Of a DNA stretch of 64,000 nt, positions 1 through 64,000 are shown one piece after another. The DNA comes from a bacterium (GTDB lineage: Bacteria > UBP4 > UBA4092 > JAOAEQ01). The DNA is taken from assembly GCA_026416715.1 (NCBI GenBank), contig JAOAEQ010000004.1, forward strand, positions 62,001 to 126,000. The letters run 5' to 3'. The number at the start of each line of letters is the position of its first letter. Positions within the stretch are counted from its first letter, which is position 1. Below the pieces are notes generated by a model, which had not been told where the DNA came from, ran no database searches, and saw nothing but the letters and a program-made list of their open reading frames with translations. Position numbers and translations under genes: made by a program.

Positions 1-848
1 CATCCAGCCGTATCAATAAACTCAAATGGTATCCCGTTAAGATTTATCGTTTCGTGGATAGTATCTCGGGTTGTTCCTGGATGCGGGGTAACAATTGCCC
101 GTGGTTCTTGCAGAAACGCATTTAAAAGCGATGATTTACCGACGTTCGGTTTGCCAATAAGCGGAACGTTAACCCCTTCACGTAGTTTCCGACCGAATCG
201 TGCAGAATTGAGTAATGGAGTCAGTTGCGATTGTATCGTATGTATCCTAGCAAGATACTGCGGATAAGTTCCTTGCGGAATATCTTCTTCCGGAAAATCA
301 ATCTGCGCTTCTATCTCAGTAAGAATATCCATCAAAGCATGGGATATTTGGCGCAGTTGTTCCGATAATCTGCCTTCTAACTGCTGCAGTGCAGCTCGTT
401 GCGCTAGTTCCGTCTGGCTCTGAATAAGGTCAATCACCGCTTCCGCTTGAATTAAATCGATTCGACCGGCGAGAAACGCGCGTTTGGTAAACTCGCCGGG
501 TTCCGCTAATCGTGCACCGAGTGATAGAACCAGATTCAAAATCTGCCGGAGAACCAGCGGACTACCATGGGCACTGATTTCGACAATATCTTCAGTGGTA
601 TACGAATGCGGAGCGCGAAATATCGTGATAACCACTTCATCAAGTTCAGTATTTGTTTTTGGATTGAAGATACGTCCATGGTAAACGGTATGGCTCGGTC
701 GGAGGTGGAGCGGTTGAGGATGAGCATCGCGGAAAAGCTGGCTAACAATTGCTAACGCATTAACCCCGCTTATTCGGACTATGCCGATACCACTTTCTCC
801 CAGCGGAGTAGAAATCGCAGCGATGGTATCAGAGAAAGTCGTCGGCAT
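1..848 (-). CDS. mnmE: tRNA modification GTPase MnmE (partial, C-terminus beyond window)
   Basis: With MnmG, MnmE modifies U34 of certain tRNAs in the cytoplasm. The first 282 codons are present, read leftward from the ATG at 848-846. The N-terminal folate-binding domain opens with a typical [20 protein letters not shown] stretch. The inserted GTPase domain shows G1 (GKPNVGKSS), G2 (PGTTRD) and the start of G3 (DTAG), where the window ends, so the C-terminal Cys-containing motif is not visible. It is the last visible gene of the rpmH-rnpA-yidD-yidC-jag-mnmE block. A modest ribosome-binding site (AGGAT) lies 6 bases upstream, inside a small stem. Identity is secure. Confidence 0.95.
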
Positions 849-866
849 AATCTATCCTGTTAAGAT

Positions 867-928
867 AGGGGTTCGATGGATTGAGTGCGCCTATACTATA
901 GCTGAATAAATGAATCAATCAAACCCCT
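867..928 (-). promoter_or_regulatory. Inverted repeat in the mnmE 5' leader
   Basis: Between jag and mnmE an imperfect inverted repeat (arms 867-884 and 911-928, about 16 pairs with one mismatch and one G-U) ends 18 bases before the mnmE start on the minus strand. A second small stem (CTATC/GATAG) then spans the mnmE ribosome-binding site. There is no T-run, so it does not look like a terminator. A role in mnmE translation or mRNA processing is only inferred. Confidence 0.45.
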
Positions 929-979
929 ACCTAGTATATTCTCAAAGAAGATGGTGTACGGTAATCGTGTTAGTAATGA

Positions 980-1636
980 CTACCGATGATTATTTTTATA
1001 TTTTGCTGGGGTAATGACAATATGGCGGTCAGGTCCTTCCCCGACGCTAACGGCAGTAACTTCTTGTTCATTCCGTAATAACAGATGAACATATTTCCGA
1101 TCAACTGCGCCCATCGCTTCCATATGAATTGGAACTCGTTTCTCTTTAGCTTTTTTGACCGCTTCTTTGGTTAATCGGGTAAGCAGTTGCTGTCGTCGTT
1201 TTCGGTAATCCTGAAAATCGATTTCAATATTTTTGGCGGTTAACTTTTCTTTTGCTAGAACCTGATTGAGTAGATATTGAATCGCATTCAAGGTTCGACC
1301 ACGATATCCGATCAACAATCCGCCGGTATAAGAACTCCGAATTGATAGAATAATTGCGGTATCCGTTTCTTCGACTTCGATTTGGCTTGGGATATGCATC
1401 CGGTCAAGTAATCCCTGGAGAAATTCAACGGCTTTTTTCGCTTGGTCACCAGCGGATTTCGTCTCTTTAACCGTAACTCGAACTTTGGCAGATTTACCGC
1501 CCATAAATCCGAGTAGTCCACGGGTCGGTTCCTGCAACACTTCAAAATTTACATCAGCAATACTTACCCCCAACTCTTTACAGGCGAGACTAACCGCTTC
1601 ATCGACTGTTCGAGCTTCTATTTCAATACTTCGCAT
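980..1636 (-). CDS. jag: Jag/SpoIIIJ-associated RNA-binding protein (KH-R3H)
   Basis: This is a cytoplasmic RNA-binding protein (Jag/KhpB family) typically encoded next to yidC. Domains in order are a Jag-N segment opening MRSIEIEARTVDEAV, a KH domain with the GYRGRTLNAIQ loop, and a C-terminal R3H domain around RRQQLLTRLT and AMGAVDRKYVH. I chose the ATG at 1636 because AGGAGG lies 11 bases upstream and the family begins with MRSIEIEA. A longer reading from the ATG at 1663 overlaps the yidC stop as ATGA but has no ribosome-binding site. The gene sits directly after yidC and is probably co-transcribed with it. Confidence 0.93.
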   Translation of the reverse strand: MRSIEIEARTVDEAVSLACKELGVSIADVNFEVLQEPTRGLLGFMGGKSAKVRVTVKETKSAGDQAKKAVEFLQGLLDRMHIPSQIEVEETDTAIILSIRSSYTGGLLIGYRGRTLNAIQYLLNQVLAKEKLTAKNIEIDFQDYRKRRQQLLTRLTKEAVKKAKEKRVPIHMEAMGAVDRKYVHLLLRNEQEVTAVSVGEGPDRHIVITPAKYKNNHR

Positions 1637-1659
1637 AGCATTAAAACCCTCCTGAAATA

Positions 1660-3582
1660 TCATTTACGTTTTTCATATTTTTTCTTCATTTCCTGCCATC
1701 GGCTATATTTCGATTTCTGCACTACTGGTTCCAATTTAATCGGCTGCTTATTGATATAATACTGATGGATAATTGATAAGATATTGGTGATGAACCAGTA
1801 GAGCACTAATCCGGATTGGAGACCCCAGAACAGGAATATGAAGAATATATTCATAACCATCATCATTTTTTGCTGTTGTTTATCCGGATTTGGCGTCATT
1901 TTCATTTGCCACAGCATACTTATCCCCATTAATATGGGCAGAATGTTGACAGGCAGTCCGGCGATATAAAAAATCGTATCCGGTTTTGATAAATCCTTAA
2001 TCCAGAGAATAAACGGTGCACCGTTAAGTTCAACCGCTCGGGATATCGTGGTGTATAGCGCAAACATAATCGGCATCTGAATAAGTAGTGGTAAACAGCC
2101 GGAACCGTAACTAACCCGATATTTTTTCATTAACGCCATTGTTTCTTGATGCATCCGGCGCGGGTCATCTTTATATTTCGTTTTAATTTCGTTCATTTGT
2201 GGCGCAAGTAACTGCATCTTTTTCATCGATTTAAAACTCATCTGGGTTAATGGCAAGGTGATAATTTTGAAAAAGATTGAAAGCAGAATAATAGCGACGC
2301 CATAATTCGGAATGAGCTTATAGAAAAATCGGAGTGTTTTCAGCACCAACATATCGAGTCCGGCTAACATAAATCCAGGGAATAACACCTGTTCAGCCGG
2401 GAGTTTCGCTCGTTCTAAATATTCCAATTCTTTCGGTCCCAAATAGAATAAAAAAGGAAACGAAAATGTGCTTTTTCCGGGAATATCTATCGTCGGGAGA
2501 TGCACCCAAATATTTGGGAGATGGGCGGAATCCAGTTCTGCGGTTATCGTGGTAACTAAACTTACTTGCGGAACGAGGATTTTTAAAAAATAATGCGTTT
2601 GTAATCCAGCCCAAGCTATCTCTCCAGTCAACGACTGTTTTACCGTTTTGGTATTCAACTTCAAATTCGTTACCGCATGTTTCGTTTGCGCAAACGGGGC
2701 TAACCCAAACGTCATCGCTTTATTATTTGCAATCGGGACTTTACCTAATCCGGAACCGAGTCCGATTCGCATTCCGTCACCATTTTCATTAAGTTTAACC
2801 AGTTTATCACTCGGATTAGTTAATTTGAACTGGCAGGTTATTCCATAGGTGTTATGGTTAAACTGATAGATTTTTTGAACGGTCATCCCGTTCGGGAGTG
2901 TAGCGGTGAAAACCAACTGTGATTCCGGTTGCGTTGTGCTTAACGAAACATACGTCGTGGTTACCTGATACAGAGTGGTTCGGTCAAGTTGATTGAATCC
3001 TGGAAGTTGAATTTCTAACGGGGCGAATTCCGCTTGCAACGTATCGATAAGGTTAACTTGATTGGTTTCAGCTAGTTTCTGTTTCAATTCTGCAATTCGG
3101 GTAGTATCTTTTTTCACTTCTGCGGTTTGGAGTGCTTGATTCAATTCCAGATATTGTTTCGTTTCCTCGATTCGCTGCTGGATTTGATGGACTCGAACGA
3201 GATTATTTTTCTGTTGTGCAACGACTAATTCTTTCTGTAACAGATCCAGCGGCTCGAATTCCGTTTGATATTTTTTTAACTGCCAGCTTTTTAGTGTTCC
3301 ACCGAGTGTAGTAAACGTAGCGGTATATAAATCGGTTTCGACCCGCACATCTTTCGCTTGCGCTAATACCACGGTATCAATGGCAACCGGTTGCGTTACC
3401 ATAGCTGGTTGAACAGCTGTTTCCGTTGTTACCGTGGAAACGCTCGATGGAGTAGTATCAGCTGCAATTGGTTTTTGCGGTTGCGGTATCGGTTTCGGAG
3501 CGTATCGCGGATAGATGACTCCAAAATAGAGCATGATAACTAATGCACAGAGAATAATAGCTACTAATTCGTTCGTTCGCAT
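1660..3582 (-). CDS. yidC: Membrane protein insertase YidC
   Basis: YidC inserts and folds proteins in the inner membrane. An N-terminal transmembrane helix (after MRTNELVAIILCAL) is followed by a Pro/Thr-rich linker, a periplasmic beta domain, and a C-terminal five-helix 60KD_IMP core with YKLIPNYG, the LPLTQMSFKSMKKMQ hairpin and GCLPLLIQMPIMFALY. The usual arginine of the hydrophilic groove appears as lysine (FFKIITLPLT). Unusually, an Ala/Gln/Lys/Glu-rich, probably coiled-coil stretch of about 75 residues interrupts the periplasmic domain soon after its first strands. The ATG at 3582 is preferred over an upstream in-frame TTG. The stop overlaps a possible jag ATG. Confidence 0.95.
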   Translation of the reverse strand: MRTNELVAIILCALVIMLYFGVIYPRYAPKPIPQPQKPIAADTTPSSVSTVTTETAVQPAMVTQPVAIDTVVLAQAKDVRVETDLYTATFTTLGGTLKSWQLKKYQTEFEPLDLLQKELVVAQQKNNLVRVHQIQQRIEETKQYLELNQALQTAEVKKDTTRIAELKQKLAETNQVNLIDTLQAEFAPLEIQLPGFNQLDRTTLYQVTTTYVSLSTTQPESQLVFTATLPNGMTVQKIYQFNHNTYGITCQFKLTNPSDKLVKLNENGDGMRIGLGSGLGKVPIANNKAMTFGLAPFAQTKHAVTNLKLNTKTVKQSLTGEIAWAGLQTHYFLKILVPQVSLVTTITAELDSAHLPNIWVHLPTIDIPGKSTFSFPFLFYLGPKELEYLERAKLPAEQVLFPGFMLAGLDMLVLKTLRFFYKLIPNYGVAIILLSIFFKIITLPLTQMSFKSMKKMQLLAPQMNEIKTKYKDDPRRMHQETMALMKKYRVSYGSGCLPLLIQMPIMFALYTTISRAVELNGAPFILWIKDLSKPDTIFYIAGLPVNILPILMGISMLWQMKMTPNPDKQQQKMMMVMNIFFIFLFWGLQSGLVLYWFITNILSIIHQYYINKQPIKLEPVVQKSKYSRWQEMKKKYEKRK

Positions 3583-3734
3583 AACATAAATCGCTTCTAG
3601 ATCCGAAGTCAAAAGGCCAAACCGTCTTCGCTCGACACATTTACCGGTTGCGGAACAAGCGACTTCAGACTATTTGCATATCATGATTGAATATAATGAA
3701 ATCTAATATATTTGTTGGATGTTAGGTACTTTTC

Positions 3735-3950
3735 TCAGGCAGGGTCGTAACCACCAGCATGAAACGGATGGCAACGAAGTAACCGGCGGACAGTCCGATA
3801 GATACCGCAAATGAGCCCGTATTTCTGTAATGCATCAATGGCATACTGTGAACAGGTCGGAGAAAACCGACAACAGTGTAATTTTATCGGAGAAATGAAT
3901 ATTTGATACAATCGGATAAAAAAAATAAATAATTTCGCCATTAATCGCAT
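3735..3950 (-). CDS. yidD: Membrane protein insertion efficiency factor YidD
   Basis: YidD is a small inner-membrane-associated protein that helps YidC-dependent insertion. The 71-residue product shows the family core: IRLYQIFISPIKLHCCRFSPTCSQYAI, then HPFHAGGYDP at the C-terminus. Length is normal. AAGGAG lies only 2 bases before the first ATG (3950) but 11 before the ATG three codons in (3941), so translation may begin at either. It lies between rnpA and yidC in the standard order; the 152 bases before yidC hold no other gene. Confidence 0.93.
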   Translation of the reverse strand: MRLMAKLFIFFIRLYQIFISPIKLHCCRFSPTCSQYAIDALQKYGLICGIYRTVRRLLRCHPFHAGGYDPA

Positions 3951-4027
3951 TACTCCTTAACGTTCAAATCAATTACTATTGAGTTGAACCCCGCTATATG
4001 ATTATCAATTCAGAAAATCGTCTCGAC

Positions 4028-4396
4028 CTACATCTCGTTCTTTCTGGTTACACCGTTTACCCTGGCTAATAAGGTTAATATTGAACGTTCCAATTCCTGA
4101 TATTTTTTCGTTACACATTCCGGTTTCGCAATGATGATGAGTTTCGTTCCTGCAACAAAATTATGCTGATTCAGTCGAAATATTTCACGGACTCGTCGTT
4201 TAATCCGATTCCGTTCAACAGCGGTGCCGATTTTTTTACTAACGATTATTCCCAGTTTCGGTTTCTTAATCTCTGAATTGAACGCAACCGCAATTCGAAA
4301 ATTGTTATCGCTAACTTTTTTCCCTTGTTGCAGTATCGCCTGATATTCCGCCCGAGTGGTAATCCGCTGTTGTTTGGTAAATTTAAACCGTTTCAT
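4028..4396 (-). CDS. rnpA: Ribonuclease P protein component
   Basis: RnpA is the protein subunit of RNase P, which with the catalytic RNA removes 5' leaders from pre-tRNAs. The 122-residue product carries the RNR motif (ERNRIKRRVREIFR), the KLGIIVSKKIG strand and a basic N-terminus (MKRFKFTKQQRI). It follows rpmH by 31 bases and shares its transcript, probably from the promoter at 4633-4662. The RNase P RNA gene is not seen in this window. Confidence 0.94.
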   Translation of the reverse strand: MKRFKFTKQQRITTRAEYQAILQQGKKVSDNNFRIAVAFNSEIKKPKLGIIVSKKIGTAVERNRIKRRVREIFRLNQHNFVAGTKLIIIAKPECVTKKYQELERSILTLLARVNGVTRKNEM

Positions 4397-4427
4397 TCTT
4401 CCATAAGCATATACCTTATTTCATAAC

Positions 4428-4565
4428 TTAAGTTACCGCGACACGTTTTCGCCCTTTTCGGCGACGGCGATTGATGACTTCTCGGCCACCAGCGGTCGCC
4501 ATCCGCTTACGAAACCCATGCGTCCGTTTCCGCCGCAAATTGCTCGGCTGATAAGTCCGTTTCAT
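4428..4565 (-). CDS. rpmH: 50S ribosomal protein L34
   Basis: L34 is a small, very basic protein of the large ribosomal subunit. The 45-residue reading frame begins [19 protein letters not shown] and ends with the Arg/Lys-rich tail of the family. An AAGGAGGAGG ribosome-binding site lies upstream. A GGAG/CUCC stem could partly cover it, hinting at translational control (inference). It is the first gene of the rpmH-rnpA-yidD-yidC-jag-mnmE block. Confidence 0.96.
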
Positions 4566-4632
4566 TCCGGGGGAGCCCTCCTCCTTTATCTCAGATAAAT
4601 TATGATATCGCTTAAGATTATTTTAACAATAC

Positions 4633-4662
4633 ATCATAGCCAGTTTTGCTTGATTCTGTCAA
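4633..4662 (-). promoter_or_regulatory. Sigma70-type promoter of the rpmH operon
   Basis: On the minus strand TTGACA (4662-4657) and TATGAT (4638-4633) are separated by 18 bases. The predicted start lies about 60 bases before the rpmH ATG. It lies downstream of the terminator ending at 4719, so rpmH transcription is independent of the microgene at 4804-4857. Confidence 0.75.
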
Positions 4663-4718
4663 GCTGAAATAACCTATAGGAACCTTGTCTTCTCAGGTGA
4701 TACTGAAACTGTTCCCCA

Positions 4719-4751
4719 ATAAAAAACCGTTCCAAAAATTTTTGGAACGGT
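4719..4751 (-). terminator. Intrinsic terminator of the microgene
   Basis: A perfect 26-base palindrome at 4726-4751 (ACCGTTCC arms around A5T5) is followed on the minus strand by TTTTTT. It closes the transcription unit of the microgene at 4804-4857 and separates it from rpmH. No T-run follows on the plus strand. Confidence 0.85.
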
Positions 4752-4803
4752 AAACTAAAAAACCCATTCGATTATTACACGTTTATCGTAATTTCACTGC
4801 AAA

Positions 4804-4857
4804 TTATTTCTTTTTTTTCTTTGGAGCTTTTTTAGCACCACAACACTTTCCTGCCAA
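4804..4857 (-). CDS. 17-residue Lys-rich microprotein with a Cys-Cys pair
   Basis: I do not recognise a family. The frame TTG...TAA encodes MAGKCCGAKKAPKKKKK: a vicinal cysteine pair and a poly-lysine tail. Four signals in the right order support a real gene: an extended -10 promoter (4888-4915), AAAGGAGGTGA at 4864-4874 (complementary to the 16S rRNA tail), a start codon 6 bases later, and an intrinsic terminator at 4719-4751. It is monocistronic and lies upstream of rpmH. The charge suggests RNA or ribosome binding and the Cys pair metal or redox sensing, but both are guesses. It could instead be a regulatory RNA with a short frame. Confidence 0.6.
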   Translation of the reverse strand: MAGKCCGAKKAPKKKKK

Positions 4858-4887
4858 GGCGGGTCACCTCCTTTAAATGATAAAATT

Positions 4888-4915
4888 ATCATAGCACGAA
4901 AATATTTTTTGTCAA
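4888..4915 (-). promoter_or_regulatory. Strong extended -10 promoter of the microgene
   Basis: TTGACA (4915-4910), a 16-base spacer and TATGAT (4893-4888) preceded by TGC give a near-consensus promoter with an extended -10. The predicted start is about 4881, so the leader before AAAGGAGGTGA (4874-4864) is only a few bases long. Confidence 0.8.
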
Positions 4916-4997
4916 GAAAAAAATGTTTTTTAATTCTTAATTTGACAGAAGCTGGCTATATTGCATAGCATATTTATAGAATTATTGCGCGAAGATT

Positions 4998-7106
4998 ATG
5001 TTCCATCAGCTCGATATTAGTCTCTTCTATTGGATAAATCGTCAGTTGAACCATCCTTGGCTAGACTCGGTAATGGTCTATATTACCCAATTCAGTCATT
5101 TCCATTCTATCCTCTTAATTGCCATCTTCGGTTTTCTTGTTTTTGGACGGAGGTATGAGAAAACGACCGTTATATTATTAATCATCGGGGTCGTATTCAG
5201 TGATACGTTCGGTAATATTTTGAAACATATATTTCAACGGATTCGGCCGGAACATGTTCTGGATAATGTCCGGATTTTGGTCTCTTCGTCATCTTCCTAT
5301 TCATTCCCATCAAATCATGCGGTGAATATGGCAACCGCAGCAACCATGCTCAGTATTCGATATTGGAAACAAAAAAAAGTCGCTATACCTGCGATAATCG
5401 TTGCGTTCTTAATTTCTTATTCTCGGATATATGTTGGAGTCCATTATCCATCGGATATTCTATTCGGTTGGGTTGTCGGATTCATCAGCGCAATGATAGT
5501 ACTTAAACTCCTCGCTGGTTTGGATTGGACATCACGGTCTAATGAAAAAACATTGTTAGGAATAAAATATAGTTATCTCCTAACCTTCATTCTTATTTTG
5601 ATAACTTTATTTCGATTACAATACATCCAAGGAGGGAAACTCGATTTATCTGCAGAAGAAGCGCAATACTGGAATTGGTCGCGACATCTCGATTGCAGTT
5701 ATTATAGCAAAGGACCGATGGTCGCGTATTGGATTTATCTATGGACTAAACTATGCGGAAATACCGCGTTTGCGATTCGACTCGGTGCAGTGAGTATCGC
5801 CGTGGTGTTAAGCTATATAACCTATCGGTTTACCGAGCGTATGTTCGGAAATAGCCTTGTTGCATTCTATACCGTGCTGATTATGAATTTAATTCCGTTA
5901 TATTCTGCTGGAGCGGTATTAATGACAACAGATATCCTCTTGCAACTATTCTGGGGATTAACCGTTTATTTGCTCTATTTAGGAATCACGCAAAAAAAAT
6001 CGGTATATTGGTATCTTGGTGGTATTTGTATTGGATTAGGGTTATTAAGTAAATATACCATGGGATTATTAATTCCGGCATTGTTTCTCTTCTTTATGTT
6101 TAGTAGAGAACCGCGTTATTGGCTGAAACGGAAAGAACCATATCTGAGTTTATTGATCGGATTCATCGTATTCAGTCCGGTTATCTACTGGAATTATCTC
6201 CATAACTGGATTAGTTTTCGCCATATTACTGAATTATCTAAAGTAACCCATGGGATTAAGTTCACCTTCGGTTATTTCTTCGAATACCTCGGTTCACAAA
6301 TCGGCATCCTAACACCATGGTTTTTTGGTGCGATGGTTTATGCGTGGTGGAAATATTGGTCTCCATCGCTTGAAACACAACCGATGCTAAATAAGGTTCC
6401 TGTATATTGGTATCTCTGGTGTACTTCAGCGCCGATTTTTCTCACTTTTCTGGTTAAGAGCGTTCAAGGGAAAGTTCAGGCGAATTGGGCTGCACCCGCA
6501 TATTATACCGGTTTAATGTTAACCGTAGCGGTCTTTGATAGGAAATTTAAGGATGCGAAAACAAAACAACAGAAAAATCTCATCGCTCTTCTCACCTGGA
6601 TTTCGATTATCCTGACAGCGCTTTTAGTTTTATTACTCCATAAACCTGATTATGTAAGAAAACTTATACCACTTAAAGCGAAGTATGATGTGACTAACCG
6701 CCTCCGGGGTTGGCATGAACTAGGAGAACAGGTCGGGCAGGTACAGTTTGAAATCCTAGCTGAAACTAATGGGAAACAGGTATTCATTTTCAGTGATAGT
6801 TATCAAGTCGCCAGTGAACTCGCGTTCTACGTTCCCGGTCAGCCGGAAACCTATTGTATTAATCTAGGCCGGAGAATGAATCAGTATGATATCTGGAATG
6901 GCTGGAATAAATTACTCGGACAAAACGCACTCTATATAACCGATAATCAAAAACAGTTCAATGAAAAAATTATCAATGTATTTGAACAATGCTATCTGGC
7001 GAGAACGGTTCCGATTTATCGAGAAAAAGAACTTGTCCGAGAATTTTTTATCTATAAATGTTATAATTTTAAAGGGTTATCGATATCACCGCCAACTTCA
7101 TTTTAA
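4998..7106 (+). CDS. PAP2 phosphatase / GT39-type glycosyltransferase fusion
   Basis: This is a two-domain integral membrane protein. Residues 1 to about 170 form a PAP2 lipid phosphatase with its three signature motifs: K(x)6RP as KHIFQRIRP, SFPSNH (usually PSGH), and SRIYVGVHYPSD. From about residue 190 a PMT_2/ArnT-like GT39 domain follows, with the acidic AEEAQYWNW motif in the first loop, KGP, and many transmembrane helices. GT39 enzymes move sugars from polyprenyl phosphate onto lipids or proteins outside the inner membrane. A fused PAP2 could remove phosphate from the lipid acceptor or carrier (inference). The ATG of the next gene overlaps the stop (TAATG), so the two are coupled with the GT2. 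Confidence 0.85.
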   Translation: MFHQLDISLFYWINRQLNHPWLDSVMVYITQFSHFHSILLIAIFGFLVFGRRYEKTTVILLIIGVVFSDTFGNILKHIFQRIRPEHVLDNVRILVSSSSSYSFPSNHAVNMATAATMLSIRYWKQKKVAIPAIIVAFLISYSRIYVGVHYPSDILFGWVVGFISAMIVLKLLAGLDWTSRSNEKTLLGIKYSYLLTFILILITLFRLQYIQGGKLDLSAEEAQYWNWSRHLDCSYYSKGPMVAYWIYLWTKLCGNTAFAIRLGAVSIAVVLSYITYRFTERMFGNSLVAFYTVLIMNLIPLYSAGAVLMTTDILLQLFWGLTVYLLYLGITQKKSVYWYLGGICIGLGLLSKYTMGLLIPALFLFFMFSREPRYWLKRKEPYLSLLIGFIVFSPVIYWNYLHNWISFRHITELSKVTHGIKFTFGYFFEYLGSQIGILTPWFFGAMVYAWWKYWSPSLETQPMLNKVPVYWYLWCTSAPIFLTFLVKSVQGKVQANWAAPAYYTGLMLTVAVFDRKFKDAKTKQQKNLIALLTWISIILTALLVLLLHKPDYVRKLIPLKAKYDVTNRLRGWHELGEQVGQVQFEILAETNGKQVFIFSDSYQVASELAFYVPGQPETYCINLGRRMNQYDIWNGWNKLLGQNALYITDNQKQFNEKIINVFEQCYLARTVPIYREKELVREFFIYKCYNFKGLSISPPTSF

Positions 7107-7117
7107 TGGAGAATTAT

Positions 7118-8059
7118 ATGGAGCTATCAGTTGTAATTCCTGTGTTGAATGAAGAGAAGAATATCCCGCAGTTGCATCAAGCACTCATAAATACATTGAC
7201 GGCATTGGAGAAATCGTTTGAGATTATCTATGTTGATGATGGAAGTACCGATTCGAGTTTTCAACTACTATCCGAACTCTATCAGAAGTCTCCGGAACAG
7301 ATACGGGTTATCCAATTCCGGCGTCGGTTCGGGCAAACTGCCGCAATGTCAGCAGGGATCGCTTATGCACAAGGGAAGATTATCATTATGCTCGATGCAG
7401 ATTTGCAGAATGACCCAGTAGATATTCCACGACTATTAGAAAAAATGGAAGAAGGATACGATATCGTTAGCGGATGGCGTATCAACCGGAAAGATAAATA
7501 TGTCACACGGATACTTCCATCAAAAATCGCTAATTGGCTTATCGGCAGTATCACCGGCGTCAAACTCCATGATTATGGCTGTTCGCTGAAAGCGTATCGA
7601 GCGGAAGTGATTAAAGAGTTGAAACTCTATGGTGAAATGCATCGGTTTATTCCCGCACTCGCGAGTTGGGTCGGAGCGAAAATTGCTGAAATACCGGTTC
7701 AACATCATCCACGTCGATTCGGAAAAAGTAAATATACGCTCAATCGGATCTGGCGCGTGCTCCTAGATTTAATTACCGTTAAGTTCCTCTTATCCTTTTC
7801 AACGCGACCTTTGCAGATTTTTGGTAGTATCGGGTTAATCTCATGTATTCTCGGGTTGGGGATAAGCGGATATTTAACCTTTTTAAAATTAGCGTATCAA
7901 GAGCATTTATCGAATCGACCGCTATTATGGCTTGGTATCCTATTAATCATGCTCGGATTCCAGTTTATTTCACTTGGGTTATTAGCGGAACTGGTTGCGC
8001 GCACCTACCACGAGTCGCAGAATAAACCGATTTATGTTATTCGCCAGATGCTGAAATAA
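7118..8059 (+). CDS. Glycosyltransferase family 2, dolichol-phosphate-mannose-synthase-like
   Basis: It probably transfers a sugar from a nucleotide donor to polyprenyl phosphate at the inner membrane (ArnC/GtrB-like). The N-terminal GT-A domain shows SVVIPVLNEEKN, DDGSTD, the metal-binding DADLQNDP, and RRFGKSKY near the acceptor site. Two transmembrane helices follow near residues 230-310. GGAG 6 bases before the ATG at 7118 favours that start (MELSVV); an ATG at 7106 overlapping the previous stop would add four residues. Its product is the likely donor for the GT39 half of the preceding protein. Confidence 0.88.
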   Translation: MELSVVIPVLNEEKNIPQLHQALINTLTALEKSFEIIYVDDGSTDSSFQLLSELYQKSPEQIRVIQFRRRFGQTAAMSAGIAYAQGKIIIMLDADLQNDPVDIPRLLEKMEEGYDIVSGWRINRKDKYVTRILPSKIANWLIGSITGVKLHDYGCSLKAYRAEVIKELKLYGEMHRFIPALASWVGAKIAEIPVQHHPRRFGKSKYTLNRIWRVLLDLITVKFLLSFSTRPLQIFGSIGLISCILGLGISGYLTFLKLAYQEHLSNRPLLWLGILLIMLGFQFISLGLLAELVARTYHESQNKPIYVIRQMLK

Positions 8060-8120
8060 ATCGCGCAATTAAGGATTGTTAATGGTGCTTTGATACTTTT
8101 CCATTTTATATTATTTATTT

Positions 8121-9137
8121 ATGAAACGTTGGCTGAGTTTCAGCATCAAAATATCGATTAGCATCGTTTTGCTCGGGTATCTCTTCTATAAAATTGATGT
8201 AACCGGATTGAAAACCTCATTAGCGAATGCACAATGGGGCTACGTCGTTCTCGGATTATGTGTATACATTGCCGGACAAGTTCTGAATAGTTATAAATGG
8301 GCATTGTTGATTAAAACAAAAGCGGTACCGATTCCCTTTGCTAAGATTGTTAGTTATTATTTTATCGGAATGTTTTTCAATTTATTTCTCCCATCAATTG
8401 TCGGCGGGGATATCCCGCGCGGATATTATTTATATAAAGATTACGGTTCGAGAACAAAGTCAAAGACTAATACAGATATAGCCCAGTTAACGGTAGTAGA
8501 ATCATTAAGTACGGTTTTAATGCAGCGGGCAACCGGATTATTAGCGTTAATTATTATTGCTAGTTTAACCTATTTTTTCTTCTTTTATAATAATCCGATA
8601 CTCACGAAACCGATGCAAATAAATTTATCGATACTATTCATCTGTCTTCTATTCGGAACCCTTATCGGAATAGCGGTGATGGTTAAGTTTAAACCTACAA
8701 CCGCAGAGGCTATTCCAACAGGTTCGCAATTGAAAATATTCTTAAATGATGTCAGTAGTTATCTCCATCATGGTAAATTATTTTATTATGTCATTTTACT
8801 CTCATTCATTTTTCAGCTATTGAATATCTTAGTTAACGTTATTATCGGATTAGCATTAGATGTTCGAATACCTTTTTCCTATTATTATGTTGCAATGCCG
8901 ATCATTGCATTACTAGCTGCGATTCCGATAAGTTTTAATGGGATCGGGGTTCGCGAGAACGCTTATGTTTTTTTCCTCGGGTTGGTTGGAGTCGATAAAT
9001 CGGTTGCGTTTTCCTTTGCATTATTATGGTTATTTATCGTTATCGTTAGTAGTCTGCTCGGTGGACCGTTGTTTATATTCCGTAAAACAGAAAGTAAAAG
9101 GGCGGAAATAAGAGGTCAGAAGTCAGATGTTGTCTGA
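8121..9137 (+). CDS. Flippase-like integral membrane protein (LPG synthase TM/AglD family)
   Basis: This is a polytopic membrane protein of the UPF0104/AglD-like superfamily, often found beside polyprenyl-sugar glycosyltransferases. Family features include LNSYKWALLIK near residue 60, the FLPSIVGGDIPRGYYL motif near 95, and PISFNGIGVRENAYVFFLG near 280. The exact reaction is unknown. The last dozen codons (RAEIRGQKSDVV) lie within an AGAAGTCAGA-type repeat that continues past the stop, so the natural C-terminus was probably replaced. No clear ribosome-binding site precedes the ATG. Confidence 0.8.
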   Translation: MKRWLSFSIKISISIVLLGYLFYKIDVTGLKTSLANAQWGYVVLGLCVYIAGQVLNSYKWALLIKTKAVPIPFAKIVSYYFIGMFFNLFLPSIVGGDIPRGYYLYKDYGSRTKSKTNTDIAQLTVVESLSTVLMQRATGLLALIIIASLTYFFFFYNNPILTKPMQINLSILFICLLFGTLIGIAVMVKFKPTTAEAIPTGSQLKIFLNDVSSYLHHGKLFYYVILLSFIFQLLNILVNVIIGLALDVRIPFSYYYVAMPIIALLAAIPISFNGIGVRENAYVFFLGLVGVDKSVAFSFALLWLFIVIVSSLLGGPLFIFRKTESKRAEIRGQKSDVV

Positions 9138-9166
9138 TTTCTGAATTCTGATATCTAATATCTGCT
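9112..9166. repeat. AGAAGTCAGA-type imperfect repeat with hairpin
   Basis: The stretch is built from TCAGA/TCTGA and ATATCTAATATCTG units. A stem (9118-9127 with 9133-9142, one G-U pair) lies inside it. It spans the 3' end of the flippase-like gene and the gap before der. Such sequences are common as intergenic repeats in uncultivated bacteria. Confidence 0.5.
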
Positions 9167-9177
9167 CGCTGGAGTTT

Positions 9178-10605
9178 ATGCATCCATTAGTTGCTATCAT
9201 TGGACGACCAAACGTCGGTAAATCGGTTCTATTCAACCGGATAGTCGGGAAATCAATTGCAATTGTTGACGATATGCCGGGGGTAACGCGAGATCGGCTT
9301 TATGCTGCAACTGATTGGGCTGGTCGAGAGTTTACACTCATCGATACCGGGGGATTGATTCCGAGCGCAACTACTGGTATAGAAGCTGAGGTACGGAAAC
9401 AGGCGGAAGTAGCTATCGTAGAAGCGGATGTTATCATTTTCGTCGTTGATGCGAAATCTGGCCTAGATGAAGAAGATAAACTCGCAGCAGAATTGCTCCG
9501 TAAACAAGCGAAAAAAGTTATCATTGCAGTGAATAAAATCGATAATCCGGATGATATTGGATTTACTGCACCATTTTATAAACTCGGATTGGGTGAGCCG
9601 ATAGCGATTTCAGCATTGCATGGGATGAGAATAAACGAACTACTTGACCAAGTTATTGCGCATTTGCCACCCGAAAAAAAGGGGAAACCAAAACAGGAAA
9701 AAATCATTAAACTAGCGATTGTCGGCAGACCGAATGTCGGGAAGTCTTCTATTCTCAACGCTATTCTCGGGCAGGAACGAACTATCGTTAGCCCGCACCC
9801 GGGAACGACTCGGGATGCGATTGATACCCCGTTTCAGTATAAACAGGATAATTATCTGCTGATCGATACCGCTGGGATTCGGAAACGGTCGAAAGTCGAA
9901 TGGGGTGTAGAAAGTTTCGGGGTGATTCGTGCGATGCGGGCGATTCGTCGAGCGGATATTGCGGCATTGGTTTTGGACGCAGAAATCGGTGTAACGGAAC
10001 AGGATATGAAAATTGCGAGCACAATCGAACAGGAAGGAACCAGTTGCGTTATCGTAGTCAATAAATGGGATTTGGTTGAAAAAGATATCGCTGAAGGGAA
10101 ACTGGTATTTAAGGAGAAAGATGAAGGACGAAAGACGAAAAACGAAAACCAAAGCAACCGCGAATCTCCCTTACCCAACCGTGGTCTTTTGATTTCAACT
10201 GCGATGAAGAAATTTGAAGACCATCTTCGCAGTAGTTTATTTTTTCTGAACTATGCACCGGTAATATACACTTCAGCATTAACTGGACAGCGAGTTCTGA
10301 AAATCCTCGATTTAGTTAAAGCGGTGCATATCGAGCGGAATAAACGGATTTCAACTTCCGAACTGAATAAATTTCTTGCATCGGTAATCGCACGAAAACA
10401 ACCGCCAGAACTGAAAGGTAGACAGATTAAATTGTTTTATATCACTCAAGTTAAAACCGCACCGCCGGTATTCGTTCTGTTCGTAAATCATCCAGATGAT
10501 CTACCGAACAGTTATCAGAAATATATCTTAAATTCGTTACGGGAATCGTTCGGGTTTATTGGTACACCCGTGACCATCAAACTCCGAGAACGAAAAAGAG
10601 AATAG
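9178..10605 (+). CDS. der: Ribosome assembly GTPase Der (EngA)
   Basis: Der has two tandem GTPase domains and a KH-like C-terminal domain and acts in 50S subunit assembly. Domain 1 shows GRPNVGKS, PGVTRD, DTGG and NKID; domain 2 shows GRPNVGKS, PGTTRD, DTAG and NKWD (about residues 295-298); the KH-like part follows to residue 475. Between NKWD and the SALTGQR motif (about residue 364) there are roughly 30 more residues than usual, rich in Lys/Arg/Glu/Asn, encoded from about 10120. The DNA there begins with a GACGAAA repeat like the one near 28005, so a repeat seems to have inserted in frame. Both nucleotide sites look intact. Confidence 0.95.
   Translation: MHPLVAIIGRPNVGKSVLFNRIVGKSIAIVDDMPGVTRDRLYAATDWAGREFTLIDTGGLIPSATTGIEAEVRKQAEVAIVEADVIIFVVDAKSGLDEEDKLAAELLRKQAKKVIIAVNKIDNPDDIGFTAPFYKLGLGEPIAISALHGMRINELLDQVIAHLPPEKKGKPKQEKIIKLAIVGRPNVGKSSILNAILGQERTIVSPHPGTTRDAIDTPFQYKQDNYLLIDTAGIRKRSKVEWGVESFGVIRAMRAIRRADIAALVLDAEIGVTEQDMKIASTIEQEGTSCVIVVNKWDLVEKDIAEGKLVFKEKDEGRKTKNENQSNRESPLPNRGLLISTAMKKFEDHLRSSLFFLNYAPVIYTSALTGQRVLKILDLVKAVHIERNKRISTSELNKFLASVIARKQPPELKGRQIKLFYITQVKTAPPVFVLFVNHPDDLPNSYQKYILNSLRESFGFIGTPVTIKLRERKRE
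10120..10150. repeat. GACGAAA-type repeat inside der
   Basis: The run GGACGAAAGACGAAAAACG with its flanks lies within der and encodes the low-complexity EKDEGRKTKNEN stretch. It resembles the GAACGAAA units near 28005-28030 and their inverted copy at 28470-28501. Confidence 0.55.
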
Positions 10606-10613
10606 AATTATTT

Positions 10614-10681
10614 CCTACCAAGGCACCAAGGCTCAAAGAATAGATATTTCAGTCGGATTAGCCTTGGTGAGTTGGTGGTTA
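10614..10681. repeat. CCAAGG palindromic intergenic repeat, copy 1
   Basis: A left arm CTACCAAGGCACCAAGG and a right arm GCCTTGGTGAGTTGGTGG are separated by an AT-rich centre between der and plsY. Copies of the same type lie at 11535-11619 and, degenerate, at 53716-53781. Confidence 0.7.
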
Positions 10682-10697
10682 GAGTGTTAAGTTCGGT

Positions 10698-11306
10698 ATG
10701 TTCATTGCTAATTTTGTTTTAATTATTATTATCGCTTATCTTCTCGGTTCGATTCCTACCGGATATTGGCTCGGGCGAATGAAAGGCGTTGATATCCGGA
10801 AGTTCGGCAGCGGAAATATCGGGATGACTAACGTTCTCCGAGTTCTCGGAAAACCGTATGCGCTGCTAACCTTTATTGTCGATGTCGCGAAAGGAACCGT
10901 TGCGGTAACTCTGCTTCCATGGTTATTCCATACTTCAGAACCATGGATGAAGGTTCTTGCTGGCTTAGCTGCGGTTTGCGGACATAACTGGACGATTTTC
11001 TTAAAGTTTAAAGGCGGGAAAGGGGTAGCAACCAGTGCCGGGGTTTTTCTCGGACTGGCTTGGCAACCGACTTTATTAGTTCTCGGTATATTTGGAATAG
11101 TATTAGCGATATCTAGGTATGTTTCACTCGGGTCACTCGGTGCTGCAGTTAGCTTCCCGATTCTGGTGGTTCTTGTTGATCAGAATATACTCTATATCAT
11201 TCTTTCAATTCTGCTAGCGTTATTTATCCTCGTCCGGCATCGAAGTAATATCAAACGACTCCTTGCCGGAACGGAAAACAAATTCTCACTTAAGAAGAAA
11301 CCCTAG
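10698..11306 (+). CDS. plsY: Glycerol-3-phosphate acyltransferase PlsY
   Basis: PlsY transfers the acyl group from acyl-phosphate to glycerol 3-phosphate at the inner membrane, the first step of phospholipid synthesis. The 202-residue polytopic protein shows the conserved loops GSIPTGYWLGR, GSGNIGMTNVLR, the glycine-rich GHNWTIFLKFKGGKGVATS, and HRSNIKRLLAGTENK near the end. Length is normal. It follows der, a common arrangement, and is separated from it by a CCAAGG repeat. No strong ribosome-binding site is seen. A hairpin at 11374 may end the transcript. Confidence 0.95.
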   Translation: MFIANFVLIIIIAYLLGSIPTGYWLGRMKGVDIRKFGSGNIGMTNVLRVLGKPYALLTFIVDVAKGTVAVTLLPWLFHTSEPWMKVLAGLAAVCGHNWTIFLKFKGGKGVATSAGVFLGLAWQPTLLVLGIFGIVLAISRYVSLGSLGAAVSFPILVVLVDQNILYIILSILLALFILVRHRSNIKRLLAGTENKFSLKKKP

Positions 11307-11373
11307 CCTTTGCCACTAAGATAAACAACGAGACGGAGTCAAATTAAACTATGTAGTAGCCCTACCTAAAAAA

Positions 11374-11400
11374 CAAACTCACCATTGGTGAGTTTGCTTT
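11374..11400 (+). terminator. Hairpin terminator after plsY
   Basis: Ten-base perfect arms (CAAACTCACC / GGTGAGTTTG) with a 3-base loop are followed by CTTTT. The gene-free stretch 11307-11688 otherwise holds the CCAAGG repeat at 11535-11619 and a possible weak promoter (TTGCTT near 11631, TAAAAT near 11655) before the GH57 gene. Confidence 0.6.
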
Positions 11401-11534
11401 TACATTGATAAATCTAGAGTTATAACCAACTTAAGTAGAAATTTTCTATAACTCACAATAATCCAACCATATTCACTCAATAACTATAACGTTAACCGAG
11501 TGAATTTATCAACTCAAAACAGTATTATCGAATA

Positions 11535-11619
11535 TTAACCACCAAGGCATCAAGACTCCAAGTAAATTAGATTTAACCTTAACGGTGTTTATCTTTAGTG
11601 CTTAAGTGTCTTGGTGGTA
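11535..11619. repeat. CCAAGG palindromic intergenic repeat, copy 2
   Basis: The left arm TAACCACCAAGGCATCAAG and right arm AAGTGTCTTGGTGGTA flank an AT-rich centre between plsY and the GH57 gene. It is the best-preserved member of this family in the window. Confidence 0.75.
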
Positions 11620-11688
11620 GGATTTATAGTTTGCTTTTAAGAATAAGTCTATGCTAAAATTTATATTATCCCGAAAAATAGACGTTTT

Positions 11689-13437
11689 ATGCCGAGAACA
11701 CCGATAGGGTATTTTGCATTTGTCTTTCATTCTCATCTGCCGTATGTTTTAGGACACGGTCGTTGGCCGCATGGAACCGATTGGTTAAATGAAGCGACCG
11801 CTGAAACGTATATCCCGCTGTTAGATGTTTTAAACGAGCTCGTTGAAAATGGCATATCTCCCAAAATAACTATTAATATCTCGCCAGTTCTTGCCGAGCA
11901 ATTATCCGACCCGGAATTCAAACCTGAATTTGTCGAGTATTTGAAAACTAAAATTGCAGCGGCGATTGCCGACCGGAGCAAATTCAGTGCGTATCATCGC
12001 GGTAACCTAGCGCATCTCGCTGAATTCTGGCAGAAGTTCTATGAACGAACACTCGATCATTTCCAGAATAAATATCAATCGGATATTGTCGCTGAATTCC
12101 GCAAACTGCAGGATGACGGACATATTGAAATCATCACCTGCGCAGCTACCCATGGATATTTCCCATTGTTAAGTCAGGATACTAGCATTCAAGCGCAGGT
12201 CAAGTGCGCGCTCGCTGCGCATCAGCGACATTTTGGGAAACTGCCACGCGGAATTTGGCTTCCCGAATGCGCATATCGCCCGCGGTATATGTGGACGCCT
12301 CCAGTTCCGTCAGCGGCTGGAAAACGGCCGTATATGCGAAAAGGAGTTGAAGAGTTCCTATCCGAGAATGGATTAAATTTCTTTATTATCGATTCGCATT
12401 TATTAAAAGGTGGGAAAGCGATTGGCGTGTATCTGCAACGGTTTGAAGCGTTAAAAAAACTCTGGGGCGTTTTCGCTAGTCAATATCAGATACTACCGGA
12501 AGATGAGGAGAAATCGCCGTATCAAGCGTATTTAGTCAGTTCGTATCCGGAAGGGAAAAAGCCGGTAGCGGTGTTAACTCGCGACCCGAAATCCGGCTTG
12601 CAGGTTTGGTCCGGTGAATGGGGGTATCCTGGCGATGGAAATTATCTTGATTTTCATAAAAAACATTTTCCGGGTGGACATCGGTATTGGAAAGTAACTT
12701 CTGCGAAAGCGGATTTAGCGGATAAACAAGAATATGACCCGGTTATGGCAATGCAGCGGGTACCAGAAAATGCTAACCATTTTGTCGAATTAATTCAAAC
12801 GCTCCTGGTTGAAGAATATAACCGAGCTGGTAAACCGGGAATACTTTGTGCGCCGTTTGATACCGAGCTATTCGGGCATTGGTGGTTTGAAGGACCGCAA
12901 TGGGTCAAACAAGTTCTCAAGAAAATCGCTGAAACTGCGGAACAGACCGGGATATATCTCACCACGGCTAGCGAATATCTTGATATCGCGAAACCACAAA
13001 TGGTTATCTCGATTCCGGAAGGGTCGTGGGGAGAAGGTGGATTCCATTATATCTGGTTAAATGAATGGACTACGTGGACTTGGAAACATATCTATGATGC
13101 TGAAATCGAAATGCAGGATTTGTTAGAACTATATAGTCGAACGCAACGTCCAGCATTACAAGAAGTATTAAAACAAGCAGCTCGGGAATTGTTATTACTG
13201 CAAAGTTCAGACTGGCAGTTTTTAATTTCGACATGGTCAGCGCGAGATTATGCGGAGATGCGGGTAAGTGAACATTATACCAATTTCGCTCGGTTGCGGG
13301 ATTTAGCGATTCGAATTGGTGAAGGTGAAGAAATTGATGCTGGAGAATGGATATTTTTGCAGGATTGTCAGAAGCAGAACCGGATATTCCCGGAAATAGA
13401 CTTAAATTGGTTTAAAAACGTTGAATATCCCGCGTAG
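11689..13437 (+). CDS. GH57 1,4-alpha-glucan branching enzyme
   Basis: It probably forms alpha-1,6 branches in glycogen-like polymers in the cytoplasm; no signal peptide is present. The N-terminal GH57 barrel carries the family opening FVFHSHLPYVLGHGRWPHG, the catalytic glutamate in WLPECAY (E193) and the second catalytic residue in FDTELFGHWW (D391). A C-terminal DUF1957-type helical domain includes QSSDWQFLISTWSARDYAE. Length (582) suits TK1436-like branching enzymes. Amylopullulanase or 4-alpha-glucanotransferase activity is less likely given the DUF1957 part. It stands alone, with no glycogen synthase nearby. Confidence 0.88.
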   Translation: MPRTPIGYFAFVFHSHLPYVLGHGRWPHGTDWLNEATAETYIPLLDVLNELVENGISPKITINISPVLAEQLSDPEFKPEFVEYLKTKIAAAIADRSKFSAYHRGNLAHLAEFWQKFYERTLDHFQNKYQSDIVAEFRKLQDDGHIEIITCAATHGYFPLLSQDTSIQAQVKCALAAHQRHFGKLPRGIWLPECAYRPRYMWTPPVPSAAGKRPYMRKGVEEFLSENGLNFFIIDSHLLKGGKAIGVYLQRFEALKKLWGVFASQYQILPEDEEKSPYQAYLVSSYPEGKKPVAVLTRDPKSGLQVWSGEWGYPGDGNYLDFHKKHFPGGHRYWKVTSAKADLADKQEYDPVMAMQRVPENANHFVELIQTLLVEEYNRAGKPGILCAPFDTELFGHWWFEGPQWVKQVLKKIAETAEQTGIYLTTASEYLDIAKPQMVISIPEGSWGEGGFHYIWLNEWTTWTWKHIYDAEIEMQDLLELYSRTQRPALQEVLKQAARELLLLQSSDWQFLISTWSARDYAEMRVSEHYTNFARLRDLAIRIGEGEEIDAGEWIFLQDCQKQNRIFPEIDLNWFKNVEYPA

Positions 13438-13519
13438 ATAAAAATAGTACGCTAAAGGGTAGAAGGTTATCTATGACATTAAATATAGTTGTTGAGTCGG
13501 GTAAAGAAAAAAGACGGAT

Positions 13520-13548
13520 TTGCGAGAAGCAGGTTTTTTTAGTATGAT
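13520..13548 (+). promoter_or_regulatory. Predicted promoter of the EIIA gene
   Basis: TTGCGA (13520-13525) and TATGAT (13543-13548) are 17 bases apart, about 30 bases before the start codon at 13580. AAGGAG lies in between. Confidence 0.55.
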
Positions 13549-13579
13549 ATATAGTTCGATGAAGGAGTATAAATAGTAT

Positions 13580-14038
13580 ATGAAAATCGCGAATATCCTG
13601 CAAGAGAATCTCATCAATCTTAATATCCAAAGTAAAGAGAAATTAGACGCTATAAAAGAATTAGTTGACCTGGTTGCGAGCGCAAAAGAAATAACTGATA
13701 AAGAAGAATTTCTTAAAACCATAATTGAACGAGAAGAATTGGAAACGACGGGTATTGGGGATGGCATCGCGATTCCCCATGGAAGAACGGATACGATTAA
13801 AGAGTTAGTGATAGCGTTCGGTCGGTCGGAAACTGGGGTAGACTTTAAATCGTTAGATAACAATCCTGCGTATCTGTTGTTCCTCATTGCGTCACCGCAG
13901 AATGCGAGTGGTATCTATTTAAGAACGTTAGCGAAAATATCGCGTCTGCTTAAAAACTACGATTTTCGTCGAGCGCTACGCGCGGCGAAAACTCCGAAAG
14001 AGATTATTGAATTATTTAATATTGCTGAACAAGAATAA
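13580..14038 (+). CDS. PTS EIIA domain protein (PtsN/fructose type)
   Basis: This is a stand-alone PTS IIA type 2 domain of 152 residues. The phosphorylatable histidine is His67 in GIAIPHGRTD. IASPQNASGIYLRTLAKISRLL matches the conserved second half of the domain. With no sugar-specific membrane component adjacent, it is more likely a regulatory phosphoacceptor of the PtsN type than part of a transporter (inference). It is transcribed with the zinc-ribbon gene that starts three bases after its stop. Confidence 0.85.
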   Translation: MKIANILQENLINLNIQSKEKLDAIKELVDLVASAKEITDKEEFLKTIIEREELETTGIGDGIAIPHGRTDTIKELVIAFGRSETGVDFKSLDNNPAYLLFLIASPQNASGIYLRTLAKISRLLKNYDFRRALRAAKTPKEIIELFNIAEQE

Positions 14039-14041
14039 ATA

Positions 14042-14551
14042 ATGGAGACACAAACCGTTTCATCAAAATCAGGACCAGCTAAACCTTCAACCATAAAAAC
14101 GTTACTTACTGCAATTATTCGGTTACAAAACCTCGATTTAGAAATTGAAATCTTTGATAAAGAACTTGCCTTAACTTCCGACGAAACGAGTAGAAAAGAA
14201 CTCGATGAAGTTCGTCGATCTCATCTCAAAGAACGAGAACAAGTACAAAATGTTATTCGGAATAATATTATTAACGATTTATCGTTACTATCCCGTATTG
14301 AACGGCTCCAGAAACGATATAACGGGTTTGCGGTGGTTCCAGTGGTAGAAAATGCTTGTTATGGATGTCGCGTGATTGTGTCTTCGCGATTGATTGTTGC
14401 GCTGCAAAAAGCAGAACGGCTAGTCTATTGTGAGAATTGCGGTCGTATCCTCTACTTACTTGACCCGCAGAAAATGGTGATTAAAGAACAACCGAAACCG
14501 AAATCAAAACGCGGGCGGAAACCGAAATATAAAACCCAGACGCCGTTATAA
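14042..14551 (+). CDS. C4 zinc-ribbon, coiled-coil protein (DUF164/CdsZ-like)
   Basis: An N-terminal helical region (residues about 20-90, heptad-like with QNLDLEIEIFDKEL) precedes a zinc ribbon made by CYGC and CENCG. A basic tail, PKSKRGRKPKYK, resembles an AT-hook. The family is widespread and proposed to bind nucleic acid or act as a secretion chaperone; the function here is not certain. It is translationally close to the upstream EIIA gene. Confidence 0.78.
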   Translation: METQTVSSKSGPAKPSTIKTLLTAIIRLQNLDLEIEIFDKELALTSDETSRKELDEVRRSHLKEREQVQNVIRNNIINDLSLLSRIERLQKRYNGFAVVPVVENACYGCRVIVSSRLIVALQKAERLVYCENCGRILYLLDPQKMVIKEQPKPKSKRGRKPKYKTQTPL

Positions 14552-14711
14552 AACCAATCCAAACCGACTATACGCTAACATATCTTCGGTTTAACATCTA
14601 AAATTCATATCAAAGAGCAGGAAAAACGAGTGAGTAATATATAAACTGAGCATTGAATAATATTGAATTGAATTTCTGTGTTTTTCCGTTTATTAGTTCT
14701 TAAGTATCCAT

Positions 14712-16454
14712 ATGAATATCGGCATCCCACTCCTTATCGCATTACCATTATTTTGGGTCGCCTACAAATTTTATGGAAATTATCTTGCCAACAAAGTACT
14801 TGGTCTTGACCCGAATCGAATAACTCCCGCACAACAACGTAACGATGGAAGAGATTATGTTCCGAGTAAACTCAGCGTAGTATTTGCGCATCATTTCGCT
14901 TCAATCGCCGGTGCCGGTCCGATTATCGGTCCGACGGTAGCGTTAATTTTCGGCTATATCCCGGTCTGGTTATGGATTGTATTCGGTGGGATATTTATTG
15001 GTGCGGTGCATGATTTCACAGCTATTTTCGTTAGTTTACGAGAAGGCGGAAAGTCAATGGCAGAAGTTGCACATAAAACTTTAGGGAAACCTGGATTTGT
15101 TCTTTTTATTTCGTTTACTATCGTGATGATATTATTAGTTACCGCAGCGTTTCTCGATTTGACTGCAAAAGCACTCGGTTCATTGGTACCGATATCATTA
15201 TTGCGGTTGCCGGAATCGCAAACAATGCTCTATACCCTAACGCAGGATGGCGTGGTTAAAGCGAGAATTGGCGGAATTGCATCAACTTCAGTAATCATTA
15301 TGACTATATTTGCACCGGTAGCTGGATTCTTCCTCTATAAAAAAGCGGCTCGTCCATGGATAATGTCCATAATTGCAATAGTCGTTGGTGTAACTTCAAT
15401 CATTATTGGTATGTATATTCCAGTAACCATGACTCCTCGATGGTGGCAGGTGATTATTAGCGTTTATGTATTATTTGCCGCTGGAATACCGGTCTGGTTA
15501 CTATTACAACCGCGCGATTTTATTAATGTCCATATTCTATATCTTGGCATCGTTATCTTGTTCATAGCAATAGTTAGTGGAACAGCGCTTGGACTTCAAT
15601 TCAATTTCCCGATGTTTAATATTGCAGAAGGAATCCAGAACCTCGGTTGGATTTGGCCGATGTTGTTTATCACTGTCGCTTGCGGAGCGATTTCGGGGTT
15701 TCACGCTCTAGTAGCTGGCGGAACAACCTGTAAACAGGTGAGCAATGAAACTGCCGCAAAACGAGTCGGATTTGCTGGAATGCTATTAGAATCGGTTCTA
15801 GCGATATGTGCGTTTACTGCAGTTGCTGCAGGGTTATCATTTATCGATTTCAAACAGTTTGTTTTTCCAGGAGTTGCTGGTAAGGATAACCCGATTCTAG
15901 CATTTGCAGTTGGAATGGGAACATTGCTCCATGATGGATTAGGAATCCATACTGCGTATGGGACGATATTCGGTATCCTGATGTTAGAAGGGTTCATTAT
16001 CACCACGCTAGATACAGCAGTGCGTTTGAACCGATATCTTTTCGAAGAACTTTGGGGACTACTGTTTCACCGACCGGTACCACTACTTCGTTCGTATTGG
16101 TTCAATGCAGGATTATCGGTAATTTTAATGTTTTTCCTTTGTTATACGAACCAATTTAAAGTGCTCTGGCCGATTTTTGGTACCGCAAATCAACTATTAG
16201 CTGCGTTAACGCTAATTGCTGTTTCTTCGTGGTTGTTGCTGAATGGGAAAAAGATTTGGGTAACCATACTACCCGCATGCTTTATGATGGCAACCACAAC
16301 CATCTCGCTCATCATACTGCTCACTAAAAAATATATTCCAACCCAAAACTATATTTTGATCTCAGCAGATATATTACTTCTCGCTTTATCATTTGGAGTA
16401 GTAGCTCTCGCGTTACGTAAGATTAGAAAACTACCCGTAAAAATTAGTGAATAA
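14712..16454 (+). CDS. cstA: Carbon starvation protein A family transporter
   Basis: This is a large polytopic inner-membrane protein of the CstA family, which imports pyruvate or peptides. Diagnostic stretches are HHFASIAGAGPIIGP near residue 60, GAVHDFTAIFVSLREGG near 100, and the SGFHALVAGGTTCKQ and DTAVRLNRYLFEE segments in the second half. The length of 580 is close to the shorter CstA forms. It has its own gap of 160 bases upstream and no clear ribosome-binding site. Confidence 0.92.
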   Translation: MNIGIPLLIALPLFWVAYKFYGNYLANKVLGLDPNRITPAQQRNDGRDYVPSKLSVVFAHHFASIAGAGPIIGPTVALIFGYIPVWLWIVFGGIFIGAVHDFTAIFVSLREGGKSMAEVAHKTLGKPGFVLFISFTIVMILLVTAAFLDLTAKALGSLVPISLLRLPESQTMLYTLTQDGVVKARIGGIASTSVIIMTIFAPVAGFFLYKKAARPWIMSIIAIVVGVTSIIIGMYIPVTMTPRWWQVIISVYVLFAAGIPVWLLLQPRDFINVHILYLGIVILFIAIVSGTALGLQFNFPMFNIAEGIQNLGWIWPMLFITVACGAISGFHALVAGGTTCKQVSNETAAKRVGFAGMLLESVLAICAFTAVAAGLSFIDFKQFVFPGVAGKDNPILAFAVGMGTLLHDGLGIHTAYGTIFGILMLEGFIITTLDTAVRLNRYLFEELWGLLFHRPVPLLRSYWFNAGLSVILMFFLCYTNQFKVLWPIFGTANQLLAALTLIAVSSWLLLNGKKIWVTILPACFMMATTTISLIILLTKKYIPTQNYILISADILLLALSFGVVALALRKIRKLPVKISE

Positions 16455-16539
16455 GGATTCGAGTATCAGCAGATCCGGCAACTTAACGTACATCGGTTAC
16501 AGAAGTAGGTTATCGATAAACCGTCACCCTTGCATACCG

Positions 16540-17328
16540 TTATTCGAAGCTGGTTTCAGTACGAATTGGCGGTTGCGTTCCAGTTTGATGTGGTGCACTA
16601 GGTTGGGTAACTTCTGGGATTGGAGGAACATACTTCCAATGTGCTGGGTCGGTCTTATCGAACATACCTTTTTCCACCACTGGCGGTTCTGGTTGTTCAA
16701 CTTTAGGAAGGAGAAACGACCGTTCATCAAAAATAACATAGTCAGTTTTCCCATAAGGAACAGAGTTAATCCAGCGAGTCGCTTTTCGGTTACTACCCCA
16801 ATAAACGACAACATACTTTTTGGGATATAACGGGTTCGGATGAATCATAATCACGCCAATCCCATCGTTCGTAAACCGATTCTTACCCGCAACTACTGCC
16901 GGTGGGTCGATCAGTATCGGTAACTGTTTATAAATCTGTCGAATGATACTGTTTGATGAGGGGCTCCCGTAAAGAAGTAAATGATAACTGGTTATATCCG
17001 ACCAGGTTACTTCGGTATCAGCTTTATACTGTTCGTCGCGGTCTCGGCCGAGTTTCCAGAACCGTATCACATCTTCTACTGTTCGTTTCAACAACCGGGT
17101 TTCCTGAATATCGTCGGACTGAGTTCCGTAAACATATAGAAATGGTGACTGGAACGCATCGATTATTCCAGGGATAACCGGTCGTATCGGTTCGACTGGT
17201 ACCGGTGCGGGTTGTGATAGAGTTGTAGATTTCGTTAGTGGTGTTGAATTAACCTTTTTAGGTGCAGCGATACTATAAGAAACGAACATTGTTGTTGCTA
17301 TAATAATCGAAATCGTTTTTTTCCGCAT
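16540..17328 (-). CDS. Secreted protein of unknown function
   Basis: The 262-residue product starts with a signal peptide (MRKKTISIIIATTMFVSYSIAA) and a Thr/Pro-rich spacer. The core includes PFLYVYGTQ, KADTEVTWSDI, LLLYGSPSSN and IMIHPNPLYPKKYVVVYWGS, which resembles a C-terminal module I associate with secreted alpha/beta hydrolases of the prolyl oligopeptidase type. No catalytic Ser elbow is visible, so it may be a stand-alone accessory domain. A Pro-rich tail follows. AGGAA precedes the ATG. It converges on cstA and diverges from the Crp/Fnr gene. Confidence 0.6.
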   Translation of the reverse strand: MRKKTISIIIATTMFVSYSIAAPKKVNSTPLTKSTTLSQPAPVPVEPIRPVIPGIIDAFQSPFLYVYGTQSDDIQETRLLKRTVEDVIRFWKLGRDRDEQYKADTEVTWSDITSYHLLLYGSPSSNSIIRQIYKQLPILIDPPAVVAGKNRFTNDGIGVIMIHPNPLYPKKYVVVYWGSNRKATRWINSVPYGKTDYVIFDERSFLLPKVEQPEPPVVEKGMFDKTDPAHWKYVPPIPEVTQPSAPHQTGTQPPIRTETSFE

Positions 17329-17445
17329 AGATGTATTCCTTTATTATTGTTATCAATAAACAGAATGTAATTGCAGATGGATATCATGCATAAACTATCT
17401 AAAGAATATTGTATCGTAAATGTTCTAAATTGAGCAATAATGATT

Positions 17446-17475
17446 TTGACTTGCGTGATTTCTGTATGTTACGAT
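17446..17475 (+). promoter_or_regulatory. Predicted promoter of the Crp/Fnr gene
   Basis: TTGACT (17446-17451) and TACGAT (17470-17475) are 18 bases apart, about 55 bases before the start codon. No convincing palindromic FNR box was seen. Confidence 0.45.
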
Positions 17476-17528
17476 AGACCAGAAAATAGAAAAAATCCGA
17501 GTTCATTTATTGTTCGTTTAGTTTCAAC

Positions 17529-18233
17529 ATGACCATCATAGCATTGTTAAAAAAGAATCCGATATTCTCCGTAGTGCCAATAAACGAACTGCGGCAATTA
17601 TCGCAGCTATTCCAACACCGGAAATTTAATCGTGGACAGATTATTTTTAACGAAGGCGACGTAGCGAAATGGCTATATCTCGTTTATGATGGAAAAGTTC
17701 GGATTCTCAAAAATTCTGCTCGTGGGAAAGAATTAATGCTTGAAGTGATTTCACCCGGAGAAATTTTCGGTGGAATTGGCGTGTTTGATGGAACCACGTA
17801 TCCGGCAACTGCACAAGCTATGGAACCGACAGAAGTTTTACAACTAACTCGCTACGATTTTTTTACATTGCTCGCGAGATATCCTGCACTTGCGCAACAG
17901 GCGCTTACCTACTTCGGCCAGCGGTTAAAAGATGCGCATGAGTTGATGCGGATTATTGCAATCGAACGCGTGCAGACGCGAATAGCGGCTATCCTTTTAA
18001 AACTTATGGAACGGGAACTTCGAGAACGGCCAAAAATCCCGAATTTTAAAGATGGGATTAAATTAAATGTTATTCTTACTCGAGCAGATATTGCGGATAT
18101 GGTTGGTACCACAGTAGAAACCGCAATACGGGTTATGAGTCGATTTACAAAATCCGGTTGGATTAAAACGACTCACGGGAGAATCTCTATTCTCAATCCT
18201 ACAGCTCTCCAGCAGATTGTACAGCAGAGGTAG
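17529..18233 (+). CDS. Crp/Fnr family transcriptional regulator
   Basis: The N-terminal cyclic-nucleotide-binding fold (residues about 10-125) contains FNEGDVAKWLYLVYDGKVRI and SPGEIFGGIGVFDG. A long dimer helix and a C-terminal winged helix follow with LTRADIADMVGTTVETAIRVMSRF as recognition region. The Fnr-type N-terminal cysteines are absent, and the cNMP phosphate-binding arginine motif is not obvious, so the effector is unknown. The adjacent ferredoxin and DUF1858 genes form a known redox-type neighbourhood, which it may regulate. Confidence 0.88.
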   Translation: MTIIALLKKNPIFSVVPINELRQLSQLFQHRKFNRGQIIFNEGDVAKWLYLVYDGKVRILKNSARGKELMLEVISPGEIFGGIGVFDGTTYPATAQAMEPTEVLQLTRYDFFTLLARYPALAQQALTYFGQRLKDAHELMRIIAIERVQTRIAAILLKLMERELRERPKIPNFKDGIKLNVILTRADIADMVGTTVETAIRVMSRFTKSGWIKTTHGRISILNPTALQQIVQQR

Positions 18234-18351
18234 CTTTTCCAAATCTGCCAGATATTTTTTGCGATATGATATCCATCATATCTTTCACCACACACTTTAG
18301 CCTAATATTGATGAACAACATTAATATATTTTGCTTATGAAAGGGCTACCC

Positions 18352-19128
18352 ATGGCAAAAATAAACCGTAAAATTATTACCATTGATGAAGAAAAATGTG
18401 ACGGCTGCGGATTATGCATACCGTCCTGCCCGGAAGGAGCTTTGCAGATTGTGAATGGAAAAGCGAAATTGGTTAAAGAGAATTTCTGTGATGGATTAGG
18501 TGCTTGTTTAGGTGAATGCCCGCAGAATGCGCTCCGAATTGAAGAGCGGATTACCGAAGAATATGATGAAGAAGGGGTTATCGCTCATATAAAAGAACAA
18601 TCGCCGGAATTATTGCAGAAACATATTGCGCATCTACAGGCGCATGCTACAGAATTACCGCTAGCACATGCTCATCCAGCGGTTGGCGGATGTCCTTCCG
18701 CGCAAATCATTCAATGGAAGACTACGCCGAAACAATCCCTTGAAAAAGTGACAGTTAATTCCGAATTACGGCAATGGCCTATCCAGCTGCATTTAGTATC
18801 TCCCTCAGCACCATATTTCCAGCATGCGGATTTGATACTCGTTGCTGATTGTGTTCCGTTCGCCTATGCGAATTTCCATCAGGATTTTCTGAAACATAAC
18901 GCTATTGCTATCGCTTGTCCAAAACTGGATAATGTTCAACCGTATGGAGAGAAAATCGTTCAGATTATCCTCCACGGGAATATCAAAAGCTTAAAAGTTG
19001 TTCATATGGAAGTGCCCTGCTGTTTCGGGTTAGTGCGAATTGCAAATGAAGCTATCCGCAAGAGTCAGCGAAATATCCCGTTTGAAACGATTACTATTAG
19101 TATCAAAGGTGAAATCAGGAAAGAATAA
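18352..19128 (+). CDS. Two-cluster 4Fe-4S ferredoxin-type protein
   Basis: The N-terminal ferredoxin domain has one canonical cluster motif (CDGCGLCIPSCPEGAL) and a variant second one (CDGLGACLGECPQNAL). The remaining 170 residues form a conserved domain with AHAHPAVGGCPSA, VADCVPFAYANFH and MEVPCCFGL, adding further cysteines. Proteins of this type are often encoded beside Crp/Fnr regulators and hybrid-cluster-related proteins in anaerobes. ATG 18352 is preferred (AAAGG 7 bases upstream and MAKINRKIITID as family start); in-frame starts at 18331 and 18337 are possible. Confidence 0.85.
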   Translation: MAKINRKIITIDEEKCDGCGLCIPSCPEGALQIVNGKAKLVKENFCDGLGACLGECPQNALRIEERITEEYDEEGVIAHIKEQSPELLQKHIAHLQAHATELPLAHAHPAVGGCPSAQIIQWKTTPKQSLEKVTVNSELRQWPIQLHLVSPSAPYFQHADLILVADCVPFAYANFHQDFLKHNAIAIACPKLDNVQPYGEKIVQIILHGNIKSLKVVHMEVPCCFGLVRIANEAIRKSQRNIPFETITISIKGEIRKE

Positions 19129-19184
19129 AATAGGGATTGATAGTTTACCCCGTATTCTTATCATTGGAAGGAGGAGACCGAATT

Positions 19185-19406
19185 ATGCCAGACACCACGT
19201 TTAAAATAACCAAGAATACCGTTATCGGCGAAATATTGAAAGTGTGTCCGGAAGCGGAACGAGTGATAGCGAAATATTTTGGTACCGCTTGTTTCAGCTG
19301 CCCGGGGATGAAAATGGAATCAATTGAATTCGGGGCAATGATGCATAATCTTGACCCAAATCTCATTGTTGCGGAAATTAATGCTATTCTAAAAAAACAG
19401 AAATAA
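19185..19406 (+). CDS. DUF1858 domain protein
   Basis: The 73-residue protein is a stand-alone DUF1858 domain, resembling the hybrid-cluster-protein-associated redox disulfide family. It has the conserved cysteines in CFSCPG and the LDPNLIVAEINAIL end. A redox or Fe-S maintenance role is inferred from the family. AAGGAGGAG precedes the ATG at 19185, which rules out an upstream TTG reading. It lies 56 bases after the ferredoxin gene. Confidence 0.85.
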   Translation: MPDTTFKITKNTVIGEILKVCPEAERVIAKYFGTACFSCPGMKMESIEFGAMMHNLDPNLIVAEINAILKKQK

Positions 19407-19465
19407 GCTACCCGCAAATTTTATCTTCAGAATTCAAATGCTCTTATAAAATTTTTATAGAAAAA

Positions 19466-19494
19466 TTGACATTATAGATTGTATGATATATAAT
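19466..19494 (+). promoter_or_regulatory. Consensus promoter of the hicBA operon
   Basis: TTGACA (19466-19471), a 17-base spacer and TATAAT (19489-19494) match sigma70 consensus exactly. An AT-rich imperfect palindrome (TATAAAATTTTTATA, about 19445-19459) just upstream may be a HicB operator (inference). After the predicted start near 19501 comes AGGAG, a two-codon frame ATG-AAG-TAG (19512-19520), a second AGGAG, and then the hicB ATG. Confidence 0.85.
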
Positions 19495-19531
19495 AATTTT
19501 TAGGAGTTTAAATGAAGTAGAGGAGTTTTTC

Positions 19532-19723
19532 ATGGATACAAAAAAATATGTTTATTGGCAAGATGAGGATATGTGGCTAGGATATTTAGAAGAGTATCCA
19601 GACTATATGACTCAAGGAGAGACACTAGAGGAACTTCAGGAAAATTTAAAGGATTTATATAAGGAATTAACAAGTGGGTTGATTCCGTGTGTTCGTAGAG
19701 TTGCGGAGCTAGAACTGGCATGA
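19532..19723 (+). CDS. hicB: HicB-type antitoxin
   Basis: The 63-residue protein has the HicB/UPF0150 partial RNase-H-like fold: MWLGYLEEYPDYMTQGETLEELQENLKDLYKEL. It would neutralise the HicA ribonuclease by direct binding. No C-terminal DNA-binding domain is present. Its TGA overlaps the hicA ATG in ATGA (19720-19723), and antitoxin precedes toxin. GAGGAG lies about 7 bases before the ATG. Confidence 0.88.
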   Translation: MDTKKYVYWQDEDMWLGYLEEYPDYMTQGETLEELQENLKDLYKELTSGLIPCVRRVAELELA

Positions 19724-19902
19724 AACGAATCGATTTAATCCGGCAAATCGAAGCTATGGGTTGCATTTTTATTCGACATGGAGGGAAACATGATTGGTAT
19801 CAAAACCCTAGAACACGAGCTGCGCAACCGATCCCTAGACATAAAGATATCAATGATAACCTAGCCAAACATATTATTAAGATGCTAAAAGATTCATCTT
19901 AG
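19720..19902 (+). CDS. hicA: HicA-type mRNA interferase toxin
   Basis: The 60-residue protein has a double-stranded-RNA-binding-like fold that cleaves mRNA. The catalytic histidine sits in FIRHGGKHDWY, and the family end IPRHKDINDNLAKHIIKML is intact. It appears functional. Translation is coupled to hicB, and the next gene starts 18 bases after its stop, so toxin and downstream genes probably share a transcript. Confidence 0.9.
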   Translation: MKRIDLIRQIEAMGCIFIRHGGKHDWYQNPRTRAAQPIPRHKDINDNLAKHIIKMLKDSS

Positions 19903-19920
19903 TAAGAAGGAAGGTGTTAT

Positions 19921-20094
19921 ATGTATTACTTTATTTACCACGATAAAGTAACTCCTGCAGCGAAACTCCATAAAGAAACTTGCGGAGCCTGTAAAGGTGG
20001 TCGTGGCATGCATGGACATCAGAAACTTGACGAGAATGAGTGGTATGGTCCATTTAGCAACATTCAGCAAGCCATTAACTCAGCCCAAGTATGA
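19921..20094 (+). CDS. 57-residue Cys/His-rich protein, unknown function
   Basis: The frame begins MYYFIYHDKVTPAAKLHKET, continues with CGAC, a Gly-rich segment and HGH, and ends with a WYGPFSNIQQAINSA helix. The His/Cys spacing suggests a small zinc site (inference). AAGGAAGG precedes the ATG, and its TGA overlaps the next ATG (ATGA at 20091), so it is coupled to the glycosylase-like gene. I do not recognise a named family, although similar WxGPF-xx-A modules occur as small nucleic-acid-linked proteins. Confidence 0.7.
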   Translation: MYYFIYHDKVTPAAKLHKETCGACKGGRGMHGHQKLDENEWYGPFSNIQQAINSAQV

Positions 20095-20876
20095 GGTATT
20101 GGAAATTTGAACCACTTGTTATAAGTCCACAAATTAGCGTCATTAACTTATCAGATAATTTAATAAATCAGATTACGCTTCGAATAATTGAATTTGGTCA
20201 GAGCCTTCCACGATTTAGCACTGGCTTACCTGAAGCTGATGAGCTCGTTTATTGTGACAATTTTGCGTTTCTCATCGCTTGTTGCCTTGATAGAGGAATG
20301 CCTTCCGAAATCATCTGGCGTATACCGTATTTTTTAAAACAAGCATGCGGACATCTAGATCCGGAACGATTCAGTAAAATGTCTATAGAAGAATTGAGTC
20401 AGGTAATATATCATCTACCAGTGCGACCGAGATATACTAATGATGCTCCATACACAATCATCCAACTTGCAACTATAATCACCAATGAATTCGGTGGAAA
20501 AGCAGAAAATTTATGGATAGGCCATTCAGTTCGTGAAATTTATCGGACATTACGTCGGATTCGTGGAGTTGGAGAAGGAATAGCTAATATGACGATTAAC
20601 CTTCTCCATCGATATTTGAATATTGAACTTACCGTAGATGATTTAAGAGACATTGATGTAAAACCAGATGTTCATGTGGAACGGGTTTTTCAACGGACGG
20701 GATTATCCCCAGGCGCAGGCAGTTCCGTTTTTGCTGCTCGATTACATAGTCCAAATTATCCGGCTGCTCTTGATCTAGGTGCTTGGACTATCGGTAAGAA
20801 TTGGTGCCATGCGAAGGTGCCAAACCACGAGGGGTGTCCTATCATGGCTATATGTCCGAAAATACCGGTTGAATAA
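20091..20876 (+). CDS. HhH-GPD superfamily DNA glycosylase-like protein
   Basis: It probably binds and repairs DNA by base excision. The helix-hairpin-helix reads LRRIRGVGEGIANMTINLL (about residues 155-173), followed by a region with an Asp in VKPDVHVERVFQRTG like the Endonuclease III/MutY Gly-Pro-Asp loop. Cysteines 239, 249 and 255 match the Endonuclease III Fe-S motif C-x6-C-x2-C-x5-C, except that the second position (residue 246) is His. A Lys equivalent to the bifunctional lyase residue was not identified. It overlaps the 57-residue gene and lies 12 bases before the next, in one operon with hicBA. Confidence 0.72.
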   Translation: MRYWKFEPLVISPQISVINLSDNLINQITLRIIEFGQSLPRFSTGLPEADELVYCDNFAFLIACCLDRGMPSEIIWRIPYFLKQACGHLDPERFSKMSIEELSQVIYHLPVRPRYTNDAPYTIIQLATIITNEFGGKAENLWIGHSVREIYRTLRRIRGVGEGIANMTINLLHRYLNIELTVDDLRDIDVKPDVHVERVFQRTGLSPGAGSSVFAARLHSPNYPAALDLGAWTIGKNWCHAKVPNHEGCPIMAICPKIPVE

Positions 20877-20888
20877 AAAGGGTTTCGT

Positions 20889-21356
20889 ATGTCTTCTTGG
20901 AAGATGCCGCCGATAGCGAAAGTTTATGAAGCATTAAGTGCGGTTGCTGACCAGCGGGTTAATATCATCGGCGCGACTAATGCTCAAGTACTATCTTCGA
21001 CTCGGGAAAAAGTTTATGATATCGAATGGTCAGCGGATATGCAATCGTTCAGCTCGAATGATAATGCTTCTTATTGGCAGGGATATATTGGATATCCGAT
21101 TATAGCTGTTCTTTTGAAACTAGGGAAATTGACCTACGACAACAAAATCGTTGGCCTATTAGCTAATATCCCGTGGAAAGAGATTAACCTCAAGTTTAAG
21201 CGGGATTATGAGAAAGCAGTAGCTTATGTTCTCGAGCAAATAGAAGCGAAAGGTGGGAATCGAACAGAAATCATTTCAGAAGTTGAAAGAATATATAAGC
21301 AACTGAACGAACTGCATCTCCAACGGCTACAAAAGCACCGACTACCACCGAAGTAA
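20889..21356 (+). CDS. Conserved protein of unknown function (155 aa)
   Basis: I do not recognise a named domain. The soluble 155-residue protein has a distinctive SNDNASYWQGYIGYPIIAVLL segment (about residues 55-75), then WKEINLKFKRDYEKAVAYVL and a basic, helical C-terminus. The N-terminus MPPIAKVYEALSAVAD is also helical. There is no signal peptide or membrane helix. As last gene of the operon it probably works with the glycosylase-like protein or the DNA it acts on (inference from context only). Confidence 0.6.
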   Translation: MSSWKMPPIAKVYEALSAVADQRVNIIGATNAQVLSSTREKVYDIEWSADMQSFSSNDNASYWQGYIGYPIIAVLLKLGKLTYDNKIVGLLANIPWKEINLKFKRDYEKAVAYVLEQIEAKGGNRTEIISEVERIYKQLNELHLQRLQKHRLPPK

Positions 21357-21466
21357 CACTGCTGGTTTACCGATATATCTATCAACTATCAAATTCCCGA
21401 TGCTCAATATCAAATGAACCTATCTATTGCAAACTTTGTGTTTTTATATTGACCAATCAATAAATA

Positions 21467-21817
21467 TTATTCTATAGCACCGGCATCTTGTAATACATTG
21501 CGAATATCCTGCCGATTCATTTGTATTGCGTATTGCAATGCAGTTAACCCCGCATGGTTTTTAATGGTATATTTCGCGCCATGTTTTAAGAGAAGTTTAA
21601 CAATTTCTAAATTCCCGAATCGAACCGCTTTCATTAGCGGGGTATATCCTAACGCATCCGTTGCGTTTATATCAATTCCTTTATCAATCAAATATTCGAT
21701 ACGCGCAATATTCCCAACGCTAATACACCGATTCAATTCTTCTAACCCTAAATTTTCATGGCGACGATGTATTGGGTCTATATCATTCGTAAATAAAAAT
21801 GAAGAATATGGAGCCAT
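21467..21817 (-). CDS. Small ankyrin-repeat protein
   Basis: The 116-residue protein has about three ankyrin repeats: ELNRCISVGNIARIEYLIDKGIDIN, then NATDALGYTPLMKAVRFGNLE, then NHAGLTALQYAIQMNRQD. Ankyrin repeats mediate protein contacts; the partner is unknown. It has no signal peptide and converges on the hicBA-glycosylase operon. Confidence 0.8.
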   Translation of the reverse strand: MAPYSSFLFTNDIDPIHRRHENLGLEELNRCISVGNIARIEYLIDKGIDINATDALGYTPLMKAVRFGNLEIVKLLLKHGAKYTIKNHAGLTALQYAIQMNRQDIRNVLQDAGAIE

Positions 21818-21917
21818 TTTTTGTAATCTTGTTAAAAGGCAGTTGTACTATTTGATATTTTATCAAAAACTAGACTTGCCTGCAATCTGATGATTCGTGC
21901 TGATGATTGGTGATAAT

Positions 21918-21947
21918 TTGACTGCATTATGAATCACTTGTTATAAT
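21918..21947 (+). promoter_or_regulatory. Predicted promoter of the 22111 gene
   Basis: TTGACT (21918-21923) and TATAAT (21942-21947) are 18 bases apart. The predicted 5' leader is about 155 bases long, with no structure I can name. GGAGG lies 7 bases before the ATG at 22111. Confidence 0.65.
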
Positions 21948-22110
21948 ATAACTACATAGTCTCTCTTGAATCTAGCCGGTTTCATCAAAGGTAGATATTT
22001 TTCCTGATTGAACGATAAAAAGAACTATATACTTATCTCATCATAATCAGCGGAATCTCGCTTGATTTTCGTTGGTTAGATAATATATTTATGCAACGGA
22101 GGATGTTCTG

Positions 22111-25092
22111 ATGATTAAACGAAGGTTAGGAGTTATTATATTAGGTGCATTATTTTGTTTGAGTATTTTTGCTATTGCGGATGAACTTCTCTTGCCTGGC
22201 GGTTTCTCCGGAACGGTATCGTATAGTGGGAGTAGTTCCGGCGCTATTTTTCTGGTGATATTCAACACGCCGTTTTATGGTGACCCGACTTCGTTTGTTT
22301 ATTTACCTACGTTAGGGAAATATACGGTTAGTAATCTGATTCCAGGTACCTATTATCTCGCAGCATTTATCGATTGTAACGGTAACCATGATTTAGATTT
22401 CGGTCATGAACCGCTGGGAGCGTATGGCGGATTTTATCAACCGACTCCAATTACGGTTACCAGTGGCGGTAATACCCCCAATATTAATGTTACTATCGAA
22501 AATCCACCGAGCGGCGATAAAACGCCACCAACATTGGTTTCAACGAATCCAGCAATTGGTGCGGTGAATGTCGCTACGACCACGCGAACGTTTTCATTTA
22601 CCTTCAGTGAAAAGATGTGGATTAACCATGATATGGAGTTCACCAATTTCACCGCGAATTTTTCGTATTCTTGGTCAACAGATGGGAAAACGATAACGTA
22701 TACTTCAGACCGTAACTTACCCGCTAATACTATCCTATACTGGATTTTGCAGGGATTTCAAGATTTAGCAGGGAACGTATTATTTCCGGTTAACGGTGCG
22801 TTTGCCACGGGGTCGAATTATAGTGTTGGTGCGGTTAAAGGAACGATAACCTACCTCGGTAGTAGCACCGGTCGGATTGGTATATTTCTTTCTAGAGATA
22901 AAATGTTCGACACCGTTGTTGGATTCGGAATGATAACTGCTCCGGGACAATATACGGTATCAAACCTCGCGCCGGGAACCTATTATGCTGCGGCGGTTAT
23001 GGATATTAATGGAAACGGGTTTCCTGATGTTGGTCACGAACCGATGGGTATGTATGGCGGGAATATCTATTATCCGACTCCGATAAACGTGGCGGCTAAC
23101 GCTACCACGAGCAATGTTAATATTACGTTACAGAACCCGCCGACTGGCGATTCGACTCCACCATATTTAGTTGCATCGAATCCAGCGAACGGTGCGTATA
23201 ATGTTTCGACAACACAACGAACACTATCGTTCACGTTCAGTGAACCAATGTGGATAAGTTCTCTTATCGATTTGCAAGGGGGATATACCGACGGGATAAC
23301 TTATTCGTGGAGTTCGGACGGAAGAACCATAACCTATACATATCAATATCCGCTACCGTCATCTAATGTCGTCCGGTGGACATTAAATCCGAATTACGAT
23401 GACGATGAGTGGCGGTTTATGGATTTAGCTGGTAATATACTTCCTATGACGAGCGGAAGTTATACGACACAACATATCGGGAATATTCCGGATATTCGAC
23501 TCAATATCGCTCGGTCTGAACTGGACTTAATACAATTACACCGATATTTTCTGGGACCGTGGGGGCTAGCCAATTGGACGTGGTCATCGTATACTACGTT
23601 TGCAAATATTACGATTGATAGTAATGCATTTGTCGATTATTTAACTCCGTTACAATGGACTCCGGGATTAGATACAGTAACCTTTACCGCAGCGGGTTAT
23701 GGCAGTGATAAATCGGTTTTAAAATATTCTAGCTATGTGTTTAACGGAAGATTACCGACTGCATTGGTTGATAATGGAAGGAAAATCGCTAATTGTGACT
23801 TAAAGTTATCTGACTATTTCCTGAACCTCGGTGCACCTGTTGGTCCCGCGCAATATTCCGTAGATACAGTTCGGTATAGTAATAGCGCTGATATCGGGAA
23901 ATTAACTGTATCTTTTTCCGGAGATACTTTGAAAATCAGTGCTACCAGTGCTTTAAAAGGTTCTGCACAAGTTGTCGTTAAAGTGTATACTTCAACCGCA
24001 AATGATTGGGAAAAAGAACTGGTTAATGTCTATGAAATAGCTAATACATATAGTCGGTTTACTATTGCCAGTGATACCAGTAAATGGTTCTATGAAATTT
24101 ATGGTGATGGAACTGGTACCGGTACATTATCTTGGCTTTCATCATTTGGCAGTCAAAGCGGGGTATTGAGGATAGAACAGATACCAGGACAGAAAGCGAA
24201 ATTAACGCAAATTATTACCGTTCCCGAACCAGGATGGTATACCGCAGAAGCGAAAGTCGCAACTGATATTTCGAATCCGGCGAAACAGCAGAAAGCGTAT
24301 CTCTATCTCCAAGAACTCAGTCAGAATACGGCAATCATTTCCTGCGCAAATCAGGTGATTGCACCTGGAGCTGGCGGGTTTGGTTCTGCCAATGTCTGGA
24401 AAACCATGAAAATATCGTATTATGCGACCGGAACGATACTTGGCGTTCAGGTGGTTGCGATAAATCCGTCGAATAGTGCGGTTACCGGTAGTATGTATAT
24501 TGATGATATCTATATGTATCCAGCGCCACCGGAAGTATATCAATGTCGTGGCGTTAATACTATCGGAATATATAACCATAGTTTCTATGACGGATTGAAT
24601 AATTGGCTGATTGAATCGTATGGCGATGCGACTGCGCCTGGTTCGTGGGATATTTATAATAGCGGTTCAGCGAACCATTGGCAGCTCCTGCGTGGAATCC
24701 AAGCTAGCGGGCAGAAAGCGAAAATCAGCCAGAATATAGATTTATCGAATTTCCAAGGGATTGGGCAGAAAAATGCTGCGGTTTCAGTTTGGGTATATAG
24801 CGAAGCCGGGTCGCAATCGAATTCGCAGAAAGTATATCTCTATTTCTATAGTATGAATAGTTCTAGAACGAAAGTTATCGAAAGTGGAAACGCTATCCTA
24901 CAACCTGGAAAATGGACTCCTGGCGAATGGCGTCAACTCCGGTTCGGATATACGCCAATAACCGGATATAATTCAATTCAGTTAGTCGGTATCAATCCGA
25001 GCGGGAAACCAACGCAAACGATGTATTTCGATGATGTTGAAGCATGGATTGACCAAGACCTTCCAGCATACTGGGACCATAGTTTATTCTAA
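22111..25092 (+). CDS. Large secreted multi-domain protein with Big_5-type repeats
   Basis: A signal peptide (MIKRRLGVIILGALFCLSIFA) is followed by a duplicated two-domain unit. Each unit has a prealbumin-like domain (YTVSNLxPGTYYxAA, then GHEPxGxYGG) and a Big_5-like Ig domain (PPxLVxxNPAxGAxNV, FxFSExMWI): about residues 28-235 and 236-450. A middle region follows (450-650) with bacterial Ig-like character. Two C-terminal beta-sandwich domains resemble carbohydrate-binding modules (about 650-800 and 815-985), each with a QKAK(L/I)(T/S)Q motif. It is probably exported and binds carbohydrate or the surface; no catalytic domain is visible. A strong terminator follows. Confidence 0.7.
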   Translation: MIKRRLGVIILGALFCLSIFAIADELLLPGGFSGTVSYSGSSSGAIFLVIFNTPFYGDPTSFVYLPTLGKYTVSNLIPGTYYLAAFIDCNGNHDLDFGHEPLGAYGGFYQPTPITVTSGGNTPNINVTIENPPSGDKTPPTLVSTNPAIGAVNVATTTRTFSFTFSEKMWINHDMEFTNFTANFSYSWSTDGKTITYTSDRNLPANTILYWILQGFQDLAGNVLFPVNGAFATGSNYSVGAVKGTITYLGSSTGRIGIFLSRDKMFDTVVGFGMITAPGQYTVSNLAPGTYYAAAVMDINGNGFPDVGHEPMGMYGGNIYYPTPINVAANATTSNVNITLQNPPTGDSTPPYLVASNPANGAYNVSTTQRTLSFTFSEPMWISSLIDLQGGYTDGITYSWSSDGRTITYTYQYPLPSSNVVRWTLNPNYDDDEWRFMDLAGNILPMTSGSYTTQHIGNIPDIRLNIARSELDLIQLHRYFLGPWGLANWTWSSYTTFANITIDSNAFVDYLTPLQWTPGLDTVTFTAAGYGSDKSVLKYSSYVFNGRLPTALVDNGRKIANCDLKLSDYFLNLGAPVGPAQYSVDTVRYSNSADIGKLTVSFSGDTLKISATSALKGSAQVVVKVYTSTANDWEKELVNVYEIANTYSRFTIASDTSKWFYEIYGDGTGTGTLSWLSSFGSQSGVLRIEQIPGQKAKLTQIITVPEPGWYTAEAKVATDISNPAKQQKAYLYLQELSQNTAIISCANQVIAPGAGGFGSANVWKTMKISYYATGTILGVQVVAINPSNSAVTGSMYIDDIYMYPAPPEVYQCRGVNTIGIYNHSFYDGLNNWLIESYGDATAPGSWDIYNSGSANHWQLLRGIQASGQKAKISQNIDLSNFQGIGQKNAAVSVWVYSEAGSQSNSQKVYLYFYSMNSSRTKVIESGNAILQPGKWTPGEWRQLRFGYTPITGYNSIQLVGINPSGKPTQTMYFDDVEAWIDQDLPAYWDHSLF

Positions 25093-25130
25093 AACTAAAC
25101 ACCAAGTATTAAATATTAGGTAACCAAATA

Positions 25131-25178
25131 AAAAGAGCAAGTTGAAAAACAGCCAACTTGCTCTTTTTTATTTTTTTT
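25131..25178 (+). terminator. Rho-independent terminator after the 22111 gene
   Basis: Perfect 14-base arms (AAAAGAGCAAGTTG / CAACTTGCTCTTTT) with a 9-base loop are followed by TTATTTTTTTT. The rest of the gene-free stretch 25093-25468 shows nothing else recognisable apart from the ribosome-binding site of the next gene. Confidence 0.92.
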
Positions 25179-25468
25179 ATGTAGAAACCCATTTTAACCA
25201 ATTTTACCCTTTACCAATTTTGCTGTGTCTATATGGAGAGAGAATAACTAATGTAAATTAGGGTTTCCTTTTCACTCTGTCAGTCGAGATAAAGAATCTA
25301 GCTATCCTGGTGATTTTGTGTTCGTTGGACTTCAAATTATAAATTTCTTCACTAGCAGTTCCTATCTTTCTATTGTACAATATCAATTTAAAATAAAACA
25401 ATCATCTGCTGAAACCCTAGAGTATACAAAGTTTATTTAATCATTTAATTATTTAACAAGGAGCGATT

Positions 25469-27997
25469 ATGAAACGAATCAACACCATAGTTTTTTTATG
25501 TTCCTTTATGTTAATGTTCTGTTTCTCGCTATCTCTTGCGGAGCTGAAAAATCCACCGCCGGGATTCGATTCGCCATTCGGGCTCGGTGGTGCGAGTTAT
25601 TTCCATATGCGGCATTCTGCGGATAAATGGGAGTTTGGTTCCAAACATCATCAGCTATTCAATTTAACTGGCGCAAAATGGGCTCGGCAAGATTTCTGGT
25701 GGAGTAGTATCGAAACCAGTCAAGGTCGGTTCGATTGGGAGTTTCCAGACCAAGTCGTTGCACAGTATCGGAAATATGGAATAAACCTATTTCCGATAAT
25801 CTGCTATGGTTCTGCTTGGCAACATAGCGAAGCGCCGATAACTGAATCGGAACGGAAACTTGCTGCCCGATATACCTATTTGCTGGTCAGCCGATATCGG
25901 AATACGGTTCATGCTTGGGAAATTTGGAATGAACCGAACATTCTCCCGTTCTGGAGCCCGAAACCGAACCCTGCGGATTATGCTGCGTTGCTGAAAGAAT
26001 GTTATATTGCAGCGAAAAACGCTGACCCGAACTGTATCGTTGTCGCTGGCGCGTTAGCTGGCGTTGATGAATCGTTTCTGCGTGGGATGTATCAACACGG
26101 AGCGAAAGGATATTTCGATGCGCTTTCGTATCATACTTACGGCCAAAATCCACCGGAACGGTATATCCAGAACGAAATTAACCTGATTCGGAAAATTATG
26201 GCAGAATTCGGTGATGATAAGCCAATTTGGATGACGGAAACCGGATATTATACCGGTCCAGCAGGGATTTCGGAAGAACAGCAGGCGAAATGGATTGTTC
26301 GCAGTCATTTATGCTGGTTAAGTGCTGGTGTAGATAAAATTTTCGAATTAACTATGCTCGATTGGACTGATGACCCGAACACGCCTGACGGTACGTCATT
26401 CCGTGGAATTGCGCATCGGTCGTTTGACCCCAAACCTGCATTTTATGCGTATCGAACGATGACCGAAATGCTTGACGGAAAGCAGTTTTATGGTAATCTA
26501 AAATTATCGCCGGAAGTTTATGGAGCTCTTTTTACTGCGAAAGGATATCCCTATACCAAACTCCCGCATGCTACGCTCGTTCTTTGGACTGATGATAACA
26601 AGGAGAAAACGGTTACCTTTGATCCCGGCGCAAATACGGTTCTCGTTCACAACCTGCATGGCGACCGCAAATTGCTTAAAGTTGATGAGAACAACCAGAT
26701 TCAGATTAAAGTGACCGATGCCCCGATTTATCTCGAAGGTATCGGCGAAAAAATTCTTTTGCAATCGCAATTCGTTCAACTTAATGAATCCTACCGACAG
26801 CTCGCTTATTTATCCGAGAACACGATTAAACTGCGGTTCTATAATCCATTAAGCACAGCGTTACGTGGTGAAGTGCTCGTCTATATCAATAAACCGAAAT
26901 TAGACTTAACGCACAAATCGTTATCTCTCGAATTAGCACCGAATGAAAAGAAAGAAATATCTATTGCGCTTTCCAAATCTGATTGTTCGATATTAGGAGA
27001 AACAGAGTTGGTAATTAAGTATTCAAGTCCGGATATCGGCAATATAACGGTTTTTGAGCAAGTTGAAATTGTTAATCCGATTAAACTGAAATTTCTGCCT
27101 GTTCAACGTTCTATTCCGCCGAAATTTGACATTCAGCTCGAGAATTATTCCGGTAAGGAAGTTGAAGGAACGTTGCAGGTTACACTCGTTCAACCGTTTG
27201 ACCATCAATGGTCGTTACCGGTTAAACTCGCTACGCAAACTACAGCGATATATTCTTTTAGCTACGACCCGGACATGATAGAATCGTTTACGCCGTATCA
27301 ACTATCCGTAACATTCATCGGGTCAGGGTATTCTGCGACCGCAGATAAAACCTATACATTCATTTTAGTTCCAAAAGCAACGAAAACAATAACGATCGAC
27401 GGCGAATTATCGGATTGGACTGAACCGACTATCACGCCGCAGAATTTGAAAGTAGAATTCTTTAACCAGAATGCGTATACCGGTTCGGGAGATATTACCG
27501 CAACAGCGTATCTCGCTTGGGCTCCAGGTAAATTATATCTCGCAATAGATGTTACTGATGATAAAATTATCCTTGCGACTCCGCCAACGGTTTGGGATCA
27601 GGATTCGTTACAAATCGCTATTGACGGCTTAAACGATGCCGAGCCGAAAACAGGGTTCGATAATAACGATTTCGAGTTTGAAATTGCTTTGACGAAAGAC
27701 GGGAAAAATTATCTCGCTGCGGGACATTATCCTGCGGGGCGAATCGAATCAGTTGTTCCGGAGAAAGTTCAGGTAGCCATCAAGCAAAAAGCTGATGGGA
27801 AAGGATTAATTTACGAACTGATGATTCCAGAAGAAGTGGTTCTTCCGTTAACATTCGAATCGGGTAGAATTTTCGGATTCAATTTTATTCTAAATGATAA
27901 TGATACCGGACTCCGCAAAGGATGGCTAGAACTAGCGCCGGGTATTGGCTGGGGAAAAGAACCCGCAAAATATTATGATGTTATTCTAATGGAATGA
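25469..27997 (+). CDS. Secreted GH-A clan glycoside hydrolase with C-terminal CBM9-like domain
   Basis: A signal peptide (to about residue 24) precedes a TIM barrel of about 330 residues resembling GH39 and related families. The acid/base Glu is E155 in WEIWNEPN and the nucleophile E257 in IWMTETGY. A middle beta region (about 340-640) follows, then a C-terminal CBM9/DOMON-like domain starting TITIDGELSDWTEP, with AYLAWAPGKLYLAIDVTDD and WDQDSLQIAIDG. It probably cleaves a plant or microbial polysaccharide outside the cytoplasm; the substrate cannot be fixed from sequence. AAGGAG precedes the ATG. No transporter or regulator genes accompany it. Confidence 0.78.
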   Translation: MKRINTIVFLCSFMLMFCFSLSLAELKNPPPGFDSPFGLGGASYFHMRHSADKWEFGSKHHQLFNLTGAKWARQDFWWSSIETSQGRFDWEFPDQVVAQYRKYGINLFPIICYGSAWQHSEAPITESERKLAARYTYLLVSRYRNTVHAWEIWNEPNILPFWSPKPNPADYAALLKECYIAAKNADPNCIVVAGALAGVDESFLRGMYQHGAKGYFDALSYHTYGQNPPERYIQNEINLIRKIMAEFGDDKPIWMTETGYYTGPAGISEEQQAKWIVRSHLCWLSAGVDKIFELTMLDWTDDPNTPDGTSFRGIAHRSFDPKPAFYAYRTMTEMLDGKQFYGNLKLSPEVYGALFTAKGYPYTKLPHATLVLWTDDNKEKTVTFDPGANTVLVHNLHGDRKLLKVDENNQIQIKVTDAPIYLEGIGEKILLQSQFVQLNESYRQLAYLSENTIKLRFYNPLSTALRGEVLVYINKPKLDLTHKSLSLELAPNEKKEISIALSKSDCSILGETELVIKYSSPDIGNITVFEQVEIVNPIKLKFLPVQRSIPPKFDIQLENYSGKEVEGTLQVTLVQPFDHQWSLPVKLATQTTAIYSFSYDPDMIESFTPYQLSVTFIGSGYSATADKTYTFILVPKATKTITIDGELSDWTEPTITPQNLKVEFFNQNAYTGSGDITATAYLAWAPGKLYLAIDVTDDKIILATPPTVWDQDSLQIAIDGLNDAEPKTGFDNNDFEFEIALTKDGKNYLAAGHYPAGRIESVVPEKVQVAIKQKADGKGLIYELMIPEEVVLPLTFESGRIFGFNFILNDNDTGLRKGWLELAPGIGWGKEPAKYYDVILME

Positions 27998-28004
27998 CTA
28001 ACTG

Positions 28005-28030
28005 AAGAACGAAAGAACGAAAGAACGAAA
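28005..28030. repeat. GAACGAAA repeat, left of the four-helix-bundle gene
   Basis: Three units of GAACGAAA in tandem lie just after the GH gene. The inverted counterpart (TTCGTTC/TTCCGTTC units) is at 28470-28501, so the two frame the gene at 28071-28469. Confidence 0.7.
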
Positions 28031-28070
28031 ATACAAATAACATAAAAGCAATAATCTGAAAAATTTCTAA

Positions 28071-28469
28071 TTACTGTAAAAAATCGTAAACTATAGATTT
28101 TTTATTACTTCTAACTTTGGCGGAGAAAGCTTTTAGTTGTCGGATAAGATTTTCTGCTTGTAAAAGATAGACTTTATGTTCTTCTATATCAATATATCTA
28201 TCATCTAAAGCACAATCTAAACAACCACAAACCTCATTTACCGAAGTTAATGCATTATTTAAAAAACGACTAAAATCAGTATCTGAATATCGTTCTGAAC
28301 CTTCAGCAATATTTAATACAATCGAATCTAACGCTCGCCAAAGTTGTGATGTTAAATTATATTGTTCTTGTTTTGGAAACTTTTTTCGACTAAGCTCTTT
28401 TAATTGTTTACGAAATTCTCGTGCATCTTTATATACCGGAAATTCTCGAAAGCGAAAAACCGTATTCAT
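28071..28469 (-). CDS. Four-helix-bundle protein (23S rRNA intervening-sequence family)
   Basis: This is a 132-residue helical protein of the family first noted as encoded within 23S rRNA intervening sequences. Typical features are the FPVYKDAREF start, NIAEGSERYSDTDFSRFLNNALTS and a C-terminal KSIVYDFLQ. Its molecular role is unknown. Inverted GAACGAAA-type repeats flank the gene, and the right-hand repeat supplies the GGAAG before its ATG, suggesting the whole unit moves or has spread as a cassette. It does not lie in an rRNA gene here. Confidence 0.85.
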   Translation of the reverse strand: MNTVFRFREFPVYKDAREFRKQLKELSRKKFPKQEQYNLTSQLWRALDSIVLNIAEGSERYSDTDFSRFLNNALTSVNEVCGCLDCALDDRYIDIEEHKVYLLQAENLIRQLKAFSAKVRSNKKSIVYDFLQ

Positions 28470-28501
28470 TTTTTGTTCTTCCGTTCTTCCGTTCTTTCGT
28501 T
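28470..28501. repeat. GAACGGAA/GAACGAAA repeat, right of the four-helix-bundle gene
   Basis: On the plus strand it reads TTCTTCCGTTCTTCCGTTCT plus TTCGTT, the inverse of 28005-28030 with some changes. It provides the ribosome-binding region of the enclosed gene and abuts the stop of the transglutaminase gene. Confidence 0.7.
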
Positions 28502-28508
28502 AAATGTT

Positions 28509-29996
28509 TTACCAAAGCGTTTGCTTAATTTCCATCTTATACGAGAACTGGCCGTAGTATAGATTCACATCATCATACTCAACTTCACCGCGCTGGAAAT
28601 CAACAGTATCTGATCGCACCGCGTTTTTCGGCGGATAAAGCGGAACACCGTGGTCTTTGTTTGCCACCAGCCGATATGGATCCATGTTCCCGAAATAGAA
28701 ATCATGGAGTTCCCGTTTCTGGTCATCAGTTAAACCGACGGCATACCGCGTGAAATGGATCGCCCGATGTGGGTCAACTGGCACCCAGCCATACGGGTCG
28801 AGATAGATTTCTGTCCAATCATGCATCCCCGACCCTTCCCGGGTAGGATACATCGTCCAAGCGGTCTGCCATCGCGCAGGAATCCCGTTCATTCGGCAGA
28901 GCGTAATGAATAGCAGCGCTTCTTCCCCGCAATCGCCATAGCGTCGTTTGAACGTCGTCTCGCTGATATTGCGAATCGTGGAATATTCATGCGCATAACT
29001 ATATAGGATATTAGTCCCAATCCAATCATAAATTTTCTTCGCTTTCCAATAAGGATTAGTTTCATTTCCGACAATCTCTTGTGAAATATTCCGGAATTCG
29101 GGAATAAACATCACATGCGGCGGCTGTTCTTCAAGAAATTTATCTACAGCCGGATTCCCGCGCTGATATGGGACAACTTTATTCGGGTCAATTCGGGTAT
29201 AAACCGAGTATACTTTAAATCTATATTCGAGCTCGAATACCGTCGGTTTATCTTTTTCCGCTACCCGCTCGAAATAAACTGCACGCATATCTTGGTCAGG
29301 TTCACCAATCCATTTCGGCGCCGGATTCGACCGGATAAACCGCAGGTCTTGCTGTTGCGGTCGAGCTACCGGATACGGCATCCAGCAGCGAACGGTTTTC
29401 CCTGCTGGGACTTCATTCGATTTAACGGTTATCGTCATTTTAACTCTATATTTTTTTGGGTAGATATATCGGTCATACGGCGATTTCTCCGCCGCTTTCC
29501 GAATTTTTAAATACTCTTTCCAGACGGATTTATCGTAGGTATCACTTTTCGGCGCTATTTCTCGCGCCGCAATTTCCGGATATCGCCAAATCAGGTTGCT
29601 TACACTCGATCCGAGGTAATATTTTTCCCCATCTATAATTTTTACATCGAATTTCCCTTCTGCTTCCCAATTCGCTAATTCATCTTCAGAGAAATTCGCA
29701 ATCCGCAATTGTAATCTTCTCAACAACTCTTCTCGGGTTAACGAATAATCTTTTTTAATCCGGTCGAGTCGTTCGATTTCCCAGAGAAGTTCTTTTTTCT
29801 CGATTGCGGATAAAGTTCCTTTTGCGATTTCATCTTGCACTAATTGTTTCGCGATAGCAAATTCGCCTTTTTCTTCTAAAGCAGCAATTTGCGATTTCAA
29901 TTCTAACCCCTCCCCGAAACATATAAAATTTGTTATGCTTAAAATAAGTATTAGCCATAATGAACCTAAAACAAATAATGGTAGTCTTCTTCTCAT
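28509..29996 (-). CDS. Secreted transglutaminase-like cysteine protein
   Basis: A signal peptide or anchor (MRRRLPLFVLGSLWLILILS) leads to a helical region rich in Glu/Lys (about residues 30-110), then a beta domain and a transglutaminase-like core. The presumed catalytic triad is Cys356 (RYGDCGEEALLF), His392 (GMHDWTEIYL) and Asp408 (VPVDPH). Such proteins act as proteases or amide-forming enzymes outside the cytoplasm; the substrate is unknown. AAGGAA precedes the ATG. It is transcribed away from the 30217 gene across a shared upstream region holding a strong hairpin. Confidence 0.82.
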   Translation of the reverse strand: MRRRLPLFVLGSLWLILILSITNFICFGEGLELKSQIAALEEKGEFAIAKQLVQDEIAKGTLSAIEKKELLWEIERLDRIKKDYSLTREELLRRLQLRIANFSEDELANWEAEGKFDVKIIDGEKYYLGSSVSNLIWRYPEIAAREIAPKSDTYDKSVWKEYLKIRKAAEKSPYDRYIYPKKYRVKMTITVKSNEVPAGKTVRCWMPYPVARPQQQDLRFIRSNPAPKWIGEPDQDMRAVYFERVAEKDKPTVFELEYRFKVYSVYTRIDPNKVVPYQRGNPAVDKFLEEQPPHVMFIPEFRNISQEIVGNETNPYWKAKKIYDWIGTNILYSYAHEYSTIRNISETTFKRRYGDCGEEALLFITLCRMNGIPARWQTAWTMYPTREGSGMHDWTEIYLDPYGWVPVDPHRAIHFTRYAVGLTDDQKRELHDFYFGNMDPYRLVANKDHGVPLYPPKNAVRSDTVDFQRGEVEYDDVNLYYGQFSYKMEIKQTLW

Positions 29997-30103
29997 AATC
30001 GAATTCCTTTCTTAAAGTTTATTTAAGAAAAATTATATCATTTATATCAATTATTTTGCTAGATAGGGACAATTTGCTTGATAAGGATAAAGAAGTAGTA
30101 ACG

Positions 30104-30144
30104 GAGAGGAACCAGTGTGCCTTTAACCCACACTGGTTCCTCTC
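30104..30144. other. Perfect 16-bp inverted repeat between divergent genes
   Basis: Arms GAGAGGAACCAGTGTG (30104-30119) and its exact complement (30129-30144) flank a 9-base loop. No T-run follows on either strand, and both neighbours point away from it, so it is not an ordinary terminator. It may be an operator, an RNA leader of the 30217 gene, or a remnant of a repeat. Confidence 0.8.
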
Positions 30145-30216
30145 AAGGTTCTCTTCAGAGATAATACCTAGTTTCGCTAATAATAAGGAATTTTAGATAT
30201 AATAGATATATATACG

Positions 30217-32958
30217 ATGAAGTCAAGTAAAATAGTGCTGATTTTTTTAATTATTGCGCATTGTCACCTTTTATCGCAATCCCTGTTAGCGACTGATATT
30301 ACCACCCAAGATGGGTTAACCTTACAGTTTTCAAATAGTGATGGGAGCTTTGCAGCGATTACCATTGATGGACGTTCGCTTCCGTTATTTGGCAATACAA
30401 CCGGCGGACTGTCGATTATCGAAGGACACTCGGTAACCTCAACTACCAACCTATTCACGCATAGTTTCGAAACCAATCTCCCGCTATGGTCGAATGCGCA
30501 GAATGATAACTGGACGACCGGAACGCTCTATTATAGTTGGATAACCAGTGGTGGACTTGGCAATTCCCAATATCTCAAACTCGGGAATGGAACTACTCCC
30601 GGCGCAGGGATTGCGTTCAACCAGCTTTTGCCAGTCAGTTCAGGGAAATATCAAATAAGTTGGTATGGGAAATCTGCGGATACGACTAGCAAATATATAT
30701 TCTGCATTCGGCTTTTTGATGCGAATTCAACTGATATAACGCAAACCACGACCCCGCCGACCGGCTGGGGTTATAGCGGAACGTCGAAAGCGCATTTCGT
30801 TTGCGGGATGAGCAATACTCTTCCGGATACCTGGGAACAGTTTCGGTACGAATATCTTATGCCGGAAGGAGTGAAATATATCACGATTTCGCTCCGCTAC
30901 TGGAACGGCGGAGATTATTATGTCAATATCGATAACCTTGAAATCTGGAAAACCAGCGGGATTGAATGGGAGAATGAACTGCCGATATATTCGCAATTAA
31001 CTGGAACTGGACAACCGAACCAGTTTGGTTTCAAGCTTAATCCACCGGGTAAAAATTTATCGATAACCTTAACTTATACGCAACTCTCGGAATGTATCCG
31101 AGTTGATGGCGAACTGCAGGATACTTCCAGTCCGTTAACCACTCGATTTTTTAAGGTATATTACACTTTGCCGATTGATGCGACCGGTTGGAACTGGTTC
31201 GATGATATTTACCGCCAGCGGAATATCGATACTTCCAAAACTGCTTACGAAAACACGGTTACGATACAAAATCGAAAAGTGGCGATATATCCATTCACCG
31301 CACTCACAGATGCAACTAGTGGAATCTCTCTTGCCGTTCCGATGACTGAACCACGTATCCAGAATACCAGTTACTGCCGACCAATTGGTTTACGAATTCA
31401 ATTCGATTTGGCAATATCTCCTGCAACTCTACTCCTCGGCGCTGGGAAAGCGACGTTCCATTTCATTCTCTATAAACTCGATACGCCGAACTGGGGATTT
31501 CGTTCCGCAGCGAAAAAATATTATGCGCTCTATCCGGAATATTTTATGAAACGAACCGGAGATGAAGGTTGCTGGGAATATCCGATAGCACCAACAGTCG
31601 TTCAGAATCCGCTAGATTTCGGATTTAAATTCTATGAAACTAATCCGCAGAGTTCAACGGTTATCGATACCTGCAATCAGCTCGGAATCGAAATCTATCA
31701 TTATCACGAGCCATGGGGCGCGTGGATGGGCTGGGGATATGTTACTACCAAACCGAGTTATGACGAACGTACTGCTCGGTTATATGCCTGGGCAGCAGAT
31801 ACCGGCTCCAGCTTAAAATGGAATAACGCACCACGATGGTATACCGCACAAGCGATAATCAATTCCGGATATCTTGATGATTCTAGCAGATTTCAAATCG
31901 ATGCGAGCAGCTATTTCTGGCATCAATGGAGCGGGTCGAGTTCCTGGAACCAGTTCTGGCCAACGAATCCGGATATGAATCTCCCTCAGCCGAATATGGG
32001 AACAGCATATAAAACGTATTCTGTAGATTATCGTGCTGCGGACGCAACTGGCGGAATGTATGTCGATTCGATTTTAGTCGGGAGTAGTATGGGTGGAGTA
32101 AGCGATTATCGGTATAGTCATTTTTCGACGGTGACACTCCCGCTAACGTTCTCGGATACGCAAGGGAAACCGATTATCGCCAGCGAACTCCAGCAGTATG
32201 CTTATCTCGATTGGCTAGGAAATTATCTTCATGCGCAAGGGAAAAAGGTTATGGGGAATATCTTTCCGACTGCATATCGGTTCTACGCGCATCTATTGGA
32301 TATCCTTGGGTCGGAAGTATGGAATGTTACTGAGCCGGAATCGGATATTGCGATTCGAAGAACCTTATGTTATCAGAAAGTTAATACCAACCTACTCCAA
32401 TTCTGGGAAACGAGATTTTTAACCAAAGATGAAATTGAAACCTATCTGAAACATCAATTGTTCTATGGCTCATATCCGGGGATAAGTTCCGCTGGCGGTG
32501 GTCTGACGTATGGCGCACCAGTCCGCTATTTCCTGCATCCGGAACTCTATGAACGCGACCGAGAACTGTTTATTAAATATATCCCGATAATTAAAACATT
32601 AAATCGCGCCGGATGGGAACCGATACCGTTTGCGACGAGTTCCGTTGATTCAGTCCGCATTGAACGGTTCGGCAATTGGTCAACGTATAATATTTATTAT
32701 ACCGCAAAAAATGCGACCGCAAGCGTTCAAACGACAACGGTTACCATAACCTATCCGGATTTAGGGATTCAGGATAGCGAATTGCCGAACCTGCACCTCG
32801 TTGCGTTATTCGATAATACGTTCATTCCTTTACAATATAATATCATTGAAAAAACCGTTCAATTCCAATGCATCCTTAACCCGAATGAAGTGCATGCGTA
32901 TCGATTAACCTATACCACTACAACCGTCCCAACTCAACTCTGGCAAGCCGTCAAATAG
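30217..32958 (+). CDS. Large secreted protein, glycoside-hydrolase-like, family not assigned
   Basis: The 913-residue protein has a signal peptide (to about residue 26), an N-terminal beta region, and a CenC-like carbohydrate-binding domain (about 70-250) of the same style as those in the 22111 product. A catalytic-looking barrel follows from about 430: ETNPQSSTVIDTC, YHYHEPWGAWMGWGY, and GGMYVDSI (about 613), where the Asp sits as in GH-D/GH13-type nucleophile strands. Then come PIIASELQQYAYLDWLGNYL and VWNVTEPESD. The C-terminus is beta-rich. A retaining glycosidase is plausible but unproven; I cannot name the GH family. Confidence 0.6.
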   Translation: MKSSKIVLIFLIIAHCHLLSQSLLATDITTQDGLTLQFSNSDGSFAAITIDGRSLPLFGNTTGGLSIIEGHSVTSTTNLFTHSFETNLPLWSNAQNDNWTTGTLYYSWITSGGLGNSQYLKLGNGTTPGAGIAFNQLLPVSSGKYQISWYGKSADTTSKYIFCIRLFDANSTDITQTTTPPTGWGYSGTSKAHFVCGMSNTLPDTWEQFRYEYLMPEGVKYITISLRYWNGGDYYVNIDNLEIWKTSGIEWENELPIYSQLTGTGQPNQFGFKLNPPGKNLSITLTYTQLSECIRVDGELQDTSSPLTTRFFKVYYTLPIDATGWNWFDDIYRQRNIDTSKTAYENTVTIQNRKVAIYPFTALTDATSGISLAVPMTEPRIQNTSYCRPIGLRIQFDLAISPATLLLGAGKATFHFILYKLDTPNWGFRSAAKKYYALYPEYFMKRTGDEGCWEYPIAPTVVQNPLDFGFKFYETNPQSSTVIDTCNQLGIEIYHYHEPWGAWMGWGYVTTKPSYDERTARLYAWAADTGSSLKWNNAPRWYTAQAIINSGYLDDSSRFQIDASSYFWHQWSGSSSWNQFWPTNPDMNLPQPNMGTAYKTYSVDYRAADATGGMYVDSILVGSSMGGVSDYRYSHFSTVTLPLTFSDTQGKPIIASELQQYAYLDWLGNYLHAQGKKVMGNIFPTAYRFYAHLLDILGSEVWNVTEPESDIAIRRTLCYQKVNTNLLQFWETRFLTKDEIETYLKHQLFYGSYPGISSAGGGLTYGAPVRYFLHPELYERDRELFIKYIPIIKTLNRAGWEPIPFATSSVDSVRIERFGNWSTYNIYYTAKNATASVQTTTVTITYPDLGIQDSELPNLHLVALFDNTFIPLQYNIIEKTVQFQCILNPNEVHAYRLTYTTTTVPTQLWQAVK

Positions 32959-33046
32959 AAATGGTTAGTAATAGCCATCTATCTTGCAGTAGTTGATTCT
33001 ATTCAACCTTGAATAAGACTTTCATCAGTATATGCGATCAAGGTAT

Positions 33047-33117
33047 TAACACATGGAGCCCTATCGTTTCACCGACTACGCTATTTCGTTTCACGTTGGG
33101 TTCTCCATCAGGTGTTA
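33047..33117. other. Imperfect long hairpin in a gene-free stretch
   Basis: Within the 468-base stretch 32959-33426, arms TAACAC-ATGGAG-CCC and GGG-TT-CTCCAT-CAG-GTGTTA can pair with small bulges around a 36-base centre that itself contains CGTTTCAC twice. The rest of the stretch holds the rplT terminator at its right end and nothing else I recognise. Confidence 0.4.
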
Positions 33118-33348
33118 GCTCCGATTGTTCAAAGGAAGGTATCAGGATAAGCTATAACACTAAAAACTACAAAGCAAAAAAATGAATGAAAAATACGTTC
33201 GAGAAGCATATAGAGTCCTTCCGACTCCAAGTACAAGTATATACACGAAGAGGGTATGTCAAAAGAAATTGTTTGAAACCTGAATTTTCCTGGTGCAATA
33301 TTTCCCTGCTTAACCGATGGTGATATTTGTTGCCGCTTCTCCTTGCTC

Positions 33349-33393
33349 TCTAAAAGAAAAAAATCAGTTTATCTATCGGATAAACTGATTTTT
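33349..33393 (-). terminator. Rho-independent terminator of the thrS-infC-rpmI-rplT unit
   Basis: Arms AAAAATCAGTTTATC and GATAAACTGATTTTT with a 5-base loop are followed on the minus strand by TTTTTTTCTTTT. It lies about 35 bases after the rplT stop. Confidence 0.9.
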
Positions 33394-33426
33394 AGATTCG
33401 ACTACAATATTAAGATATTAACCGAA

Positions 33427-33777
33427 TTATGCTTTTTTCGCTAATTCAACCAGTTTCGTGAATGTTGCTGGGTCAGAAATAGCAATTTCTGAGAGCATTT
33501 TCCGGTCTAATCCAACCTTCGCTTTTTTAAGTCCAGCCATGAAATCACGATAGGTTATCCCATTGGAGCGAGCAGCTGCGTTAATTCGAACAATCCATAA
33601 TGACCGAAAATCGCGTTTTCTCGCTTTTCGATCTCGAAACGCATATTGACCAGCCCGCATTACCGCTTCTTTTGCTGACCGATACAATTTGCTTTTCGCG
33701 CCACGGTATCCTTTCGCTAATTTGAGGACTTTTTTCATTCTGCGGTGACTAACATACCCGCTTTTAACTCGAGCCAT
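33427..33777 (-). CDS. rplT: 50S ribosomal protein L20
   Basis: L20 binds 23S rRNA early in 50S assembly and in several bacteria also represses its own operon. The 116-residue product begins [19 protein letters not shown], with the basic N-terminal extension and the [13 protein letters not shown] core. The ATG at 33777 is chosen from the family start; AAAGGAG lies 13 bases upstream. It is the last gene of the infC-rpmI-rplT group before the terminator. Confidence 0.97.
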
Positions 33778-33919
33778 ATAAGTTATCGTTCTCCTTTCAA
33801 CATAAAACCTGGTTAAATGGCTTAATAAGTTAACCAAGCTAAATTACCAAATTTTTTACAATTTGTTTTAACCTAATAACCAGTTAACTCTTCACCATTT
33901 ACCATACATCATAAATAAA

Positions 33920-34114
33920 CTATACTGATATCAAGGTACGAATTGTTTTCGCTTCCCCTTTAAAAACATACCCTGGTTTCCGTAACGCTCGTTTCTGCCG
34001 TTTCGATTTCGCAGCCAGTAGATGACGTAGATACGCTCGTTTCCGTTTAATTTTACCGGTTGCGGTAAGTTTAAACCGTTTTTTCGCTCCACGATGTGAT
34101 TTAAGTTTTGGCAT
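33920..34114 (-). CDS. rpmI: 50S ribosomal protein L35
   Basis: L35 is a small basic 50S protein. The 64-residue product starts [15 protein letters not shown] and includes [15 protein letters not shown]. No ribosome-binding site precedes this ATG. An in-frame ATG at 34183 with a weak AGGG would add 23 uncharged residues, which is not typical of L35. The hairpin at 34246-34319 lies upstream, so translation may be controlled by RNA structure. Confidence 0.95.
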
Positions 34115-34245
34115 AATAGAAATGCAGGATAACGTTAAAGTAGGGTCTTGATTTATCAATCCCGTTGTAAGTGTTTTGAACATTGAACCCTACGTTACGC
34201 CTGCGGTTTAACTCCTTCCTAAACGAAATAAATAATGGAGATAAT

Positions 34246-34319
34246 GCAGAAATCTATCCCTTATAATCCTAGCGCTATGTTAGGGGGAATAACGCTGATT
34301 TAAGAGGGATTATTTCTGC
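34246..34319 (-). promoter_or_regulatory. Structured RNA element between infC and rpmI (candidate L20 autoregulatory site)
   Basis: The minus-strand transcript can form a 74-base hairpin: GCAGAAAT/ATTTCTGC, then ATCCCT/AGGGAT, then AGCGTTAT/ATAGCGCT (one G-U). Further pairing between ACCCTA and TAGGGT could occur near the possible upstream rpmI start. Position between infC and rpmI matches where L20 represses rpmI translation in enterobacteria. No T-run follows, so it is not a terminator. Assignment to L20 is inference. Confidence 0.5.
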
Positions 34320-34341
34320 TACCCTCTGAAAATAGAACATG

Positions 34342-35088
34342 CTATTGAACCGAATTCAAATTTGTTTCCTGATGAGTTGATATCGCTGGGTCAACCGCTT
34401 GATTCGAATTCGATTCCGGTATTAACGGTTTCAGAGGTTCGACTACACTCGGTACCGGATTGTTTCCAACAGGAGCAGGGGTATCAACCGCAACTTTTTT
34501 CCTTGCATCGGTAGAAGAACTGACTGGCGATTCAGTCTTTTTCAGTTGTTTTTTAATCAGTGGGTTGATAGTAAAAATTGCGGTTAATTCTTTCCCTTCC
34601 ATTCGTGGCGTTTGCTCTGGTATCGCTAGGTCTTTAATATCTTCGATAAACCGTGTCATAACTTTCTGACCGATTTCTTGATGGGTTATCTGTCGTCCAT
34701 GATATACAATCGCTACCCGTACCTTATCTCCTTCGGTTATAAACTCTCGTGCATGCCGTAGTTTAAACTGATAATCATGCTCACTAATGTTCGGTCCCAT
34801 TTTAATTTCTTTAACTTTAATTGTTTTCTGTTTCTTTCTCGCTTCTTTTTCCCGTTTCGCTTTTTCGAATTTATACTTGCCGTAGTCCATAATACGACAT
34901 ACCGGCGGAACCGCTTGCGAAGATACTTCAACCAAATCGAGCCCTACTTCCCGTGCTTTATTTAACGCTTCCTGGAGCGGAAGAATCCCGAGTTGTACCC
35001 CGTCAGGACCAATCACCCGCACCTCTTTTGCGCGAATATACGTATTAATTCTTACTCTCGGTTGTTGCGGTTTATATGGTCTAAATAT
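34342..35088 (-). CDS. infC: Translation initiation factor IF-3, ATA start
   Basis: IF-3 binds the 30S subunit and checks the start codon. The N-domain contains RINTYIRAKEVRVIGPDGVQLGI and DYGKYKFEKAKREKEARKKQK; the C-domain contains KEIKMGPNISEHDYQFKLRHA and GREI-like HGRQITHQEIG. Family homology extends upstream of the first GTG (35022), and no ATG, GTG or TTG fits. GAGGTGA (35096-35102) lies 7 bases before an ATA at 35088, which fits the rare-start autoregulation known for infC (AUU in E. coli). A Pro/Ser/Thr-rich tail of about 65 residues extends beyond the usual end. Confidence 0.93.
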   Translation of the reverse strand: MFRPYKPQQPRVRINTYIRAKEVRVIGPDGVQLGILPLQEALNKAREVGLDLVEVSSQAVPPVCRIMDYGKYKFEKAKREKEARKKQKTIKVKEIKMGPNISEHDYQFKLRHAREFITEGDKVRVAIVYHGRQITHQEIGQKVMTRFIEDIKDLAIPEQTPRMEGKELTAIFTINPLIKKQLKKTESPVSSSTDARKKVAVDTPAPVGNNPVPSVVEPLKPLIPESNSNQAVDPAISTHQETNLNSVQ

Positions 35089-35107
35089 TGTTACGTCACC
35101 TCACTTA

Positions 35108-35138
35108 TTAAAATCCAAAATTCAATATTCAAATGGCA
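35108..35138. repeat. Degenerate TTCAATATTCAA-type intergenic repeat
   Basis: The gap between thrS and infC contains AAATCCAAAATTCAATATTC and, at about 35190-35207, another TTCAATATTCAA. A similar AAAATCCAAATGTCAAATGG stretch lies at about 56111 before accD. Copies are short and degenerate. Confidence 0.35.
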
Positions 35139-35186
35139 AAATAACATCCAGATTTTAACCTATTATTTTACTGTGATTTGTATCGA

Positions 35187-36911
35187 TTATTCAATATTCA
35201 ATTCCGGTTTAAGTAACGCTAAAAATTCGGGGATAGTCATTGCGCCGAAATCTTTTCCATCACGTCGTCGCACCGCAACGGTCTGACTGGTTTGCTCGCG
35301 TTCACCGAGAACCAGCATATACGGGATTTTTTCAAGTTGCGCATCACGGATTTTATGTCCGAGTTTCTCGTTGCGTTCATCTACTTCAACTCGTAAATCC
35401 TGCTGCTTTAAGATTTCGTGCACTTGTTTCGCATACTCCATCAAACTATCTTTTATTGGCAGGATTTTGATTTGTACCGGAGCTAACCAAGTAGGAAACG
35501 CACCGGCATAATGTTCGATCAGCACACCTAAAAACCGTTCTAGAGACCCGAGTAATGCGCGATGAATCATATACGGCCGATGCGGTTTACCATCTTCTCC
35601 AATATATTCAAGGTCGAATCGGGTAGATAGGTTAAAATCAAATTGGATAGTTGAACATTGCCAGGGTCGGCCGAGACTATCTTTAATTTTAACATCTATT
35701 TTGGGTCCGTAAAATACACCGCCACCTTCATCAATCTGATAAGGTAATCCGGTCTGGTCAATAGCATTTTTTAACGATGCCATCGCTTTTTCCCAATCTT
35801 CCGCTGAACCAACCGCTTTCTCCGGTTTAGTCGCTAGATAGATATCAAATTCATGGAACCCGAAGGTACGTAATATAAACAACACGAAATTAAGCGTTCG
35901 GGCAATCTCTGATTCCATCTGGTCAGGACGGCAGAAAATATGGGCATCATCTTGGGTAAACCCACGAACCCGTAAAAGTCCATGCAGGACACCAGAACGT
36001 TCATAGCGATATACCGTTCCTAATTCTGCCCAGCGTAACGGTAACTCGCGATAGCTGCGAGTTTGCGATTTATAGACTAGAATATGAAACGGACAATTCA
36101 TCGGTTTGAGAAAATAATTCTGTCCTTCGATATCCAGCGGAGAATACATGTTCTCCTGATAAAAATCAAGATGGCCGGAAGTCTGCCATAACAGAGAACG
36201 GCCGATATGCGGCGTGTATAATAATTCATATCCGTTCTTATAATGTTGTTTCCGCCAGAAAGTTTCGATAATATTCCGTATCCGCCCACCTTTCGGATGA
36301 TAACAAACCAACCCAGCACCGGATTCTTCATGGATACTAAATAAATCTAATTCTTTTCCTAACTTGCGATGATCACGCCGTTTTGCTTCTTCAAGTTTAG
36401 CAACATACGCGTCTAATTCTTCTTGCGTATAAAATGCGGTACCATAAATCCGTTGTAACATTGGATTGTGTTCGTCTCCACGCCAGTATGCTCCAGCAAC
36501 GGATAACAGTTTAAATGCTTTCACTTCTCCGGTACTTGCCAGGTGTGGTCCCCGACATAAATCAACAAATGAACCATGACGATAGAGCGTAACCGTATTA
36601 TCAGGGATATCATTCAGTAATTCAACTTTATAACGTTCTCCCTGACTAAGAAACTGCTGTTTTGCGGTTTCTTTATCAATTTCAATCCGCTCAAATGGAA
36701 CGTTCGATTTGATGATTTCTCGCATTCGTTCTTCTATTTTCGCTAAATCCGATTCTTTGAACGTTGTTGGACTATCGAAATCATAATAGAATCCATCAGC
36801 AATCGCTGGTCCGATAGCCAGTTTGGTTCCCGGAAATAGTTCAGTAACCGCTTGTGCCATAATATGCGATGTGCTATGTCGTAACGTTTCTAAACTTATT
36901 TGGTCTGCCAT
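35187..36911 (-). CDS. thrS: Threonyl-tRNA synthetase without TGS domain
   Basis: It charges tRNA-Thr. The protein opens directly with the editing domain (RHSTSHIMAQAV near residue 11, with CRGPHL further on). The class II core follows with FLKPMNCPFHI, RVRGFTQDDAHIF and GSLERFLGVLIEHYAG, then the anticodon-binding domain to residue 574. The usual N-terminal TGS domain of about 60 residues is missing, and the upstream sequence is AT-rich with stops, so it is not a start-site error. It heads thrS-infC-rpmI-rplT. Confidence 0.95.
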   Translation of the reverse strand: MADQISLETLRHSTSHIMAQAVTELFPGTKLAIGPAIADGFYYDFDSPTTFKESDLAKIEERMREIIKSNVPFERIEIDKETAKQQFLSQGERYKVELLNDIPDNTVTLYRHGSFVDLCRGPHLASTGEVKAFKLLSVAGAYWRGDEHNPMLQRIYGTAFYTQEELDAYVAKLEEAKRRDHRKLGKELDLFSIHEESGAGLVCYHPKGGRIRNIIETFWRKQHYKNGYELLYTPHIGRSLLWQTSGHLDFYQENMYSPLDIEGQNYFLKPMNCPFHILVYKSQTRSYRELPLRWAELGTVYRYERSGVLHGLLRVRGFTQDDAHIFCRPDQMESEIARTLNFVLFILRTFGFHEFDIYLATKPEKAVGSAEDWEKAMASLKNAIDQTGLPYQIDEGGGVFYGPKIDVKIKDSLGRPWQCSTIQFDFNLSTRFDLEYIGEDGKPHRPYMIHRALLGSLERFLGVLIEHYAGAFPTWLAPVQIKILPIKDSLMEYAKQVHEILKQQDLRVEVDERNEKLGHKIRDAQLEKIPYMLVLGEREQTSQTVAVRRRDGKDFGAMTIPEFLALLKPELNIE

Positions 36912-37100
36912 AGGTTGATAATCTATAGTCTATAGTATAAAATCTAAAAATAGTGTAATATTATCTACTAAAATACTGAATTTTACAAGATTAAATCAGT
37001 GAAGCGATACAGAATCGGGTTTAAGGAAAACAAAAATGATACCGCAATCTGCTGATACTATTCTCTCCCCTGAATGTATTGAATTATTTACCTATTTATT

Positions 37101-38924
37101 ATGAGAACCATTCAATATCATAAATATTTGATTATTCTAGGGTTAACCGTTATCTCGGTAATAATTAACGGATATCAGTTCAAATATGCTGACCAGGATA
37201 TTTATTTCGCTTATCTACCCCTATATACCGATACGCAAGCATATCCACCATCGGATTTAATGATGCTGGGAAAACAGACTGGCGGGAATTATTATACGTA
37301 CCTGTGGTATTTACTTTTGCCATTAATTCATCTATTTGGATTAGAATGGACTTGTTTTATCGTTCATGGTATTAATATATACCTTATTTTTCTAGCGATA
37401 TATTTTCTTGCGATAAGAATTGGGATAGAAAGAAATATTCAAACCCAGGTTTGGGGTTTATCGATTCCGCTGCTACTCGTTTTGATTCTCTTACTAACCA
37501 AAAAATTCGTTGCTGGGGTTTTAATGGTAACTATCGAACCCTATTTACATCCACGAAATATCGCGCTTGTTTTTCTGCTTTTTGCTATTGAACGTTCTCT
37601 AGCGGATAAATGGTTCAGTGCATTTACTCTGGCAGGGATAGCCGCGAATATCCATCTGTTATCTGCGTTCCTTATATTCTTCTGCTTAATAGTTAGTATG
37701 ATTTATAACGTGCAAAAAATACCAGCAGGTAACTATGATGCACAAAATAAAGGAGTCAAGAAAAGATGGATAAAACAAATAGTCGCCATAGCTGGTTTTG
37801 TTTTATGTTCATCGCCAATTTGGCTATGGATTCTTTTAACCGTTTCTTGGTCGAGTTCGCAGCGTATTTCCACTACGCAATGGCTGCAAATACTGCAGTA
37901 TCGCACACGTTATTTATTCCCGCAATTCTGGGATCGCGATAGTTGGCTAGCTTTTCTCTCAATCATCGCAATGTTTTCAATAGGATATTATCAATGGTAT
38001 CAGGCCAAGAATTCTCGAGTACATAGTAATGTGAAAAATTTACTAGGGTTCATTGTGGGGATATTGCTCTTAATTCTTATTGGTATCGTATTCAGTGAAT
38101 ATATCCCGTTCCCGTTGATTATCGGATTGCAATTAATTCGGAGTATCCAATTTTTTATTTTTATCGCAATTATTCTGATAGTCCCCTATATTTTAGAACT
38201 GTGGAAGCAAAGTCGAATGGGAAAATTATGGGCGTTCGCAATCGGAATAGGAATATTTTTATTTGAGCCGAAAACAATACTACTTTTTCTCTTGAGTTCA
38301 ATTATCTATCTGCAAACATTGAGATGGATACCACAAAAAAGTAAATGGATTTTTGGATTTTTTCTGATACTTATGATTAGCGTTTCAATTCCATTTATCT
38401 GGAAACGAGTCACTGCAAAACTCCCGCAATGGTTCGCATATTTTCAAGGTCATCATTCATTACGCCAGACTTTTTTGCATTATATCGAAGTACCCGGTAT
38501 GACTACTATAACCGCATGGGAAGATGTGCAACGCTGGGCAAAAGAGCATAGTGATAAACATAGTCTCTGGATAACCCCGATTTATTTATCTGGATTCCGA
38601 GTTGATTCGCAACGAAGTACGCTCGTTGAATGGAAAGATGGTGCGCTCAGTGTATTTAATGCGGGATATGCACAGGAGTGGTATCAACGGCTGCAAGCGT
38701 TTGGGATTACTGTTCAAACTCCAGTAGCATTACAGCCAATATTGTATCGAAATCTTGCCGAATCGCAATTTAGTACTATCGCCGAAAAATATAACGCGCA
38801 GTTTGTCGTGGTTGAAAAACCACAAAAGCTTTCTTTCCCGTTAGTATATACGAATACGCAATTTAATGTATATCAGGTGTCTGAACGGGTGCGGGCGACT
38901 CCTCGAGTCGCCCGAGAGAACTAG
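37101..38924 (+). CDS. Polytopic membrane protein, GT-C-like, unknown
   Basis: The 607-residue protein has about twelve hydrophobic helices and a soluble C-terminal part (about residues 450-607). A first-loop motif, YADQDIYFAYLPLYTD, resembles the acidic loops of GT-C glycosyltransferases, and helix pairs with HPRNIAL follow. The soluble part (TAWEDVQRWAKEHSDKHSLWITP) is like regions that follow GT-C membrane domains. It could be a glycosyltransferase or a related uncharacterised family. No ribosome-binding site is obvious. It diverges from thrS. Confidence 0.5.
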   Translation: MRTIQYHKYLIILGLTVISVIINGYQFKYADQDIYFAYLPLYTDTQAYPPSDLMMLGKQTGGNYYTYLWYLLLPLIHLFGLEWTCFIVHGINIYLIFLAIYFLAIRIGIERNIQTQVWGLSIPLLLVLILLLTKKFVAGVLMVTIEPYLHPRNIALVFLLFAIERSLADKWFSAFTLAGIAANIHLLSAFLIFFCLIVSMIYNVQKIPAGNYDAQNKGVKKRWIKQIVAIAGFVLCSSPIWLWILLTVSWSSSQRISTTQWLQILQYRTRYLFPQFWDRDSWLAFLSIIAMFSIGYYQWYQAKNSRVHSNVKNLLGFIVGILLLILIGIVFSEYIPFPLIIGLQLIRSIQFFIFIAIILIVPYILELWKQSRMGKLWAFAIGIGIFLFEPKTILLFLLSSIIYLQTLRWIPQKSKWIFGFFLILMISVSIPFIWKRVTAKLPQWFAYFQGHHSLRQTFLHYIEVPGMTTITAWEDVQRWAKEHSDKHSLWITPIYLSGFRVDSQRSTLVEWKDGALSVFNAGYAQEWYQRLQAFGITVQTPVALQPILYRNLAESQFSTIAEKYNAQFVVVEKPQKLSFPLVYTNTQFNVYQVSERVRATPRVAREN

Positions 38925-38930
38925 GGTAGG

Positions 38931-39122
38931 TTATCCTTTGGCAATGAGTTTTAATATACCGAATACGATAGCATAGAGCAGCAACGTATTTGTGAACCGT
39001 AAGAATGCATCCGGTGTTATTCCGAGCAACCATGGTGCACCGCGATTAACCCCGTATCCGAGCGCCCGGCTGAATATCCCGAGAAACAGCATAATAAAAG
39101 ATAGAATTATACAAAACCACAT
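38931..39122 (-). CDS. Small two-helix membrane protein, unknown
   Basis: The product (63 residues from the ATG at 39122, which has GGAGAAGG 8 bases upstream; a GTG at 39140 would add six) has two hydrophobic helices around a GYGVNRGAPWLLGITPDAFLRF loop. No family is recognised. It converges on the 37101 gene, whose stop is 6 bases away. Confidence 0.5.
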   Translation of the reverse strand: MWFCIILSFIMLFLGIFSRALGYGVNRGAPWLLGITPDAFLRFTNTLLLYAIVFGILKLIAKG

Positions 39123-39241
39123 ACTAAGAACCTTCTCCACCTCACTTTCGTAAATGAATAAGGTATTCTTTTATAAAATATAATACCATAAATTAGCAGG
39201 TAGAACTCATTCTCTAAACGGTCGACCGAATTGGGTTGTAA

Positions 39242-39270
39242 TTGACAGATTCAGAATTATGGAGTAGACT
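39242..39270 (+). promoter_or_regulatory. Predicted promoter of the prepilin gene
   Basis: TTGACA (39242-39247) and TAGACT (39265-39270) are 17 bases apart. The leader to the ATG at 39354 is about 77 bases and ends with GGAGGAG. Confidence 0.55.
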
Positions 39271-39353
39271 TTCTTTATACAGAATCGATAGTTTTATCTT
39301 TATACCAACAAAAAGATTATGTTGAGAATCTTATCTAACCGGAGGAGCGTATA

Positions 39354-39920
39354 ATGAAAGAAAAAGGATTTACGTTGATTGAGCTGTTGATTGTTGTTGC
39401 GATTATTGCGATTCTAGCAGCAATTGCGATTCCGAATTTTCTCGCTGCGCAGACCAGAAGTAAAGTCGCACGAGTTCAAGAAGAGATGCGAACATTAGCA
39501 ACTGCGCTGGAAAGTTATTATGTTGATAATAATTACTATCCTTTAGACAGTCGGAATGAAGGACCGGATGATGGCGATATTGATTTTACCTTCTGGAATT
39601 TCGACCCGCAAATAGGGTTAAATGTAACCGATGGAACTATCTGGTGCTTAACGACTCCCCTAGCATATATAACCAAATATCCAGCTGATTTATTTTATAA
39701 AACCGGTCGAGATAAATATTTCCAATATGCGGCAAATCGGTCGAACTGGATTATCGCCAGTTGCGGGCCGGATAATGATAGTGAAGACCGAGGCGATGTA
39801 AAAGAACGAAATATCATTCCGGATAATGAGAATTTCTACGTTTGGGCGATTGATACTGTCAGATATGACCCGACGAATGGAACGATTAGTAATGGGGATA
39901 TCATTCGAATAAAAGGGTAA
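39354..39920 (+). CDS. Type IV prepilin-like / type II secretion pseudopilin (GspG-like)
   Basis: The N-terminus MKEKG|FTLIELLIVVAIIAI is a prepilin peptidase site with methylated Phe and Glu5, followed by the hydrophobic helix and IPNFLAAQTRSKVARVQEEM. The C-terminal domain holds aromatic and acidic residues (YYVDNNYYPLD, then PDNDSEDRGD). Proteins of this form are abundant in some uncultivated phyla, often as lone genes. No pilus assembly genes are adjacent, so the partner machine must be elsewhere. GGAGGAG precedes the ATG. Confidence 0.85.
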   Translation: MKEKGFTLIELLIVVAIIAILAAIAIPNFLAAQTRSKVARVQEEMRTLATALESYYVDNNYYPLDSRNEGPDDGDIDFTFWNFDPQIGLNVTDGTIWCLTTPLAYITKYPADLFYKTGRDKYFQYAANRSNWIIASCGPDNDSEDRGDVKERNIIPDNENFYVWAIDTVRYDPTNGTISNGDIIRIKG

Positions 39921-39970
39921 TCGAGCGTTGTCTGAACTCAGTTGTCAACTAACACCGAATCACTGAATAT

Positions 39971-41008
39971 ATGGCGCATAGGAAAATATCCCGTCGTAAA
40001 TTTATTAAACAGAGCTCAATCATCGGTTTCGGCAGTATTATTATTCCAAAATTTACTCCGTTAATCTCCGCAATACCGAAAGCATTGGCACCAAGTAAAG
40101 TTGTCGTGGTAACCCATCCGGAAGCAACAAGCGGAAGTGTTATTAACCAATCAGTTGTTCAAATGATGACTGATACTGGTATCCGTGAACTAACTGGGAT
40201 TGCGCAGTTAGGTCAAGCATGGCAATCGTTATTCCCGGGATTAACTGCAAGTAGTGTGATTGCTATCAAAGTGAATTGTATCAACAATCTATTATCGACC
40301 CATCCCCAGGTAATTAATACGGTTATCAATGGGTTAGCGCAAATGCTAAACGGCTCGTTTAATATCAATAATATCATTATCTATGACCGTACCAATAGTG
40401 AACTTACCGCAGCGGGATATACCTTAAATACGGGTAGTTCTGGAGTCCGCTGTTTTGGAACCAATCATTCCGGTGTCGGGTATGACACGAGTTTTAGTAT
40501 TCCTGTAGGATCAACAACGAGAAACTTAACAAAAATAGTTACCCAGTATGCTAATTATTTGATTAATGCGGCGGTACTCAAAGACCACAGTCAAGGTGGA
40601 GTTACGTTAAGTTTAAAAAATCATTATGGTTCTGTTAACAATCCTGGGACATTAGCGCACGGTTCGCCACCAAACGGTTGTAATCCCGATGTAGCCGATA
40701 TTAGTAATTCAACTACTATTAGAACGAAAACAAAACTGATTATAATTGATGCATTGTTCGGAAAGCACACCTGGGGTCCCGGCGGTTCACCAAATATTAC
40801 GTTTAACGGGTTGATTTTTAGTACTGACCCGGTTGCCGCAGATTGTGTCGGTCGGGATATATTAAATACCTATAAAACCACGCCAGTTGATGCGAATTAT
40901 ATCCATACCGCAGCCAGTTACGGTTTAGGAAATGATATAGATATCAATCGGGTCAATATCAATCTGGTTCCTACTGAAGTTTCTCGCTGGGAAGCTTACG
41001 CAGAATAA
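39971..41008 (+). CDS. DUF362 protein with twin-arginine leader
   Basis: The 345-residue protein begins with a twin-arginine leader (SRRKFIKQSSIIGFGSIIIP), so it is likely exported folded, perhaps with a cofactor. The DUF362 body shows VIAIKVNCINN, INAAVLKDHSQGGVTLSLKNHYG and a late DPVAADCVGRDIL. No ferredoxin Cys cluster is present, unlike some relatives. The family function is not well defined. It is followed 66 bases later by an Fe-S aldo/keto reductase gene, a pairing often seen and probably co-functional. Confidence 0.82.
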   Translation: MAHRKISRRKFIKQSSIIGFGSIIIPKFTPLISAIPKALAPSKVVVVTHPEATSGSVINQSVVQMMTDTGIRELTGIAQLGQAWQSLFPGLTASSVIAIKVNCINNLLSTHPQVINTVINGLAQMLNGSFNINNIIIYDRTNSELTAAGYTLNTGSSGVRCFGTNHSGVGYDTSFSIPVGSTTRNLTKIVTQYANYLINAAVLKDHSQGGVTLSLKNHYGSVNNPGTLAHGSPPNGCNPDVADISNSTTIRTKTKLIIIDALFGKHTWGPGGSPNITFNGLIFSTDPVAADCVGRDILNTYKTTPVDANYIHTAASYGLGNDIDINRVNINLVPTEVSRWEAYAE

Positions 41009-41074
41009 ATAAGTAAATCACCATACTTCACAATTCAAATCCGAGAATAACTAAGAATACTAAAAGGTTAATGG

Positions 41075-42166
41075 ATGAAAAAGAAAAATAATACAAAGAA
41101 CGTTGCTCTTCCCATTCGCCCTTTAGGAAAAACAGGATTACACGTTACCGTTCTCGGGTTCGGCGGAATCCCAATTCAGCAGGTAGATACTTCGGATGCA
41201 GTTAAAGTCGTTCGCCGTGCCTATGAATTAGGGATAAATTATTTCGATACCGCTCGAGCGTATGCGGATAGTGAAACCAAAATCGGAATCGCATTGCAAG
41301 GAATACGAGCACAATGTATTCTAGCTACAAAAAGTACAGCGAAATCGAAATCGGAAATGGAAGAAAGTATCGCTCTGAGCTTAAAAGAACTGCAAACCGA
41401 TTATCTTGATATTTATCAATGTCATAATATCCAGAATGTTGAAATGCTCAATACAATATTAGCGTCGGACGGTGCTATTACCGCGCTATTATCCGCAAAA
41501 AAGAAAGGAATAGTCCGACATATTGGATTATCCAGTCATTCTGTTCCAGTTATCATTGAAGCGATAAAACACGCTGCTGTATTCGAAACTATTTTAGTGC
41601 CGTATAATTATATTGAAACCGATGTGGTTGATGAATTGTTACCGTTAGCTAATAAAAAAGGGATTGCGGTTATTGCAATGAAACCGTTCGGGGGCAGCGC
41701 GTTTGCGGATAATCCGAAAATGGCATTATCATACGTTCTCGAGCAACCAGTATCAGTCGCATTAGTTGGTATGCAGACGGTTGAAGAAGTTGAAGAAAAC
41801 GTGCGGTTATGTAGAGATATCAAGAAGTTAACCGCATCGGAACAGAAGCGAATCGCGCAACTTAAACAGGAACTCGATAAAAACTTTTGCCGCCGTTGTG
41901 GATATTGCCAGCCGTGTAGTGTCGGAATAGAAATCTCGTATGTTTTAGGTGCAAAATATATTTATAAACGGTATGGTTGGAAGAATTATATTAATGGAAA
42001 TGATAAGTCGAAATTAGCAAAAGTAGCAGAATGTATTCACTGTCGGTTATGCGTTGACCGATGTCCCTACCATCTGCCGATACCGGACTTATTACCCAAT
42101 CGTGTCGCTGAACTGCATGCGATTTATTCCCGTTCGGTTCTTCAAGAAGAGCGTTTAACCAGATAA
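41075..42166 (+). CDS. Aldo/keto reductase with C-terminal 4Fe-4S cysteines
   Basis: The TIM barrel has LGKTGLHVTVLGFGGIPI, the catalytic Asp/Tyr region (YFDTARAYADSE), the Lys strand (ILATKS) and a late VALVGMQTVEEVEEN. The C-terminal extension carries two Cys groups (CRRCGYCQPC and CIHCRLCVDRCP) like the Fe-S aldo/keto reductases of anaerobes. It probably reduces a carbonyl using NAD(P)H or ferredoxin. No export signal is seen although the preceding DUF362 protein has one. Confidence 0.88.
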   Translation: MKKKNNTKNVALPIRPLGKTGLHVTVLGFGGIPIQQVDTSDAVKVVRRAYELGINYFDTARAYADSETKIGIALQGIRAQCILATKSTAKSKSEMEESIALSLKELQTDYLDIYQCHNIQNVEMLNTILASDGAITALLSAKKKGIVRHIGLSSHSVPVIIEAIKHAAVFETILVPYNYIETDVVDELLPLANKKGIAVIAMKPFGGSAFADNPKMALSYVLEQPVSVALVGMQTVEEVEENVRLCRDIKKLTASEQKRIAQLKQELDKNFCRRCGYCQPCSVGIEISYVLGAKYIYKRYGWKNYINGNDKSKLAKVAECIHCRLCVDRCPYHLPIPDLLPNRVAELHAIYSRSVLQEERLTR

Positions 42167-42301
42167 GGTGTTAGTTCTCCATGGTTTATCCTAAAATTTC
42201 CCTGATGTATCGGGATAGACAGATTTATTTTCTCATTCACCTAGGGATTAGATAAACATTGAGCTGCATCATCCGGTTACTACCTGAGAGAATGCGGATT
42301 G

Positions 42302-45300
42302 TTAATCTGGTTTCACCACTCCGGTTATCTGGACTACGGTAATCGGCTTCTCTTTTCCTTTAACCGTAATCGGTCCTATTGGATAGCCGGTAAACTTTTT
42401 ATCTACCAGACTAAAACATTCTTCCGTAACCAGAATCTGTCCTCCGTCAGCGATTTCCTGCAAGCGAAATGCTATATTCACATTATCGCCGACTGCGGTA
42501 TATTCGAGTCGTCTCTGTGAGCCAACATTGCCAACAATCGCTTCGCCATAGTTTATCCCAATTCCAATCTTAATTTCCGGTAATCCTAAACCACGGCGGC
42601 TCTGATTGAATAGATCCATTTGTTCTTGCATCGCTAATGCCGCAAGAATCGCTCGTTCTAAACTATCTTCTGCAGGAATCGGTGCACCGAATAACGCCAT
42701 GATACAATCCCCGATAAATTTATCGAGAGTTCCTTCGTATTTGAATATGATGTCAATGAGATGGGTAAAACATTCGTTCAGCATCGCAACTACTTCTTCT
42801 GGATTTCCTTTTTCTGCTAATGCAGTAAATCCACGAATATCTGCGTAGAGGATGGTTATCGGTCTACGTTCACCTTTGAGTGGGACACCTTCCGGATGAG
42901 ATAGGATTTTTTCTGCAACTCGTTCACTAACGTATTTCGAAAACGTATCGCGAACTCGTTGCCGGTCTTTCAGAAGCCGAACCATCTGGTTAAATGAACG
43001 ACCGAGTTCGCCCATTTCATCTTTTTGGCGAATATCAACCTGATACTCTAAATTACCCGCGCCAACTTCTTGAGTTCCCCGGATAAGTTTTATCAGCGGA
43101 TGCATCGTCATCACCGTTAATCCGAACCCGATAAAGCTTGCGATGAGCAGCATTAGGATCGTGAATGACATCAAATTATCATCAAACTCTTTAATTTGCT
43201 GGTCAACGAATGTTCGTGGAATAGCAATCGCAAATAATCCCGGATTCGCTGACTGGACAAATGTTTGCAGCGTTGTTGAAAATGTATATATCGGAAAACG
43301 GAGATATCCGACGGTATACACCATATCGCCGATATGCTGCCGGGAAACAGTGAACGATTCAACCTCAGTTAGTTCCGCTTCAGCCAATTCGGTTTCGCTG
43401 ATTTTTAATGATTCAGCTTTCATTCGCGGTAACGTTGAAATGATATTATTCTCCCAAACGAAAGCTGTTTCCGTGCCGCTATTAAGTTTTAAAAGATGCA
43501 ATAAACCTTGGCTCACTGGCAGTCCGATAACCGTGGTTTTTTCCAGATTGTTTTGGGTATAGGTATATTGGTCAAAAAGCATAGGAGTTTGTGATTCCGG
43601 GTCAACGAACAATGTTCCGGAAACATTAGGTTTCCCAAAGTTGAGTAACGCAATATCACCGGCACTGTGTATGCGGTTATTGTTACTCGTTATTTGTTGT
43701 GCCCAGTGCAATTGCGGATATTTCTGCTGATAGTTTTGCAGAATCGCTTGTCGTGCTGTATCATCTTTAGCGGATGCCATTGATATTGCTAATTGATGAA
43801 GTTCATATTTCAATTGGGTGACTATTTTCAAAGTTCGTAACAAGCCATCGGAGACATGCCGGCTGATTTGTTCTTCCAGTGCATCGCGGGTACTAAACCC
43901 AGCGAACCGGAAAATTACTATGGGTAATAAGGTCGCCAGCGCTAACGCAAACACGAACTTTTTCGTTAATTTAAGTCCGCGATGGACTACCAAGGAAACG
44001 ATTATTAGAGTTACGAATAGGAGAATAGCCGACGTGCTGATTTGGGTATACCGGTCAATTTTCGTTATGACTTCTATCGGATACGGTAATAGGGCGCAAA
44101 GTAAACTATCTGAAATAGTAAACGGAATAGCGTATCCGCAAATTTTATAGGGGGCTTCTCCAATATGCTGGTAAAAGAAGTATTTCCCACGGTCGAGAAA
44201 AGATAAGTTTAGTTCTCGGTCAGTGAATCGAGGTAGTTCGTGATTATTGAATGGCTCTGTAATCGTGGCATCGACCGTTATCCATTCGTTAATAGCTTTC
44301 GGATCAGTGGTTCGGGTAAGAAGAGCGAATTCCGGTCGAATCTCGTTCGGAAAATGAGTTTGGATTTCTTTTTTCAACCATTGGGCGGTAATTGGAAAAA
44401 AGAGAACAAGATAATGGAGATTTTGTGCAGATTCGAGTAAACCACCAGTAGTTAATTGGAGATACGTAACCATTTGAAGTCCTTGCGCAGGAATAACTAT
44501 TGAATCTGTTTGCAGCTGGATTCGTTTACTATCCAGCATTTGCGTAAAAACCTTTTTCCAAGCAGAAGAAGCAATGTTCCCAGCTTTGTTGTCGGTTGAC
44601 GCAGATGGATATACGCAAATAATCTTTTGGGAGTCAGGAGCATCCTTGGTTACGAGATATGCTTGAGTACCGGGTGGAAGTTGCAAGTGATAGCGATTTA
44701 AAACCGTCTGCCACTCTGTAGGGTGAATAATTTGAGGTGGTCGTCTGGCTATCGCCTTGAGAACAGCTTGTTGATTTTCCATAATAAATTTGCATTTCTG
44801 CATGGACAGTTCAATACTCTGTTTGGCAAAAGAATCAATCGTTTCAATTTTCTGTTTAATTTGAGTGCGTGCATACCATTTTAGGATCGGAATTGATACC
44901 AGAAGAATGATTAACATAACTGAAAAAATCCATTGCCGTTTCCGAAAGGAGGATGAGGTAGGAAAATCTTTCGGTTCCCCGGATTGTTCTAAATGACCCC
45001 AGTTAACCAATACGAACCCTAGCGAAAGTACTGGAAGTGCAGGAATTGCGAGTTCGCTGAAGATAACGATAAGAAACACTACAATGAACGCTAGGGTAAG
45101 TATCAAGAAATTGTTGGTTCGGTTAAACTTAAATTTAACCGTAGCGAATAAAAATAACGCACTGAAAATACAATCACTTACCCCGAAAAAACCGGGGATT
45201 TCTGCTGTTCCTAACAGCGGAAATCGAATTAAAAAATAGTTTATCTCTCCGGTAGTGATAAACGATTTCGTTGGGCCAATCACTCCACTCCAGAGATCTA

Positions 45301-45700
45301 ATGCTGACCCGAGAACCGCTATAGGAACCAAATATGATTTCTGATTTAATGAACGAATTAATAAACTGCTTGTAGTTATGCTGAACAAAATGAGACCGAG
45401 GTCAATAGTTACCGCACGGATAACCTCCGCACCGCGAAAATGATTTCCAAAATAAACGAAGCCTGCGGCTACAATGGTTATGAGTAATAACCATATCGGT
45501 TTTAGTATGAATCGAGTTAGCGAGTAGAAAATAAGTAAAATTGTTACCGCACATACTCCTGCGGAAATGAGATAGCCCCATTTCGGGTGTATCGCTGGGA
45601 CACTCGGTGCGAGATAGGAAAACAAAAAGTAGATAAGAAACCACAGCGCTACGGTTAATGCCGGATAGATGAACGATGATTTCTCCTGTACAGAGTTCAT
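42302..45700 (-). CDS. Large membrane class III adenylate cyclase with HAMP
   Basis: The 1132-residue protein has about eight N-terminal transmembrane helices (to ~240), a sensor-like extracytoplasmic region (~280-540), two more helices, a second sensor-like region (~610-840), a helix, and a HAMP domain (IRGTQEVGAGNLEYQVDI). The C-terminal cyclase has metal-binding Asp in LYADIRGFT, the substrate motif DKFIGDCIMALFG, and the transition-state Asn/Arg in AVGDNVNIAFRL. Lys in DKFIGD and the residues around EYTAVGD suit ATP over GTP. cAMP made here could act on the Crp/Fnr-like regulator at 17529 (speculative). Confidence 0.87.
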   Translation of the reverse strand: MNSVQEKSSFIYPALTVALWFLIYFLFSYLAPSVPAIHPKWGYLISAGVCAVTILLIFYSLTRFILKPIWLLLITIVAAGFVYFGNHFRGAEVIRAVTIDLGLILFSITTSSLLIRSLNQKSYLVPIAVLGSALDLWSGVIGPTKSFITTGEINYFLIRFPLLGTAEIPGFFGVSDCIFSALFLFATVKFKFNRTNNFLILTLAFIVVFLIVIFSELAIPALPVLSLGFVLVNWGHLEQSGEPKDFPTSSSFRKRQWIFSVMLIILLVSIPILKWYARTQIKQKIETIDSFAKQSIELSMQKCKFIMENQQAVLKAIARRPPQIIHPTEWQTVLNRYHLQLPPGTQAYLVTKDAPDSQKIICVYPSASTDNKAGNIASSAWKKVFTQMLDSKRIQLQTDSIVIPAQGLQMVTYLQLTTGGLLESAQNLHYLVLFFPITAQWLKKEIQTHFPNEIRPEFALLTRTTDPKAINEWITVDATITEPFNNHELPRFTDRELNLSFLDRGKYFFYQHIGEAPYKICGYAIPFTISDSLLCALLPYPIEVITKIDRYTQISTSAILLFVTLIIVSLVVHRGLKLTKKFVFALALATLLPIVIFRFAGFSTRDALEEQISRHVSDGLLRTLKIVTQLKYELHQLAISMASAKDDTARQAILQNYQQKYPQLHWAQQITSNNNRIHSAGDIALLNFGKPNVSGTLFVDPESQTPMLFDQYTYTQNNLEKTTVIGLPVSQGLLHLLKLNSGTETAFVWENNIISTLPRMKAESLKISETELAEAELTEVESFTVSRQHIGDMVYTVGYLRFPIYTFSTTLQTFVQSANPGLFAIAIPRTFVDQQIKEFDDNLMSFTILMLLIASFIGFGLTVMTMHPLIKLIRGTQEVGAGNLEYQVDIRQKDEMGELGRSFNQMVRLLKDRQRVRDTFSKYVSERVAEKILSHPEGVPLKGERRPITILYADIRGFTALAEKGNPEEVVAMLNECFTHLIDIIFKYEGTLDKFIGDCIMALFGAPIPAEDSLERAILAALAMQEQMDLFNQSRRGLGLPEIKIGIGINYGEAIVGNVGSQRRLEYTAVGDNVNIAFRLQEIADGGQILVTEECFSLVDKKFTGYPIGPITVKGKEKPITVVQITGVVKPD

Positions 45701-45794
45701 ATTACGCTATAATGTATACTATAATAAAACAATACAACGTTATTTCTTAAGTAGGTAGCTGAATTTTATCTCGGTACTATACCTGGTAACAACA

Positions 45795-47882
45795 ATGTCG
45801 AAAAAACTAACGATTATTATAATAAGTTTCTATCTATTATTACCGAAATTGGTTTTTTCTGAAAGTGCAACCGTTCAACAAGTAGCTGTTTCCCGTGTCG
45901 GATACACTATTCATTTCAATTCGCTCCGAACCGTTGACGATGCGAAGAAAAGTATTGCAATGGCAGAATTCGCCGGGGCAGGAATCGTGAATATCGTTCC
46001 GCCAGCGCATATCTGGTCGCAACCGACCAGCGTACAAGTTTTGGATACATTATTCGCTGAATGTAAAGCGAGAAATATCCGAATTATTTTAACTCGGATC
46101 GATGCCAATACGCCGGACGGTAAAAACTATTTATATCAGCAGATATTGACTCCGGTAGATAAAACGGGTAGGGTATTTTCGATTGTTGCGAATCCAGAAT
46201 ATGAAGAATGGTTACAGCAGGAAACAGCATATTATGCGAACCGATACGGTCGAGAACCGAATTTAGCGGGATTCTGTATTGGCGGGTTTGCGGGATTTCT
46301 CGATTCAATCCGCGCAGGAGTTTTAGTCTGGAACGATAAAACTAAACGGTATGAAATCGGGCAGTATACCGAGGTGATGAAAAGGTATTGGCAACAATGG
46401 CTACTGAACACGTTCGAAACCATGGAACGAATTAATGAAGAATATCAAACGCAAATCGCTACTCCGGACGAGATTCCGTTACCGCAAAATCCTATGGATA
46501 AACGATTCGGATTACCGCATCGTGCCTATTTCGATTTCATCAGTGCGCTCAATTCCTGGTGGTGGAAACAATATAACTATAATCGGAACATCTGGCAGCA
46601 ATCAAGTAAAACGCCGTTCATCTTACAATTGAACGGGTTATTAGTTGATACATTGATTAAAGGACATCCAGAATATGCGGCGTTCAATCTTCCCGCTTGG
46701 CTGAGTAATGCGGATGCGCTCGGAATATCGCTCTATACTGATACGAAATTAGCTGATACCGGATTCGGGTCACTCTATGCGATGACTAACATCATTCATT
46801 GGGCGAAAGAATTAGGTAAACCGATATATATTTTAGAAAGTGGAGTTGATAAGAATAACGCTGGATTTGATTTATTCCAGCTTCGATATATAACCTACTG
46901 CGGATTACCGTTGAATCCGAAATCGATTCTCTACGAACATTTCCGAGAGCAAAAGGCTGGGCAGTCGGTTCGACCGGGAGTACTTTATCAATGGAATTGG
47001 AATCTTAATCTTCCGAACAGTACGTCTATTACTCGCACTTTCTCGAATGCAAACCGTATTTTATCTGAGGGGAAAGCCGAACCGAGATTACCGTATGTCT
47101 ATGTTATTACTTATCCCAAACTCCTCCGCGATGATATCCTAGCGAAAAAATTTTATTCGATGCTCTATATGATAGCAACGTTTGTTCCGATTCGTTTGGT
47201 TGATATTAAGGATATAACGTTTATTCCAGCGAACCAAATTGTTCTCATTGCACCGAGTTGGAAGTCAGAGTTACCTGAAATATATCAGAGGAATATCATT
47301 CAACTGGCAAAACGTCGTTCGTGGCTTCTAATGACTGACGAATATACCTATCCCCAAATCCAGCGATTGTTGGGTAAAGAAATTCCTGGCGCAACTCTTG
47401 ATTTAGCGGGATATATGAAATCAGTTGACCTGGATATTGCCGCCCGTGGGTTTGGCAAAGCATTAGGTAATTTTTATATCGCCCAGAAAAAAAATGCGCC
47501 GAATGGAATTCTCGCTACTGCTGGATTAGCTTATATACCACTATCTGATGGAATAAAAATATTCTGTACCCAACCGGTTGAGGTTCTTCCGCTAGACGCT
47601 GGAATTTGGGGACTCGGTGAAAAAGAAAAAATCAAACCGGAACTGCAGGTGACGATATATCGGCGGGATGGGCAACCTACTCCGGTTAAAATATCATTGC
47701 CGGTTATCCCGCAAGCGACACTTAAAACTGTCCGCTGGTCAGTAGTGGAGTTAGCCGGCTCGCAGAAAACCACTGTACCAGCGAAAACAGTCAAGAATAC
47801 CATTGAATTTACTGCACGAAACGGAATTGAATATCTGATTACTCAAACTCGACAAACTCGACCGACAGCAGGAAAAAAATAG
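45795..47882 (+). CDS. Secreted TIM-barrel protein, GH42-like, possibly inactive
   Basis: A signal peptide (to about residue 23) precedes a barrel-like region resembling beta-galactosidase (GH42) families: GAGIVNIVPPAHIW, KRYWQQWLLNTFETMERINEEYQT, FISALNSWWWKQY and YILESGVDKN, where Glu fits the nucleophile. The usual Asn-Glu acid/base pair is not found in the expected strand (NLAGFCIGGFAGF). A Rossmann-like trimerisation domain seems to follow (~430-560) and a beta tail. It may bind rather than cleave sugar, or use another residue. It diverges from the cyclase gene. Confidence 0.6.
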   Translation: MSKKLTIIIISFYLLLPKLVFSESATVQQVAVSRVGYTIHFNSLRTVDDAKKSIAMAEFAGAGIVNIVPPAHIWSQPTSVQVLDTLFAECKARNIRIILTRIDANTPDGKNYLYQQILTPVDKTGRVFSIVANPEYEEWLQQETAYYANRYGREPNLAGFCIGGFAGFLDSIRAGVLVWNDKTKRYEIGQYTEVMKRYWQQWLLNTFETMERINEEYQTQIATPDEIPLPQNPMDKRFGLPHRAYFDFISALNSWWWKQYNYNRNIWQQSSKTPFILQLNGLLVDTLIKGHPEYAAFNLPAWLSNADALGISLYTDTKLADTGFGSLYAMTNIIHWAKELGKPIYILESGVDKNNAGFDLFQLRYITYCGLPLNPKSILYEHFREQKAGQSVRPGVLYQWNWNLNLPNSTSITRTFSNANRILSEGKAEPRLPYVYVITYPKLLRDDILAKKFYSMLYMIATFVPIRLVDIKDITFIPANQIVLIAPSWKSELPEIYQRNIIQLAKRRSWLLMTDEYTYPQIQRLLGKEIPGATLDLAGYMKSVDLDIAARGFGKALGNFYIAQKKNAPNGILATAGLAYIPLSDGIKIFCTQPVEVLPLDAGIWGLGEKEKIKPELQVTIYRRDGQPTPVKISLPVIPQATLKTVRWSVVELAGSQKTTVPAKTVKNTIEFTARNGIEYLITQTRQTRPTAGKK

Positions 47883-47960
47883 AAGTACGACGCTAGAAAA
47901 GCAAACTGTCTGGTAAATCTAAAACTTTGTTATCTTAATTAAAGGAGAGTTTAGAGAAAT

Positions 47961-48755
47961 ATGCCTCGGGTACGACAGATAGTTTTAGGAATTAGTTTAC
48001 TTGCCGTTAGTTTCAGTATCGGGTATGCCGGACATGAACGACCGTTAGAAACTGAGAGTGCGGAAATAACGTCGTATGGCAAAATTGAGGTTCGAGCTGG
48101 CATAGGTTATCTCAAAAATATCACGTTATTATTTCAACCGGAAGATAAAAAATGGGAAGTGATAAAACTGCCGGCGATAGGCGTTTCCGCTGGGTTAGGG
48201 GAACGAGTAGAAGTTCAAACCGATTTCGATTTGTTGTATCAGGATGATGGAACCGATAGCGGGTTTGATGTCGGCGATGTGCGGTTATGGACGAAAATAA
48301 AGTTGGTATCCGAAACCGATACGCGACCGGCAGTCGCCGTTAAGTTTGGTACCAAACTACCGAATGCGGATAACTCGCGAAATTTCGGAACGGATGAATC
48401 GGATAATTTCATTCTTCTGATTTTAAGTAAGAATATTCTGGGCATAGAGTCTCGGCTAAATGTTGGGATGGGGATTCTGGGCAATCCGCATGAGTTATCG
48501 AAACAGGATGATGTATTGATGTATGGTATCGGGGCGGTTAAACCGATTTCCGCTAATATGAACGCCGTTGCCGAAATAACCGGAATTGCAAATTCGCATG
48601 ATGGAAATGACCGAACGTCATTGCGTGCCGGAGTTCAGCTACCGTGGCACTGGATAACCTGGGATATCGCCGCTTCTATCGGATTAAATGACCGCAGTGA
48701 AGATTGGAGTTTAACCGCTGGTGGAACGTTTGAACTTAATGCGTTTGGAAAATAA
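47961..48755 (+). CDS. Outer-membrane beta-barrel-like protein
   Basis: The 264-residue product has a signal peptide ending near GYAGHERPLETESAEI, then alternating polar and hydrophobic strands (GVSAGLGERVEVQTDFDLLYQ, RPAVAVKFGTKLP, MNAVAEITGIANS) like the short phenol-degradation-MetA/transporter barrels. The last residues NAFGK lack a terminal Phe but end in a strand. It supports the presence of an outer membrane. Function is unknown. GGAGAG precedes the ATG. Confidence 0.65.
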   Translation: MPRVRQIVLGISLLAVSFSIGYAGHERPLETESAEITSYGKIEVRAGIGYLKNITLLFQPEDKKWEVIKLPAIGVSAGLGERVEVQTDFDLLYQDDGTDSGFDVGDVRLWTKIKLVSETDTRPAVAVKFGTKLPNADNSRNFGTDESDNFILLILSKNILGIESRLNVGMGILGNPHELSKQDDVLMYGIGAVKPISANMNAVAEITGIANSHDGNDRTSLRAGVQLPWHWITWDIAASIGLNDRSEDWSLTAGGTFELNAFGK

Positions 48756-48781
48756 TTATAGTTAATAGGGGGAATCGCTCT

Positions 48782-49531
48782 ATGCATAATGTGTATAAAC
48801 TCAATAAACTGATTGGTATTGTGGTGTTCGGATTATTTATTCTGTTAACGTCCAGTGTCTTCTCGCAAGATAAACCGGATAGAACCGCCATTATTGCAAG
48901 ACTCTACCAGCATTATTGGGATAGAATTAAATCGTTTGAAGCTGAGAATCAAACATTTAAAAAAGTAGTTTTACTCGGTGATTCGATTACTGAAGGGTTT
49001 AAGATTGAACAATATTTTCCTGGTCGCCCGTTTATTAACCGAGGGATAGTCGCTGATGGTATCGGAGTTAATACCACCGGTATCCTGCATCGGCTCGATA
49101 ATTCAGTGTTCGACTGCAATCCGTCGCATGTTTTTATCCTCATCGGGATAAACGACCTCGCTGCGGGGAGAAGTCAGGATACTATTCTACGGGTATATCG
49201 CGAAGTATTAACCCGAATTCAAAGTCGGTTACCGAAAGTTAAAGTATATATAATTTCCGTTCTACCCTGTCGCGGGAAATACGCGCATCTGAATCAAATG
49301 GTACTAGATTTCAATGCGAAACTGAAATCGTTGGCTGATGAATTTCAGTATCACTATCTGGATTTACATGCGTTACTCAAAGATGAAAATGGTGAACTGC
49401 GGGAAGAGTTTACCGCTGATGGACTCCATCTCAAACCGCCTGCCTATGAAATCTGGAAACAAGAGATTGACCGGTTGCTAACCAACCTGAATCCGCAAAC
49501 AACTGATACGGTTGTTCCTTCAAAACCATAG
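48782..49531 (+). CDS. Exported SGNH/GDSL hydrolase
   Basis: The protein has a signal peptide or anchor (to about residue 35), then the SGNH blocks: GDS in LLGDSITEGF (Ser68), the Gly block RGIVADGIG, the Asn block LIGINDLAAG, and DGLHL with Asp213 and His216. It is an acetyl-esterase or lipase-like hydrolase, plausibly acting on sugar esters. It follows the barrel gene by 26 bases and is probably co-transcribed. Confidence 0.87.
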   Translation: MHNVYKLNKLIGIVVFGLFILLTSSVFSQDKPDRTAIIARLYQHYWDRIKSFEAENQTFKKVVLLGDSITEGFKIEQYFPGRPFINRGIVADGIGVNTTGILHRLDNSVFDCNPSHVFILIGINDLAAGRSQDTILRVYREVLTRIQSRLPKVKVYIISVLPCRGKYAHLNQMVLDFNAKLKSLADEFQYHYLDLHALLKDENGELREEFTADGLHLKPPAYEIWKQEIDRLLTNLNPQTTDTVVPSKP

Positions 49532-49581
49532 TGCGCCTAATCCCCACATTATGTTAACAATGAAGTATGGGAATTCGTTTC

Positions 49582-49610
49582 TTGCAATTTCTTATAAAAA
49601 TCAGTATAAT
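49582..49610 (+). promoter_or_regulatory. Promoter of the MshEN gene, near-leaderless
   Basis: TTGCAA (49582-49587), a 17-base spacer and TATAAT (49605-49610) lie so close to the ATG at 49623 that the transcript would have only about six bases of leader and no ribosome-binding site. Confidence 0.6.
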
Positions 49611-49622
49611 GATACTATAATT

Positions 49623-50084
49623 ATGACTGAATATAGTGCTTCGAAAAGAATTGGAGAGCTCCTCATCGAACAAAAACTGATTACGCCGGCTATTTTGGAA
49701 CAAGCACTTTCCCAGCAGCGGCAAGAATTAGTTCCGTTAGGGAAAATATTTATCCAGCTTGGTTGCGTTTCTGAAGACCAGTTAAACTCGGTTCTTGCTA
49801 GTCAGTTTGGATTAGTCTATCTTAACCCACGGTCATTTGTTTTACAGGATACATCGCTCCTTAATTTCATTCCGGAATCGCTCGCGCGACGTTTTGTTTG
49901 TTTTCCTCTCGAAAAGAAACATGGGACGCTGTTGGTGGTTATGGCTGATCCGTGGAATACCGATGCGATTAATGAGCTTACGAAAGTCACCCAATTAACT
50001 ATCCAACCGAAATTTAGTCGCCACGAATGGATTGAGCAAATCATTGATAAATATTATAATAGTCAGTGGCAGAAGAATAATTAA
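49623..50084 (+). CDS. Stand-alone MshEN / GspE N-terminal domain protein
   Basis: The 153-residue protein is essentially one MshEN domain: RIGELLIEQKLITPAILEQAL, then LGKIFIQLGCVSEDQLNSVLASQFGL, followed by the second half with VVMADPWNTDAINEL and the EWIEQIIDKYY end. In PilB/GspE/MshE ATPases this domain binds cyclic di-GMP or acts as adaptor; no ATPase follows here. The domain is closely similar to the N-terminus of the next gene, indicating tandem duplication. The ATG at 49623 is preferred to an upstream TTG. Confidence 0.8.
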   Translation: MTEYSASKRIGELLIEQKLITPAILEQALSQQRQELVPLGKIFIQLGCVSEDQLNSVLASQFGLVYLNPRSFVLQDTSLLNFIPESLARRFVCFPLEKKHGTLLVVMADPWNTDAINELTKVTQLTIQPKFSRHEWIEQIIDKYYNSQWQKNN

Positions 50085-50203
50085 TCGCAAAATATCTAGC
50101 CTAATCTCATTATAACCATAACCGAAACAAATTTGCAAAATAAACCATAGCAAATTTTACAGAGGAACTTTATAGCGTTATTCCATGCGATAATATTCGA
50201 ATT

Positions 50204-51727
50204 ATGGCAAAACAACTCGGTGAACTTCTTATTGAACAGCGGTTGATAACGAAAAGTATGCTTGAACAGGCGTTGGAGTTACAACAGCAGCGCCGGTTAC
50301 CATTAGGGAAAATCCTATTGCAACTGGGATATGTTACCGAGGAAGATTTGAATACTATCCTCGCGAAACAATTCGGGAGTATCTATATCAATCCGCGTGG
50401 ATTCGTTGTAAAAGATATTAACCTGTTAACCTTGATTCCAGAACCTATCGCGCGACAATATATCTGTTTCCCATTAGAAAAAAATGAAGAGCAGTTAACT
50501 GTAGCGATGTCTGACCCTTGGGATACCGACGCTATCCAGAAATTAACCGAATTAACGAAATTGACTATTCGTCCGATATTTAGTCGTCGGGAATGGATTG
50601 AACAGATTATCGATAAATATTATCCGACAGTGAAATCTAACGACCGTTCATTATCATCCGATACAATTACGGGGATTTTTCCCATAACCGCAGTCCCTGA
50701 ACCTAATGGCACTCAATCTAAACCTGTAGAATCTCAACCAATTTCCTCAAAAACTGATACAGTGATGGATATATCCACACCGCAGACTCCAGTTCAGCCA
50801 TCAGCGGCAGTTGTTCCGGATAAACGTTCATTGGATACCGAGCAAGCTCTGGATAAAGCGCAACTAGAATCGCTATCCCAGCAACCCAATGTTCCGCTGG
50901 GATTAACTCCATCTACTTCGACAGAATCGCACGTATCACCACAACCGCAACCGCATCTATCTTCTCCAGAACCGACGCAGATTCAGCCATCGCTATTAAC
51001 GAAACCGATACCCGAGTTTACTTTTGATAGTTTTGTCGTTGGGACTGGGAATCAACTCGCTTGGGCAGCAGCGAAAAATGTCGCTGAATCACCAGGTACA
51101 ACCTATAATCCACTCTTCATTTATGGCGGGGTCGGACTCGGCAAAACGCATCTGATGAACGCAATCGGCAATTTAATTCTGCAAAAAAATCCTCATAGTT
51201 TATTGGTATATATCCCCTGCACTCGTTTTATTGAAGAGATGATTACTGCGATTGCATCAGGAACAATCACTCCGTTCCGCCAGAAATACTGGCATCTGCA
51301 AGTTTTGCTCATTGACGATGTTCAGTTTCTCGCTGGTCAGGAACGAACCCAAGTCGAATTATTCCAGATGTTTGAAGAATTGCATCATCGTCGAGCACAA
51401 ATTGTTCTCACCAGCGACCGTCTTCCGAAAGATATCCCGCAACTCGAAGAACGACTTCGCTCCCGATTCGAAGGCGGATTGATTGTCGATGTCCAGATGC
51501 CGGATTTAGAAACGCGCATAGCGATTCTCCGCCGAAAAGCGATGCAACGGAATTTGCAGCTTCCGGATGATATCGCCAATGTCATTGCAACGTTCATCTC
51601 GACAAATGTTCGCGAACTGGAAGGGGTGTTGAATAAAATTAACGCAATTTCATCGCTCGGTGGCCGACCGATAACGATGCAGGTTGTTCAAAATATTTTA
51701 AGCGAAATGATTAAACAAGGTAGGTGA
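50204..51727 (+). CDS. MshEN-DnaA ATPase fusion without DNA-binding domain IV
   Basis: Residues 1-150 form an MshEN domain nearly parallel to the previous gene's product. A Pro/Ser/Gln/Thr-rich linker follows (about 150-265). From about 268 it is the DnaA AAA+ core: FTFDSFVVGTGNQLAWAAA, Walker A GGVGLGKTH (308-316), Walker B LLIDDVQFLAGQERTQ (about 367), LTSDRLPKDIPQLEERLRSRFEGG and the sensor-2 NVRELEG. The protein stops at 507, right after the lid; the helix-turn-helix domain IV that reads DnaA boxes is absent. It is not the replication initiator itself. A regulator of DnaA, or an ATPase delivered by MshEN to a membrane machine, is possible. Confidence 0.85.
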   Translation: MAKQLGELLIEQRLITKSMLEQALELQQQRRLPLGKILLQLGYVTEEDLNTILAKQFGSIYINPRGFVVKDINLLTLIPEPIARQYICFPLEKNEEQLTVAMSDPWDTDAIQKLTELTKLTIRPIFSRREWIEQIIDKYYPTVKSNDRSLSSDTITGIFPITAVPEPNGTQSKPVESQPISSKTDTVMDISTPQTPVQPSAAVVPDKRSLDTEQALDKAQLESLSQQPNVPLGLTPSTSTESHVSPQPQPHLSSPEPTQIQPSLLTKPIPEFTFDSFVVGTGNQLAWAAAKNVAESPGTTYNPLFIYGGVGLGKTHLMNAIGNLILQKNPHSLLVYIPCTRFIEEMITAIASGTITPFRQKYWHLQVLLIDDVQFLAGQERTQVELFQMFEELHHRRAQIVLTSDRLPKDIPQLEERLRSRFEGGLIVDVQMPDLETRIAILRRKAMQRNLQLPDDIANVIATFISTNVRELEGVLNKINAISSLGGRPITMQVVQNILSEMIKQGR

Positions 51728-51750
51728 TGAGAAAAGAAATGATGTAGAAC

Positions 51751-51945
51751 TTATTTATCTTTATTTTCTGGATTCTGTTTTTTTACGAGATGCGGATGGC
51801 ATTCATAAAAATATTGGCAATGGTCACAGCAATAATCCGGTTCACCTTTTTCGCCACGCAGCCATTTGGTGATACAACTGCTATAGAACTGGCATCGCAT
51901 ACAGCAGAATAATAAATTATGTGGATTATGTTCTCCGGTGGCCAT
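51751..51945 (-). CDS. Small Cys-rich protein, probable metal binding
   Basis: The 64-residue product has two similar Cys blocks, CCMRCQFYSSC and CCDHCQYFYEC, each followed by His or basic residues. It may bind two metals or form an Fe-S or zinc fold. No family is recognised. It converges on the MshEN-DnaA gene, with 23 bases between their stops. Confidence 0.55.
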   Translation of the reverse strand: MATGEHNPHNLLFCCMRCQFYSSCITKWLRGEKGEPDYCCDHCQYFYECHPHLVKKQNPENKDK

Positions 51946-52090
51946 ACTGTGCTAATATCATACCTTATATATCAGCATTTTGTCAAAATCGGTCTCCTAA
52001 TTTTTGCGTGATTTACCGTATGTAGTATTAGGAAGTTGCATTATAACTCCTGCATTTATAATAGTTTATGTTATTTTATGAACGAGTTAT

Positions 52091-52139
52091 ACTGGACTTG
52101 AGTGGGAATTGCTTTGAGCAATTCCCACTCAAATCCAGT
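52091..52139. other. Near-perfect 23-bp inverted repeat upstream of the cyclophilin-like gene
   Basis: Arms ACTGGACTTGAGTGGGAATT plus GCT and their complement (one mismatch) surround a 3-base loop. No T-run follows on either strand. The hairpin ends about 46 bases before the ATG at 52186. Confidence 0.8.
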
Positions 52140-52185
52140 GATTAACCGTATAACTCCATATTTTTCAAAGGGAGATATATTCGTT

Positions 52186-52563
52186 ATGCAACGTAAAAAA
52201 ATTAAAATTACAGCAGAGCCGGTTTCGATGCTCGCGGAGCTCAATGAGACGAAAACTGCTGAACTGGTTTGGAATGCTTTACCGATAACAGCATCAGCCA
52301 ATACTTGGGGTGAAGAAATATATTTTAGAATCCCAGTCAAAACAACTGATGAAAAACCGCAAGAAACAGTTCAATTAGGGGATATCGGATATTGGGTTCC
52401 GGGGAATGCGTTCTGTATCTTTTTTGGCAAAACGCCATCGAGTCGTGGCGATGAAATCCGACCGTATAGTCCAGTGACGGTTATTGGAAAATTGCTTGGT
52501 GACCCAAAAGAGTTTCTGAAAGTGAAAGATGGAACGAACATAATAATTGAAAAAGCAGAATAA
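52186..52563 (+). CDS. Cyclophilin-like fold protein (TM1367 type)
   Basis: The 125-residue protein matches the DUF3830/PF04126 cyclophilin-like barrel: IKITAEPVSMLAELNETKTAELVWNALP near the start, then WGEEIYFRIPV, GDIGYWVPGNAFCIFFGKTP and SPVTVIGKLLGD. These are not proven proline isomerases; the function is unknown. GGGAG before the ATG at 52186 and the family start support the shorter reading rather than one from 52102. Confidence 0.8.
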   Translation: MQRKKIKITAEPVSMLAELNETKTAELVWNALPITASANTWGEEIYFRIPVKTTDEKPQETVQLGDIGYWVPGNAFCIFFGKTPSSRGDEIRPYSPVTVIGKLLGDPKEFLKVKDGTNIIIEKAE

Positions 52564-52684
52564 TCAACCGAGAATTACCGCTACCATTTGCTGCTAACCT
52601 ATTTTTTATTTCAACTCGAGCACAGGATTGTATTGGTCTTTAACGCGCTACGCAGTGGAACGCTGGATTGATCAGCGTCGAGGA

Positions 52685-53704
52685 TTAGAATTGTTGTAAG
52701 AAGCGCAGGTCGTTTCCAAACAGGAGTCGAATATCGTTTATTCCGTATTTAAGCATCGTTATCCGGTCTATCCCGAATCCGAACGCAAACCCAGTATATT
52801 TTTCCGAATCATAGTTGACCGCTCGAAACACTTCCGGATGCACCATACCGGCGCCTGCGATTTCTAACCAACCGGATTGCTTGCAGGTTCTGCATCCGCT
52901 GCCTTTACAAATCGAACAACTCATTGCAACTTCAACGCTCGGCTCGGTGAACGGGAAAAAATCCGGACGGAAACGGACTTTCGTATCTTTTCCGAATAAC
53001 TGCTGCAGAAATAAGGTAATTGTTCCTTTCAAATCGGCAAAGGTGATATGTTCATCAACGCATAATCCTTCAACTTGATTGAACATCGTATAATGCGATG
53101 CATCAATAGCATCCCGACGATAACAGCGACCAGGAGCTATCATTCGAATAGGTGGCTGCTGTTTTTCCATCGTCCGGATTTGAACGGGAGAAGTATGGGT
53201 GCGCAGAATTATCCCGTCGGATATATAGAACGAATCATGGGCATCTCGTGCCGGATGATGTGCTGGAAAATTTAACGCTTCAAAATTATAGTATTCTAGT
53301 TCTATATCCGGTCCAATTTCGATGCTAAATCCCATGCTGATAAATATATCTTCAATTTCATAGAGCGTTTTCGTTAGTGGATGTAGGTTCCCGATACGCG
53401 GTTTCCGACCGGGTATGGTTATATCCAATGCTTCTTTTAGCGTACTCAGTTCCGCTGCGCGTCGCGCTAATTCCTGTTTTCGTGCATTCAATAATGCGGT
53501 GAGTTCATTTTTCAGTTCATTCGCTTTCTTCCCGATAATCGGCCGTTCTTCCGGCGGATAACTGCCTAGACGATCTAAGATTGCTTTCAATTCGCCTTTT
53601 TTCCCGAGATATTTGACCCGAAGTTGTTCCAACTCTTCATGTGATTCCGCACTATTGATTTGTGCGATTGCGTTAGATTTAAGTTCTTCTATGTTATTAG
53701 ACAT
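52685..53704 (-). CDS. pheS: Phenylalanyl-tRNA synthetase alpha subunit
   Basis: PheS carries the class II catalytic core of the alpha2beta2 PheRS. A coiled-coil N-terminus (residues about 1-85) precedes the core with GNLHPLTKTLYEIEDIFISMGF, the NFPAHHPARDAHDSFYI motif 2 region, and the C-terminal FAFGFGIDRITMLKYGI motif 3. Length (339) is standard. The beta subunit gene pheT normally follows directly, but here the plus-strand cyclophilin-like gene lies downstream, so pheT must be elsewhere. Confidence 0.96.
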   Translation of the reverse strand: MSNNIEELKSNAIAQINSAESHEELEQLRVKYLGKKGELKAILDRLGSYPPEERPIIGKKANELKNELTALLNARKQELARRAAELSTLKEALDITIPGRKPRIGNLHPLTKTLYEIEDIFISMGFSIEIGPDIELEYYNFEALNFPAHHPARDAHDSFYISDGIILRTHTSPVQIRTMEKQQPPIRMIAPGRCYRRDAIDASHYTMFNQVEGLCVDEHITFADLKGTITLFLQQLFGKDTKVRFRPDFFPFTEPSVEVAMSCSICKGSGCRTCKQSGWLEIAGAGMVHPEVFRAVNYDSEKYTGFAFGFGIDRITMLKYGINDIRLLFGNDLRFLQQF

Positions 53705-53715
53705 AATACAATTTT

Positions 53716-53781
53716 TACCCCAACCTTGCTACGACACTTATTACAATATTTAACTGGTTGTGTCTTAGTACCTTGGTGGTA
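53716..53781. repeat. CCAAGG palindromic intergenic repeat, degenerate copy 3
   Basis: The right arm GTGTCTTAGTACCTTGGTGG is clear; the left arm (TACCCCAACCTTGCTACGAC) is worn. It fills the gap between pheS and folC. Confidence 0.55.
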
Positions 53782-53786
53782 TATTG

Positions 53787-55100
53787 CTATTTCATTAGCT
53801 GTTCTCTCGCTTCACCGACGACATACAATGAACCGGTGATACAAATTAAATCATTTCTATCAGCTAATTGTAACGCATATTGTATCGCATCAGGGATATG
53901 CTTGACAATAGTTATCCGTGGCGGATTCGATTTCAGCGCAAATGTATCCGTTGCATTAATCTGGGTTGATAAGGTTTCCGGCGGAATCGCGCGATGCGTT
54001 TTTGCCGCCGTGAGGATAACTTCTTTTGCTAACGGACAGAGTAGTTCCAGCATTTTCCGACTCTCTTTATCATTGGCAATCCCGATGATTAGATAGAGAT
54101 TCTCATAGTTGAATTCATCGAGTAACGCTGAGGTTAATGATTCAATACCAGCAACATTATGCGCTCCGTCGAGAACGATCATCGGTTCTTGTCTCACCAC
54201 TTCTAATCTCCCTGGCCAAACCGTTTTTTTCAATCCTTCCGCTATCGCAGAACGACAGTCGCAACCGTAAGCAGATTCCATAGCTTCAATTCCTGCAACG
54301 GCTAACGTTGCATTGACCAACTGATGTTTACCACGCAATGGAATTTCAAGATGCGGATAAACATTATTAACCGTGGCAATGGTAAATCGGCGGGTATCGA
54401 ACTCATTCAAGTCCTCTTGATACGCGATATCCTTCGGATAGACGATTAACTCCGCAGTACGTTCTGCGCAGACCCGCTGGATTTCGGTTAACGCTTCTCC
54501 AGCAGCACCGGTGATAACTATCGCATGCGGTTTGATTATCCCCGCTTTTTCATAAGCGATTTTGGCTAAAGTATCGCCGAGATATTGCATATGGTCGAAC
54601 GTGATATTCGTTATCACCGCTACTTTCGCAGAAACAACATTCGTTGCATCAAGCCGGCCGCCCATCCCAACTTCGAGAACCAGATACTCTACGTTATTCT
54701 GGGCGAAATAATCGAGCGCTATCGCTGTGGTAACCTCAAAAAAGGTTGGGTGCAATCCCTGATTGTCATCCGCAACTTGTTTTGCGATTGGCTGAATTTT
54801 TTCGACGAATCGAACTAACTCGGATTCGGTTATCTGCTTGCCATTAATCTGCATCCGTTCTTCAAATTTCACTAAATGCGGTGAGGTATAGAGACCAACC
54901 TTATATCCGGCACTGGTTAGAATACTTGCACAATATGCAGCTACTGACCCTTTTCCATTGGTTCCAGCGATATGAATCGCCCGCAAGGTTTCCTGCGGAT
55001 TCCCGAGTAATTCCATCATCCGCTGGATATTATGCAGTCCGAATTTAATTCCAAACTGCTCAAGTGAATATAGATACGATATCGCTTCTTGGTAGTTCAT
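53787..55100 (-). CDS. folC: Bifunctional folylpolyglutamate synthase / dihydrofolate synthase
   Basis: FolC adds glutamate to dihydropteroate and folates. The Mur-ligase fold shows the start LYSLEQFGIKFGLHNIQRMMELLG, P-loop IAGTNGKGS, YTSPHLVKFEERMQ, and FDHMQYLGDTLAKIAYEKAGIIK, then the C-terminal VLDGAHN. Starting at the ATG at 55100 gives MNYQEAISYLYSLEQ as in the family; an upstream TTG adds 32 unusual residues. It follows accD in the usual trpB-trpA-accD-folC order. Confidence 0.94.
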   Translation of the reverse strand: MNYQEAISYLYSLEQFGIKFGLHNIQRMMELLGNPQETLRAIHIAGTNGKGSVAAYCASILTSAGYKVGLYTSPHLVKFEERMQINGKQITESELVRFVEKIQPIAKQVADDNQGLHPTFFEVTTAIALDYFAQNNVEYLVLEVGMGGRLDATNVVSAKVAVITNITFDHMQYLGDTLAKIAYEKAGIIKPHAIVITGAAGEALTEIQRVCAERTAELIVYPKDIAYQEDLNEFDTRRFTIATVNNVYPHLEIPLRGKHQLVNATLAVAGIEAMESAYGCDCRSAIAEGLKKTVWPGRLEVVRQEPMIVLDGAHNVAGIESLTSALLDEFNYENLYLIIGIANDKESRKMLELLCPLAKEVILTAAKTHRAIPPETLSTQINATDTFALKSNPPRITIVKHIPDAIQYALQLADRNDLICITGSLYVVGEAREQLMK

Positions 55101-55206
55101 AGTTGGACTGCGGAAAACTCGTTCCCACTTGGTTTTAGAACGCTTGCTGCAACATAGCCTCTGGCAAGCTTGGGTAAGAAAAGATGGCGCAAACAAGGTT
55201 GCGCAT

Positions 55207-56091
55207 TTAACAGTTTGAGCGAAATGGATTCCTGGATTGGTTATTCGTTAACAGGGTAATAACCTGCGCGATCGTATTTTTTAATTCCCGGCGATCAACG
55301 ATAATATCAATAAATCCGTGTTCTAATAAAAATTCTGACCGCTGGAATCCTGGCGGTAACTGCTGACGGATAGTCTGCTCGATAACCCGCGGTCCAGCAA
55401 ATCCGATTAACGCTTTCGGTTCGGCAATCACCACATCGCCCAGTGATGCGTATGATGCCATGACTCCCGCAGTTGTCGGATTCGTTAACACCGAAATATA
55501 CGGAATTCGCGCTTGCGCTAATTTCGATAATGCGGCGCTGGTTTTCGCCATCTGCATTAAGGATAATATCCCTTCCTGCATTCGCGCTCCGCCAGTAGTT
55601 GAAATAATCACGACCGGCATGTTCGTGGCTAACCCACGTTCAATCGTTCGCGTGACCTTTTCGCCAACCACTGACCCCATACTGCCGCCGATAAACCCGA
55701 ATTCCATTATCCCGATTGCAACAGGAATACCATTGATTTTTCCTTCGCCGCAGATTATCGCTTCGTTGATACCAAGTTTTTTCACCGATTCTGCTATCCG
55801 AGCTGGATACCTCTTCGAATCCGTGAATTCAAGCGGGTCGGCAGATTGAATCTGCGCATCGAATTCAACGAAACTTCCGGTATCGAGCGTATATGCTATC
55901 CGTTCTTTTGCCGAAATCCGAAAATGATACCCGCATTTCGGGCATACTTTTAGATTCGCTTCCAACTGTTTATTATCGAGAATCGCGGAACATTCCTCGC
56001 ATTTCGTCCATAAACCGTCTGGAATTTGAACCCGCTTCTTTTCTTTCGGAACAGATAACGTGGTATATTCCGGTTTTTTAAACCAAGCCAT
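55207..56091 (-). CDS. accD: Acetyl-CoA carboxylase carboxyltransferase subunit beta
   Basis: AccD with AccA forms the transferase of acetyl-CoA carboxylase, making malonyl-CoA for fatty acids. An N-terminal zinc ribbon (CEECSAIL and CPKCGYHFR) precedes the crotonase-like domain with GGSMGSVVGEKVTR, STTGGARMQEGILSLMQMAKT and PTTAGVMASYASLGDV. Start at 56091 (MAWFKK) follows the family; an ATG two codons upstream is equally open. It lies 60 bases after trpA. AccA was not found in this window. Confidence 0.95.
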   Translation of the reverse strand: MAWFKKPEYTTLSVPKEKKRVQIPDGLWTKCEECSAILDNKQLEANLKVCPKCGYHFRISAKERIAYTLDTGSFVEFDAQIQSADPLEFTDSKRYPARIAESVKKLGINEAIICGEGKINGIPVAIGIMEFGFIGGSMGSVVGEKVTRTIERGLATNMPVVIISTTGGARMQEGILSLMQMAKTSAALSKLAQARIPYISVLTNPTTAGVMASYASLGDVVIAEPKALIGFAGPRVIEQTIRQQLPPGFQRSEFLLEHGFIDIIVDRRELKNTIAQVITLLTNNQSRNPFRSNC

Positions 56092-56106
56092 ATACATTAC
56101 ATCCCA

Positions 56107-56132
56107 ATATCAAAATCCAAATGTCAAATGGA
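56107..56132. repeat. Degenerate AAAATCCAAATGTCAAATGG intergenic stretch
   Basis: It lies between trpA and accD and resembles the repeat at 35108-35138. Confidence 0.3.
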
Positions 56133-56150
56133 AATTTTCCCTATTGAACC

Positions 56151-56951
56151 TTAACCTTTAGTACCTTGAGCTAACCGTTTAACAAATTTTGCTACTTGAT
56201 GAACTAAATCTTGCTTCCCGATATTCTGCTCGATGAGATTAACAATCGCACTGCCGACGATAACGCCATCCGCACCCCAGTTGACTATCTGCCGAACCTG
56301 CGCCGGATTTGAAATCCCGAATCCGACCGCAACCGGTTTATCCGTCAACCGTTTAATCTTTCTAATTGATGCAGCAATATCAGTTGCAACCTGTTTCCTT
56401 ACGCCGGTTACCCCAGTTAGAGATACATAGTATACAAAACCGCTACTACTTTTTGCAACTAATTTTATTCGAGCAGGAGTACTAGTCGGCGCTAATAGGA
56501 AAATCGTATCTAACCCAGTTTTCCGTGATGCTTGGATAAGTTCGTTCGCTTCTTCAGGCGGTAAATCCGGAACGATAACGCCATCGAGTCCGGCGTTAAC
56601 TCCATCCTGTGCGAACTTTTCTATCCCATATTGCAGGATTGGATTATAATATGACATAAATACCAGTGGAATTTGCGTTTGGTTTCGCAACTCTTTAACC
56701 AGAGCAATAACATTTCTAAGTTGCGTTCCTCTAGCTAGCGCTCGTTGTGATGCTTTCTGAATCGTTGGTCCGTCAGCTATCGGGTCAGAAAATGGAATCC
56801 CTAACTCGATGATATCCGCTCCGGATTCTGCTAATGCTAACACCAGTTTTTCAGTTGTTCCCAAATCCGGGTCACCAGCGGTAATATACGCGATTAACGC
56901 TGCCCGATTCTCTTGTTTGGTTATTTCAAATTTATGTTGAATTCTTGACAT
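56151..56951 (-). CDS. trpA: Tryptophan synthase alpha subunit
   Basis: TrpA cleaves indole-3-glycerol phosphate to indole for TrpB. The TIM barrel contains FITAGDPD-like AYITAGDPDLGTTEKL, the catalytic Glu in ADIIELGIPFSDPIADGPTIQ with the Asp nearby, and VPDLPPEE, VGFGISNPAQV and ADGVIVGSAIV. Start at 56951 (MSRIQHKF) is preferred; it begins five bases after the trpB stop. Length 266 is typical. Confidence 0.96.
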   Translation of the reverse strand: MSRIQHKFEITKQENRAALIAYITAGDPDLGTTEKLVLALAESGADIIELGIPFSDPIADGPTIQKASQRALARGTQLRNVIALVKELRNQTQIPLVFMSYYNPILQYGIEKFAQDGVNAGLDGVIVPDLPPEEANELIQASRKTGLDTIFLLAPTSTPARIKLVAKSSSGFVYYVSLTGVTGVRKQVATDIAASIRKIKRLTDKPVAVGFGISNPAQVRQIVNWGADGVIVGSAIVNLIEQNIGKQDLVHQVAKFVKRLAQGTKG

Positions 56952-56956
56952 AATCG

Positions 56957-58153
56957 CTATTTTCCGCAATGTTTACTTACCTGCTGCACATCTTTATCTC
57001 CCCGACCGGAAAGGTTGATAACGATAATCTGGTTCTTTTTCAGTTTCGGCGCAAGTTTGCAGGTATATGCGACTGCATGGGCGCTTTCTAACGCCGGGAT
57101 AATGCCTTCCAGTTCCGCTAAAAGCTGGAACGCTGCCAGCGCTTCTTTATCAGTTATCGCAACATATTCTGCACGACCGCTCTTTTTATAGAAGCTATGC
57201 TCAGGCCCAACTCCGGGGTAATCGAGTCCAGCGGAAATCGAATGCGTTGGCAGAATCTGTCCATTGTTATCCTGCAGAACATAACTTTTACTGCCATGCA
57301 GAACGCCGATTGACCCCGCACATAACGATGCCGCATGTTTTCCGGTTTTCATCCCTAACCCAGCAGCTTCAACGCCGATAAATTTAACCGATGTATCCCA
57401 ATAAAACGGATAAAATAATCCGATCGCATTACTGCCACCACCGACGCAAGCTACGAGATAATCCGGTAATCTACCTTCTTTCTGTTGAATCTGCCGTTTC
57501 GTTTCTTTGCCGATAACTGATTGGAAATCGCGAACCATCATCGGGAACGGATGCACTCCACTTACCGAACCGAAGATATAGTTGGTATCTCGAACATTAG
57601 TTATCCAATCGCGAAACGCTTCATTAATTGCATCTTTTAACGTTCTACTCCCTGATTTGACTGGGATAACTCGCGCTCCTAGCAATTCCATTCGGAAAAC
57701 GTTCAATGCTTGCCGATGGCAATCTTCTTCTCCCATATAGATATCGCAGGTCAGGTTGAATAACGCGGCAACCGTTGCGGTTGCTACCCCATGCTGACCA
57801 GCGCCGGTTTCTGCAATCACTCGCGGTTTCCCCATTCGTTTGGTTAATAATGCCTGACCGATAGTATTATTTATTTTATGCGCGCCGGTATGACATAAAT
57901 CTTCCCGTTTCAGATATATTTTCGCACCACCGAGATATTTCGTTAACCGTTCAGCGAAATAGAGTGGAGTTGGCCGCCCAGCATATTCTTGCAGATAATA
58001 ATTCAATTCTTTCGTAAACGCCGGGTCGGTTTTCGCTTTCCGATAAGCATACTCGAGTTCGTCGAGACACGGCATTAACGTTTCCGGCGCAAATTTCCCG
58101 CCGAAAATATCGAAATGACCACTTCGATTAGGTAACATTTTTCGTATAGACAT
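56957..58153 (-). CDS. trpB: Tryptophan synthase beta subunit
   Basis: TrpB condenses indole with serine using PLP. The PLP lysine lies in [17 protein letters not shown], followed by [14 protein letters not shown], the [17 protein letters not shown] phosphate loop, and [16 protein letters not shown]. Start at the ATG at 58153; an in-frame TTG at 58171 would add six residues. It pairs with trpA. Full length (398). Confidence 0.97.
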
Positions 58154-58207
58154 ATTGTTCAATTTTGACAATATAGCATTTTGCCTTGGAATTTATAGCT
58201 GTTCTGA

Positions 58208-58825
58208 CTAACCAAACTTCCGCACTGCTTCAATAAATCGTCTCATCTTCTCAAAGTCTTTCTTGCCAGGAGATGATTCGACACCGGTACTCACATCAAC
58301 CGCATACGGATTTACCGCTTGAATTGCTTCTGCAACATTTTCCGGGGTTAATCCCCCAGCGAGAATAACCCGCCCATACGGTAGTGCGATTTTCGCTAAC
58401 TCCCAATCGAACGTTTCCCCCGTGCCGCCCCGTTTCCCTTTAACTCGGGAATCGAGCAGATATGCTGAAACTATCCCTTTATACCCAGGCAACATTGATA
58501 AATCATCCGGATTTTTAACCCGAAACGATTTTATAACCTTTCTGCCGAACTGACTACAATATTCGGGGAGTTCATCGCCATGGAACTGGAGAACATTCAG
58601 TCGGCAGACGCTAGCGATATGTTTAACTACTTCTGCAGACTCGTTAACGAAAACGCCTACCGTGGTAATAAACGGCGGTAACTGTTTAATTATTTCCGTT
58701 GCGATTTCCGCATCAATCCGCCGAGGGCTTTTTGAAAAGATGAAACCGAGCGCATCTGCGCCAAGTTCAACCGCTTTTTCCGCATCCGCTAAGTTGGTTA
58801 TACCGCAAATTTTGATTTTTATCAT
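58208..58825 (-). CDS. trpF: Phosphoribosylanthranilate isomerase
   Basis: TrpF converts PRA to CdRP. The catalytic Cys is in KICGITN near the start, with the Asp in the LDSRVKGKRGGTGETFDW loop; GFIFSKSPRRI and VDVSTGVESSPGKKD also match. Length is normal at 205 residues. It is separate from trpC here, not fused. A 129-base gap to trpC shows nothing special. Confidence 0.96.
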   Translation of the reverse strand: MIKIKICGITNLADAEKAVELGADALGFIFSKSPRRIDAEIATEIIKQLPPFITTVGVFVNESAEVVKHIASVCRLNVLQFHGDELPEYCSQFGRKVIKSFRVKNPDDLSMLPGYKGIVSAYLLDSRVKGKRGGTGETFDWELAKIALPYGRVILAGGLTPENVAEAIQAVNPYAVDVSTGVESSPGKKDFEKMRRFIEAVRKFG

Positions 58826-58954
58826 AATATAAATACCTTACCTGTTAATCCCAAGTTTGTCAAATCTAATTAACTTGACTCGGTATAGTGAAATGAGCGT
58901 TGACCTGTTCAAATTCCATATCTCTGTCCTTCCTGTTCGGGATACATAAACAGG

Positions 58955-59743
58955 TTATAAACCGTATAACTCTTTTATTTTCAATGCGATATCGTGGTTC
59001 CGCATGAACGTTTCTCCGATGAGCAGGGCATCAACTCCGAGCGATTGCATTCTCAGAACATCATCTCGGGTTTTTATCCCACTTTCAGCAACGATAATAC
59101 ATTCTTTTGGGATATCGGAGATTAACCGTTCGGTTGTGGCAAGGTCAACTGTGAAGGATTTCAGGTCTCGGTTATTTATCCCAATTATTTCCGGTTCGAT
59201 TTTTAGCGCCCGGTCGAGTTCCCGCTGGTTATGAACTTCAACGAGCGTATATAGTCCGACTTCTTTCTGAGCAAGTTCGTTAAATTCCTGAAGTTGGGTA
59301 TTATCTAATGCGGCAACAATGAGCAGAATCGCATCTGCGCCAGCAATCGCTGATTCATATATTTGATATGCATCAATAATAAAATCTTTCCGCAATAACG
59401 GTAGGGAAACTCGAGACCTAACCTGCGCTAGATATTCCAATCTTCCAGAGAAAAACTTTTCATCGGTTAGAACCGAAATTGCATTCGCTCCGGTTCGTTC
59501 ATATATTTCAGCGATTTGACTCGGATTGAACTCCGGTCGGATTACCCCAGCGCTAGGGGAAGCTTTTTTAATTTCCGCAATCAGTTTGATTTTTTCTCCC
59601 GGTTTCCGAGAGATAGCGGCAGCGAAATCTCGCGGGATAACTTTCTGCGCAGCTAGACTGCGTTTAAGTTCGTGCAGGGAAACCTGCTGTTTCCGGTTAG
59701 CTACTTCCTGTTTCTTATAAAAAATAATTTCGTCTAAAATCAT
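58955..59743 (-). CDS. trpC: Indole-3-glycerol-phosphate synthase
   Basis: TrpC closes the indole ring from CdRP. Catalytic Lys and Glu appear in LIAEIKKASPSAGVI and LLRKDFIIDAYQIYE; IGINNRDLKSFTVDLATTERL and VAESGIKTRDDV complete the barrel. 262 residues, full length. Transcribed with trpD, 66 bases downstream of it. Confidence 0.97.
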   Translation of the reverse strand: MILDEIIFYKKQEVANRKQQVSLHELKRSLAAQKVIPRDFAAAISRKPGEKIKLIAEIKKASPSAGVIRPEFNPSQIAEIYERTGANAISVLTDEKFFSGRLEYLAQVRSRVSLPLLRKDFIIDAYQIYESAIAGADAILLIVAALDNTQLQEFNELAQKEVGLYTLVEVHNQRELDRALKIEPEIIGINNRDLKSFTVDLATTERLISDIPKECIIVAESGIKTRDDVLRMQSLGVDALLIGETFMRNHDIALKIKELYGL

Positions 59744-59809
59744 AATAGTTGCCGAATGAATTAGTTGCTAGCGAATGAACCGAATCAAAACTCCTTGAAA
59801 ACGTGCAGG

Positions 59810-60820
59810 TTATGCATTGGTGAGTTTCTTCAATTGTTCAAGTTTATCAAAAGCGGCACCGGAATCAATGGATTGCGCAGCTTTAGCGACGCCTTCCGCG
59901 AGGGTATTGGCTAAATCGGAAACGAGAATCGCTGCGCCAGCGTTCATGAGAACGATATCACGTCGCGGACCAGGTTTGCCTTTAAGAACCTCAAGTATTA
60001 TTTGTGCGTTTTCTTCCGGGGTGCCGCCTTTGATACTGGATAACGGCGCCGGATTGAATCCGAAATCTTTCGGGTCAACATAATAATCCATTAGTTTCCC
60101 TTGTTTCAGTTCAACGATTTTCGTATCTCCGGTAATGGTTATTTCATCGAGTTTATCCGACCCATGCACAACGAGCGCATGGTTCGATCCCAGTTCTTTC
60201 AGAACCGCTGCTAGCGTATCCGTTAACTCTGCGGAATATACCCCAAGCACCTGCGCGGTTGCCCCAGCTGGATTGGTTAACGGACCGAGAATATTAAATA
60301 TGGTTCGAATTCCGATTTGCTGCCGGGGTCCAATCGCATATTTCATCGCACTATGATATAACGGCGCAAACAGAAACCCTATCCCCAGTTCATTCACGCA
60401 TCGTTCGGTTACTGTGATATCAACATCAATTTTCACACCGAGCGCTTTCAAAACATCCGCACTTCCGCAAGAACTTGATACCGACCGATTCCCATGTTTC
60501 GCAACAATACATCCTGCTCCTGCCGCAACGAACGCTGCACAGGTTGAGATGTTAAACGTTCCGCTGCGGTCACCGCCGGTTCCGCAGGTATCAACTACCG
60601 GCTGGCGAGTAGTCTGGATTTTCGTCGCTTTTTCCCGCATCACCAGCGCACAGCCAGTGATTTCTTCTACCGTTTCCCCTTTCATCCGTAGCGCAGTGAT
60701 AAACGACCCGATTTGCGCTTCCGTCGCTTCTCCGGACATAATCTCGTTCATCACGGTTACCGCTTCTTCACGGGTTAAATCCTGTTTTTCGACTAATTTA
60801 GATATCGCTTCCTTAATCAT
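59810..60820 (-). CDS. trpD: Anthranilate phosphoribosyltransferase
   Basis: TrpD joins anthranilate and PRPP. Conserved motifs are DTCGTGGDRSGTFNIST (PRPP binding), KHGNRSVSSSCGSADVLKALG and RTIFNILGPLTNPAG. GAGGT lies about ten bases before the ATG at 60820 (MIKEAISKL), while a GTG at 60841 would add seven residues. 336 residues. Two foreign-looking genes at 61011-61542 separate it from trpG. Confidence 0.96.
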   Translation of the reverse strand: MIKEAISKLVEKQDLTREEAVTVMNEIMSGEATEAQIGSFITALRMKGETVEEITGCALVMREKATKIQTTRQPVVDTCGTGGDRSGTFNISTCAAFVAAGAGCIVAKHGNRSVSSSCGSADVLKALGVKIDVDITVTERCVNELGIGFLFAPLYHSAMKYAIGPRQQIGIRTIFNILGPLTNPAGATAQVLGVYSAELTDTLAAVLKELGSNHALVVHGSDKLDEITITGDTKIVELKQGKLMDYYVDPKDFGFNPAPLSSIKGGTPEENAQIILEVLKGKPGPRRDIVLMNAGAAILVSDLANTLAEGVAKAAQSIDSGAAFDKLEQLKKLTNA

Positions 60821-61010
60821 AAATTGAAAACCTCGATTCACGAAACGGATAAATACCTATTTACCTCTGATAATCACAATTATAGTAGAATGATTAATGT
60901 ATGATAATTATACAATATCTAGTGTTTTTTTGCAGGTGTTCTGTATGAATCCGTGGCTAGAAGTTTAAGAAGTTACCCAAAAGAAGAAATGCAATAATCG
61001 TGGATGCAAA

Positions 61011-61328
61011 TTATCCGATAACCAATTCGCCGGATTTCGCAAAATTAACAATCATTGATTTTTCATTATTCCATTCTGTAGGAGTCATTGCAACCGCTTC
61101 AATCGGCTCAAAAATTTCATAAATAGCATCTGATAATATTTCAATCCGTTCCCAATAGTTTTTATCAGCAAAATCTTCGGAGATAACTACCAAATCAATA
61201 TCGCTACCTTCTCGAGCAGTTCCAGTTACATAAGAACCGAATAATATTAACCGATCCACCTTAATCCCTTTCAACTCAATTACTTTACGAAACCGAGCAA
61301 TAATTTCTAAAACTTGGTTTTTATCCAT
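61011..61328 (-). CDS. MNT-type minimal nucleotidyltransferase
   Basis: The 105-residue protein has the nucleotidyltransferase signature LFGSYVTGTAREGSDIDLVVIS (GS plus DxD). In HEPN-MNT modules this protein acts as antitoxin, in some cases by adenylylating the HEPN toxin. AGGAAG precedes the ATG, and its start overlaps the end of the HEPN remnant by 22 bases. It appears intact, though its toxin does not. It interrupts the trp operon between trpG and trpD. Confidence 0.85.
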   Translation of the reverse strand: MDKNQVLEIIARFRKVIELKGIKVDRLILFGSYVTGTAREGSDIDLVVISEDFADKNYWERIEILSDAIYEIFEPIEAVAMTPTEWNNEKSMIVNFAKSGELVIG

Positions 61329-61542
61329 GCTATCGCTTCCTCGCTGTTCGAAACAATTTCGCTGGTTATCACTTCCGTATATTCTTTCTGTAATATATCT
61401 ATATCTTCCGGATACCGAGTTATTAGATTTGCTTCATTCAATTTAACAAAAAAACGTGCCAGTTTTTCCGGTGGTTTTATTCCGATTTTGTTCACTAAAT
61501 ATATCAGGTTATGCACTTTCGGTGGAGTTTGTTTTAATCTCT
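61307..61542 (-). pseudogene. 5'-truncated HEPN-domain toxin gene
   Basis: The frame encodes only the second half of a PF05168-type HEPN domain: PPKVHNLIYLVNKIG, then NEANLITRYPEDIDI and a SEEAIAWIKTKF end. The N-terminal half with the usual QQAxEKxLKA helix is missing; the open frame instead runs into trpG, where it reads out-of-frame trpG codons up to a TTG at 61621. No suitable start codon or ribosome-binding site exists, so it is probably a remnant joined to the trpG end. A short functional product is not excluded. Confidence 0.7.
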
Positions 61543-62106
61543 CTAGAGTTTTACGAAATTGTTTAAAATCGGTTTTCCGACTTTCGTTAAGACCGATTCC
61601 GGATGGAATTGGACGCCCCAAATCGGGTATTGTTTATGCCGGAGTCCCATAATTTCGTTCTGGTCAGTCCAAGCGATGATTTCAAGCACCGGCGGTAATG
61701 TTTCTCGTTCAACGATGAGCGAATGATATCGCGTTGCTTCAAATGGATTTTCTATATTCTGGAATATCGTTTGTTCATTATGGTAAATCAAACAGGTTTT
61801 CCCATGCATTAATCGGTCAGCGCGTTTCACCACCCCACCGTAAACATAGCCGATACATTGATGACCAAGACATACACCAAGCGTCGGAATATTCGGGCTA
61901 ATCTCCCGCAGAATATCATTCGAAATCGCCGCTTCTTTCGGCGTTTTCGGACCAGGTGAAATGACAATTTTCGACGGGTTCAGTTTCCGAATGGTATCCA
62001 AATCTATCTTATCGTTGCGATAGACTTTAATATCCTGACCCAGTTCGCCAAGGTATTGAACGAGATTATACGTGAAAGAATCGTAGTTATCGATTACTAA
62101 TATCAT
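61543..62106 (-). CDS. trpG: Anthranilate synthase glutamine amidotransferase component
   Basis: TrpG supplies ammonia from glutamine to TrpE. The class I GATase shows MILVIDNYDSFTYNLVQYL, ISPGPKTPKEA, the nucleophile Cys in TLGVCLGHQCIGY, and the catalytic His/Glu in WGVQFHPES. 187 residues; the C-terminus KPILNNFVKL is normal for the family even though HEPN remnant sequence begins right at its stop. Confidence 0.96.
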   Translation of the reverse strand: MILVIDNYDSFTYNLVQYLGELGQDIKVYRNDKIDLDTIRKLNPSKIVISPGPKTPKEAAISNDILREISPNIPTLGVCLGHQCIGYVYGGVVKRADRLMHGKTCLIYHNEQTIFQNIENPFEATRYHSLIVERETLPPVLEIIAWTDQNEIMGLRHKQYPIWGVQFHPESVLTKVGKPILNNFVKL

Positions 62107-62154
62107 ATTAAATTTAAAATTTACAATGCTAATTTTGCATTTTGAAATGAGTCT

Positions 62155-63630
62155 TTATTCAAGTCCTTCTTCTGCCAGTTCAATTGCGCGCAGCATCGCT
62201 TTCGCTTTATTCATCGTTTCCTGAAATTCATTCGCAGGAACCGAATCCGCAACTAATCCCGCCCCTACCGAAATATAAGCGGTATCGTCTTTAATCAGAA
62301 TCGTTCGAATGGTTATGCAGGTATCAAGGTTACCACTGAAACTGAAATACCCGACCGCACCCGCATATATTCCTCTCCTTGTCGGTTCAAGTTCGTCGAT
62401 AATCTCCATCGCGCGAATTTTCGGCGCGCCCGTAACGGTTCCCGCTGGGAAACAAGCACGTAACGCATCGAATTCATCGAGTCCATCGTTTAATTCGCCA
62501 CGAACATTGCTCACGATATGCATAACATGCGAATATTTCTCGATCGTCATTAAATCCGTTACTTCAACGGTACCATATTTACTCACGCGACCGACATCAT
62601 TTCGACCTAAATCAACCAGCATAATATGTTCCGCCCGTTCTTTCGGGTCAGCTAACAAATCTTCAATCAAATCATCATCTTCTTTCTCAGATTTGCCACG
62701 ACGCCGCGTTCCTGCAATTGGTCTTACTTCAACCACGCGATTTTCTACGCGAACCATAACTTCCGGCGATGACCCCGCTAATTTCAAATCACCAAATTGC
62801 AGATAATACATATACGGAGACGGATTAACCGACCGTAACGCACGATAGATATCAAACGGGTCAGCGGAAATGTTCGTCTGTAACCGTTGGGCAAGAACAA
62901 CTTGGAAAATATCGCCCGCTCGAATATATTCCAGCGCGCGTTCAACAGCGGATTCAAATTCCGATTGCGTAAAATTCGAGCTGAATTCATGCATCGGATG
63001 TTTATCAATTCTCGGTTTACTCGGTTCGACCGGTTCGCGCAGAATTTCAATCAACTGCTGGATCTGGTCAACTGCAGAGAAATATGCGGTATCAATATCG
63101 CTATTCTCAATATGCGCATTAGAAACCACCTTGATTTTATGCTGGACATGGTCGAAGATTAGAATCGCGTCGGTGAACATAAAATACGCATCCGGTACCG
63201 CTAGGTCGTCAGGATTCTTATCCGGAAGCACTTCCATAAATCGCACCATATCATAACTCAAATACCCGACCGCACCGCCGTAAAACCGTGGTAGATTCGG
63301 GTCGGGAACGCTTGTATATTTGCGTAAGAGTTGTTTGAGCGAATCCAACGGGTCATTCACCGTTTTCTTTTCAATGAAACCACCGCGAATAATTTGGATT
63401 TCGTTCCCTTTACTCTTGAAAATCAGAGAAGGATTTACGCCGAGAAACGAATATCGAGCGATTTTTTCGCCTCCTTCAACGCTCTCTAATAAAAACGCAT
63501 ACTCTTGATGCATGAGTTTCCGGAATGCGGAAACCGGCGTCTCGATATCCGCTAAGATTTCTTTATAAACTGGGATAAGATTGCCTTGTTTCGCTTTTTC
63601 ACGAAACTCAGCTAACGATGGATATATCAT
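62155..63630 (-). CDS. trpE: Anthranilate synthase component I
   Basis: TrpE makes anthranilate from chorismate. The chorismate-binding domain has EVMVRVENRVVEVRPIAGTRRRG, ERAEHIMLVDLGRNDVGRVSKYG, and FPAGTVTGAPKIRAMEIIDELEP; the N-terminus contains LLESVEGGEKIARYSF, which includes the tryptophan feedback-binding region (LLES). 491 residues, full length. First gene of the trp operon; no leader peptide or attenuator was seen upstream. Confidence 0.97.
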   Translation of the reverse strand: MIYPSLAEFREKAKQGNLIPVYKEILADIETPVSAFRKLMHQEYAFLLESVEGGEKIARYSFLGVNPSLIFKSKGNEIQIIRGGFIEKKTVNDPLDSLKQLLRKYTSVPDPNLPRFYGGAVGYLSYDMVRFMEVLPDKNPDDLAVPDAYFMFTDAILIFDHVQHKIKVVSNAHIENSDIDTAYFSAVDQIQQLIEILREPVEPSKPRIDKHPMHEFSSNFTQSEFESAVERALEYIRAGDIFQVVLAQRLQTNISADPFDIYRALRSVNPSPYMYYLQFGDLKLAGSSPEVMVRVENRVVEVRPIAGTRRRGKSEKEDDDLIEDLLADPKERAEHIMLVDLGRNDVGRVSKYGTVEVTDLMTIEKYSHVMHIVSNVRGELNDGLDEFDALRACFPAGTVTGAPKIRAMEIIDELEPTRRGIYAGAVGYFSFSGNLDTCITIRTILIKDDTAYISVGAGLVADSVPANEFQETMNKAKAMLRAIELAEEGLE

Positions 63631-63637
63631 AACAATT

Positions 63638-63722
63638 AACCACAGAGACCGCAGAGAAAAACTGAATAAATATATCTTTTACATTCTATTTTTCTCTGTT
63701 GTTCTCAGTATCCTCTGTGGTT
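63638..63722. repeat. CCACAGAG-type palindromic intergenic repeat
   Basis: The left arm TAACCACAGAGACCGCAGAG and right arm CTCAGTATCCTCTGTGGTT flank an AT-rich centre that also has TCTCTGTTG. It fills the gap between hisI and trpE. Confidence 0.7.
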
Positions 63723-64000
63723 CTATTTTTTATATACTTTCTTCTCATCAAACACTTTTTCGCCGCATTCAACGCAGGTATCTTTCTCTACTTTCCGGAA
63801 AAAACAGGAACGATATCCGGTATGACATGCACCACCGATTTGTTCGACTTTAATCAAAACCGCATCGCCATCGCAATCGATATATACCTCTTTCACTTTC
63901 TGAATATGCCCAGAAGTTTCTCCTTTCCGCCATAGTTTCTGCCGTGACCGGCTGTAAAAACAAGTCTTACCATCCGTTAAAGTTTCAACTAGCGCTTCTT
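63723..64000 (-). CDS. hisI: Phosphoribosyl-AMP cyclohydrolase HisI (partial, N-terminus beyond window)
   Basis: HisI opens the purine ring of PR-AMP in histidine synthesis. The visible 92 codons contain [26 protein letters not shown], the metal-binding [20 protein letters not shown] and [10 protein letters not shown], then a C-terminal extension with [13 protein letters not shown]. The stop is at 63723. It runs in the same direction as trpE but is separated by a repeat. Confidence 0.93.

Follow-up and report, generated by a model that had tools for sequence, protein, structure and literature searches.

A gene family joining an MshEN domain to a DnaA-type AAA+ core, with a possible role in type IV pilus control

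Organisation of the locus

The window analysed here is a 64-kb stretch (positions 62001–126000 of contig C4) of the 2.96-Mb draft genome of a UBP4 bacterium, designated G000; all of its features described below lie on the forward strand. At 50204..51727, a 507-residue protein is encoded in which Pfam, NCBIfam and the predicted structure define an MshEN (GSPII) domain (residues 1–144, 50204..50635), a linker rich in Ser, Pro, Thr and Gln (residues 145–264, 50636..50995) and domain III of DnaA, comprising the AAA+ module and its lid (residues 268–501, 51005..51706). The MshEN family PF05157 is matched with 58.1 bits, above its Pfam cut-off of 23.1, and Bac_DnaA with 199.9 bits against a cut-off of 23; the match to Hda_lid is weak. 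The AlphaFold2 model contains two confident domains with pLDDT values below 50 across residues 143–264 between them, a segment regarded as disordered. Foldseek pairs the C-terminal part with domain III of Bacillus subtilis DnaA (8bv3), with a TM score of 0.92 by target length and 52% identity. Comparison of family profile A2 with known structures, in turn, matches its N-terminal part to Vibrio cholerae MshE (5htl; 1.4e-25), with PilB/PilF chains also found.

Immediately upstream, at 49623..50084, is a gene for a stand-alone MshEN protein of 153 residues counted from its ATG, scoring 58.0 bits in Pfam and 60 bits with the NCBIfam c-di-GMP motif profile NF053729. Its MshEN domain is 59–60% identical to that of the adjacent fusion, compared with 47% for the only other UBP4 fusion, that of genome G001, beside which no stand-alone MshEN gene was found. 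Because the copy is closer to its own fusion than the G001 fusion is, it is best regarded as a tandem duplicate, as the first-pass annotation had proposed, and the pair would most simply have arisen by local duplication after the G000 and G001 lineages split. Elsewhere in the genome (contig C17, L037 4818–7823), another stand-alone MshEN gene, of 269 codons, lies directly upstream of two PilT-like genes.

The c-di-GMP motif of MshEN domains consists of two 24-residue repeats separated by a five-residue spacer (PMC5013675). In the fusion, comparison with the consensus places motif I at residues 4–27 (QLGELLIEQRLITKSMLEQALELQ; 50213..50284) and motif II at residues 33–56 (PLGKILLQLGYVTEEDLNTILAKQ; 50300..50371), with exactly five residues between them. 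Both repeats retain L2, G3, L17, L21 and Q24. The deviations are Gln at position 1 and Arg at position 10 of motif I, the latter position being Arg or Lys in UBP4 where the consensus has Gly, and, in motif II, Pro at position 1. The extended consensus allows Arg, Lys or Leu at position 1, and the GSPII-C domain of Thermus thermophilus PilF binds c-di-GMP with a Pro at this position of its motif II (PMC11731258). The stand-alone copy keeps Arg at position 1 of its motif I (RIGELLIEQKLITPAILEQALSQQ; 49647..49718), with motif II following at 49734..49805. NF053729 is matched by the fusion with 57.5 bits against a cut-off of 38, and this cut-off is exceeded by both genes of the window and by six of the seven other fusions scanned, the exception being a copy from phylum f118. 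The genome has 11 GGDEF matches. Judged by these motifs, binding of c-di-GMP by the fusion is plausible, in keeping with the link to this second messenger drawn in the earlier annotation. It would not be universal in the family, since the fusion of genome G025 lacks the glutamines of both motifs and the copy from f118 falls below the profile cut-off.

Absence of the DNA-binding domain

Domains I and IV of DnaA are both missing from the fusion. With a profile made from domain IV of canonical DnaA proteins, no match was obtained in any of the six frames of the 64-kb window, nor in six frames at each of six homologous loci, whereas a positive-control locus was detected at 7e-47. A frameshift concealing domain IV downstream, the artefact against which the first-pass annotation had cautioned, is thus ruled out by the profile search together with the finding of the same architecture in other genomes; recurrence of this kind also means that the fusion is not a chance product. 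The profile scores, the structural model and the six-frame search together confirm a protein made up of an MshEN domain, a linker and domain III of DnaA, as had originally been read from the sequence; the AAA+ site of this domain is intact. A separate DnaA of 488 residues, complete with domain IV, is encoded on contig C19 of the same genome.

The AAA+ core as a branch of the DnaA family

The core is about 50% identical to domain III of the DnaA initiator and shares with it the fold seen in 8bv3, the Walker motifs, the sensors and the arginine finger. Alignment locates Walker A (GGVGLGKT) at residues 308–315 (51125..51148), Walker B (LLIDDVQF) at residues 368–375 (51305..51328), the arginine finger at residue 421 (51464..51466; Escherichia coli R285) and the sensor II arginine at residue 470 (51611..51613; E. 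coli R334). In E. coli numbering, the residues for catalysis and oligomerisation, K178, D235, D236, D269, R281, R285 and R334, are all kept, as is T179. Against these likenesses stand the loss of domains I and IV, the MshEN domain in front, the loss of Trp288 and a separate position in the tree, in addition to the host's possession of a DnaA of its own. The DnaA equivalog profile TIGR00362 is matched with 336.4 bits, narrowly under its cut-off of 343.9.

A FastTree analysis of 76 cores groups all those joined to MshEN domains or TPR repeats, together with those in tandem, in one clade (SH-like support 0.914), referred to here as orphan cores, which falls outside replicative DnaA, the DnaA of the host genomes and a set of paralogues with C-terminal extensions. 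A second tree from 235 alignment columns gave a similar split, with one tandem core nearer the canonical side. Several cores sit on long branches and the alignment is short, so that the exact topology is uncertain and the clade may be partly artefactual. None of the 17 orphan cores has the tryptophan corresponding to E. coli Trp288, which is kept in 44 of the 52 canonical DnaA proteins and in all six extended paralogues. The single clade and the missing tryptophan argue for a distinct branch of DnaA, and on the same two grounds we reject a recent origin of the fusion by duplication of the host's dnaA.

The lack of domain IV recalls Hda, itself a DnaA-type AAA+ protein without this domain. An Hda-like regulator of replication would insert its core among the DnaA subunits assembled at the origin, where it would promote ATP hydrolysis or cap the oligomers, with MshEN acting as a c-di-GMP gate. 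The identity of about 50% to the replicative domain III and the intact arginine finger speak for this reading, a Bac_DnaA search of the genome revealed no Hda, and a related tandem protein, from genome G106, starts with the clamp motif QLQLF. However, the Hda profile TIGR03420 gives 115 bits, far below its cut-off of 194.8, and the clamp motif is not conserved among the MshEN fusions: a loose QPSLL precedes the core in the G000 copy, and no clamp motif is present in G001 or the other MshEN fusions. Hda, moreover, has no counterpart to the MshEN domain, and the neighbours of the fusion in other phyla are pilus or motility genes. We consider this reading unlikely, although it deserves to be kept in mind. 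A third Bac_DnaA match in the genome, considered as a candidate Hda, was rejected; it is a DnaC-type loader ATPase.

A second alternative assigns the core to the handling of single-stranded DNA during pilus-linked DNA uptake: MshEN would provide docking to the motor of the pilus or competence system, and the incoming strand would be bound by the DnaA core through its initiator-specific motif. V211, K243 and R245 of E. coli DnaA are positions that contact ssDNA. Both UBP4 fusions have Ile in place of V211 and keep R245, which is compatible with such binding, and both genomes contain pilB-pilC-dprA-like neighbourhoods. Less favourable are the replacement of K243 by Gln in the G000 fusion and the loss of R245 in the short paralogues of phylum f150, where the 409- and 423-residue proteins have also lost the arginine finger. 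Furthermore, no comEA or comEC neighbour was seen, and dprA does not adjoin the fusion in the window. Altogether, DNA uptake appears quite improbable as the function.

The neighbourhoods in question are at G001 L048 170–4858 and G000 L041 1623–6502, which share the order pilB, pilC, a gene for 186 or 187 residues and a dprA-like gene (the last recognised by eye). On this gene order, the pilus motor is linked to a putative DNA-uptake gene in both UBP4 genomes.

Several further DnaA-type proteins were encountered. The G106 protein (contig C53, L107 4924–7017) has 697 residues, two tandem DnaA cores and no domain IV, and it begins MSAGNQLQLFL, with the clamp-binding motif placed as in Hda. TPR-repeat proteins of about 2000 residues, with a core of the orphan clade at the end, are encoded at G013 L050 6958–13356 and G300 L103 4480–9732; to the eye, the N-terminus of the former resembles a DnaG-type CHC2 zinc finger, with no Pfam match at 1e-6. 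The C-terminally extended paralogues are of a second kind, found in several genomes, in which a region of no recognised kind replaces domain IV (L108 6293–8155, L109 5932–7767, L110 3233–5362, L113 27–1679, L118 134–1996 and L156 964–3108); they keep Trp288, group with replicative DnaA and in several cases adjoin transketolase-like genes. Finally, a protein of 1746 residues in G025 (contig C145, L052 5512–10752) carries two very diverged DnaA-like ATPase domains, one N-terminal and the other near the C-terminus.

Relatives, gene neighbourhoods and a possible function

Searching for the architecture, as the first-pass annotation had suggested, revealed the same fusion in four small phyla: in both species sampled of UBP4 (G000 and G001), in all three of f26, in two of three of f150 and in all three of f118. 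Two of the three f118 fusions were recognised by eye, their N-termini resembling that of the Pfam-confirmed one, and the f118 protein is weakly MshEN-like at 33.5 bits. The G001 fusion, from a different family of the same class, has 519 residues and is 47% identical to that of G000. Among 386 diverse genomes, none outside these phyla gave a full-length match at E ≤ 1e-106. A second set of 385 genomes, of which at least those listed are the same as in the first, added no full-length match, and in the phylum to which G029 belongs none was found among 195 genomes, in a search that would miss diverged copies. The spread is therefore a lower bound, fusions as diverged as those of f118 falling near or under the survey thresholds.

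In all three f26 species, which belong to three genera, the fusion gene is directly upstream of pilB-pilT-pilS-pilR-pilC (checked with Pfam in G025), pilS and pilR being genes for a PilS-type kinase and a PilR-type regulator. In two genera of f150, a prepilin peptidase gene (pilD) is followed by a block of four genes for proteins with MshEN domains, DnaA cores or both. The block of genome G149 encodes proteins of 983, 436, 409 and 1993 residues. In Pfam, the 436-residue protein has MshEN alone, and in each of the other three MshEN is accompanied by a single DnaA core or by two. Beyond the block lie genes for TonB_C, T2SSE (pilB), pilT, T2SSF (pilC), a PilS-type kinase (pilS), pilT and pilR. 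In the f118 genome G254, the order is AAA_22 ATPase, MglB-like protein, MglA-like GTPase, DUF4388, fusion, DUF4388, with the MglB-like product scoring 73 bits with NF052242, under the cut-off of 200. In Myxococcus, MglA and MglB regulate polarity in motility driven by pili. That the fusion recurs near pil or Mgl-like genes in three of the four phyla suggests a connection with pili or motility, although proximity of genes is not in itself function.

The UBP4 loci depart from this pattern, as no pilus or Mgl gene adjoins the fusion in either genome. In the window, its neighbours encode a GDSL hydrolase, a cyclophilin-like protein and PheS; the neighbours in G000 and G001 are unrelated to pili and have none in common. 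These observations fit an explanation in which the protein of UBP4 has taken on an unrelated role, such as that of a transcriptional or metabolic regulator, so that the pilus link of its relatives does not carry over. However, the full architecture and the AAA+ residues are conserved, and the G000 fusion scores 616 bits with family profile A2, in which its own sequence forms one row; we regard such drift as improbable. A pilB-pilC pair lies about 6 kb from the fusion in G001, on the other strand, and G000 encodes several sets of PilB/GspE, PilC and PilT (pilC and pilT read by eye).

Because the MshEN–DnaA combination has been kept repeatedly in pil or Mgl clusters, we favour a c-di-GMP- and ATP-gated switch in the control of type IV pili or surface motility, rather than in replication, a reading to which we would give about an even chance. 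In PilB/GspE motors, MshEN is the motor-docking domain and, in those of the PilB type, acts as a sensor of c-di-GMP at the base of the pilus; the ATP-bound domain III of DnaA assembles end to end. c-di-GMP would bind the MshEN domain of the fusion and, in G000, also the stand-alone copy, and this would alter how the domain docks to a type IV pilus or T2SS-like machine at its base. The core, through the arginine finger and sensor II retained from DnaA, would provide a self-assembly switch controlled by ATP and ADP, and its assembly would switch on or off either the motor or the placement of the motor. More tentatively, and with somewhat less than even confidence, we propose that an ancient, separate branch of DnaA left replication to become a signal-gated assembly switch for pili or motility, with MshEN as its c-di-GMP input, and that the G000 protein is a member. 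We infer c-di-GMP binding, ATP-dependent assembly, a pilus partner and the same task in UBP4 as in the relatives. Of the uses envisaged in the first-pass annotation, a link to a membrane machine or a DnaA-like switch thus draws support from the pil operons and MglA/MglB-like genes of other phyla. Replication control gained no positive evidence: there is no conserved clamp motif, no domain I or IV and no adjacent replication gene, and the core did not arise recently from the host DnaA.

To our knowledge, DnaA has been regarded almost solely as the replication initiator, with Hda as its relative. The fusion shares with MshE, PilB, PilF and GspE the MshEN fold and the 24-5-24 layout of the c-di-GMP motif, but where those proteins have a T2SSE motor as their output module, it has a DnaA AAA+ core. 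The MshEN partners given in the main text of Wang et al. 2016 are REC, HD-GYP, CheA, CheX, cyclase and kinase domains, DnaA being absent (PMC5013675). Within the open-access literature searched, no paper was found on MshEN or the pilus in combination with DnaA. Each domain is known, and together they appear to make up an unrecognised family. If the favoured reading holds, the DnaA switch would have found a new use in a DnaA-type ATPase branch encoded within pilus operons, c-di-GMP would gain a new output, and pilus motors or polarity would gain a regulator; a fusion that acted instead on DnaA would connect c-di-GMP directly to replication.

A separate observation concerns the canonical dnaA genes. 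A motif scan of 1-kb flanks found no T2SSG-type gene beside the others that were fetched, the scan itself having missed the G013 case among the three that follow. A T2SSG-type pseudopilin gene lies directly after canonical dnaA in G000 (contig C19, L056 5978–6448; Pfam) and in G001 (L055 4588–5034), and the same arrangement, read by eye, occurs in G013, from another phylum (L051 8951–9421).
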